From Candidatus Fermentibacterota bacterium (GTDB lineage Bacteria; JAFGKV01), in NCBI GenBank assembly GCA_030620115.1, contig JAUXFG010000019.1, forward strand, positions 1 to 37,842: 37,842 bases of DNA, written 5' to 3'. Position numbers and translations under genes: made by a program. Positions 1 to 37,842 of the stretch are shown piece by piece (position 1 is the stretch's first letter; each line of letters opens with the position of its first letter). Under the pieces are notes generated by a model. The model worked only from the letters and a program-made list of their open reading frames with translations. It was not told the origin of the DNA and did not search any database.

Positions 1-282
1 CCCAGAAAACGGCCCACATTCCTACATCTGCAGAATCGATGCGATCAAGCTATTTGTTTGTCCTGCAACTGGCAAATCATATCCACCGGCTAGGGGTTCA
101 AGGTTCAGGGATTCTGGGTTCGGAGGTTCAGAGTTCGGGGTAGCCCGGATTTCTCATTAACCCGGACTTCTCGGCGGTTTCGCTTCGAAAATCGGCGAGA
201 AGCCCGAATCAAGTGGGCGAGAAACATGGACGCCGGTCTTGCCGCATGTTTCTTTCGGAGGAGCTACAAATGGAGGAGCCAG
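1..282. repeat. Non-coding leader with repeat debris
   Basis: No gene is visible in this stretch. About 98-140 is a run of GGTTCAGG/GGTTCGGA-like words belonging to the heptamer repeat found throughout the window's gaps. At 139-155 and 158-210 there are sequences beginning TAGCCCGGATTTCTC and TAACCCGGACTTCTC. These match the terminal inverted repeat of element A (full copies at 33566-33750 and 37151-37337). The 158-210 unit also ends with an inverted version (GGCGAGAAGCCCGAA), so it looks like two element ends joined with almost no interior. Confidence 0.6.
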
Positions 283-1017
283 ATGGAAGTTCAGGGAGCA
301 TGTGCTTTGGTGACAGGTGCGGGGAGAGGTTTGGGATGTTGTATTGCGGAGGAGTTGCTCCACAAGGGAGCCACCGTAGCACTTCACTACTTCTCATCGG
401 AAAGCGCCGTTTCCGAGATGGCCTCGCACGCCTTGTCCTTGGGGAAGCGAGCGGAGGCATTCCACGCTGATCTCCGGGTCGCGGGTCAATGCAAGGCCCT
501 CCTGGAGCATGTACAGCAGCGCCTCGGTCCTGTTGACATCTTGGTGAACAACGCGGCGAACCTCCATCGATCACCACCGGGAGAGATCGCCGAGAGCTCG
601 TGGAACGACATCCTGGATCTCAACCTGAAGGCAGTCGCCTTCTTGAGTTCATTCGCCGCCCAGGAAATGGTTGCCCAGGACCATGGCAAGATCATCAACA
701 TAGGGGATCTTGCCGGCATCGAGCCGTGGCCGGCGTATCTGCCCCACGCAGCGGCCAAGGCGGCAGTACATCATCTCACCAGATGTTTGGCGCTGGCCTA
801 TGCCCCGGCAGTCCAAGTCAACGCCGTGGTCCCCGGCCTCATCCATCCTCCCCCAGGCTGGAGCCGCAGGCGAACGAGACGTTATCTTCGACGCATCCCC
901 GGCGGCAAGCCTGCCACATTCCAAGAAGTGGCAAAAAGCGTGCTCGCATTGATCGAAAACGACGCAATCACGGGTCAGATCATGATTGTGGATCGTGGCC
1001 AGAGCCTGTCATTCTGA
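283..1017 (+). CDS. PTR1-like short-chain dehydrogenase/reductase with substituted catalytic Tyr
   Basis: This is a 244-residue SDR-fold oxidoreductase, expected to bind NADP(H). The start at 283 is preferred over an in-frame ATG at 226 because GGAGGAG sits 5 bases upstream and the protein then begins just before the nucleotide-binding strand. The cofactor motif TGAGRGLG is at residues 11-18 and NNAA at 89-92. The segment VALHYFSSESA (32-42) resembles pteridine reductase (PTR1/FolM-like) SDRs. In PTR1 the catalytic residues are Asp, Tyr 13 residues later, and Lys 4 residues after that. Here the same spacing gives D142, H155 and K159, so the Tyr position is His; the nearest Tyr is Y152. Either catalysis is altered or the protein has another role. 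It is convergent with tyrS, 10 bases apart. The substrate is unknown. Confidence 0.85.
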   Translation: MEVQGACALVTGAGRGLGCCIAEELLHKGATVALHYFSSESAVSEMASHALSLGKRAEAFHADLRVAGQCKALLEHVQQRLGPVDILVNNAANLHRSPPGEIAESSWNDILDLNLKAVAFLSSFAAQEMVAQDHGKIINIGDLAGIEPWPAYLPHAAAKAAVHHLTRCLALAYAPAVQVNAVVPGLIHPPPGWSRRRTRRYLRRIPGGKPATFQEVAKSVLALIENDAITGQIMIVDRGQSLSF

Positions 1018-1027
1018 CCTCGCGGAT

Positions 1028-2224
1028 CTATGTTCCCGGAGGGCCCCCGATAACATAGACGATACGGCGCTTGCCGACCTGGAGAAGAATGGGGTTGGGG
1101 CCGGCCAGAATGGTGTACTTCAGATCGGTGATCTTCTCGCCATCAACTTTGACGCCGCCCCCGCGGATAAGGCGACCGGCCTCGGATCGTGAGGGCGCAA
1201 GACCGGCCTCGGCCAAGAGACCGGGCAATACCCACTTGCCATGTGTGATGGAGATCGTCTTGATCTCCTTGGGAAGCTCCCGTTTGCGGAATACGGTGAG
1301 GAAGTGCTCGCGCGCCTTACGAGCTTCCTTCGGCGCATGATAGAGTGATACAATCTCTTCCGCGAGCCGTAGCTTCACCTCCATGGGATTGAGCCCCGCA
1401 TCCAGCTCGTGCCTGATCTCGCCGATCTCCTCCAGACTGAGATCGGTGCAAAGCTCGAAATAGGTAAGGATCAACTCGTCCTTGAGACGCATCACTTTGC
1501 CGAATTGCTCCACGGGCGCCTCGGTAATGGCGATGAAATTGCCGTAGGTAGTGGACATCTTTCGACCGTCGAGACCATCTAGCATGCCGAACGTCATGAT
1601 GTTCTGGGGAATCTGCTCGAAAGCCTTCTGTATCGTCCTCCCCGCCAGGAGATTAAAGAGCTGGTCATTCCCCCCCAGCTCGACGTCAGCCCGCACTGCC
1701 ACGCTATCGAAGCCTTGCATCAGGGGGTAGAGGAATTCGCGCAGAGAGATCCTTTTGCCGGCCTTGTATCGGAGAAAGAAGTTCTCTCTGTCCAGCATTT
1801 CCGCCACTGAGAAATTGTCCGCCAGTCGTGCCACCTGCTCAAAGGTCAAAGGGGCGAGCCAGTCCGAATTGTAGGTGATTTCCACACGGTCCATATCGAG
1901 AATACGGCCCATCTGCGCCAGATATCCGGCCATATTCTTCTCCACTTCCTCCCGCGAAAGCATCTTCCGCTCCGCATCCTTGTCGGACGCATCTCCCACC
2001 AGACCGGTGAAATCGCCGATGATGATGACCGCAGTGTGTCCCAGTTCCTGGAACTCACGAAGCTTACGCAATGGAATCGCTCTTCCAATGTGCAGCAAGG
2101 GACCCGTGGGATCTATGCCAAGCTTCACCCGGAGCTTGTCGCCCTGACGAAGCCGCTTCTCAAGCTCCTCTCTGACAATGACATTGGTCACATTCCGGGT
2201 CAGAAGTCTATCTATGCGATCCAT
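1028..2224 (-). CDS. tyrS: Tyrosyl-tRNA synthetase
   Basis: This cytoplasmic class I aminoacyl-tRNA synthetase (398 residues) charges tRNA-Tyr with tyrosine. The HIGH-type motif is HIGR at residues 45-48 within GIDPTGPLLHIGR. The second signature is KMSTT at 222-226 where KMSKS is usual, so the second lysine is Thr. A C-terminal S4 RNA-binding domain covers about 330-392 (PSRSEAGRLIRGGGVKVDG). The length suits the TyrZ-like bacterial branch. The ATG at 2224 has AGGGA upstream. It lies 80 bases downstream of the GH57 gene on the same strand and may be co-transcribed with it. Function is certain; only the KMSKS variant is unusual. Confidence 0.97.
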   Translation of the reverse strand: MDRIDRLLTRNVTNVIVREELEKRLRQGDKLRVKLGIDPTGPLLHIGRAIPLRKLREFQELGHTAVIIIGDFTGLVGDASDKDAERKMLSREEVEKNMAGYLAQMGRILDMDRVEITYNSDWLAPLTFEQVARLADNFSVAEMLDRENFFLRYKAGKRISLREFLYPLMQGFDSVAVRADVELGGNDQLFNLLAGRTIQKAFEQIPQNIMTFGMLDGLDGRKMSTTYGNFIAITEAPVEQFGKVMRLKDELILTYFELCTDLSLEEIGEIRHELDAGLNPMEVKLRLAEEIVSLYHAPKEARKAREHFLTVFRKRELPKEIKTISITHGKWVLPGLLAEAGLAPSRSEAGRLIRGGGVKVDGEKITDLKYTILAGPNPILLQVGKRRIVYVIGGPPGT

Positions 2225-2304
2225 GTTTTTTCCCTATCTCGATGAATCGGGCGCTGCCAACGCCCGTGGCCCAACTGAACCTGTGAACCCTTGAATCGCT
2301 CCCC

Positions 2305-3888
2305 CTAAAGATAGATGCGGTAATTCATCTCATGGAATATGGTGTTTCGAGCTTCGAGCTCCGAAACCCACCCGTCTTCCAGCCGATCTTCGACGATCTG
2401 CAGATACAGGCCGTTGAGGTTGTGTATATGGTCCCTGGTTCTTTTTTCTGCGTATTCGACCATGGTCCCTGCATTCATAATAAAAGCCCAATCCGACGAC
2501 TGGGCAAGCATCAGCTCCCTGGCGGACTGATTCAAAGCCCTTTGCAATAGGCCCGTGGCTTCAGGATGCAATCTCGCCTGTTCCACCATCCGTTCCTCGG
2601 CCTTGTGGAGATGCCGATAGATCCAATCATTCCGCTCGTTGAGCCAGACATCAAGATGGCCACCCGCTCCCCACGATGATGCCGTTGGTTTCACGATCTG
2701 ATGCTCAGGGAAACGTTCGAGATACTGGGGCGCACTGATGGTCTTTATCTCGTCCTGATCGTAGGCCATCTTCCTGAGCAGCATCTCCAAAAAAATGGGT
2801 CCTTCGAACCACCAATGACCGAATAGCTCGGCATCATACGGTGCGGTGATCACCGGGGCATGCCCGAGACGACTCACGAGATGCTTCACCTGCGCTTGCC
2901 GATTGAACATGAAGTTGCCGGCGTGCCGATCAGCAGTGGCACGTGCCCCAGCCGGGTCGTAGATCTTTTTCTCGTGGAGCGGTACTGCGCCTGTTATCCT
3001 GTGATACTTGAGCCCCACATTTCTGCGAATCCCATCTTGGTGGAGAAAAGGCTTGATATGGGCGTACTCCGCGTCGAAGCCCAGATCCCGATAGAACTCC
3101 CTATAGCTTGGGTCGCCCGGATACCCGGAATCGGCCGACCATACTTGTTGGCTTGTCTCCACATCACGGCCGAAGACCGCGACACCATTAGGACAGTAGA
3201 TGGGTGCGTATACCCCGAGGTCGGGCCTTGGAGTTGCATAGAGCACCCCATGCGTTTCCATGAAGAAGTACTCAATCCCCACGTCCTCCAGGAGGTCTTC
3301 CAATCCGGGGACATAAGCACATTCCGCAAGCCATAGGCCACGGGGTTTTGTGCAGAAATGCTTTTCGTAGTTCTTCACTGCCATACGCAGATGCGCCAAA
3401 CGCCCTTTCTCTGTCGCACAGAAGGGCAAAACAGGATGTGTGCCGGGACAGGTGACGATTTCAAGGAACCCGCGTTCCATGAAATGCCTGAAGCCGGCCA
3501 GGGGCGTGGCCCATCGATCTTTGAGCACCCGTATTGTCTTGTAGTGATCCTTGTACAATGCCACTACCGGGGCAAACGCCGAGCCCCGGTTCCGTTCCTC
3601 TTCCTGCGCGATGAGCCGTTCCTGCTTCTCGATATGTTGCTCGTACCGCTCCAGGAGGAGCGAATCGACCAGCATCTCACAGAGCGGCGGCGTGAGAGAA
3701 ATGCTGAGTGAAAACGGCACGTCGTCCCTATCGAGCCCGTCAAGCATCCGGAGAATGGGAAAGTAGGTCTCATCCAGCGCCTCGAAGAGCCAATCCTCTT
3801 CCAAGAACTCCTCGTACTCAGGATGACGCACGAATGGAAGATGGGCATGAAGGAAAAGAAGTAGATACCCCTTTGGAATCGTCAACAT
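2305..3888 (-). CDS. GH57 1,4-alpha-glucan branching enzyme (DUF1957 type)
   Basis: The enzyme (527 residues) is predicted to form alpha-1,6 branches in glycogen-like alpha-glucan in the cytoplasm. The GH57 N-terminal motif HAHLPF is at 14-19. The nucleophile region WLAEC puts Glu at 189, and the acid/base region APYDAELFGHWW puts Asp at 352. Both positions and spacing fit characterised GH57 branching enzymes. A helical C-terminal DUF1957-type region follows (SSWGAGGHLDVWLNERNDW from about 404). The ATG at 3888 has GGAGGGG just upstream and overlaps the 3' end of the DUF4912 gene by 7 bases, implying translational coupling. Close GH57 relatives include amylases, but the DUF1957 region and the DUF4912 neighbour favour branching activity. 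Confidence 0.93.
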   Translation of the reverse strand: MLTIPKGYLLLFLHAHLPFVRHPEYEEFLEEDWLFEALDETYFPILRMLDGLDRDDVPFSLSISLTPPLCEMLVDSLLLERYEQHIEKQERLIAQEEERNRGSAFAPVVALYKDHYKTIRVLKDRWATPLAGFRHFMERGFLEIVTCPGTHPVLPFCATEKGRLAHLRMAVKNYEKHFCTKPRGLWLAECAYVPGLEDLLEDVGIEYFFMETHGVLYATPRPDLGVYAPIYCPNGVAVFGRDVETSQQVWSADSGYPGDPSYREFYRDLGFDAEYAHIKPFLHQDGIRRNVGLKYHRITGAVPLHEKKIYDPAGARATADRHAGNFMFNRQAQVKHLVSRLGHAPVITAPYDAELFGHWWFEGPIFLEMLLRKMAYDQDEIKTISAPQYLERFPEHQIVKPTASSWGAGGHLDVWLNERNDWIYRHLHKAEERMVEQARLHPEATGLLQRALNQSARELMLAQSSDWAFIMNAGTMVEYAEKRTRDHIHNLNGLYLQIVEDRLEDGWVSELEARNTIFHEMNYRIYL

Positions 3889-4730
3889 GCCCCTCCATGC
3901 TTGGACAGGATGCCTTCGTCGAGTTGCAGGAAACGAATGCCGGTGAGCGATGATGCCCCCAGATTTCCCAAAGAATCTTCGCCACCAACCATAGCCACCA
4001 GCGAATCGCTCTCAATCATATGGCATTCATCCACGACCGTTGAAACCTTGTCTCTGGGCGTACATTCCGGGCGCGAAGAGAGCACAATGATGAAGCGACC
4101 GTCGGAATCGTAGAAGCCCAAATGCGCCTGGTATCGCAGACCTGGCTCGAGATCTACATACGCATGGAACGATTGTATATCCAGGGGGACATATCGTTCA
4201 TGTTTGGTGACCAGGGAGCAAAGTTTCAGCGCCCATCTTCCCGAATTGAACAGATCCTTCCCATAGGCCAAACGAAACCGTTCGGTCAACGGTCCGGAAA
4301 GCTCCCAATAGGCATATCCTGACCGCGGCCCTTTGACCATGAACCCGAGCCGATCATCACCGTAGGTATCCGGGATGGGCCTTCCTCTATCGAGATAGGG
4401 GGGTGCCGTTGGCTCCACCGACTGCCGTGTCTCTCCACTGCCGGGAGCCCATTCTTGGCTGCTCACCGTTGTCGCTGGTACCGCTAACTCTGGTGTGCCG
4501 ATATGAGGCAATTTCCGTGATGAAACTCGTCTCTTCCGAGGACGTGCTGCAAGCGTGGCGATACGTGCCGCCAGAGCTGCATCTCGATAGGCCCGCGTCT
4601 GTATGGATCGCACGAGTTCCTTCCGAGACATGTTCGATCTGCCGATGACCTCTAATTCGCGGGCCAAATCCCTGATCACCTTCATGGTGAGTAACGACCA
4701 CGGTATGGTCTTTCTTGCTGTCTGTGACAT
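3882..4730 (-). CDS. DUF4912 domain protein with Rho-N/SAP-like N-terminus
   Basis: This 282-residue protein has no demonstrated function. Near the N-terminus, MKVIRDLARELEV...MSRKELVRSIQ resembles the small Rho N-terminal/SAP-like helical module. The middle and C-terminus (DRLGFMVKGPRSGYAYWELS onward) match the DUF4912 pattern, a predicted carbohydrate-binding-like beta domain. DUF4912 genes are commonly found beside GH57 DUF1957 enzymes, and here the two overlap by 7 bases. The start at 4730 (MSQTARK) is chosen over an in-frame ATG at 4751 because AGGAGG lies 10 bases upstream of it. A role in alpha-glucan binding or targeting of the branching enzyme is inferred from context only. Confidence 0.8.
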   Translation of the reverse strand: MSQTARKTIPWSLLTMKVIRDLARELEVIGRSNMSRKELVRSIQTRAYRDAALAARIATLAARPRKRRVSSRKLPHIGTPELAVPATTVSSQEWAPGSGETRQSVEPTAPPYLDRGRPIPDTYGDDRLGFMVKGPRSGYAYWELSGPLTERFRLAYGKDLFNSGRWALKLCSLVTKHERYVPLDIQSFHAYVDLEPGLRYQAHLGFYDSDGRFIIVLSSRPECTPRDKVSTVVDECHMIESDSLVAMVGGEDSLGNLGASSLTGIRFLQLDEGILSKHGGAC

Positions 4731-4987
4731 ACTCGTCACTCCTCCTACCATCGTCTCGCAGAGAAAAGCTTATCTGCTTCCTGAATTCCATTACGCATAC
4801 GGGGGGGGGTGCGGCCGGGTACCTCAAGGGCCGTCTTAGGCGCCCTAACTAACTGGCGAACCATTCAGCGGTCAAGCATACCCTGACAAAAACCAGACGG
4901 AGCACGTGGACAGTTTGGCGGACCTTCTGCCGCGCCAGCAGTAAAGAACCGTCGGCCACAAGAATCCACCGGAATCCCTCCTCCAGA

Positions 4988-5092
4988 CACCTTGATTGAG
5001 AGTACATTTGTCTGAGAGTACACTGTACTTCTTCAACCCCGAAAGATCTGGTGGTGCACCGTCAGAGGGCAGACTGAACACTGACCGCTGAA
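4988..5092. repeat. Direct repeat copy 1 with GAGTACA/TGTACT motif
   Basis: This segment runs CTTGATTGAGAGTACATTTG ... CCCCGAAAGATCTGGTGG ... CAGAGGGCAGACTGAAC. A diverged second copy in the same orientation is at 5232-5340 (CTTGTTTGAGAGTACATTTC ... CCCCGAAGAATCTGATGA ... CAGAGGCCAGTCTGAAC). Both contain AGTACA facing TGTACT; in this copy they form the near-palindrome AGTACACTGTACT. The repeat lies upstream of the ECF sigma operon. Confidence 0.6.
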
Positions 5093-5113
5093 CACTTCCA
5101 TCTCCCCCCACCC

Positions 5114-5219
5114 AGATTCTTCGGTCGCTTCGCTTCCTCAGAATGACACGTAGTGCCACATATTTCTGCACAGGAACACTGTCATTCTGAGCGACTCCAA
5201 GGAGCGAAAAATCTCTCCT
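5114..5219. repeat. REP-like inverted pair, site 1
   Basis: The left unit is AGATTCTTCGGTCGCTTCGC followed by TTCCTCAGAATGACA (5114-5148). The right unit is its inverted relative, TGTCATTCTGAGCGACTCCA followed by AGGAGCGAAAAATCTCTCC (5180-5218). The arms could pair into a long imperfect hairpin. The same units recur at 13935-13970, 14059-14165, 15843-15949 and 36427-36558. Confidence 0.8.
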
Positions 5220-5231
5220 ACATCCCTCTTC

Positions 5232-5340
5232 CTTGTTTGAGAGTACATTTCATATCTGCTGTACTCTTAACCCCCGAAGAATCTGATGACAAGGCGCCAT
5301 CAGAGGCCAGTCTGAACCCCGAACCCTGAACCCCGAACCC
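5232..5340. repeat. Direct repeat copy 2 with GAGTACA/TGTACTC motif
   Basis: This is the second, diverged copy of the repeat at 4988-5092. GAGAGTACA and TGTACTCTT face each other about 12 bases apart. The copy ends in heptamers of the CCCTGAA class. It lies just over 110 bases upstream of the sigma-factor gene. Confidence 0.6.
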
Positions 5341-5455
5341 TGACAACACCCCCTGATCCGTGCAACATCCGGGATATCTCGCTATCTTCTCCCCGAATGC
5401 AGCTTCCTTCAACCTCTCGTGGAATTGTGTGTCAAATGAGAGAAAGGGAGGATGA

Positions 5456-6004
5456 GTGGACGAGAAGGACCTGATTCGCCGTGCAAAGCAAGGTGATCGG
5501 CAAGCTTTTGGGCAACTAGTGCGGATGTGTCAGCCCATGGTGTATCGGACCGTCCTGCGCATCCTGGGCAATGAGGACGACGCAATGGACATCACTCAAG
5601 AGGGTTTTATTCGGGCATTCACACGCTTTGAAGGCTTTCGCGAGGCCTCGAGTTTCAGTACCTGGGTATGTAGAATCGCCATGAACCTTGCGCTCAATCA
5701 TCTTCGAGACAAGAAGCCCACGGTGGACCCGGATGTTGCCTCTCTCTCCACACCGGCTTTTGACGTAATCTCCTCCCGAGCGGACGCGCAATTCCAGGTG
5801 CGCCTTGCGAAGGCTATCGAAGCGCTGCCGCCGAAGCAACGGCTCACTCTCTTGCTCAGGGTCAAAGACGCGAAAAGCCATCCGGAGATCGCCGACATTC
5901 TTGGATGCGCGGTGGGAACCAGCAAGGCGAATTACCATAACGCGGTGATGAACCTACGGAAGGCCCTCAGTGATCTTCTTCCTTCAGAGGAGTACGTGAG
6001 ATGA
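5456..6004 (+). CDS. ECF-type RNA polymerase sigma-70 factor
   Basis: This is a 182-residue extracytoplasmic-function sigma factor of the RpoE class. Region 2 (about residues 15-90) contains DAMDITQEGFIRAF and the WVCRIAMNLALNHLR helix that contacts the -10 element. Region 4 (about 120-175) has LPPKQRLTLLLRV and a helix-turn-helix HPEIADILGCAVGTSKANYH. There is no region 1 or 3. The start is a GTG at 5456 with GGGAGG 4 bases upstream; an ATG at 5452 is out of frame. The stop overlaps the anti-sigma start (ATGA), indicating coupled translation. It is presumably held inactive at the membrane by the next product and may activate its own operon. The inducing signal is unknown. Confidence 0.95.
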   Translation: MDEKDLIRRAKQGDRQAFGQLVRMCQPMVYRTVLRILGNEDDAMDITQEGFIRAFTRFEGFREASSFSTWVCRIAMNLALNHLRDKKPTVDPDVASLSTPAFDVISSRADAQFQVRLAKAIEALPPKQRLTLLLRVKDAKSHPEIADILGCAVGTSKANYHNAVMNLRKALSDLLPSEEYVR

Positions 6005-6609
6005 AGCATCTCTGCTCAGAGGAACTGCTGAACCTGGCGGATGGACAGAGATCGAATCGCCTGCAGGCGGAACATCTTTCCATCTGTGCCGAATGCTCCC
6101 GCGAGCTGGCGGCTCTGAGAACGTTGCTGTCCGGTGTCCAGGAATTCCACGAGCCCAAAGTGGATCCGGATATCCTCGCGCGCATGGCTGATGCCATAGA
6201 CGCCCGAGTGGCGGAGAATGAAAGGGTCGTGGCCCTGCCGAGGATGAGGCGTGTGCCCAAATGGACTGCGGCCATCATGCTCCCCATAGCTGCCGCGGCA
6301 CTGATCTTCTTCCTCCCCATTCTTCAGCGTCTATCCACAGATCAACGCGTCCTGAACGGCGCTTCAATTTCCCTAGAGCAAGATCTCTCCGCCGGTCAAT
6401 GGGAAATTGTGTGGAATGGGCTCACTGCGGGCATGGATGAACTGGCGCTCCTGAATACGGTCATCCCCGCCACGGAAGAACCCTTGGACGAGATCCAGCA
6501 TCTTTCAATGGACGAGCTGGAACGACTGCTGGAACTCCTTGAAGGATCTGATGCAACATTCGATGCCGCCGAGCTGTCGTCGCGGAGAGAGACGATAAGC
6601 CGTGCATGA
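6001..6609 (+). CDS. Membrane anti-sigma factor with zinc-finger-like HxxxCxxC
   Basis: The product (202 residues) is predicted to bind and inhibit the ECF sigma factor encoded just upstream. The N-terminal cytoplasmic part has H25-x3-C29-x2-C32, the ZAS/zf-HC2 anti-sigma signature. One transmembrane helix is at about 89-108 (WTAAIMLPIAAAALIFFLPIL). A C-terminal region of about 90 residues, rich in acidic residues, should be outside the inner membrane. The ATGA overlap with the sigma gene supports a one-to-one pairing. No protease-recognition motif was recognised, so release may be by redox/zinc change or regulated proteolysis. The family call rests on the motif, topology and position. Confidence 0.9.
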   Translation: MKHLCSEELLNLADGQRSNRLQAEHLSICAECSRELAALRTLLSGVQEFHEPKVDPDILARMADAIDARVAENERVVALPRMRRVPKWTAAIMLPIAAAALIFFLPILQRLSTDQRVLNGASISLEQDLSAGQWEIVWNGLTAGMDELALLNTVIPATEEPLDEIQHLSMDELERLLELLEGSDATFDAAELSSRRETISRA

Positions 6610-6656
6610 ATGGTCCATGCTGGTCAAAAGAGCACGCAAAGAATAGGAGGCTTCTG

Positions 6657-7187
6657 ATGAGAGACGCTATGGCAATCGGGCTCGCGACACTCCTCTTGAT
6701 GGGATTGCATGCCGGAGTGGCTTTCTCGGAGGAGCCGCGTGGGCTTCCTGGTCAAGCACCGGAAGACGACCCACTGGTCAGGAAGGTTGAGCAGCGCGTT
6801 GAGATGCTGCGAAAGTGGAAGATCCTCGAGGCTATCGATCCGTCTCCGGAGCTGGCGGATGAATTATTCCCCTTGCTCAGCAATAACAGTCGCCGGGAGC
6901 GGGAACTTGCCGAGGAACACCACATCCTATTGCGGGAGCTGCGGGTTGCCATCGGGGAACACCATCCTGACTCCGATAGACTGGCGGATATATTAGCTCA
7001 AATGAGACACAACAGGGAGGAGCGACGCACGCTTGAACGGGATCTTCAGGAACAGCTTGACCGGCTCCTCACCATCGAAGAGGAAGCCCGCCTCATCGTG
7101 GCGTTGGAGGATTTCAGCCAGGAGGTCCGTCAACTCGTGCATCAGGCAAGGCGTCATCCCGATCGCCGGAGGCCAGGATTGCCGTAA
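6657..7187 (+). CDS. Secreted helical protein, Spy/CpxP-like
   Basis: This 176-residue protein has a clear N-terminal signal peptide (MRDAMAIGLATLLLMGLHAG, cleavage likely near AFS-EEP). The rest is highly charged and helical with coiled-coil character. Near the C-terminus, LLTIEEEARLIVALEDF resembles the LTxEQ-type segment of Spy/CpxP periplasmic chaperones and heavy-metal sensor relatives. The start at 6657 is chosen over an in-frame ATG at 6606 because AGGAGG lies 6 bases upstream and the signal peptide then begins correctly. It follows sigma and anti-sigma genes by 47 bases, so it is probably the regulon's envelope-stress effector or sensor. Its 3' end overlaps the oppositely oriented rnc gene by 74 bases. 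Confidence 0.75.
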   Translation: MRDAMAIGLATLLLMGLHAGVAFSEEPRGLPGQAPEDDPLVRKVEQRVEMLRKWKILEAIDPSPELADELFPLLSNNSRRERELAEEHHILLRELRVAIGEHHPDSDRLADILAQMRHNREERRTLERDLQEQLDRLLTIEEEARLIVALEDFSQEVRQLVHQARRHPDRRRPGLP

Positions 7188-7983
7188 GCTCTGTCTTCCG
7201 AAGCCGTTTGAGGGCCGCCACAGCCGCGGCAGATTCCGCCTGCTTCTTATTCCCCCCTGTGCCCCGTCCTAATTCTACTCCCCGAATAGCCACCGTCACG
7301 GTGAACGTGGGGCTATGGTCAGGGCCTGCCGTGCGCACCACATGGTACGAGGGCTGGTCATTGCGGGATTTCTGGATGAGCTCCTGAAGCCGGGTCTTCG
7401 GGTCTTTGAACTCCTCTGGCGACTGGATTGTGGCAACCTCACTCAGAACGGTTCTTCGGAGCAGCGCTCGGGCAGTCTCCAGGCCACGCTCAAGATACAT
7501 GGCCCCCACAACCGCCTCAAACACATTCGCCAGTGTTGAAGTCCTCTCACGCCCTCCTGTCTTCTCCTCGGACATTCCAAGAAGAATACACGCATCCAGC
7601 CCCAATTCTTGGGCTACAGATGCCTGCACCTTCCTGCTCACCAGGACTGACTTGAGCTGCGTGAGCCCCCCTTCTTCCAACTCGGTGTGCAATCGGTACA
7701 GCTCCTCCGTGACAAGGAGACCAATAACCGCATCACCCAGGAACTCGAGCCGCTCATTATAGTCACCTCTCCCCTGCTCATTGGCGTACGACCGATGAGT
7801 CAGAGCAAGCCGAAGCAGATCTTTTGATTGGAATCGTGTGCCAAGGCAGTCTTGTGCACGGCGGAGTGCCTCTTCCTCTCGCTCCTCGGGGGAACCTGCC
7901 ATTGCCTCTCCGCCCAAGTCGGTGTCAGGGCCGGTATCTTCGTCCGCGTCTACTCCCTCGCCGCTCCGAACCCCCGCACTCAT
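7114..7983 (-). CDS. rnc: Ribonuclease III
   Basis: This double-strand-specific endoribonuclease processes rRNA and structured mRNA. The protein has 289 residues with an N-terminal acidic extension of about 35. The signature NERLEFLGD is at 76-84 and supplies catalytic acids. A second metal-binding segment reads LANVFEA, with Asn where E. coli has Asp114; Glu is retained. A C-terminal double-stranded-RNA-binding domain spans about 192-262 (DPKTRLQELIQKS ... KKQAESAAAVAALKRL), followed by about 25 non-conserved residues that extend antisense into the Spy-like gene. The start overlaps the fabF stop (ATGA), so the genes are translationally coupled, matching the common fabF-rnc order. Confidence 0.96.
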   Translation of the reverse strand: MSAGVRSGEGVDADEDTGPDTDLGGEAMAGSPEEREEEALRRAQDCLGTRFQSKDLLRLALTHRSYANEQGRGDYNERLEFLGDAVIGLLVTEELYRLHTELEEGGLTQLKSVLVSRKVQASVAQELGLDACILLGMSEEKTGGRERTSTLANVFEAVVGAMYLERGLETARALLRRTVLSEVATIQSPEEFKDPKTRLQELIQKSRNDQPSYHVVRTAGPDHSPTFTVTVAIRGVELGRGTGGNKKQAESAAAVAALKRLRKTELTAILASGDRDDALPDARVDGPPG

Positions 7984-9218
7984 TCGTATCTCTTGACCGC
8001 CAGTGATACATTATGTCCGCCGAATCCGAAACTGTTCGATAAGGCAATCCTGATATCCGCCGCACGCCCATGATTAGGCACATAATCGAGATCACACTGG
8101 AGGTCAGGTTCAGTATGATTCATGGTTGGATGGACCCAGCCTTCCGCCAGCGCCAGGGTGGTGGCGATGAGCTCAACCGCACCTGCCGCACCCAGCAGAT
8201 GCCCTACCATGGACTTGGTGCTGCTCACCAAGAGCGCACGTGCGTGATCACCAAATACCGTATGGATTGCCGCGGTCTCCATCTTATCGTTCAGCTGCGT
8301 GCTCGTACCGTGCGCGTTGATATAGTCAACATCGACAGGCCGCAGACCGGCTTCGTTCAACGCTGCAGTCATGGCGCGTGCAGCCCCGTTCCCATCGGGG
8401 CTCGGTGCCGTAATATGAAAGGCATCTGCCGAGGCGCCGTAGCCAACGATCTCCCCAAGGGGTTGGACACCTCTCTTCAGCGCATGCTCGAGTTCTTCCA
8501 GGATCACCGCACCGGCGCCTTCCGCCATAATGAAGCCATCTCGCCCTGCGTCGAACGGTCGTGACGCGATCTGGGGGCTCTCGTTTCGTGTCGAGAGCGC
8601 CTTCATGTTGCAGAAGCCGGCATAAGCAAAGGGACAGATGGGAGCCTCACTGCCCCCAGTGATCATGACATCAGCCGCACCGTCTTGAATGAGGCGGAAC
8701 GATTCTCCTATGGCGTGAGTCGCAGAGGCGCACGCGGACACGGTCGCCAGATTTGGGCCCCGTGCCCCCAGCCTGATAGCGATCACCCCGGCGGCCATAT
8801 TGGGAATCATCATGGGTACGCAGAATGGACTGACGCGTCTGGGGCCACGTGTGATGAGCGCCTCATGGTTGCTTGTTAACGTTTCGATCCCCCCGATGCC
8901 GGATCCCCATATCACACCCATCCTGTCGCCATCAATGCCGCTGTTCCGCAACTGCGCTAAAGCGGCAGCTTCTTCGCTGGCCACCACCCCATACTGGATG
9001 AAGTGATCCATTCTTCGCGCCTCTTTGGCGCCGATGTAGGGCTCGGGGGTGAAACCCTTCAGTTCTCCCCCAATCATGGATTCGAAACCTGTGGCATCGA
9101 ATCGGGTAACGCGATCTATGCCGCTTCTCCCCTCTTTCAAGCCCCCCCAGAACGCAGGCACGGAGAGGCCCAGTGGTGTAAGCGCACCCATGCCGGTGAT
9201 TACTACTCGTCTCTCCAT
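7980..9218 (-). CDS. fabF: Beta-ketoacyl-ACP synthase II
   Basis: This enzyme condenses malonyl-ACP with acyl-ACP in fatty acid elongation. The length of 412 residues is typical. The nucleophile is C163 in VSACASATHAIG. The two catalytic His lie in NAHGTSTQLNDKME (about 303) and VGHLLGAAGA (about 340), and the C-terminal SNSFGFGGHN motif is intact. The ATG at 9218 is preferred; a GTG immediately upstream at 9221 is also possible because GGAGG lies 6 bases before it. It is separated from acpP by an unusually long 443-base gap containing a strong hairpin, and overlaps rnc downstream by 4 bases. Confidence 0.97.
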   Translation of the reverse strand: MERRVVITGMGALTPLGLSVPAFWGGLKEGRSGIDRVTRFDATGFESMIGGELKGFTPEPYIGAKEARRMDHFIQYGVVASEEAAALAQLRNSGIDGDRMGVIWGSGIGGIETLTSNHEALITRGPRRVSPFCVPMMIPNMAAGVIAIRLGARGPNLATVSACASATHAIGESFRLIQDGAADVMITGGSEAPICPFAYAGFCNMKALSTRNESPQIASRPFDAGRDGFIMAEGAGAVILEELEHALKRGVQPLGEIVGYGASADAFHITAPSPDGNGAARAMTAALNEAGLRPVDVDYINAHGTSTQLNDKMETAAIHTVFGDHARALLVSSTKSMVGHLLGAAGAVELIATTLALAEGWVHPTMNHTEPDLQCDLDYVPNHGRAADIRIALSNSFGFGGHNVSLAVKRYE

Positions 9219-9661
9219 CACCCATCCTCCATGGAATGGTCGTCCACCGCATTGGCCGCGACGAACGTATCTTCCTGAGTGTGTGTTTCCCCCACAGGAG
9301 CATCAGTGCTCAAGGAGGAATCAAGGCCGACGAATCTTACGTAGATTGATGTCCCTATCCAGCGATTCTGGATTCGACTCACTTCCCTACTAGTATGGAT
9401 GCGTACTCCCAGAGACGAGGCACCCCTCTCACGGCGGGGTGCCTCGTCATTGATTCTCCCAAAGGTCGTCTCACCACCCAGTTCCGTTGCGCGGGAAAAC
9501 TCAACGCGCATACGTCACGAGGCATTGAGCACAGCGGCTTAGCCTTGAATCGAAGTCGAACTCCCAACGGATGGGTAAGACCATGGTGGCCTATTCCTCT
9601 TGTGGCAGTTCCGATTGGCAGGCTCGCTCTTTTCGCCGCGCGCGATCTCCGACGAGAATTC
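9219..9661. other. Long acpP-fabF spacer
   Basis: Within an otherwise compact fab operon these 443 bases encode nothing convincing on either strand. The main structure is the perfect hairpin at 9414-9448. Open frames across the spacer lack family resemblance and ribosome-binding sites, and a plus-strand frame runs antisense through acpP. A regulatory leader or internal promoter for fabF-rnc is possible. Confidence 0.5.
9414..9448. terminator. Strong hairpin without U-tract (attenuator or terminator-like)
   Basis: GACGAGGCACCCC (9414-9426) is perfectly complementary to GGGGTGCCTCGTC (9436-9448), with a 9-base loop. This is a 13-bp GC-rich stem. No run of T follows on either strand, so classic intrinsic termination is not supported. 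It lies 213 bases past the acpP stop and 195 bases before the fabF start on the transcribed strand, so it could attenuate fabF-rnc or protect the upstream acpP mRNA 3' end. Confidence 0.55.
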
Positions 9662-9904
9662 CTATTCGGCCTTATTGGCCGTTATATACTTCACTGCCTG
9701 GCCGACAGTGGTGATCTTTTCCGCTTCTTCGTCAGGGATCTCCAAATCGAACTCTTCTTCCAATGCCATGACGAGCTCAACCGTGTCAAGAGAGTCGGCG
9801 CCAAGATCCTCAATGAAAGAAGCCTCTGGCTTCACCTCGTCCGCTCCGACACCGAGCTGCTCCATGATGATCTCACGGACCTTCTCTTCAATAGACGTTG
9901 CCAT
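9662..9904 (-). CDS. acpP: Acyl carrier protein
   Basis: This 80-residue, strongly acidic carrier holds growing acyl chains on 4'-phosphopantetheine. The attachment serine is S38 in the signature [20 protein letters not shown]. The length and sequence are fully typical. A GGGGG stretch precedes the ATG at 9904. It sits between fabG and fabF as in most bacterial fab clusters. Confidence 0.98.
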
Positions 9905-9986
9905 ACGGGATTAACCCCCTTCTCTTGGTGAAGGCATATTTTACGGCCCGGACATAAGGGGCCGAGAAATGAATGCCCATAAACTC

Positions 9987-10727
9987 TTACATAACCAGCC
10001 CGCCGTCAACATTGATGACCTGGCCGCTGATATAGGCAGCGGCAGGCGAGCAGAGAAATGCCACGGCCTGGGCCACATCGTCTGGGGAGCCAAATCGCCG
10101 CAGCGGAATCGCCGACAGGTACTTCTCCTGTACATCGACCTCCAGTGCGGCCGTCATGCTGGTCTCGATGAAACCAGGCGCCACCGCGTTGACTGTGATC
10201 CCTCGGGGCGCAAGCTCTTTCGCGATACTCTTGGTAAATGCAATAAGCCCCCCCTTGGCGGCAGCATAGTTACTCTGTCCCGCGTTTCCCATGAGACCGA
10301 TCACGGAGGCGATGTTCACAATACGCCCCGTCCGAGCCTTCATCATCGGCCGGGCAAATGCCTGTGTCATGAGGAACACCGCACGGAGATCGACGTCCAA
10401 TACGGAATCCCATTCATCAGGCTTCATCCTGATGAGGAGATTATCCCTCGTGATGCCGGCATTATTGATAAGGAACTCGATGCCGCCAAGCTCGCTGACG
10501 CACCACTGCGCCAGTGACTTATTCTGTTCTCCATCGGTCACATCCATGATCTTCCCAAAAAAGCTGCTGCCTGTCTCTTTCACTAAACCCGCCGTTTCGT
10601 CCATGGGGCTGATGTCCACTCCCACAACCCTGGCGCCACACCTCGCCAAGACAACGGCAATCGCCCTGCCAATACCTCTGCTGGCGCCTGTGACCACTGC
10701 GGCTTTCCCCTGTGCATCGAAACTCAA
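9987..10727 (-). CDS. fabG: 3-oxoacyl-ACP reductase
   Basis: This NADPH-dependent SDR reduces beta-ketoacyl-ACP in fatty acid synthesis. The protein has 246 residues. The cofactor motif TGASRGIG is at 13-20, NNAG at 88-91, and the catalytic Ser141, Tyr154 and Lys158 lie in NIASVIG...NYAAAKGG. The C-terminal ISGQVINVDGGLVM is typical of FabG. The start is TTG, supported by AAGGAGG a few bases upstream and by the normal N-terminus. It lies 82 bases upstream of acpP and 112 bases downstream of fabD. Confidence 0.97.
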   Translation of the reverse strand: MSFDAQGKAAVVTGASRGIGRAIAVVLARCGARVVGVDISPMDETAGLVKETGSSFFGKIMDVTDGEQNKSLAQWCVSELGGIEFLINNAGITRDNLLIRMKPDEWDSVLDVDLRAVFLMTQAFARPMMKARTGRIVNIASVIGLMGNAGQSNYAAAKGGLIAFTKSIAKELAPRGITVNAVAPGFIETSMTAALEVDVQEKYLSAIPLRRFGSPDDVAQAVAFLCSPAAAYISGQVINVDGGLVM

Positions 10728-10755
10728 AACGGCCTCCTTGTTCTTACCGGTTATG

Positions 10756-10773
10756 AGGGCTTGCGCGAACCCT
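10756..10773. repeat. Collapsed element-B end pair
   Basis: AGGGCTTGCGCGAACCCT is what results from joining the outer ends of element B (left end AGGGCTTGCGC, right end GCGCGAACCCT; fuller copies at 24814-25027 and 35663-35735) with no interior. It lies in the fabD-fabG gap. Confidence 0.5.
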
Positions 10774-10778
10774 TGGAC

Positions 10779-10815
10779 GCTTTATGGCGCGACATCGACA
10801 ATCTCTTGTCGATAT
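10779..10815. repeat. ACGCTTT-GGCGCGACATCGAC hairpin repeat
   Basis: The segment starts CGCTTTATGGCGCGACATCG and contains the small stem CGACAA/TTGTCG. A related unit, with the same lead-in but a different stem (ACCACGCG/CGCGTGGT), follows the vapC gene at 34148-34190. It lies just downstream of the extended fabD 3' end. Confidence 0.45.
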
Positions 10816-10839
10816 GGAGATCTGGGAAACATCACACAT

Positions 10840-11886
10840 TCAATCCCCCAGCCGGCTGATCGAATCCAGCCTCCTACTTCGGCGTTGGACGTTCGATGTT
10901 CGATGTTCGATGTTTCTTCTTCCGAGCAAAGTCTCGGAAGAAGCGTGGAGCTTCTCTCTGCTCAGCGCTCTGATGCCATCGGGATCACCCGCGGCAACCG
11001 CCCGCACCGTCCGATCAATCCGCCGGTTCAACCCAGATAGAACCCTGCCGGGTCCGAGCTCCACAAACAGTTCGGCTCCAACTGATTTCATGGCTCCTAC
11101 CGACTCATACCAGAGGACAGGGCTCTCGATCTGAAGAAGCAGCAAACGCTTCATTTCCTCAGGATCCTCCGTGGGCGTGGCGGAAGCGTTCGGCACCACA
11201 GGGAACTCTGGCCTCTGGAATCTTGTTTTCGTCAGCAGCGGAGCCAATTCCTTGGAAACACCACCCATGAGAGGCGAATGAAACGCGCCGCCCACCGCAA
11301 GTCTGACCACTCTCTTCGCCCCGGCGTCTTTGGCGAGCTCCATAAGCTTCTCTATCGCTCTCTCCTCTCCTGAGACGACTGTCTGCTCCGGCGCGTTCTT
11401 GTTCGCCGCCACCACGACTCCGACTGCTGATGCAGTCATCACCATCTCATCCACCATCTCCGAAGGAAGACCCATAACCGCTGCCATGGCGCCGCGCTTC
11501 CCCCTGCCGGCCTCTTGCATCAATTCGCCTCTGCGTTTGACCAAACGTACGGCATCCTCCTCGGAAATGACCCCCGCCGCCACAAGCGCTGTGTATTCTC
11601 CTAGACTATGGCCGGCCGCCGCCACGATCTCTCCCGGCAAGCCAAGCTCCCGGGCTGCCCTGAGGGTGGCGAGGCTGTGAACCAGAATCGCCGGCTGGGT
11701 GAACCGAGTCTGCCGCAGCATCTCTTCCGGTCCCTCCCACATTACGTCCGTCAGACGCAGGCCCATGATTTCATCTACCAAGCGATATATCTCAGCGGCA
11801 CATGGAAACTGATCCCGAAGCTCCCTTCCCATGCCAACGTGCTGCGCCCCCTGACCCGGGAACATCAAACACAATTTTACGTGCAT
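10840..11886 (-). CDS. fabD: Malonyl-CoA:ACP transacylase with repeat-encoded tail
   Basis: This enzyme loads malonyl groups from CoA onto ACP. The protein has 348 residues against about 310 in the family. The oxyanion region PGQGAQ is at 10-15, the nucleophile S94 is in GHSLGE, and the catalytic His is in GGAFHSPLM near 205. Residues from about 315 onward are not family sequence. The last 24 or so (NIEHRTSNVQRRSRRLDS...) are translated from TTCGATGT-type repeat DNA at 10887-10916. The original stop was evidently lost and the frame now reads into intergenic repeat. The start overlaps plsX by 10 bases; fabH, often located between them, is absent. Confidence 0.96.
   Translation of the reverse strand: MHVKLCLMFPGQGAQHVGMGRELRDQFPCAAEIYRLVDEIMGLRLTDVMWEGPEEMLRQTRFTQPAILVHSLATLRAARELGLPGEIVAAAGHSLGEYTALVAAGVISEEDAVRLVKRRGELMQEAGRGKRGAMAAVMGLPSEMVDEMVMTASAVGVVVAANKNAPEQTVVSGEERAIEKLMELAKDAGAKRVVRLAVGGAFHSPLMGGVSKELAPLLTKTRFQRPEFPVVPNASATPTEDPEEMKRLLLLQIESPVLWYESVGAMKSVGAELFVELGPGRVLSGLNRRIDRTVRAVAAGDPDGIRALSREKLHASSETLLGRRNIEHRTSNVQRRSRRLDSISRLGD
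10887..10916. repeat. TTCGATGT octamer repeat within fabD 3' end
   Basis: GGACGTTCGATGTTCGATGT continuing TCGATGTTTC is a tandem of TTCGATGT units, a low-complexity repeat of the intergenic type. Here it is read as codons in the fabD tail. Confidence 0.75.
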
Positions 11887-13001
11887 GGGGCCACCTCTTT
11901 CTCCATCATACTGTCACCGCTGGGAATCCGAGCAAGTTCTCGCCGAATATGCTCATTGACCCCTTGCTGTACATATCTCACCGCCATGGTAACGGCATTG
12001 CAGATCGCTTTAGGCCCGGATCGTCCATGAGCAACGATGCATACTCCATTCAATCCAAGGAGCGGTGCTCCACCCATTACTTCAGGATCGAGGCTTCGAC
12101 GAAGCCGCAACATGGCTGGCTTGAGAAGCCATGTCCCGAATCGACCCGTAATACTGTTTCTCACCTCGTTTCGAACCCGCCCTGCCAGAAATGCCAGCGC
12201 ACCTTCAGTGAACTTCAGCACGATATTCCCCACAAACCCGTCGCAGACCACGACATCCGCTTTGCCTTGTAGTACATCTCTTCCTTCGAGATTTCCCACG
12301 AAATTAAGGCTGGATTGCCGGAGGAGCCGGTGGGCATTTCGTGTCATCTCATTCCCCTTCTCCGGCTCCTCGCCGATAGAGAGGAGCCCGATCCGCGGTC
12401 GCGAGAGTCGTAGCACGTGGTTCGCATAGAGCGAACCCATTACGGCGAACTGGAGAAGATCCATTGCCTTGCAGTCCGGCGTTGCCCCCACATCAAGTAC
12501 GATGGAGGTCCCGCGCACGGTGGGTAAAAAGCTGGCAATGGCCGGTTTGTTGACACCCTCAAGCTTTCCCAGTGCCAGTTGCGCACTGGCAACCACGGCC
12601 CCGGTATTCCCCGCGCTGATCATCGCTTGAATATCTCCCTGGGCCTGCATATTCGCCAACAGGTTTAAGGACGATCTCTTCTTCCTCACTGCCGCACGGA
12701 CAGGAGCCTCTGCCATGAAAACACGGTCCGGTGCGTGAAGCACGTCGATCGGAAGAGACTCCGCATGCAACGCAGCAATCTCTTGCCGCACCTCATCCTC
12801 ACAGCCAACCAGTGTCAGTCTTACCTTGCCCTGGTGCTTGCGCGCCGCGGTAACCGCACCCTCCACCACTGGCTTCGGGCCGAAATCACCGCCCATGGCA
12901 TCGATACCAATCCAGACTACATCTTGTTGAGACTCCTCTATCCCTTGTACATCAAGCATGCCGGCATGTCTCATGGTCCACGCTCTTCTTGCGGCTCCCA
13001 C
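11877..13001 (-). CDS. plsX: Phosphate acyltransferase PlsX
   Basis: PlsX converts acyl-ACP to acyl-phosphate for phospholipid synthesis and acts at the cytoplasmic membrane surface. The protein has 374 residues; the family core starts at GIDAMGGDFGPKP (about 32-44), and ISAGNTGAVVASA and the C-terminal APLLGLNGVCIVAHGRS are characteristic. The N-terminus is about 25 residues longer than usual. ATG codons at 13001, 12974 and 12959 are all in frame and none has a strong ribosome-binding site, so the true start is uncertain. It is followed directly by fabD with a 10-base overlap. Confidence 0.95.
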   Translation of the reverse strand: MGAARRAWTMRHAGMLDVQGIEESQQDVVWIGIDAMGGDFGPKPVVEGAVTAARKHQGKVRLTLVGCEDEVRQEIAALHAESLPIDVLHAPDRVFMAEAPVRAAVRKKRSSLNLLANMQAQGDIQAMISAGNTGAVVASAQLALGKLEGVNKPAIASFLPTVRGTSIVLDVGATPDCKAMDLLQFAVMGSLYANHVLRLSRPRIGLLSIGEEPEKGNEMTRNAHRLLRQSSLNFVGNLEGRDVLQGKADVVVCDGFVGNIVLKFTEGALAFLAGRVRNEVRNSITGRFGTWLLKPAMLRLRRSLDPEVMGGAPLLGLNGVCIVAHGRSGPKAICNAVTMAVRYVQQGVNEHIRRELARIPSGDSMMEKEVAPCT

Positions 13002-13064
13002 ATGACCGCGCTATGCAGGTGCAGCCGGTCCCGTGCCACTGATCATCTGCCTTGGTTCGGACAC

Positions 13065-13247
13065 TCAGCTTTCTTTCACCTCCAAAACCTGATTGTCCTT
13101 GTAGTATCCACAGTGGGGACAAACGCGGTGTGGGAGCCGAGGCTTCGCACATTTGGGACACGGATTCGTCGCGGGAGCATTCAGCACCCAGTGCGTACGA
13201 CGCTTGTCGCGTCTACTCTTGGACGTTCGTCGTTTTGGAACCGCCAT
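13065..13247 (-). CDS. rpmF: 50S ribosomal protein L32
   Basis: A 60-residue basic ribosomal protein beginning MAVPKRRTSKSRRDKRRTHW, the standard L32 N-terminus. Two CxxC pairs (CPKC and CPHC) make it the zinc-binding form. It overlaps the 3' end of the DUF177 gene by 35 bases and precedes plsX, the near-universal DUF177-rpmF-plsX order that ties translation to lipid synthesis. Confidence 0.98.
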   Translation of the reverse strand: MAVPKRRTSKSRRDKRRTHWVLNAPATNPCPKCAKPRLPHRVCPHCGYYKDNQVLEVKES

Positions 13248-13791
13248 CTCTCTCTATCTCCTTGTCTTTGGTGGAGGCGCCGCTCGTTTCAGCAAGCGCT
13301 GCCAACGCCCTCCATCGGGGATCTATCGTCTCTACTTTGCATCGGCATGGCCCTCGGTTCAGGTTGCGGCCACACTCAGTGCATAACCCCCTACAGTCAA
13401 AACGACAGAGGGGTTTGCTTGGGTGGCTCACAAGAATAAGCTCCCTTACAAGAGGAGCAAGATCGAATTCGTATTCGTTTGTGGAAAACAGCGCCCATTC
13501 TCCTTCGGCTTCCTCCCCCAAAAGCACTCGGCTCAGCACGAAACGAAATGACTCATCCACGGAAATGTTGACCGGCTCGAGGCATCGACTGCAATCCAAC
13601 TCAACCGGAATGGTCAAGTGGCAGGTCAGAACGTAGCCATCTTTGATCGGGGCAATATTGACCAGAAGCTTTCCGTTGCCTCGGAAATATGGTTCGGAAG
13701 AAGAAAAGCCGAGCTTCTGCCCATCAACCTCAATGATCCGTTCAAAGGAGTCCTTTGCTGAGGGCGGAATGTAGAGAGTCAGAGAATCCAT
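13213..13791 (-). CDS. DUF177 (YceD-like) protein
   Basis: This 192-residue protein of the DUF177/YceD family is associated with 23S rRNA/ribosome biogenesis in bacteria and plastids. Family features seen are VELDCSRCLEPV (about 80-91) and the C-terminal cysteine cluster LCRFDCRGLCTECGRNLNRGPC. A Ser/Lys-rich tail overlaps rpmF by 35 bases. It is the first gene of the rpmF-plsX-fab operon. AGAGGG lies about 9 bases before the ATG. The molecular role is not settled in the family. Confidence 0.9.
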   Translation of the reverse strand: MDSLTLYIPPSAKDSFERIIEVDGQKLGFSSSEPYFRGNGKLLVNIAPIKDGYVLTCHLTIPVELDCSRCLEPVNISVDESFRFVLSRVLLGEEAEGEWALFSTNEYEFDLAPLVRELILVSHPSKPLCRFDCRGLCTECGRNLNRGPCRCKVETIDPRWRALAALAETSGASTKDKEIERDGGSKTTNVQE

Positions 13792-13881
13792 GGCGCAATC
13801 CCTCTTGCGGCATCCGCCGGCAGGCGGGCCGTGCTCCTGCTCTTAGCTATCATCTGTCAACCGTGAGTCTTTTAAGCATTT

Positions 13882-13921
13882 GGAAATCTCTAGTAAATCC
13901 ATAGATTTACTAGAGATTTCC
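13882..13921. promoter_or_regulatory. Perfect 18-bp inverted repeat, AT-rich, upstream of fab operon
   Basis: GGAAATCTCTAGTAAATC (13882-13899) and GATTTACTAGAGATTTCC (13904-13921) are perfectly complementary around CATA. The AT-richness contrasts with the GC-rich surroundings. It lies about 90 bases upstream of the first gene of the rpmF-plsX-fab operon and about 310 bases past ndk. There is no U-tract on either side, so a terminator is unlikely. An operator for a lipid regulator or a mobile-element remnant are the alternatives. Confidence 0.5.
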
Positions 13922-14058
13922 CTCCACCACCACCCAGATTCTTCAGTCGCTCCGCTCCCTCAGAATGACACAGACACTCACCCTTGATTTCCCAATTGTC
14001 AATGGCCAATGGCTAATTGTCAATTCCCCTCCCCTCCCTCCGTCAGATTGCCAGATTC

Positions 14059-14165
14059 CAGATTCTTCAGTCGCTCCGCTCCCTCAGAATGACACACATT
14101 CTCACATCCACATTGGCACTACCCCTGTCATTCTGAGCGACCACAAGGAGCGAAGAATCTCTCCT
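14059..14165. repeat. REP-like inverted pair, site 3
   Basis: The left unit is 14059-14094, the right inverted unit 14125-14165, and the spacer is ACACATTCTCACATCCACAT-like. Unit and spacer are almost identical to the pair at 15843-15949, so the whole 107-base block moves or copies as one piece. A lone left-type unit is at 13935-13970. Confidence 0.8.
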
Positions 14166-14233
14166 TGCTCCATCTTCTCAACGCTGAACGCTATCTTCTT
14201 CCCATTCCCCCATTCCCCCATTCCCCCATTCCG

Positions 14234-14653
14234 TCACGACTGAAGGAGATCACGTGTTGAGAAAAAGAACCCGATTTCATGTTCACCGTTCTCGGTGCTG
14301 TCTGAGGCGTGGACAGCATTCTTGCGAATCGTCGTTCCATAGAGCTGACGTATCGAACCCGCCTCGGCCTCGGCAGGATCCGTGGGTCCCACCAGTGCTC
14401 TCAACTTCGAAACCGCCGTTTCGTGTTCCAGAACACACAGGATGACAGGCCCCGAACACATGAACTCCATGAGGCCATCGAAGAATGACTTCCCTTGATG
14501 CACTTCATAGAACGCCTCTGCCTCATGGCGTAGGAGAGTCCGTTTCTGCAAGGCAAGTATCCGGAAGCCTTCTTCTTCAACGGTGCTGAGTATAGCTCCC
14601 GTCCTCCCCGCTGAAACGCCGTCAGGCTTGATGATGAGCAGTGTTCTCTCCAC
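14234..14653 (-). CDS. ndk: Nucleoside diphosphate kinase
   Basis: NDK transfers the gamma-phosphate from ATP to NDPs via a phospho-histidine. The active-site His is H115 in KNAVHASDS, and the N-terminus MERTLLIIKPDGV is the family norm. GTG at 14653 is chosen because GGAGGG precedes it by 5 bases and it gives 139 residues with the standard start. An alternative GTG at 14680 overlaps the stop of the upstream acyltransferase gene (GTGA) and would add nine residues. The two genes are probably co-transcribed. Confidence 0.95.
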   Translation of the reverse strand: MERTLLIIKPDGVSAGRTGAILSTVEEEGFRILALQKRTLLRHEAEAFYEVHQGKSFFDGLMEFMCSGPVILCVLEHETAVSKLRALVGPTDPAEAEAGSIRQLYGTTIRKNAVHASDSTENGEHEIGFFFSTRDLLQS

Positions 14654-14676
14654 GCTACCCTCCAATCTCTCCAAGA

Positions 14677-15570
14677 TCACTCAGGCGGACGAGTCTTGAA
14701 TCGTCGATGAGGCCAAAACCACAGGGAGGGCTCCTCTTGTATACTGCGCTCCAATACCGCAGTGATCTCCTGTATCTTCTGCGTGATCTCCTCGGCTCCG
14801 GCGCCACGGGGCGGCGGCGAGATAGCCGGATGGATCACGATGGTATGATACGCACCCGGGCCGGGCCTTGAGGTGCACGGAACTATGGGAGCGCCAGTCC
14901 GCTGTGCCAGCCTTGCCGCTCCTGCCCTGGTGCTGGCCGACCTCCCCAGGAATCGAACAAACACGCCTTGGCTCCGTGCATCCTGATCCATAAGCAGGAG
15001 GACGACGCAACCCGACCTCAGCGCCTGCAACACCGCACGCGCTGACCTCTTCCCGGGCGGCAGGAGCCTCATCCCAAATCCGGCACGGAGTGACGTGATC
15101 CATTCATCCACAAATGGATTCTTCAGCGGCGCGGCAACCGCTGCAAATGGGATCCCCCGTGCCGACAACGAAGCCGCCATGAGCTCCCAGTTTCCGATAT
15201 GCCCGCTGGCCAGTATGACACCCCGATCACGGCTCAACGCATCCACAAGGATCTCCATATTCCGGACCGAGCAGGCATTGACCACATCATCACGGGTGAA
15301 ACTGGTCATCTGGGCGACTTCCAGAGCCCTCATGGCCAGGGCGCGGTAGCAGCGTCTTCCCTGCTTCACCAGCTCGCGAGCCGTCAGGGAATCACCATAA
15401 ACCAGCCCAAGATTGGCAAGGGTGACTCTTCGCCGGATTCGAAGCAAGTCAAAAACAACCGTTCCAAGAATATGGGCAACAGCCCTCCGAACACCTCCTC
15501 TGAGCCCACGCGCCCACCAGACTGTCCAGCGGAGCAGCAGATACTCGGCGCGGTATCGAGCCTGCTTCAA
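14677..15570 (-). CDS. Lysophospholipid/lipid A acyltransferase, LpxL/HtrB-like
   Basis: This 297-residue inner-membrane-associated acyltransferase probably adds a secondary acyl chain to lipid A or a related lipid. The catalytic HxxxxE motif is HIGNWE (124-129). Later family blocks are present: PLKNPFVDEWI, LLMDQDARSQGVFVRFLG and GAPIVPCTSRPGP. An N-terminal hydrophobic segment (LLLRWTVWWARGL) may anchor it. The start is TTG at 15570 with AAGG upstream; no in-frame ATG is available before a stop. Its presence supports a Gram-negative envelope. The acyl donor and exact acceptor cannot be read from sequence. Confidence 0.88.
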   Translation of the reverse strand: MKQARYRAEYLLLRWTVWWARGLRGGVRRAVAHILGTVVFDLLRIRRRVTLANLGLVYGDSLTARELVKQGRRCYRALAMRALEVAQMTSFTRDDVVNACSVRNMEILVDALSRDRGVILASGHIGNWELMAASLSARGIPFAAVAAPLKNPFVDEWITSLRAGFGMRLLPPGKRSARAVLQALRSGCVVLLLMDQDARSQGVFVRFLGRSASTRAGAARLAQRTGAPIVPCTSRPGPGAYHTIVIHPAISPPPRGAGAEEITQKIQEITAVLERSIQEEPSLWFWPHRRFKTRPPE

Positions 15571-15997
15571 TGCATGCTACCTTGTTTCGTAGGCGTTCAA
15601 AGGTTCAGAGTTCCCCGTTCCCGCCGAGCCGGAGGGAGGATTACCTCATCTTCCGTTGACCATGCGAGTGAGTTCTCTGTCGACTGCCATGCCAGCCTGT
15701 GCGTCGCACGCAGACAGGCCTCAATACCCTCAGATCGCTCCATCCTTTTGCCTTCTCCATTCAGAACTCACGAATCAACGATCCGAATCTCTCCTGAACC
15801 CTGAACCCTAAACCCTGAACCCTCTCCCCGTCCCCTCCCACCCAGATTCTTCAGTCGCTTCGCTTCCTCAGAATGACACACATTCTCACATCCATATTGG
15901 CACTACCCCTGTCATTCTGAGCGACCACAAGGAGCGAAAAATCTCTCCCACATCCTCTCTCCGTCATCTGAACTCCGAACCCCGAACCCCTCAAAAG
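15571..15997. repeat. Repeat-filled gap upstream of acyltransferase gene
   Basis: No gene is seen. Heptamer runs CCTGAACCCTAAACCCTGAA occupy about 15793-15823 and GAACCCCGAACCCC lies near 15975. A REP-like inverted pair (15843-15949) is nearly identical to that at 14059-14165. The promoter for the acyltransferase-ndk pair is presumably in 15571-15790, but none was identified. Confidence 0.6.
15843..15949. repeat. REP-like inverted pair, site 4
   Basis: Left unit 15843-15877, right inverted unit 15909-15949. The spacer matches the one at 14095-14124 almost base for base. Confidence 0.8.
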
Positions 15998-16519
15998 CTA
16001 CCACGTTTCTATGGACCGGGCCAGCAGCTCCTGAACGATCTTGCGGATTGCCTCATCCTGCCCGTCCTCCTCCGTCTGAGCGGGTTCGTCACCACCGACA
16101 ACCAGACGATACTCTCGCCATTTCGAGAGCCCTTTCTGCTCCCACACTACGGTGTTTTGCACCAGATCTCGATATATCACATTCACGGTGATGATCACTC
16201 TCATTTTCGACACGACTTCATTCTGATCAAAAACTGCGGCCTTAACCTCATAACCTGTGATCTCACCACGAATCACAGAATCCGCGACTCCCTCATCAAC
16301 CACCCTCAGTGCCCCATCCTCCATAAATCCACGGGCGATCTCGGACGTGAGCTTGCTCTCGATACCAAAGCGTGTCGTCTTATTCTCGAAGAAAGGAATA
16401 CCCACTGACCTGATATGCGTTGACGTTCGTGCGGAGAAGGAATAGCAGCCCGAAATGAATAAAATCGCGGAGAAGAGCCATACCCAAATCCAAGCAGTGA
16501 CGAGCCTAGCCCTGGACAC
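15998..16519 (-). CDS. LptE-like LPS-assembly lipoprotein
   Basis: This 173-residue outer-membrane lipoprotein is predicted to work with LptD in LPS export. An N-terminal signal with lipobox FISGC puts the lipidated cysteine at residue 25. The body has typical LptE features: RSVGIPFFENKTTRFGIESKLTSE, and VNVIYRDLVQNTVVWEQ toward the C-terminus. The start is GTG at 16519 with GGAGGATAGG upstream. It is the last gene of a leftward cluster, six bases after the PEGA/propeller gene, so it shares expression with the TonB-TPR envelope genes. No LptD is in the window. Confidence 0.85.
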   Translation of the reverse strand: MSRARLVTAWIWVWLFSAILFISGCYSFSARTSTHIRSVGIPFFENKTTRFGIESKLTSEIARGFMEDGALRVVDEGVADSVIRGEITGYEVKAAVFDQNEVVSKMRVIITVNVIYRDLVQNTVVWEQKGLSKWREYRLVVGGDEPAQTEEDGQDEAIRKIVQELLARSIETW

Positions 16520-16525
16520 CGCAGC

Positions 16526-17851
16526 CTATCCTCCGGCAGCGCGGAGCAAACCAAGCTCGGCTACGTACGCTTGCTGCCACATCTGCCGCAGCACCAAGAC
16601 GCCATGACGATCACGTTGGGTGACGTACACAACTCCCGCGGGATCCAGCGCGGCACTAAACGGTTTGGTGAACTGGCCGAGCCCCCTGGCCTCAGGCAGC
16701 ACGCTCACCACCGTCCCATCTCGGCGAAAACGCTGCACCCTATCGTTCAGCGAATCAACCACAAGCAGATAGCCCCCTTCTTCCAGGCAGACACTGGTAG
16801 GGCCCCGGAACTGGCCGGGGGCCATACCCCTGGCGCCAAAGCTCCACATCACCTCTCCCGAGGGGGAAAGCACTTGAATCCGATTGTTTCCCCAATCAGC
16901 GACGTACACCTTCCCGTCTTCGGCCAGCGCCACACCCTCAGGATGCCGGAACATCCCGGTCTCTGCTCCGCCCCACACCTCCAGGGGATTGCCTTTCTGA
17001 TCGAACCACACCAAGCGATGGTTCCCTGAATCACAGACCAGAATCCTTCCATCCTCGGCCACTGCCACATCCGTGGGCTGATGCAGCTGCTGTCCTCCGT
17101 TTCCTTCGATCTTGCCCATGAACCTCCCCGTGGCCGTCTCAAAATACCACACCGCATGACATCCCGGATCCGCCACATAGAGCAATCGCCCCAACGGCGA
17201 AAGCCCCATGCCACGTGGATCTGTCATGCCATCTACCTTGAACTGTCTTATGGCCCTGCCACGGGTCCACAGCCGGACGACGCCGCCACCGGACACCAGG
17301 ACGTTCCCCGGCTTGAGCACGGTGAGCCCGCTTGGGAGCTGTTGCTTCTTTTCTGTGTCCCATACGGTTTCCAGCTCATACCTGATGCGACGGTCGAGAC
17401 CGGTGCTGATCCGCGCGGTTCCCCAAGGGGGCAGGAGTACCGACGCCGACCAGAGCTCATACCCTGTGTGCCGCAAAGCCAAAACATGCCGCCCCCCCGG
17501 GAGCTTGCTCGCTGCCAGCGGCGTGGCGCCCAGAAGCCTACCATCAAGATAGACTTCAGCCCCCATCGGTTTGGTGGCCACATCGATACTCGCGCAGTTG
17601 CTGAGACTGACTCCTGTATCCAGAAGCCTGTCAGGTGAGGGACTCGGGTGGTTCAGGCCAAAGCGCCGACGGAGCTCCTCCTCAATCTTGGCAAGTGCTC
17701 GTTCGTCCTTCCTGGTTTGCATTCTCTGGCGTTGCTCGCCATAGACCGTGATTTCCTCCTCCGGGGCTTCGATCTTCCCAGGCTGCCCGCGAACGGGGAT
17801 GACCAACACGATCAAGCTCATCAACAGGAGCAGTAGACTTCCCTTTTTCAC
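16526..17851 (-). CDS. Secreted PEGA plus NHL beta-propeller protein
   Basis: This 441-residue protein has a signal peptide (MKKGSLLLLLMSLIVLVIPV), a charged linker, a PEGA domain at about 88-140 (PMGAEVYLDGRLLGATPLAA) and then about six NHL-type blades to the C-terminus (for example DVAVAEDGRILVCDSGNHR and GVALAEDGKVYVADWGNNR). NHL propellers bind proteins, glycans or RNA; a secreted one next to TonB/ExbBD and TPR proteins recalls the position of TolB. The start is a GTG overlapping the upstream TPR gene stop (GTGA). The function is not known; the domain calls are strong. Confidence 0.85.
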   Translation of the reverse strand: MKKGSLLLLLMSLIVLVIPVRGQPGKIEAPEEEITVYGEQRQRMQTRKDERALAKIEEELRRRFGLNHPSPSPDRLLDTGVSLSNCASIDVATKPMGAEVYLDGRLLGATPLAASKLPGGRHVLALRHTGYELWSASVLLPPWGTARISTGLDRRIRYELETVWDTEKKQQLPSGLTVLKPGNVLVSGGGVVRLWTRGRAIRQFKVDGMTDPRGMGLSPLGRLLYVADPGCHAVWYFETATGRFMGKIEGNGGQQLHQPTDVAVAEDGRILVCDSGNHRLVWFDQKGNPLEVWGGAETGMFRHPEGVALAEDGKVYVADWGNNRIQVLSPSGEVMWSFGARGMAPGQFRGPTSVCLEEGGYLLVVDSLNDRVQRFRRDGTVVSVLPEARGLGQFTKPFSAALDPAGVVYVTQRDRHGVLVLRQMWQQAYVAELGLLRAAGG

Positions 17852-20385
17852 TCCCCACCTCCTATCGATGTAAGGAGTCTCTCGGCCTTTGTCTTGTGGG
17901 GAGATCCCGGATACTTATCAAGAAGCATCCGGAGCTGCCGCTCTGCGTGCTCCGGCCGCTGCTGCCGCAGTCGCGCCTGCGCAACGAAGAGCAATGCATC
18001 ATCAGCATATTCACTATCGGGGTAAAGGATAGGCACCTTCAGAAGAAGACGCACCGCGTGTTCATCCATCTGATGGTCGAAATGACAGTGCCCTGCCCAG
18101 TAGAAAGCCTCTCCCGTCTCTTCATTCGCCGGGTATCTGGTTTCCAGGGCATTGGCGGATTCCTCAGCAGCCTGGCAATCGCCCAGATGCGCCGATGCGC
18201 GGCACCGCCCGATGAGGCAGGCGATCTGGTCGGCCCCTGCCACCGATGCGCGGACATACGCCCTCACGGCTTCCGCCCATAGTTCCTCGGCAGAAAAGGA
18301 ATCAGCCACCCTGATCAGTGCACGAGATCCCAGCTCATGTTGAGGGAACTCCTCTACGAACTGTGCGTAGTAGCTACGCGCCTGTGACCACCGTTCCTCC
18401 TCCCAGCTCAGATCCGCCAGGAGGAGAAGGGCGTCTTCCCGAAGCGGCGTATCCTTGCGGTCGAGAAGCAAGCGGAGGACGGCCATGGCCTTGTCCTTCT
18501 TCTTGAGCTGCCACAACCCTTCTCCCAACATCAGAAGGCTGCTCTCCCAGAACGGCGAGACCTGAAGATCCCGGAGTTCCTCCAACACAGGCACCGAGAG
18601 GGAGTAATCCTTCTGACTATGGTAGTATTCTGCAACCTTATAGGCGGAATCATCCCAGACCTGGCTTTGCGGATACCGATCCACGACTATTTGGAACGAA
18701 CCTATGGCCTCTTCCGGCCGCCCAAGTCGGTCATAGCACCATCCGATGGAGTTCTGAGCGGTAGCGGCCAACTCCGACCCGGGGCTCAAGTCGATGACCT
18801 GCTGGTACAGATTGATGGCATCCGGGTACTTGCCGGCATTGTAGAGGGCATCTCCCGCACGGTACCGGGCATCCACCGCGTTTTCCCCGCCCTGCGATGC
18901 CACGGTGAGGAACTGATTCGAGGCCTCCACAAACTCCCCCGCGCGGAAAAGGGCCCACCCTAACTGATACGCGGCATTCTTTCCCGCATCCCCCTCCGGG
19001 GCGTGGCGCACACACCGGCGGAGGGCATTCTTTGCCTCCTTGTACATCTCTTCACGCATGTAGGAGAGTCCCAGCTCGTAGAGCGCCTCGTCTACCAATG
19101 GATACCGAGGATAGCGTTCGATGAGACTCCCGAACTCCCGAATTGCAACAGCATACTGCTTTCGGTTGTAGGCCGCCACACCGAGATCAAAAAATACACG
19201 CGGGGCATAATCCCCCGCCTTACGTGTGGCCAGCAGCTCCGTTCTATACCGCTCCGCCGCCGACTGATCACCGCTCATGGCCGCCGATTGTGCCATGCCG
19301 TATAATGACTGTATGAAATACTCGGGTGTCGGCCCCAACTCCACAAGGGCCCGGTATCCGATAATCGCAAGCTCGTATTCGCCCGCGTCCCTATGGGACT
19401 CCGCAGCCCTGAACCGGGCATCTATGTTGAGATTGCTGCGCGAGAATTTCGTTCGCACAAGGTCAAATGTGTACGCAGCCCGCGAGTACTCTCTCATCCT
19501 GTAGAAGGCCCAAGCCGTCCAATACAAGGCATCATCGGCGAAATCACTGGCCGGGGGCACGGAATCGAATGCCAGCCTGGCATCGATGTAGTTCCCCATC
19601 CTATAGTTCTCCTCGCCTAACCGAAATCGGGCTTCAGGCACCAGGGGAGATATGGCGTAGTTGCTCAAGAGATGGGTCCAGTTCTTCTTGGCCTGTTGAT
19701 AATGCTTCGCCGATCTCATGGCCCAGGCTCGACCGTAGAGGGCATCGTCGGCGAACTCTGATCGCGGATCAAGCTGGAGGACTGTTGAGAACGCCTGCCG
19801 GGCACCTGCATAGTTCTTCCCCTTGAGGTGGGCTTTTCCGATCTTGGTCTGTACCTGGCACGCCAAAACAATAGGAGGCGAACCTTTGATGACCCGCGTA
19901 TAGTGCGAGATAGCCTCCTTGTACCTGCCCGACTCCGCCGCAATGTCCCCTGCCATCACCAAAGCAAAAAGCTGCTCATTGGTGTCAAGATCCGTGCTCG
20001 CCGCTGCCTGAGTAAAGACGCCGCCGGCCTGGTCCTGACGATCCAGACGATACAAGGCCCACGCCTTCCGAAACAATACCTTCCCTCGCCCGACCTGTCG
20101 TGCGCATGCCGCGCTGATCCTGTTCAACTGCTGCAATGCTTGTGCGTACCGCTGGATGCTGTAAAACGTCTCTGCCAGCGCATAGTGGCTGGGGCAGACC
20201 AGCGCGCTCCCCGGATGATCTTTGAGAAGCCGTTGGAAGGAGGAAACCGCGGTGGTGTACTCTCCCGAATCGAACGCATTCGCTCCTTGGAGATAGAGCT
20301 CCTGGTCCGGCCTCAGCGTATCCGTGGCGGCATGAACCGAGGTCGCCGCGAGAATTATCGAGACCCAAAAGATGGTACCCCTCAT
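17848..20385 (-). CDS. Large secreted TPR protein (845 residues)
   Basis: A signal peptide (MRGTIFWVSIILAATSVHA) is followed by about 20 tetratricopeptide-like repeats across the whole protein, many with the CpoB/YbgF-type phrase YP-S-ADDALY. No catalytic motif is visible. It is expected to be periplasmic and to act as a scaffold. The start is ATG at 20385 overlapping the upstream stop by one base (TGATG), with AGGAGG 5 bases before. It lies between another giant TPR gene and the propeller gene in one overlapping operon. Peptidoglycan/outer-membrane coordination is inferred from the neighbours. Confidence 0.85.
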   Translation of the reverse strand: MRGTIFWVSIILAATSVHAATDTLRPDQELYLQGANAFDSGEYTTAVSSFQRLLKDHPGSALVCPSHYALAETFYSIQRYAQALQQLNRISAACARQVGRGKVLFRKAWALYRLDRQDQAGGVFTQAAASTDLDTNEQLFALVMAGDIAAESGRYKEAISHYTRVIKGSPPIVLACQVQTKIGKAHLKGKNYAGARQAFSTVLQLDPRSEFADDALYGRAWAMRSAKHYQQAKKNWTHLLSNYAISPLVPEARFRLGEENYRMGNYIDARLAFDSVPPASDFADDALYWTAWAFYRMREYSRAAYTFDLVRTKFSRSNLNIDARFRAAESHRDAGEYELAIIGYRALVELGPTPEYFIQSLYGMAQSAAMSGDQSAAERYRTELLATRKAGDYAPRVFFDLGVAAYNRKQYAVAIREFGSLIERYPRYPLVDEALYELGLSYMREEMYKEAKNALRRCVRHAPEGDAGKNAAYQLGWALFRAGEFVEASNQFLTVASQGGENAVDARYRAGDALYNAGKYPDAINLYQQVIDLSPGSELAATAQNSIGWCYDRLGRPEEAIGSFQIVVDRYPQSQVWDDSAYKVAEYYHSQKDYSLSVPVLEELRDLQVSPFWESSLLMLGEGLWQLKKKDKAMAVLRLLLDRKDTPLREDALLLLADLSWEEERWSQARSYYAQFVEEFPQHELGSRALIRVADSFSAEELWAEAVRAYVRASVAGADQIACLIGRCRASAHLGDCQAAEESANALETRYPANEETGEAFYWAGHCHFDHQMDEHAVRLLLKVPILYPDSEYADDALLFVAQARLRQQRPEHAERQLRMLLDKYPGSPHKTKAERLLTSIGGGE

Positions 20386-23300
20386 CAATCCTCCTCTTCC
20401 GCCAGGGCATCATACTGCGCCCTGGCATATGGCGCGAGATCACTATCAGGATAGCGGTGCAGCACCTCCTGATACGCAGCCATGGCCCCCTCCTTGTCTC
20501 CCCTTCCTTTCTTCGCCATGGCTCGAAGATACCATGCGCGATCGGGATACGCCCAATCGGGTCGCAGTACGAGCTCACCACAGATGCTGTCGACTTTGGC
20601 ATTCTCGCCAATCTCGGCAAGGCTTTGCGCCAGCCTGAAACTTACTTCCGCTCCACTCATATAGTCAGGATCCTCATCAAGAAGTTGACTGAACAACTTC
20701 GATGCGCGGGTATGCTCACCCGCTTTTGCTCGTGCTCCCCCCTCCCGAAGCAGGGCGTCCGCGCGCAGCTCTCCCGGCATGGATGCTGCCCGGGCGAACA
20801 GCTCGGCGGAGGAGGCCCACCGCTCCATTGAGAGCTTGCAGATCCCTGCTGAATAAACCGCCTGCTGGGCCACATCGCTCTCCGGATACTTGTCGGCAAG
20901 GCTCACGAAAACTTTGGATGCATCGGTCAGCCGATTCTGCAAGTGGAGCGTCCTTGCAAGCTGGTAAAGGGCAAGTTCCGCCAGACGGCCCTCGGCTTTC
21001 TGGGAGACCTTCCTGAGCAGCGAAGCGGCCTGGGAATAGGCTTTTCGTTCACGAAGGATGAGCGCTCTCTTGTAACTTGCCTCCAATCCTTTGGCTCCCG
21101 CGTCATCGTGTTCCCCCAGGGCCGCGTAGACATCCGCAGCCTCGCGCGACTTCCCTTCCTCCAAGAGAAGCTGCCCAAGACGATACGCGCCATCGTTCCA
21201 GAGTGGGCTCTCCTTATGTTGCTGATACAGTGCCGCGAAGGCCTCGATGGCTTCAGGTCGTTCTCCCAACTCCATCCTGCACCAGGCGAGACCATACCAT
21301 GCCGCCGCCCTATCGACTTCCGAGCTTCCCGTGTGCAACGCCTGTTGATAGAGCTCGGCGGCTTCCTCCATAGCCTGGGCCTCGTACTTCGCCTCGGCCG
21401 CCCGCATGCAAGCCCGACCAGCTATCTCGCTGTCTTCACTTTCACAGAGTGGCCGAACGATCTCATATGCCTCATCCACACGACCCTCCTGGAAGAAGAT
21501 CCACCCGAGCTGCAACCGGGCCTCCTCTGCCTCGGGAGTGGTCGGGTGAAGGGTGACGAGTCGTTGGAGGAGATCCGTGGCCTCGGCGTCACCGTTTTCC
21601 ATCTTCTTTGCGGCCAGGTTGAGTAGTGTCTTCGCCGCCACTTCCTCACCGCCGGGTTCCTTTGTCAGGGTTGCCAACACACTGTCCCTGGCGGCGGATT
21701 TGCCCAAGACATCATACGCTTCCACCAGAGCCATGGCTGCTTCGCGTGCCCGGGGATACGAAGGGTAGTCAACCAGGAGCTGGCGCAAGGTTCGCGCCGT
21801 TCCCGCCACCCGATTCAGCCGCGTGTAACAAGTTCCGAGATCGTAGAGCGCATCAGGAACCAGCTCACTTCCCGGGAAGAGCTCCACCATCTTTCTCAAC
21901 AGACCTGACGCATCGCTCAGGTTGCCCTGCTTCAACTGGGACCACGCTTGGGCATAGAGCGCATCGTCCGCATACTCCGTGCCTCCGTAGTGCTTCAGAA
22001 GAGAACCATACGCCGTGGCAGCCTCCTGATAGTTGCCCTGGTCGTAGAGGGCCTGTCCCTGACGAAATGTGGCTTCCGCCGCGAAAGGGCTTTCGGGGAA
22101 GGCAGTTGCCAATCGGGCGAATTGTGCTCCCGCACGGTTTATTTCTCCCGCCCTCAGGGCGGACCACGCAGCGCCATAGATGGCATCGTCCTCAAGGTCG
22201 ACGCCGGCATTGAGTTTCTCGGCCCGGACATAGAGCGATTCAGCCTCTGCATAGTCCTCGAGCCGGTAGTGGGCTTCCGCCAAATAATACATAGCGCTGG
22301 CCTTCTGCTTTTCACTGACATCGGGACGTTCGATCACCGCGCGGAACCTGGCAAGTGCCGCCGTCTCCTTGCCATGCTCGAGATTGGAAAACCCTGTTTG
22401 CAACAATGCACTGGTGGCTTCTCTACTCTCAGGGAACTCCATCGCCAACTGTGAACGGATGGCATTCGCCTTGTCCTCGTCGCCTTCCGCCGCGTAACCC
22501 TCGGCCAAGACCGTCAGGGCCTGTGGCAAGAGCTCGGATCCGGGGTAAGCACATCTGAGTTTCTCCAATGCCGTCCTGGCCCGTTCGGAAGAACCTTGAT
22601 CCTTTGCGAGCAAGCCTGCCATGAGCAAAGAATTCGCCGCATACAGAGAGTCGGGATAAAGGGACGCGTAGTTGAGGAAATCATGCTCCGCGGCAGCCAG
22701 GATATCTCGCTTCTGTTGGCACCATCCGCGCCAGTACAGCGCCTGTGCAATGAAGGGCGATCCCGGCCAATCGCTCATGAGCTCGCTGAAGGCTCGCTGT
22801 GCCCGGGCCACCTCGCCGGCTGCATACGCAAGCTGCGCCTCCCTGAACTTCCCTTCCGCGGCCAACGGGCTCCCGGGGAACTCCAAAGAGAGCTGGGCAT
22901 AGCTGGCCAGCGCCGCCACGGTGTCGCCCGTTGCGGCGGCTGCCCACGCCTCTCCGTACACTGCCCGATCCCAGAACTCCACGGCCTGTGGATCCCTGAG
23001 CACCGCGCGGTATGCAGCCAATGCCTCTATATGCGTACCTAATGATGAAAGGCATTCCGCCAGATGGAAGCGGGCCTGTGTCGCCTCTTTTGCGTGAGGA
23101 AAACTCTCCGTGAGCTGCCTGAGCACCGCAGCGGCTTCTTGCCAGTCTTCTCTTTCCAGGGCGCACCGGCCTAAACCCTCCAGGGACGACGACGCGTGCG
23201 CCCCATGAGGCGTCAAGATCAGCACCGCACGGTACTGCTCTCCGGCCTCTTCGCATCGCTCCAACTCCCTGAGAATATCCCCTGCGAGATATGCCGCCTC

Positions 23301-23819
23301 TGCTCGTTGGCTCTTGCTTTCACCCCACGCCGCGGCGTTTCTCAGCACACGGGCAGCCTGTTCTTTTCTCCCGAGAGTCAGGTAGCTTCTCCCTAGCCAA
23401 TAGCTCCCCTGCCCCCGATATCGCCCCCGTGGGTGAGCACGAAGAAGCGCCTCATATGCCACCGCGGCTCCTGCCGCATCCCCCGTTTCCCATAATGCTT
23501 CCGCCTTTCGCAGGCGCGCATCTTCCAGGAGCTCAAGGTCGGCGCCAGGCCGAATAGCACGGGAAAAGGCCTCAGCAGCCTCGTGGTGTTGCCCCATCTG
23601 GAAGTGGCTCTCGCCGAGCCAGAACGCGGCCGAGGCGGCCAGGGAATCCTCAGGGAAGCTTCCCAAGAACGCGGAGAACTCTTGAATGGCGAGCTCATGC
23701 TCCCCCATATCATAGAGGCCGGCGGCATATCGATATGCACCAACGGCCGCCGGATCGCTGCCCAAGGCCCCAGCCGCGACAAGCACACACATCAGCGCGA
23801 GAGATAGCGCCCATTTCAT
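20385..23819 (-). CDS. Giant secreted TPR protein (1144 residues)
   Basis: The signal peptide is MKWALSLALMCVLVAAGALG. The remainder is almost entirely TPR/Sel1-like helical pairs, roughly 30 units, with repeated AEA-YLAG, YPDS and EFPGSPLAAEGKF-type phrases. No enzymatic motif is seen. The composition is alanine/glutamate rich. The downstream TPR gene overlaps its stop, and tonB lies 19 bases upstream. No good ribosome-binding site precedes the ATG at 23819, consistent with coupling to tonB translation. It is probably a periplasmic scaffold working with the TonB-ExbBD energiser; that role is inference. Confidence 0.85.
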   Translation of the reverse strand: MKWALSLALMCVLVAAGALGSDPAAVGAYRYAAGLYDMGEHELAIQEFSAFLGSFPEDSLAASAAFWLGESHFQMGQHHEAAEAFSRAIRPGADLELLEDARLRKAEALWETGDAAGAAVAYEALLRAHPRGRYRGQGSYWLGRSYLTLGRKEQAARVLRNAAAWGESKSQRAEAAYLAGDILRELERCEEAGEQYRAVLILTPHGAHASSSLEGLGRCALEREDWQEAAAVLRQLTESFPHAKEATQARFHLAECLSSLGTHIEALAAYRAVLRDPQAVEFWDRAVYGEAWAAAATGDTVAALASYAQLSLEFPGSPLAAEGKFREAQLAYAAGEVARAQRAFSELMSDWPGSPFIAQALYWRGWCQQKRDILAAAEHDFLNYASLYPDSLYAANSLLMAGLLAKDQGSSERARTALEKLRCAYPGSELLPQALTVLAEGYAAEGDEDKANAIRSQLAMEFPESREATSALLQTGFSNLEHGKETAALARFRAVIERPDVSEKQKASAMYYLAEAHYRLEDYAEAESLYVRAEKLNAGVDLEDDAIYGAAWSALRAGEINRAGAQFARLATAFPESPFAAEATFRQGQALYDQGNYQEAATAYGSLLKHYGGTEYADDALYAQAWSQLKQGNLSDASGLLRKMVELFPGSELVPDALYDLGTCYTRLNRVAGTARTLRQLLVDYPSYPRAREAAMALVEAYDVLGKSAARDSVLATLTKEPGGEEVAAKTLLNLAAKKMENGDAEATDLLQRLVTLHPTTPEAEEARLQLGWIFFQEGRVDEAYEIVRPLCESEDSEIAGRACMRAAEAKYEAQAMEEAAELYQQALHTGSSEVDRAAAWYGLAWCRMELGERPEAIEAFAALYQQHKESPLWNDGAYRLGQLLLEEGKSREAADVYAALGEHDDAGAKGLEASYKRALILRERKAYSQAASLLRKVSQKAEGRLAELALYQLARTLHLQNRLTDASKVFVSLADKYPESDVAQQAVYSAGICKLSMERWASSAELFARAASMPGELRADALLREGGARAKAGEHTRASKLFSQLLDEDPDYMSGAEVSFRLAQSLAEIGENAKVDSICGELVLRPDWAYPDRAWYLRAMAKKGRGDKEGAMAAYQEVLHRYPDSDLAPYARAQYDALAEEED

Positions 23820-23838
23820 GATAAAAAGAGGGAAATCT

Positions 23839-24798
23839 CTACTCTAGCTTGAAGTTGATCTTCACTAGCCGGTACTCCACCAGCCCGGGATCATACAACC
23901 ACTGCTTCACCGCTCCAAGCGCAAGGTGATCCAGCTCACGCTCACCCGAGGACATAGTGAGCACCACGGTGCCGATCTTCCCGCTCTCGAGAATCTGGAT
24001 TCGGACCTTGGCGTAGGTCTCGATGCCCTTCTCTTCGACCCACCGGGGCACCACTGGTTTGACGGTTCGAATGCGTCTTCTTTTCCTCTCGCGCGTGGTT
24101 GGCCTGCCTTCCCGTGGTGGGCCGAGACTCCCTTTGCCAGGCGTCGCATATGAACGAGAGGCCCCCGGAGGCCGGAGCCGCCCGCGTTCCACCCCGCTGG
24201 TATGGTCTGCCGGATTCTTCGTCTCGTACCCCACGCGGCGAGTGGTGGCCGCAGGCCCTGTGGGAGCGGGAGCCAGATCGTCACGTGTGCTTCTCCCCAG
24301 AAGCAGGGCATCCCTCTTGGTGAGCGCGTCCATTTTGTCTGCAGGGAGGGTTGGCTTGAATTCATCATGGAGTGAGAGTGTGCTGAGCTTGTCCTCTGCG
24401 GAAAGCAAATCCCGCTCGTCCATGGGCAGCTCCAGAGGATCAGACGAAAGAAGAGGCATCTCCTCCGTGGGATCAAGCATCGGCTCGGGGAGCTCCTCGA
24501 AGAGATCGACGCCAGGCTCAGGAAGCGCCGCCGCCACGCGCATATCCAACAGGTTGGTCGGTGGCGGCTCCCGGAGCTCCCCATACTCCTCAGGCGGAGA
24601 TTCTTCGATGACGACAGCTTCCGGGAGCGGGGCAAGATCAACCGTGAGAAGGATTTCCCGTTCCACGAGCCGGGACTTTGAGATAGGAAGCTGATCAAGG
24701 CTAAGGAGCAGGAGCACATGTACCAAAAATGAGAGCACCACTGCATTCCGCCACTTGGAGTCTCCCCTTTGATACACCGCATCGTGCACAGCTACCAT
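23839..24798 (-). CDS. TonB-family energy transducer
   Basis: This 319-residue protein transmits proton-motive force to the outer membrane. It has an N-terminal transmembrane helix at about 18-34 (NAVVLSFLVHVLLLLSL), a long Pro/Glu-rich periplasmic linker, and a C-terminal TonB-like domain from about 245 (VEEKGIETYAKVRIQILESGKIGTV...). GGAGGAGAGAG precedes the ATG. It begins the run of overlapping TPR, propeller and lptE genes and is separated from exbD by a gap holding element B. The linker lacks classical Pro-Lys repeats, so a TolA-like role is as possible as a TonB one. Confidence 0.88.
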   Translation of the reverse strand: MVAVHDAVYQRGDSKWRNAVVLSFLVHVLLLLSLDQLPISKSRLVEREILLTVDLAPLPEAVVIEESPPEEYGELREPPPTNLLDMRVAAALPEPGVDLFEELPEPMLDPTEEMPLLSSDPLELPMDERDLLSAEDKLSTLSLHDEFKPTLPADKMDALTKRDALLLGRSTRDDLAPAPTGPAATTRRVGYETKNPADHTSGVERGRLRPPGASRSYATPGKGSLGPPREGRPTTRERKRRRIRTVKPVVPRWVEEKGIETYAKVRIQILESGKIGTVVLTMSSGERELDHLALGAVKQWLYDPGLVEYRLVKINFKLE

Positions 24799-25181
24799 CT
24801 CTCTCCTCCCCTTAGGGCTCGCGCAGGAATAACTTCACATTTTGACATCACATCTTCACCACATCTATTGGCCTCGCCTCGATCGCGCAATCCTCGACGT
24901 AGCCTGGACTACGCCCCCCGTCTACGCCAAGGCTCCGCCGGGGCAAGCCGGTTTCGCTCCCTCGGGGAGACCAATTCTGCGGCAAATCTGTGCGCCAAGA
25001 ATGCGAACTCATTTCTGCGCGAACCCTCACAGGTTCTTCCTCCATGGCCTCCACGGATTCAGAATTCACCGTTCAGCGTTCCCCGTTCTGGGTTCGGGGT
25101 TGCCTTCTCTTGCAAACCCTCACTACCCGAACCTCCGAACCCCTGAACCCTGAACCCTGAACGCTCACCAATCATCAAGGA
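24799..25181. repeat. tonB-exbD gap holding element B and heptamers
   Basis: No gene is seen. Element B occupies 24814-25027. 25060-25163 is GTTCAGCGTTCCCCGTTCTG-type and CCCTGAACCCTGAACGC-type low-complexity sequence, closely resembling 26468-26600. The insertion splits what is otherwise a continuous exbB-exbD-tonB order. Confidence 0.6.
24814..25027. mobile_element. Element B, long copy (MITE-like)
   Basis: The left end AGGGCTCGCGCAGGAATAA (24814-24832) and right end ATTTCTGCGCGAACCCT (25011-25027) are imperfect inverted repeats. The 214-base interior has no protein-like frame. Related ends bound a 73-base copy at 35663-35735 and meet directly at 10756-10773. No transposase is present. Confidence 0.6.
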
Positions 25182-25649
25182 TCATACCTCCTCTTCAATC
25201 TCCAGGAGGGCCGCAATCCCTATCTGCAGTATCCCCGCTTGCTTGCAAATACCCATGATCTTCACCACACTGCCGTGGCTCACTCGTTTGTCGGCCTTGA
25301 TAATGACAACCCTACTGCGGAGACCCGGATCCCATCGAAGCCGTTCCAGACGAGGAAGGAGCTCGTCAATGGCAACTTCGCCGCCATTCAGAATAATCTG
25401 CCCTTCCAGCGGCATCTCAATCAAGTGGTTTCGTCGCTCCTGCTGCGTTGCCACCGAACTCTCCGGGAGACGAATGTCCAGCTTATCCAACAGGTCGACA
25501 AATGTTGTCCCCATGAGAAAAAAAATGAGCAGCAGGAATACTACATCGATAAGAGGGACGAGCTGCAGCTCGATGGCCTCGGATTCCTGCCTCCTAAAGC
25601 GCAATTTTTTCACCCCCGATCGCGAGGTTCTCCACAATTTCGATGGCAA
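25182..25649 (-). CDS. ExbD/TolR-family protein
   Basis: This is the biopolymer-transport subunit that couples the proton channel to TonB. One transmembrane helix at about residues 30-50 carries the conserved Asp (LVPLIDVVFLLLIFFLMGT), followed by a periplasmic domain ending at ALLEIEEEV. ATG at 25649 gives 155 residues and overlaps exbB by 56 bases. A GTG at 25613 gives 143 residues starting VKKLRFRRQE, closer to the family norm, with a 20-base overlap. The start is therefore uncertain. It is co-transcribed with exbB. Confidence 0.92.
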   Translation of the reverse strand: MPSKLWRTSRSGVKKLRFRRQESEAIELQLVPLIDVVFLLLIFFLMGTTFVDLLDKLDIRLPESSVATQQERRNHLIEMPLEGQIILNGGEVAIDELLPRLERLRWDPGLRSRVVIIKADKRVSHGSVVKIMGICKQAGILQIGIAALLEIEEEV

Positions 25650-26406
25650 CCTCTTCCATCTCCCAGGTGAGCTGGTCCGTTCGGCCCCTGAGGTAGTGGT
25701 ACAAGAGAAAGAGCGGTATGCCTATGGAGAGCCCCACCGCCGTGGTAAGCAATGCTTCAGAGATGCCGTTTGCGATGAGATCCGGTCGCCTGGACCCGCT
25801 TGTGGCAATGACGTTGAACGCCCGGATCATACCCATGACCGTTCCGAGGATGCCAAGGAGGGGAGCAATAGATGACAGAGCGCCCAGTGCGCGAAGATGC
25901 TTGCTCAGTGATTGAATCTCATGACCGCCGGCGCCGTCGATGGCACGTTCCACTTCCGAGAGACCCAAACGATGTTTGGCAAGGCCCGCACGGAGCACCC
26001 GGGCCATGGGCGTATCCGCTTCGTCACAAAGATCGAATGCTCCTTTTATGTCACCCTTCAACCACCGGGCACGAATCTTGGCGATAAAGGACCTGGGCAA
26101 AATCTTGCTCCTTCGCAGGGCGAAGAGACGCTCCACCACAATGGTCACACCAAGCAAGGAGAGCAGCGCAAGCACGTACATGACGGACCCGCCCCTGAAG
26201 AACAGGTTTTTCATGAATCCTCTCTTCACAAGAACTTGGCCCTCTTGGTCCATGGCTCCAAGGGGGATCGTGTCCACCACCGTCAGCCCGAGAGCTTCTT
26301 GTTCAGCCAGGCTGGGCTCACTATCGCCGGCCGGCTGAGCCGCGGCCCCGTTGTACAGCCCCAGCAGCAACAGAACACCACACATCCCCCCTAAAAACAT
26401 GCGCAT
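25594..26406 (-). CDS. ExbB/TolQ-family proton channel
   Basis: This 270-residue MotA/TolQ/ExbB protein forms the proton channel with ExbD. It has an N-terminal signal-like segment (MFLGGMCGVLLLLGLYNGAAA), an extra periplasmic stretch of about 45 residues, then three transmembrane helices at about 72-92, 175-200 and 220-240, including SIAPLLGILGTVMGMI and EALLTTAVGLSIGIPLFLLY. The N-terminal extension occurs in some ExbB proteins. GGAGGAGGAG precedes the ATG. It is the first gene of the exbB-exbD-(gap)-tonB-TPR order. Confidence 0.93.
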   Translation of the reverse strand: MRMFLGGMCGVLLLLGLYNGAAAQPAGDSEPSLAEQEALGLTVVDTIPLGAMDQEGQVLVKRGFMKNLFFRGGSVMYVLALLSLLGVTIVVERLFALRRSKILPRSFIAKIRARWLKGDIKGAFDLCDEADTPMARVLRAGLAKHRLGLSEVERAIDGAGGHEIQSLSKHLRALGALSSIAPLLGILGTVMGMIRAFNVIATSGSRRPDLIANGISEALLTTAVGLSIGIPLFLLYHYLRGRTDQLTWEMEEVAIEIVENLAIGGEKIAL

Positions 26407-26735
26407 AGAATCTCCTCCTCCGGTTGCTTCTTGTTGTTTCCTATCACTTCAGGTTATGCGAGTGTTCAGGTGTTCCCCGTTCAGCGTTCCCCGTTCTGGG
26501 TTCTGGGTTGCCTTCTCTTGTAAACCCTCACTACCCGAACCTCCGAACCCCTAAACTTTGAACCTTGAACCCTGAACCCTGAACCTCTGAACCCATCAAC
26601 CTTTGAACCTCTGAACCCTGAACCTTGAACCTCTGAACCCAACAACCCATCACCCCATTCTCCCATCATCCCATTCTCCCACCATCCCATTTCCCCAATC
26701 GCGCCTGCCGGCCGGCAGGCAGGAAGCGAAGTCTC
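26407..26735. repeat. Heptamer and CCCATT repeat tract
   Basis: No gene is seen. 26468-26520 is GTTCAGCGTTCCCCGTTCTG-type sequence. About 26525-26640 is the window's densest run of CCTGAAC/CCTTGAACCTCTGAAC heptamer variants. 26641-26698 is built from CCCATT/ATCCCATTCTCC units. A perfect 18-base palindrome, GCCTGCCGGCCGGCAGGC, lies at 26703-26720. The promoter of exbB should be near 26420-26470. Confidence 0.65.
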
Positions 26736-28679
26736 CTACCTCGTTCCCCCTTCCATGGCCTGAAGATGTTGCGAGGCCTCGGACCTTCGCGGATGATTTG
26801 GATAGTTCGCGATAAAACGCCGGAATTCCCTCCGCGCAACCTCCAAGGAACCCTCCTCTTCCAGGACCATTGCCAAGGCAAGCTGGGCCAGAGGAGACGA
26901 ATCCCGCGCGGGAAAATCCTTCACCACCCTGGAGTACTCGAGCCTGGCCATGGAAAGACTCCCCATGAGCCGACGACAATGCCCCTTGTAAAGAATCGCA
27001 TCATCGGCAACTTCATGCCGCGGATACCCCTCCACCACCTCCTCCAGCTTGGGCAGTGCGTCTTCCGGAAGCCCTAACTCATAGAGTCCTCGCCCGAGCC
27101 AGAAAAGCCCGTCAGGAACCCTTGGGTCTCCCTGATACCGGTCGAGGAAGATCTCGAGTCGTTCCACGGAGCTCTGCCAGCGTTCCAGCGCCGCATAGGA
27201 ACGCCCCAAACGGAAATAGGCGTCCGACAGGTCGTGCCCCGGGTAAAAACCAATGGCTCCCTCGTAGATCCGAATCGTGGACAGGTAATCGTGAAGATGC
27301 AGGAAGTAGACCGCCCCTGCCCGAAAGTACGACTGTTCCCGAAGGACCGACGTTTTGCCCGAGGCTATGACGAGCTCGTAGCCTTGCACCGCGTTCGCCC
27401 AGTGCTCCAATCGCTCCGACGCATCGCCGAGTCTGAACCAAGTCTTATCCGTGGCAGACACATCCCGGTGTGCATGCCCAAGAAGCCTCAAGTAGTTTGC
27501 TTCGGCGCCGGCCCATTTCGCGCCGCTATAGTCCCGGTCTCCGAACCACTTCCATCCATAGGCGGCCCATTGAGTCGAAAGATGCTCTCCCACGACAAAT
27601 CGATAGTAGCGACCCGCATTCCCCTCATCACCCGAAGAGGCCAACAGATGTGCCAACCGCGCCGCCTCCGGGTCGGTATAATGCTGAACAACCCATCGGG
27701 CACTTGCGCGAGGATCGATCTCGCCGTCATGCTCGACAACCAATGCTGATGGACGCCGCAACGCGAGGCTGACACGGTGGCTGGTGGATAGTTCTTCATG
27801 CCATGAAACCGCGTAATCAACGGCGATGTCTCGCCACCGAATCCCAAATCCACCGGTGATCTCGGCGCTGTTCATTCCCGCCCGCAGCCGGATCTCCTCC
27901 CGAGGCCGCAGCTCGATGCCTCCCCGGATCCGTCTTCCCCCTGATCCAATTGGTGCGAATTCAATTCCCGCCGTCGCCCTCTCCCCCACGGAGTAGCCGA
28001 TCCCCAACGAGAGCCGCGACGGAAATGACTCACTCTCCTCGTCCAGCGTGAGAGCTGGTTGGAGAAGATTGGAGAAGTGGGCCCCCACCTGAAGCGGGGT
28101 GATATATCGATGCACATAGGGGAAGACAAAGCGGTGCTCGAGACCCATATCCGCTCCGAACCCCCACGCGCTCTTCTCCAGCATTGCATGGTTGACCAGC
28201 TTGACGCGGCTCGCCAGTGACAAGGAATAGCCCACGCGGGAGAATTCCGTTCCCCACCCCATCAGAAGGCCGGTTTGCGAATCCGAAAATTCCTCGCCTT
28301 TGATGGAATATCTATTATCGGTGGGACCACGCTGCTCAAAGCCGCCGCACCCAAGACTCACCACCCCCAGAGAGACTCCTCCCCACCTGGTCCACGGCGC
28401 AGCAAAGGTCAACACATGATACAGTGACCCCTCATAGAGCGATGCATGTGTCGCGGAAAACTCATAATCCTGCAGGAATCCGATCTGGGCCGGATTCCCG
28501 TACGCCGCCCCCGATCCTTCTCCCAACACCACGTCCAAACCCCCGAGCCCCAACGCGCGGGCTGAGGACCCGAACCGGAGATACGCCCCCGGCAGACCTC
28601 CATATTCGGTGGCGCTCAGAGGTGTCGCCAAGCTGATTGCAAGGCTCATGATGAGAGCGATTCCGCCGCGGACGGACAT
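26736..28679 (-). CDS. PorV/PorQ-type outer-membrane protein fused to TPR domain
   Basis: The product has 647 residues. A signal peptide (to about residue 24, PLSATEYGG) is followed by a PorV/PorQ-like beta-barrel half, with the hallmark PGAYLRFGSSARALGLGG and AAYGNPAQIGF near the N-terminus, up to about residue 310. The C-terminal half (about 320-645) is TPR-like (PGHDLSDAYFRLGRSYAALERW and later units). PorV-type barrels are known as type IX secretion shuttle components and as broader FCB outer-membrane proteins; no other T9SS gene is in the window. The gene starts two bases after lexA, so it is in the same transcript. The fusion suggests a periplasmic TPR scaffold anchored to the outer membrane. 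Confidence 0.8.
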   Translation of the reverse strand: MSVRGGIALIMSLAISLATPLSATEYGGLPGAYLRFGSSARALGLGGLDVVLGEGSGAAYGNPAQIGFLQDYEFSATHASLYEGSLYHVLTFAAPWTRWGGVSLGVVSLGCGGFEQRGPTDNRYSIKGEEFSDSQTGLLMGWGTEFSRVGYSLSLASRVKLVNHAMLEKSAWGFGADMGLEHRFVFPYVHRYITPLQVGAHFSNLLQPALTLDEESESFPSRLSLGIGYSVGERATAGIEFAPIGSGGRRIRGGIELRPREEIRLRAGMNSAEITGGFGIRWRDIAVDYAVSWHEELSTSHRVSLALRRPSALVVEHDGEIDPRASARWVVQHYTDPEAARLAHLLASSGDEGNAGRYYRFVVGEHLSTQWAAYGWKWFGDRDYSGAKWAGAEANYLRLLGHAHRDVSATDKTWFRLGDASERLEHWANAVQGYELVIASGKTSVLREQSYFRAGAVYFLHLHDYLSTIRIYEGAIGFYPGHDLSDAYFRLGRSYAALERWQSSVERLEIFLDRYQGDPRVPDGLFWLGRGLYELGLPEDALPKLEEVVEGYPRHEVADDAILYKGHCRRLMGSLSMARLEYSRVVKDFPARDSSPLAQLALAMVLEEEGSLEVARREFRRFIANYPNHPRRSEASQHLQAMEGGTR

Positions 28680-28681
28680 CT

Positions 28682-29308
28682 TTAGTGGGATCTCCCCAGG
28701 CGTCGCACCAGCGCAACCGCCACGCCCAATACATGGGCAGTGTGTACATGCCCTGCCTCGATCACAATGGGATCCATGTTCGGATTCGCCGGCTGCAACT
28801 CAATACCATGATCGGTTGGCTGATACCTCTTCAACGTGACGGCGCCATCGACATTCACCGCCACTACGCTTCCCTTCCGCGGTTGCCGCCGCGGATCCAG
28901 GACAACGTAGTCGCCTTCAACGATATGGTCATCAATCATGCTCTCGCCTTCAACTTTTACCGCAAAACAGAACTCTGGCATGATTCCCAAGGACTTTCCC
29001 AGCTCGAGCCGCCCTGAATGGATCTGGTCCACTTCAACCGGGGACCCGGCAACTATCTGCCCAAGAATGGGGATGGATCCACGCTCACCGTCGTCAATCA
29101 GTACTATCCCTCTGGTACTCCCGGGTTCCAGCCTCAGATATCCCTTGCGTTCGAGAGACCTGAGCTGCTGGCGAACCCCGCTGGGGGATCGTACGCCCAG
29201 GGCCGCCGCCAGTTCCCGCAAGGTGGGAGGAAAACCTCTCTTCGCGATGAACCGCCGCACTTCCTGAAGAAGCGCCTTCTGACGGGGAAACAGAACCCCC
29301 CGATTCAC
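28682..29308 (-). CDS. lexA: LexA repressor
   Basis: This 208-residue SOS repressor and self-cleaving S24 peptidase has an N-terminal winged helix (PPTLRELAAALGVRSPSGVRQQLRSL begins at about 27). The cleavage site is A87-G88 in IVAGSPV. The catalytic dyad is S123 in EGESMIDD and K160 in VTLKRY. All residues needed for RecA-stimulated autocleavage are present. The start is GTG overlapping the upstream stop (GTGA) with AAGGACAGG before it. It has no promoter of its own in the immediate upstream DNA, which is coding, and I found no GAAC-N4-GTTC or CTGT-N8-ACAG box upstream of ptsN. Confidence 0.96.
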   Translation of the reverse strand: MNRGVLFPRQKALLQEVRRFIAKRGFPPTLRELAAALGVRSPSGVRQQLRSLERKGYLRLEPGSTRGIVLIDDGERGSIPILGQIVAGSPVEVDQIHSGRLELGKSLGIMPEFCFAVKVEGESMIDDHIVEGDYVVLDPRRQPRKGSVVAVNVDGAVTLKRYQPTDHGIELQPANPNMDPIVIEAGHVHTAHVLGVAVALVRRLGRSH

Positions 29309-29973
29309 GTATCCTGTCCTTCTGTGGTGGGTATGACTTTGTCCAGCTTGATGAACTGGTTCTCGAAATCGGAGAAATCCATGGGTTCGTCATGCGGCTT
29401 CATCTTCGGCGGGGCGCCGGGCTCAAGATCAGCCTCTTCTGCCCCCAGTTCTTTCTCATAAGATTCAATCCGCTCGATATTGATGAGCACGAATTTGGTC
29501 TCAAATGCAGCTCCGTCACTCTTCAGGTCCGAGATTATCGGATTGGTGACCGCGAGGAACCCGCCGCGATGATAGGTGATGGTTTTCTCACCGCCAATGA
29601 CCTCTCCGCTGACCATGATGCCGCCGCCTAGATGAAAAGAGAACGACCCCTTTCTCATTCTCACGCCAAGCACATCGCGTTCGTACACCTTGATCTTGTC
29701 GGGCCTTACATCCTGAGAAAGCAGTGTGACATATTCGATAAGTCGTTTCCTTAGAACGACCCTCTGAACTCGTTCAGGGATGCCTTGCTTCCCAGGGATC
29801 CAATTCGTGACCTGGGCATCCGATAACGAAATCCAGGCGTCGTTCCTGTTGATAAACTCCTTCAACCTTGTGCTCGTAGGCAACACAAGATTGCCGACAT
29901 AGCTTGCATTCTCCGTGCGAATAAGCACCCTGCTCACATGGTTTCGCGGCTCCAAACCATCGCTCCTTCCCAT
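29305..29973 (-). CDS. Uncharacterised protein, DUF6812-like
   Basis: This product (222 residues) has no known function. Two similar beta-rich segments can be seen: RVLIRTENASYVGNLVLPTS...DAWISLSDAQV (about 12-50), and RMRKGSFSFHLGGGIMVSGE...GGFLAVTNPIIS (about 110-155). These resemble small DUF6812-type domains; that assignment is tentative. The tail is acidic and proline rich. The frame extends upstream to 30168 but would run antisense-free through the zinc-ribbon gene, so ATG 29973 is chosen. A TTG at 29955, preceded by GGAAGGAG, is an alternative. It overlaps lexA by 4 bases. Confidence 0.7.
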   Translation of the reverse strand: MGRSDGLEPRNHVSRVLIRTENASYVGNLVLPTSTRLKEFINRNDAWISLSDAQVTNWIPGKQGIPERVQRVVLRKRLIEYVTLLSQDVRPDKIKVYERDVLGVRMRKGSFSFHLGGGIMVSGEVIGGEKTITYHRGGFLAVTNPIISDLKSDGAAFETKFVLINIERIESYEKELGAEEADLEPGAPPKMKPHDEPMDFSDFENQFIKLDKVIPTTEGQDT

Positions 29974-30001
29974 CACCCCAAACGCCTTGGGTGACGAGGG
30001 C

Positions 30002-30349
30002 TTACAACCAGAAAAGGATTCTCCCGCAGTGCTCACATACCATGGGCCGATCACCGGCACGGGCCTGCTGAAGGCGCGCCGTGGCGAGCACCCCAAAACA
30101 GCCCGAGCAGGTCCCGTTGACCACAGGGACCACCACGCGTCGCCGATAGACCTTGGAGAGTCGATCATAGGCTCGCAACAGTGTAGGATCCAAGGCGGCG
30201 CGTATTTTCTTTTTTGTCTCCCTCAGCCCTTTGCCGCTCCCCAATTCGAAACCCATGGATCGGATCTCATCAGCATCATCGCCTTCGAAATCAGCCAGAA
30301 GGTTATCGATATCTTGCAGTGAAACGAGAAAACGAACATCCTTATTCAC
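30002..30349 (-). CDS. Short C4-type zinc-ribbon protein
   Basis: This 115-residue protein has two cysteine pairs, C81-x2-C84 (CSGC) and C105-x2-C108 (CEHC), the C4 zinc ribbon of the DUF164 family. That family normally has a long N-terminal coiled coil (total about 240 residues). Here the coiled coil is reduced to a short, charged N-terminal half, so this is a shortened relative. The start is GTG overlapping the ptsN 3' end by 8 bases. Its position before lexA suggests a nucleic-acid-linked role, but this is unproven. Confidence 0.8.
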   Translation of the reverse strand: MNKDVRFLVSLQDIDNLLADFEGDDADEIRSMGFELGSGKGLRETKKKIRAALDPTLLRAYDRLSKVYRRRVVVPVVNGTCSGCFGVLATARLQQARAGDRPMVCEHCGRILFWL

Positions 30350-30887
30350 GGGGCAATGTGTCCTCCAGAATGGCGACCAACTCCTCGAAACTCTTCGCTT
30401 TGAGCAAACGCCCCTTCATACCCCGCTCTTTGAATATCAGAACAATGCTGCTGAGGAATGAGAGGTACTGGTTCCCGGGATCCTCATGGGGTCCCAAAAC
30501 AAGAAAGAATATGTGCGCTCTCTTGCCGTCAGGAGCGCGGTAGGCGATCCCCGCCTTGGAACGCCCGATGATTACCGTAAGCGCGGTAACCAGCGCCGTG
30601 CGAACATGGGGAACTGCGAGCCCTTTCCCCAGTGCCGTAGTTCCCAGCTCCTCCCTGGCGATCAGGAGTTGTTTGATACAATCGCACTCGCTGGTAGGCC
30701 ATATCTCCTTCAGCCCACATGCGAGCTCTTGCAAGACCTCGCTCCGGTTGCTCGCCTGGAGCGAGGCCAAGTACCGTTCCGGCTTCAGATAGCTGCTGAA
30801 TGCCTGTGGGGAAAGTGGGCCTGCCCGTTTTGCCTCAGGAGCCGGCTCCCCCAACGATTTCTTTTTCCGTACCACTCGTCCTATCAC
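30342..30887 (-). CDS. PTS EIIA nitrogen-type (PtsN-like) protein
   Basis: The 181-residue protein has a PTS EIIA type-2 domain from about 32 to 175. The phosphorylatable His is H94 in GKGLAVPHVRT, with the usual downstream HIFFLVLGPHEDPGNQYLSFLS. An N-terminal basic extension of about 30 residues precedes it. In other bacteria such proteins regulate nitrogen, potassium or stress responses through phosphotransfer. No HPr or EI is in the window. The start is GTG at 30887 without a strong ribosome-binding site; a second GTG four codons in follows AGGA. It is the first gene of the block ending with PorV-TPR. Confidence 0.88.
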   Translation of the reverse strand: MIGRVVRKKKSLGEPAPEAKRAGPLSPQAFSSYLKPERYLASLQASNRSEVLQELACGLKEIWPTSECDCIKQLLIAREELGTTALGKGLAVPHVRTALVTALTVIIGRSKAGIAYRAPDGKRAHIFFLVLGPHEDPGNQYLSFLSSIVLIFKERGMKGRLLKAKSFEELVAILEDTLPRE

Positions 30888-31078
30888 ATGTACCCCACTT
30901 GCATCGAAGAATCCCTGGTCCTCTCGTTCATGAAATCACTGCCATGTTCTCTCTCGCTCTGCGAATCCACCGGCTCGCGCCATGTCCCATGCGCCACGGG
31001 TACAAAAGCCCCCAAAGAGATTGGCGGAAGAGCGTGGCTGAAACATCGTGGGATACGTCACCTGAAGCGGGCGACCAA

Positions 31079-32392
31079 TCAATCATAGTACTCATTGCCG
31101 AGATGCGTGATACACTCCTCCCCCATAAGAAACCGCAATGTATTCTTGAGCTTCATCAACTGGATGAAAAGATCATGCTCGGGATAAAGATCGGCGGCAT
31201 GCATGGGGCTCTTGAAGAAAAATGACATCCATTCTTGCACACCGTGCCACCCTGACCGGGCGGCAAGATCGAGACAGAGCCCGATATCAAGCACCAGGGG
31301 AGCGGCGAGTATACTGTCCCTGCAAAGGAAGTCGATCTTGATCTGCATCGGATAGCCCAGCCACCCGAATATGTCGATGTTGTCCCACCCTTCCTTATTG
31401 TCGCCCCGGGGTGGGTAATAGTTTATCCTGACCTTGTGGTACAGGTCATCATACAGCTCGGGATACACTTCCGGCTGAAGGATGTGCTCCAAAACGGAGA
31501 GCTTGCTTTCCTCTTTGGTCTTGAAGCTCTCCGGATCATCGAGGACTTCCCCATCCCGATTGCCCAGGATATTGGTTGAGAACCAGCCTCGAATACCGAT
31601 CATACGGGCCTTCAGCCCCGGCGCCAAGATTGTTTTCATCAATGTCTGGCCCGTCTTGAAGTCCTTGCCGACCACCGGCACGTTGTTCTGCGCGGCAAGT
31701 TCCATCAGAGCAGGGATATCAACCGACAGATTCGGGGCCCCGTTGGCGTACGGTATACCGGCTCTGAGTGCGGCATAAGCATACACCATGCTGGGCGAGA
31801 TGGCTGGATCTCGAGCCGCCAATCCCTGTTCGAACTTCTCTATGGTCTGGTGGACCGCTGTGGGCTTCAGAAAGATCTCCGTGCTCCCACACCAAATCAT
31901 CACAAGACGCGAACAGTCGTTTTCTCGTTTGAAGCGTTCCATGTCGTCAATGAGCTGTTCGGCCAGCTCCATCCAATTCCGACCTTTCTTGACATTCGGC
32001 CCGTCAAGCTTCTTCACATAATGCCGATCAAACACGGCGGACATGGGCTGTATCGCCTCCAGCTCGGGTTTGAGCTGATCGAGGAGATCTTTTCGGAGCA
32101 CGCCTGACCTCAAAGAAGCCTGGTAGGCATTGTCAGAGAAGATGTCCCATCCGCCGAACACGAGTTGGTCCATGGCGGCGAAAGGCGCGAAATCCTTCAG
32201 CGCAGGCGTTCTATTCTCCGTTCGTTGACCCAGTCGTATGGTGCCCATTTGGGTCAAGGAGCCAATGGGCCGACCCAAATCCCGTCTCACCGCATACACG
32301 CCGGCAATGAACGCCGTGGCAACCGCGCCCATCCCGGGGAGCAGCACCCCAAGCTTTCCTTCCGGGGGTGCAATAGTCTGAGGTCGCTCCAT
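31079..32392 (-). CDS. ino1: Inositol-3-phosphate synthase
   Basis: This NAD-dependent enzyme (437 residues) converts glucose-6-phosphate to 1L-myo-inositol-3-phosphate, the first step to inositol lipids or solutes. The nucleotide-binding loop is GMGAVATAFIAG (about 20-31). Conserved blocks include VGKDFKTGQT (about 241-250), LGNRDGE, and KIDFLCRDSILAAPLVLD near 345-362, including the catalytic Lys/Asp region. The ATG follows GGGAGGACTGG. It stands alone: 191 bases of plain DNA (30888-31078) separate it from ptsN. Inositol phospholipids or osmolytes are therefore likely in this organism. Confidence 0.95.
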   Translation of the reverse strand: MERPQTIAPPEGKLGVLLPGMGAVATAFIAGVYAVRRDLGRPIGSLTQMGTIRLGQRTENRTPALKDFAPFAAMDQLVFGGWDIFSDNAYQASLRSGVLRKDLLDQLKPELEAIQPMSAVFDRHYVKKLDGPNVKKGRNWMELAEQLIDDMERFKRENDCSRLVMIWCGSTEIFLKPTAVHQTIEKFEQGLAARDPAISPSMVYAYAALRAGIPYANGAPNLSVDIPALMELAAQNNVPVVGKDFKTGQTLMKTILAPGLKARMIGIRGWFSTNILGNRDGEVLDDPESFKTKEESKLSVLEHILQPEVYPELYDDLYHKVRINYYPPRGDNKEGWDNIDIFGWLGYPMQIKIDFLCRDSILAAPLVLDIGLCLDLAARSGWHGVQEWMSFFFKSPMHAADLYPEHDLFIQLMKLKNTLRFLMGEECITHLGNEYYD

Positions 32393-33265
32393 TCCAGTCC
32401 TCCCTATGCGCCTGGCGGCGCGAGGCTAATAATGTGTTGGTAGAGTCGGAAGAGAGGGAGCATCACGCATCCGCCTTCGCCGAGGCTTCGTCGTGACAAG
32501 AAGGCGCAAAGACGCAAAGGTGCGACCTTCGGTCGACTCGGAGGCAAGGGCGATAGGGTTGGCCGGCTCTGTCTTCTCTCCACTGTCATCTGTCCTCCCG
32601 AGCCCAAAGAGCGGCCTCATTCCCGCGCGAAGCCGTGGAAACGACCCAGAGGCCTTGCGCAATCTTCCCACTTCTTCAATGCGAACCGCACAGCATACCG
32701 CCGACAACCATTCCAGGCAAACTTATACCGACCCCCCTGAAGGCGCAACAGCCATCCCATGGCCTCTCCCGCATTTCGCTTATCCTCCCATTCCGCTTCT
32801 CTTCCTCATCCGGCCTCAACAGCTCTCTTCTCCCCATTCTCCTCCTTCTGCCATCTCAACGCTGAACGCTCTCTTCTCCCATCCATTCCTTGCTCCATCA
32901 TCTCAACGCTGAACGCTGAACGCTTCCTTATCCCTTCCCCAACCCAGATTGGCAGATTATAGATTGTCAGATTTCAGATTCTTCCTCTCCCAATCCCCTC
33001 TCATCAGCATCTCTGGAGGGACGTGCGCCAGCTGGCGGATCGTGGCACAGGTCAGTAGCACAGGTCAGTGGCGCAGGCGTCCCTGCCTGCGATCTTCCCG
33101 TATCGAGCCTCTACGACCATGACCAAGCATCGAAGATCCGACAACCCGCGGCCTCACTCCGTCATCTGAACGCTGCCCGCTGAACGCTCCCTTCTCCCAA
33201 TCCCCCATCACCCCATTCCCCCATCACCCCATTCCCCCAATCCCTGCCGCTAATCGCTTCAGGAC
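32393..33265. repeat. Long repeat-rich non-coding stretch at island boundary
   Basis: About 870 bases with no gene. Contents include GAAGGCGCAAAGACGCAAAG (32500-32519), several CTCAACGCTGAACGCT units (about 32850-32925), AGATTGGCAGATTATAGATT-type words near 32945, a GCACAGGTCAGT short tandem at 33042-33070, a GCGTCCCTGCCTGC word at 33076, and CCCCATTCCCCCATCACC runs at 33190-33242. It marks the change from conserved operons to the accessory toxin-antitoxin island. Confidence 0.6.
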
Positions 33266-33307
33266 TTGACGTCTCATTATGACCATGGTAACATGACTAT
33301 GGTCATA
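33266..33307 (+). promoter_or_regulatory. Promoter with overlapping inverted-repeat operator of the Phd/VapC module
   Basis: A -35 box TTGACG (33266-33271) and -10 box TAACAT (33289-33294) are separated by 17 bases. A perfect 9-base inverted repeat, TATGACCAT (33278-33286) and ATGGTCATA (33299-33307), overlaps the spacer and the -10 flank. Autoregulation by an antitoxin binding such a palindrome is the rule for Phd/YefM modules. The antitoxin start is at 33341. Confidence 0.75.
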
Positions 33308-33340
33308 TCACCCCTCCTCATCTTGAAAGAGATCTCAATC

Positions 33341-33619
33341 ATGGAGAATCTGATTTCCAAATCGAAGTTCAAGGCCCGCGCCCTGCAGTACTTCCGGTTC
33401 GTGGAAAAGACCAGCAAGCCATTGGTGATCACTGATCATGGGAAACCAACGCTCAAGATCATCCCCTATGACTCTACCCCTGAGGACATCCTGCAACGCT
33501 TGCGGGGGTCGGTCGTGAAATACGCTGAGCCTACCGAACCTGTTGGCCTGGACGAGTGGAATGTTCTAGCCCGGACTTCTCACCGGCTTTCGAAGCGAAA
33601 TGGCCGAGATGGTTCTTGA
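33341..33619 (+). CDS. Phd/YefM-type antitoxin with element-encoded C-terminus
   Basis: The 92-residue protein is a Phd/YefM-like antitoxin: SKSKFKARALQYFRFVEKTS, KPLVITDHGKPTLKIIPYD, then a toxin-binding helix region PTEPVGLDEWNVL. The last 17 or so residues (ARTSHRLSKRNGRDGS) come from element A, which begins at 33566. The native protein probably ended just after DEWNVL. The ATG at 33341 is chosen because the promoter's transcript would start near 33301, although an in-frame ATG exists at 33266. DNA-binding residues are intact; toxin binding may be weakened. The partner is the PIN protein at 33752. Confidence 0.85.
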   Translation: MENLISKSKFKARALQYFRFVEKTSKPLVITDHGKPTLKIIPYDSTPEDILQRLRGSVVKYAEPTEPVGLDEWNVLARTSHRLSKRNGRDGS

Positions 33620-33750
33620 TGCGAGGCTTGCGACTGAAGACCCCGCAGGCGTATCCTCTGCGATACGTCGAGGAGGCTGATGGAGCGTAACGAAGCAGGC
33701 AGTGCCTTATCGGCTATTGCAGCCGAATGTTGGTGAGAAGTTCGGGTTAG
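33566..33750 (+). mobile_element. Element A, copy 1 (MITE-like, 185 bp)
   Basis: The left end CTAGCCCGGACTTCTCACCG and the right end, read in reverse complement, CTAACCCGAACTTCTCACCA, match at 17 of 20 positions. The interior has a conserved core (GAGATGGTTCT, GCGACTGA, GCAGGCGTATCCTCTG, GATACGTCGAGGA, GATGGAGCGTAACG) shared with the inverted copy at 37151-37337. Read as protein both copies give MVL-ARLATE--AGVSS-IRRG. No transposase is encoded. It separates the Phd and VapC genes. Confidence 0.8.
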
Positions 33751-33751
33751 G

Positions 33752-34147
33752 ATGATAGTACTCGATACACATGCATGGGTCTGGTGGATTGGCGATCCTC
33801 GCCGGCTCTCGCAGGCCGCACACCAGTCTATCGATGAGGCCTCGAAACAGGATGGCATCTATGTGTCCTCCATGAGCACATGGGAGGTGGCCATGCTTGT
33901 CAAGAAGGGACGGCTTCAACTGACCATGAATGTCGCGGATTGGATCGCTCAGTCAGCTTTGCTACCATCGCTGCACTTCGTCCCCGTGGACAACAGCCTC
34001 GCCCTCAGATCTGTCCATCTACCGGATTCTCTTTCTCCGGATCCCGTTGATCGAATCATCGTGGCCACTGCAATCAAGCTCGACGCACCGCTTGTCACGA
34101 AAGACAAACGGATCAGAGCATCCGATGTGGTAGCGACTATTTGGTAA
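33752..34147 (+). CDS. PIN-domain (VapC-like) toxin
   Basis: This 131-residue PIN-domain ribonuclease is complete. The metal-binding acids are visible: D5 in MIVLDTHAWVWW, E in STWEVAML, and D residues in DPVDRIIVATAIK and VTKDKRI. The family pairs with Phd/YefM-type antitoxins. Such genes usually overlap their antitoxin; here element A pushes the toxin about 130 bases beyond the (already extended) antitoxin stop. The sequence TAGGATG at the element's end may include the native antitoxin stop. Only AGG precedes the ATG, so translation may be weak. Confidence 0.88.
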   Translation: MIVLDTHAWVWWIGDPRRLSQAAHQSIDEASKQDGIYVSSMSTWEVAMLVKKGRLQLTMNVADWIAQSALLPSLHFVPVDNSLALRSVHLPDSLSPDPVDRIIVATAIKLDAPLVTKDKRIRASDVVATIW

Positions 34148-34518
34148 ACGCTTTGCGGCGCGACATCGACCACGCGAGGGACGCGTGGTTGACATGGGCA
34201 ATATCCGATTCTGGTCTTGTTCCTATGCTCTGCGCTTCCCCTCTTCCGCTGACTTCTGACACCTGACTCAATTCCCATACCCCATCACCCCCCTCCAAGC
34301 TGGCAGTAGGCAGTCAGAAAAGGAGATGATGTGATGTTCAGAACTCCCAATAGCCCAAACCAATGATGTGTCTTCACTCCTGACTCCTGAACCATGGACC
34401 CCATGAATGGCTACCCATCATTCCTGCACAAACCATTGGCATTTCGGACTCGCGCCTTTATATTCGGCAAGAGAAGGAGAATATGAGATCTGGTAATCGG
34501 GAAGTGTAAGAAGGTGGT
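34148..34518. other. Gap with hairpin repeat and promoter of AbiEii module
   Basis: The first part (34148-34190) is the ACGCTTTGCGGCGCGACATC repeat with stem ACCACGCG/CGCGTGGT, related to 10779-10815. 34240-34420 is low-complexity CTGACTCCTGA-type sequence. A good promoter is at 34436-34464. No gene is seen. Confidence 0.6.
34436..34464 (+). promoter_or_regulatory. Sigma-70-like promoter of DUF6922/AbiEii operon
   Basis: TTGGCA (34436-34441), a 17-base spacer, and TATATT (34459-34464) lie 55 bases upstream of the ATG at 34519, which has AAGAAGGTGG before it. Confidence 0.6.
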
Positions 34519-34884
34519 ATGCCTGAATTGCAGCAAAGATCGAGCGCGCGATCAGCGATTCCCTCTCCGGAGCATCTCCCATCCGACATTGATCGTCTTC
34601 CTGAAGACGCAGCCTGCTTGTTCCCGGAATACGTTTTCGAGACCATGGATGTGGACCGCCACAAGGGAGTGATCATAGAGCGGGTGCTGGAGCGGGGCAG
34701 CTGGCAGCAGACACGTTGGTTGTTTGCTCGCTATGGAGAGAATTGTGTGGCCGAATGGGTACAGCGACATGGGTTTCGACTTTTGTCGAAGCGATCGTTC
34801 GCCCTATGGCGGCTGGCGCTGGGGATACAAGACTATGTTGCCCCGGAGTGGGCAGTTGAAGCGAAGAGAGCTGAGGCATGGTAA
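34519..34884 (+). CDS. DUF6922-like antitoxin-position protein
   Basis: This 121-residue protein carries the pattern FPEYVFETMDVDRHKGVIIERVLERGS...RWLFARYGENCVAEWVQRHGFRLLSKRSFALWRLAL (about 35-110), which I recognise as the DUF6922-type small protein commonly encoded before AbiEii-like nucleotidyltransferases. It overlaps the next gene by 7 bases. It is likely the antitoxin or partner of that toxin; this is inferred from position. The N-terminal 30 residues are not conserved. Confidence 0.7.
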   Translation: MPELQQRSSARSAIPSPEHLPSDIDRLPEDAACLFPEYVFETMDVDRHKGVIIERVLERGSWQQTRWLFARYGENCVAEWVQRHGFRLLSKRSFALWRLALGIQDYVAPEWAVEAKRAEAW

Positions 34885-35534
34885 ACATGTCTGACTCGGC
34901 CATCACGGATGGCTGTCGGCAGGCACTAGGCTATCTCCGTACCGCAAAGTTCATCGGCGACTTCTATCTTGCAGGGGGGACCGCGCTGGCGCTGCAAATC
35001 GAGCATCGGGTATCAACCGATCTCGACTGGTTCAGCGCCACACGTCGCCTCCTGGCGCCGGAGCGTGACGAGATCTGTCTGGCGCTGGGCAAGAGCAGGG
35101 AGCTCGAAATCGTCTCTGAACAAGATGGAATGTTGTTTACGCGGCTCTTTGGCACGGACGTGAGTTTCATCCATCAGCCCCATCGTCTCCTGAAGCCAAC
35201 AGTCGAGTACCATGGGGTACGACTTGCTTCGCCGACAGATATCGGTCTCATGAAACTCGCCGCCATCAACTCACGAGGTTCACGACGCGACTTCATCGAT
35301 GTGTACTGCTTGCGCGACAGGATCGCACTCGACAGGTTGCTGGACCTTGCACTGATTAAGTATTCCGACCGTCCCAACTTCTTGGCTGTCGCGGCCCGCG
35401 CCCTCGCATACTTCGAGGATGCTGAGCAACAGCCAATGCCCATGCTGCTAGCCTCGGTCCGCTGGGACGATGTGCGGAACTACTGCGAAGCGGCTGCTCG
35501 CCACCTAGCGCGCCGCTCAAGCGGCTTGGATTGA
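34878..35534 (+). CDS. AbiEii/AbiGii-family nucleotidyltransferase toxin
   Basis: The protein (218 residues) belongs to the AbiEii/AbiGii toxin family of NTP-transferases, which act in phage defence or plasmid-type TA systems. The characteristic motif is YLAGGTALALQIEHRVSTDLDWF (about 33-55): GGT followed by the metal-binding DLD. A second conserved block is LASPTDIGLMKLAAINSRGSRRDFIDVY (about 115-142). It appears intact. The 7-base overlap with the DUF6922-like gene makes this a coherent two-gene module. The target RNA or nucleotide is unknown. Confidence 0.85.
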   Translation: MVNMSDSAITDGCRQALGYLRTAKFIGDFYLAGGTALALQIEHRVSTDLDWFSATRRLLAPERDEICLALGKSRELEIVSEQDGMLFTRLFGTDVSFIHQPHRLLKPTVEYHGVRLASPTDIGLMKLAAINSRGSRRDFIDVYCLRDRIALDRLLDLALIKYSDRPNFLAVAARALAYFEDAEQQPMPMLLASVRWDDVRNYCEAAARHLARRSSGLD

Positions 35535-35662
35535 AAGGGTTCCAGAGATGACTGGATCCCAACCCATTCCGGTGCTCGTATCCGGCGACTCCAAGACCAT
35601 TCGAGAGAATTTAGTAACTCTCTCAATAAGTCGGTGCATCGAACATTCTCCCCCTTTGACTA

Positions 35663-35734
35663 AGGGCTTGCGCAAGAATAAGCTGCATCGAGTCCCGCGT
35701 ACTGCGCGGGATGAAGTTATTTCTGCGCGAACCC

Positions 35735-35735
<1 letters not shown>
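35663..35735. mobile_element. Element B, short copy
   Basis: The left end AGGGCTTGCGCAAGAATAA (35663-35681) and right end TTATTTCTGCGCGAACCCT (35717-35735) are imperfect inverted repeats around a small hairpin TCCCGCG/CGCGGGA. Its right end directly abuts the element-A end at 35735. Confidence 0.6.
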
Positions 35736-36133
<398 letters not shown>

Positions 36134-36358
36134 TCAATCGGTCGTACTCTTGAGCTTCCAGTGCTCTTTCGCTCTCTCAAAGATCTCTGTTGCTGTCTGA
36201 CCCTCATAAAGCCGCCGAGAGATCTCTACGTAGTCCGTCGGTTCTCTGTGGAGGAGAGTAAGAAATCGAAGAGCGGCTGCAGGCCCAAGTGCCTTGTTCA
36301 GGGCATCTATCCCGTTGATCCTGATTTCCGTATCATCTATGGTTGCTGCTGTTTCCAT
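36134..36358 (-). CDS. Small conserved-looking protein of unknown function
   Basis: This 74-residue acidic protein reads METAATIDDTEIRINGIDAL then NKALGPAAALRFLTLLHREPTDYVEISRRLYEGQTATEIFERA. The pattern (a short beta start, then ALG--AALRF-----R-P-DY) resembles small proteins found in toxin-antitoxin neighbourhoods of many bacteria, but I cannot name the family. No ribosome-binding site is clear before the ATG and no partner gene overlaps it. It is probably a real gene or solitary antitoxin; coding confidence is moderate. Confidence 0.55.
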   Translation of the reverse strand: METAATIDDTEIRINGIDALNKALGPAAALRFLTLLHREPTDYVEISRRLYEGQTATEIFERAKEHWKLKSTTD

Positions 36359-36825
36359 ATGACGAATATGGATCCGGCAACATAAGCTGTCAACTCACAC
36401 CCATCATGCACCCGTGCAAACCACCCCTGTCATTCTGAGCGACGCCCAGGAGCGAAGAATCTCTCCTTGTTCCATGCTCCATCATCTCAACGCTGCACGC
36501 TGAACGCTCTCTTCTCCCATCCCCCCACCCAGATTCTTCAGTCGCCCGCTCCCTCAGATTCTCCCTCCTTCCACATCCCTGATCCCTCTGACCTGAAACT
36601 TCGACGGGACCAAGCACTCAGCGCCCGGAGTGCTGGGCGGGAACTTCGTCGATTCGGATGGAAGTTCCTTCCCCGAATGATCCCGCCATCTGACGGACAT
36701 CTCCATCGATTCGAATTCTCCATGAGCCCCAGTTTCTTGCACATGCATGTCATTTCCCATGTAGCAGCATGAGCGGCGGGATGCCCGGCTATCTCTCATA
36801 GCCCTTGCCCTGTTCGGAGAAATCG
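36359..36825. repeat. Repeat-rich gap before MNT gene
   Basis: REP-like units lie at 36427-36467 and 36530-36558 in the opposite order to other sites. CTCAACGCTGCACGCTGAAC lies between them. 36640-36690 has GGAACTTCGTCGATTCGGAT then GGAAGTTCC, somewhat like the tandem units at 37629-37733. No gene is convincing. Confidence 0.55.
36427..36558. repeat. REP-like pair, site 5 (reversed order)
   Basis: CTGTCATTCTGAGCGACGCC followed by CAGGAGCGAAGAATCTCTCC, then, after a spacer, AGATTCTTCAGTCGCCCGCT followed by CCCTCAGA. It has the same units as the other sites but outward/inward order reversed and the second unit shortened. Confidence 0.7.
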
Positions 36826-37137
36826 ATGCGATTGTCCAGACACGAGAAGCATGAATTAGCGAGACAACTAGTTGACTGCCTCAAGGAAGAGAAGGAAATC
36901 AGGAAGATAGTGATCTTTGGATCATTCATGGAAGCCGCTAAACCTCATGATCTTGATGTGGCTGTCTTCCAAGATAGTACTGAATCCTACCTTCCACTTG
37001 CTCTGAAGTATAGGAAAAAGGTCAGGCCAATCTCCCGGATAATCCCGCTCGATCTTATTCCCATCACTGCGAACGCCTCAGCCGATGACCGGTTCTTGTC
37101 CGAGATTCTGGAAGGCGAGGTGGTCTATGAGAGATGA
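36826..37137 (+). CDS. MNT-type nucleotidyltransferase (antitoxin of MNT/HEPN)
   Basis: This 103-residue minimal nucleotidyltransferase has the signature GSF at about 34-36 (IVIFGSFMEAAKPHDLDVAV) and the DLD metal pair 10 residues later. MNT proteins neutralise HEPN RNases, in studied cases by adding nucleotides. ATG 36826 is chosen because GGAGA lies 6 bases upstream; an in-frame ATG at 36805 lacks a site. The 3' end overlaps the broken HEPN gene (its start ATG at 37127) by 11 bases. The gene itself appears intact. Confidence 0.82.
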   Translation: MRLSRHEKHELARQLVDCLKEEKEIRKIVIFGSFMEAAKPHDLDVAVFQDSTESYLPLALKYRKKVRPISRIIPLDLIPITANASADDRFLSEILEGEVVYER

Positions 37138-37534
37138 AACGAAGCGCTGGCCAGCCCGCACTTCTCACCAACTCCCTACTACAACGGCCGATATGGTCCT
37201 GTCTACCGCGTTACGCTCCATCGGCCATCCTCGACGTATCTCAGAGGATACGCCTGCTGATTCCTCAGTCGCAAGCCTTGCAGCCAGAACCATCTCCCCC
37301 GTTTCGCAACAGGAGGCGGTGAGAAATGCGGGCCAGGGTTCGCAGACGAGAATCTCCGCGCAGCAGAGCTGCTCCTCGAAAGCGAACTCCACAACCCTTG
37401 CCTTCAGAACATCCAAGTATCCTCTTGGCAGTGCGCTGCCCGATTTCGAGCCCACCAGAGAAACTTGTGAGCGATGTATCGATATCGCAAAGCACGTTCG
37501 CGATTCCGCAATGAAGTTCTTGGACGAATCATAG
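37127..37534 (+). pseudogene. HEPN toxin pseudogene split by element A
   Basis: Three pieces are visible. The start MRDETKRW (37127-37150) is followed by element A (37151-37337). Then, in another frame, comes FADENLRAAELLLESELHNP followed by CLQNIQ (37339-37419), a standard HEPN N-terminal region. After a further lesion, back in the first frame, the C-terminal YPLGSALPDFEPTRETCERC ... IDIAKHVRDSAMKFLDES ends at 37534. Removing 185 bases would put KRW and FADENL in one frame. The middle of the HEPN fold, where the RNase Rx4-6H motif is expected, is missing, so the toxin is dead. Confidence 0.8.
37151..37337 (-). mobile_element. Element A, copy 2 (inverted, about 187 bp)
   Basis: The ends are CCAGCCCGCACTTCTCACC (37151-37169) and GGTGAGAAATGCGGGCCAGG (37318-37337), imperfect inverted repeats. 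In reverse complement the interior matches copy 1 through the core GAGATGGTTCT ... GCGACTGA ... GCAGGCGTATCCTCTGAGAT ... GATGGAGCGTAACG. The encoded peptide EMVLAARLATEESAGVSSEI is open here to a stop at 37165, longer than in copy 1. Confidence 0.8.
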
Positions 37535-37842
37535 CTCGAACTTGAATCGCGTATTTCGTTTTCTTCCTCGCTCCTTCCTTCAACGCCTTTCTGCTTCACC
37601 GCGAAGCCCCAAGATTGCATATTCCGAGGCAAGTTTACCACCGATTCCGACGGAAAGTTACCACCGATTCCGATTGAAGTTTACCACTGATTCCGACGGA
37701 AGCTTACCACTGATTCCGACGGAAGTTTACCATCTTGTGACAGCTGCAGTTTTCCTACCTGAGCTGTCTTGATCTGGAGCAAGTAGCGACGCTGGTCAGT
37801 CCTTGGCCGAGCCGTCCCTCGGCGTAGCCGAAGGCCGAGCCG
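37535..37842. repeat. Terminal non-coding stretch with tandem repeats
   Basis: No gene is recognised in the last 308 bases. 37629-37733 is a 23-base tandem repeat. The final 40 bases contain GGCCGAGCCG twice (37805-37814 and 37833-37842) around CCTCGGCGTAGCCGAAGGCC-like sequence. Confidence 0.55.
37629..37733. repeat. 23-bp tandem repeat (about 4.5 units)
   Basis: The unit is AAGTTTACCACYGATTCCGA plus CGG, with small variations (AAAGTTACC, GATTGAAG, AAGCTTACC). Multiple short repeats of this kind occur inside the ends of some IS21-family elements; no istA or istB is in the window, so this is only a possibility. Confidence 0.75.

Follow-up and report, generated by a model that had tools for sequence, protein, structure and literature searches.

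ERIC (also called RU-1) and YPAL (RU-2) are short hairpin repeats of enterobacteria that occur in many copies, mostly between genes (PMC2759123, PMC2229807). ERIC has TA ends and is accompanied by a TA duplication (PMC2759123, PMC2229807), and both repeats are known to extend the C-termini of proteins (PMC2759123). TA ends, stem-loop transcripts and in-frame fusions are traits of MITEs in general (PMC2229807, PMC10969869). The Correia (NEMIS) elements of Neisseria also have TA ends, together with end repeats of about 24 bp, and form a hairpin in mRNA, with RNase III cutting their transcripts (PMC10969869, PMC2229807); a conserved interior shared across phyla is not described for them in these two papers.

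Here we describe a 179-bp element of this general kind, inserted in a phd-vapC toxin-antitoxin operon, in a 37,842-nucleotide stretch of a Candidatus Fermentibacterota genome (hereafter the window; this genome and most of the others compared are draft assemblies). Like ERIC, it is a short hairpin with a TA duplication, but ERIC is 127 bp long, and a single ERIC locus from E. coli, its ends eroded, obtained 5.5 bits with our first covariance model (R1) and 4.2 bits with the second (R2) when tried as a member of the family. A likeness to ERIC seen by eye (GCAAGGC / GAGCG.AACGCAGC) was unsupported by the models. YPAL, of about 168 bp, was compared with the element by description only, and the Correia elements measure 107 or 155 bp and have a different end sequence. 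REPINs, the RAYT repeats, are likewise non-autonomous, hairpin-forming and present in high copy number, but the family described here is longer and lacks the GTAG/CGTC tag at the foot of the stem, where it has YTAR (CTAG, TTAG or CTAA) instead; the tagged stem with a RAYT partner that defines REPINs was not found, nor was any clear association with Y1 transposases. The IS1380 elements that we found have ends like TA-GCCCGG/C-ATTTCTCACC, which they have in common with the MITE. The MITE, however, is without a transposase and has an interior not derived from the IS ends observed, and IS1380-family elements duplicate 4-5 bp of their target, as opposed to the TA seen here. What is distinctive is a nearly fixed length and fold across many bacterial families, combined with IS1380-type ends.

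The features of the locus, in window coordinates, are these:

33266-33294, forward strand: promoter-like site TTGACG-17-TAACAT, 9 of 12 matches by consensus comparison only
33278-33289 and 33296-33307: operator-like inverted repeat TATGACCATGGT / ACTATGGTCATA, 12 nt, overlapping the promoter-like site
33341-33619, forward strand: phd antitoxin gene (PF02604, 3e-07), encoding 76 native and 16 element-encoded residues
33567-33568: left-hand TA of the target duplication, in the site C-TA-G
33569-33747, forward strand: hairpin MITE of 179 bp (R1, 185.9 bits, model positions 1-179)
33569-33592, forward strand: left terminal inverted repeat GCCCGGACTTCTCACCGGCTTTCG
33648-33669, forward strand: conserved terminal stem-loop GGCGTATC-CTCTGC-GATACGTC, then conserved GAGGA
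33724-33747, forward strand: right terminal inverted repeat, which as RNA pairs with the left repeat
33748-33749: right-hand TA of the target duplication
33752-34147, forward strand: vapC toxin gene with an intact PIN domain (PF01850, 8e-19)

A Phd/YefM antitoxin followed by a PIN-domain toxin identifies this locus, at the level of sequence, as a phd-vapC type II toxin-antitoxin module, and the promoter-like site and operator-like repeat are both intact, as the initial annotation had stated for 33266-33307. The same annotation had described a MITE-like element of 185 bp with inverted-repeat ends that agree at 17 of 20 positions. We obtained the same count for the outer 20 positions, and the longest ungapped arms (33566-33592 and 33724-33750) matched at 22 of 27 positions (81%). 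With 24-nt ends, no transposase gene and no long ORF the element is indeed a MITE, but the element proper measures 179 bp, the earlier figure being larger because its borders took in the TA on either side and, beyond these, one flanking C and one flanking G. Directly downstream of vapC, at 34519-35534, a DUF6922 gene overlaps an AbiEii-like nucleotidyltransferase gene, and the two may form another toxin-antitoxin-like pair. A lone left end of the element (35734-35752) follows the AbiEii-like gene.

Searching the window's own genome with the 185 bp gave at least 49 DNA matches (best 40 of 369 candidates scored), and the end sequence matched 499 times against 2 for a reversed-pattern control, so the copy described here is one of a very abundant MITE family. 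Model R1 matched 141 of 150 scored candidates from the same genome. In 55 paired copies the flank consensus outside the CCCGG start was Y-TA-R, and 34 of them had a TA at each end. Immediately inward of the TA, the base was mostly G or A on the left and mostly C or T on the right. The number of copies in which this terminal base formed a Watson-Crick pair with its counterpart at the other end exceeded chance (38 versus 26.9 expected, P 0.0004), and the base therefore belongs to the element. Together the flank and terminal-base statistics place the element at 33569-33747 with a TA duplication; a 4-bp YTAR duplication was rejected, its positions 1 and 4 being no better matched than permuted pairs. 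Paired-end elements in about 400 kb of this genome fell into size classes of about 47-83, 140, 161-165, 177-182, 189-201 and 233 bp. By a crude ORF method that called 78% of the sequence coding, 33 of 35 paired-end elements were intergenic, so a copy that rewrites the end of a gene is unusual; this method does not call phd a gene, and the phd copy is therefore among the 33.

Other copies vary in form. The window holds a second full-length copy on the reverse strand (37154-37333), flanked by CA/CA instead of TA/TA, and overlapping and truncated copies at 144-323, near an SDR-family gene at the window start. Four compound copies (L026, L028, L030 and L043) have one 179-bp element nested at the identical place inside another, and the compound repeat itself seems to have spread. 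Longer elements (L019, L022, L025, L038, L040, L055 and others) contain short palindromes (such as GTCCCGCGTCGGACGCGGGA, TCCGCCAGCTGGCGGA) at varying points of their hairpin, a pattern that would fit insertion of another, very small repeat. Mini-hairpins of 48-83 bp, with the ends of the element and without its conserved interior, were seen at L056 14448, L002 81, L057 and L023 34. Some elements lie flush with a predicted gene end (L064 13569, L065 13652, L058 1725 and L050 15534), and at gene ends TA plus the first base of the element can make a TAG or TAA stop.

At the phd-vapC junction, Phd keeps its native residues 1-76 and has lost the last (Gly), with its stop now at 33617-33619. The loss of the normal end had been recognised before, together with a gain of about 17 residues; the real gain is 16 (ARTSHRLSKRNGRDGS). 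The displacement of the toxin from its antitoxin, also part of the initial annotation, is evident, since the vapC start is now 132 bp past the phd stop, its ATG beginning 3 bases past the right TA copy. In silico excision of 33569-33749 gave a 77-aa Phd (...PVGLDEWNVLG*) with a TGA that overlaps the VapC ATG (ATGA). Only a 2-bp duplication yields this restored frame, which supports the TA duplication.

A VapC relative is encoded at 80 loci of other genomes, and we examined the upstream junction in 51 of them. The exact 4-bp overlap of phd and vapC was present in 40, many with a 77-aa Phd, and at several of the remaining junctions, missed by a simple ORF picker, the same overlap was recognisable by eye. 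Model searches of these loci detected no element between phd and vapC, the sole match being weak (24.7 bits, at L129) and located 3' of vapC. Empty sites in relatives had been proposed as a check of the insertion, and the same DNA in every homologous operon as an argument against it; the homologous operons typically show the 4-bp overlap, none has a detected element, and their overlapping junction supports the reading of a MITE inside a phd-vapC operon. The data thus establish the insertion and its borders, the state of the site before insertion, and the copy number of the element. Insertion in phd-vapC as such is ordinary.

Beyond this genome, R1 was run on 386 genomes sampled across the domain, with a cut-off of E <= 1e-5 on rough E-values, and matched 30 of them (28 genera), most matches being full length with spans of 173-180 nt. 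In members from other genomes the end sequences are partly different and the internal loops are the same. A genome outside the window's family (G037), whose relatives of the element were first noticed via a common 35-nt core, had 43 model matches, mostly of 178-180 nt and of near-identical architecture, and R2 gave 34, 60 and 6 copies in three genomes from the phylum of another genome, G274. Within the window's own family, only a few weak matches were found in G001 and no model matches in G002. In G388 many matches were limited to model positions 31-149, nearly all measuring about 121 nt, and seem to combine the conserved interior with different ends; shorter relatives of 157-162 nt with quite different ends (for example GTCCTGTTCGTAAATACTG) were seen at L203, L205 and L206 in other genomes. 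No Rfam 15 family scored above its gathering threshold (the best, Twister-P5, reached 14.6 of 37.6 bits), searches of viral and plasmid collections did not find the element itself, and the literature searched reported neither a MITE within phd-vapC nor one whose fold is conserved across phyla. The earlier remark that no described element has these ends stands, with neither an Rfam family nor a describing paper found, and the conserved hairpin family of about 178 nt appears to be new.

The predicted fold of the full 179 nt is one rod-like hairpin (-88.5 kcal/mol, z -7.2). Its internal loops are common across members: TTCGTCGCGAGG follows the left end, CGCAGCAGAA precedes the right end and GGAGGCGTA..TACGTCGAGGA is at the tip. 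When elements of the window's genome and G037 were aligned jointly, 28 of 48 pairs changed on both sides (197 cells versus 65 shuffled); for the window's genome alone the both-side changes were 36 versus 15 shuffled. In a set of 27 diverse members, compensatory changes were seen at 48 of the 49 consensus pairs. Both-side cells numbered 326, compared with 105 after shuffling and no more than 101 after sliding, in a test using sequences from which the structure was itself derived. A requirement for symmetric ends by itself gives covariation in the ends of the element, and the interior helices and conserved unpaired motifs are the stronger part of the evidence for the fold, which is kept in unrelated bacteria while most of the sequence changes. 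Two further ideas were discarded. A conserved peptide (TPQAYPLRYVE) as the cause of core conservation did not hold, given stops in many copies and conservation that tracks base pairs, and the excess of G-U over A-C (118 versus 31 cells in A4), although suggestive, was set aside as proof of RNA function, being biased by the choice of structure.

It is plausible, if short of probable, that the 178-nt rod and its loops are functional, as RNA or as single-stranded or cruciform DNA, and form a mobile structured nucleic acid found across phyla, a cargo conserved on IS1380-type ends that differ between genomes. The hairpin could instead be a by-product of palindromic MITE biology, arising from the symmetric requirement of the transposase or from arm-to-arm conversion, with no selected function as RNA or single-stranded DNA, an explanation that we take seriously while stopping short of calling it the probable one. 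Transposition requires matching end repeats, and since mini-hairpins (48-83 bp) that share these ends occur, an element can persist as a repeat without the interior. Two observations oppose this by-product explanation: the loop motifs are conserved and strand-specific (with R1, L002 scores 200 bits versus 59 on the opposite strand), and the length stays at 173-180 nt in unrelated genomes.

For the operon, we consider it likely that a 179-bp MITE mobilised by IS1380 inserted at the CTAG at the end of phd and uncoupled vapC from phd. An IS1380-family transposase acting in trans would have moved the non-autonomous transposon, whose autonomous IS1380 partner would carry CCCGGACTTCTCACC ends, into the TA of the CTAG at the 3' end of phd, with duplication of the TA. 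As the operon now stands, the 16-residue extension takes the place of the original Phd stop, and the 4-bp overlap, which normally couples translation of the toxin to that of the antitoxin, is broken. In the mRNA, a long stem with its foot reaching the VapC start would mask the start codon, and ribosomes finishing the extended phd could open this stem by holding its left arm; the VapC ATG is predicted to be unpaired with a probability of 0.24 when the hairpin forms, 0.89 with the left arm open and 0.65 at the empty site. RNase III may also cut the hairpin, by analogy with the processing of Correia-element transcripts (PMC10969869). Toxin output would then fall relative to antitoxin, possibly conditional on phd translation, and the modelled folds suggest less VapC per Phd. 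That the extended Phd is instead a selected functional fusion, in a module that has been re-tuned and not damaged, seems unlikely to us: the promoter, the operator, the PIN domain and Phd up to Leu76 are all intact, and C-terminal extensions by ERIC and YPAL are documented (PMC2759123), but the extension is merely the frame that the element offers, and the near-exclusive intergenic placement of elements in this genome (33 of 35) makes genic effects look tolerated, not favoured.

As for the enzyme involved, a transposase gene sharing these ends, which the initial annotation had suggested looking for, was found in the IS1380 family, in other genomes and not in the window's own assembly. In a comparison of the degenerate end pattern with viral contigs, CTAGCCCGGATTTCTCACCAG adjoined a 453-aa IS1380-family transposase ORF (L223; PF13701 5e-155, NF033539 5.6e-124). 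The search for IS1380 transposases covered 44 genomes, 21 bearing the element and 23 others. G031 has a complete IS (L347, 1252-2886) with 23-nt ends TAGCCCGGATATTTCATAA and TA flanks, G274 has an intact IS1380 gene with the same end as its own MITEs, and G358, G206 and G350 have IS1380 remnants beside ends that resemble their own MITEs. All these IS1380 ends, those of the one complete IS included, come from genomes other than the window's, and their likeness to the ends of the window copy is partial. IS1380 genes were present in 6 of the 21 element bearers versus 2 of the 23 others, a weak association by presence only. Neither the window's own assembly (G000) nor G037 yielded one, nor did most of the other genomes that bear the element; the draft assembly G000 may have lost a repeated IS. 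The conserved interior of the element is absent from IS1380 ends, and searches of the window's genome for PF01609, PF13358 and PF13701 gave no locus with these ends. Since the presence association is weak and G000 lacks an IS1380 gene, we only infer, from the ends, that an IS1380 transposase mobilised the window copy. A different mover, whether RAYT/Y1 as for REPINs or an enzyme of IS630 or IS5/IS4 type, is decidedly improbable: TA and CTAG targets are typical of IS630, the hairpin shape recalls REPINs and Y1 genes are present in the window's genome, but PF13358 is absent from G000 and G037, the PF01609 loci of G000 lack such ends, the presence of Y1 genes shows no clear link to that of the element (17 of 20 bearers, 12 of 20 non-bearers), and IS1380 genes are flanked by matching ends.

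MITEs are usually regarded as deleted insertion sequences with a drifting interior. The present family, which is absent from Rfam, keeps its interior fold and its loop motifs across 30 of the sampled genomes (28 genera) as most of the sequence changes. It thus becomes testable whether a selected structured RNA or hairpin is part of some bacterial MITEs. The finding also points to IS1380 as the mobilising transposase family for a very abundant repeat, and the locus is a clean case of a toxin uncoupled from its antitoxin by a repeat, in which homologues show what the ancestral state was.
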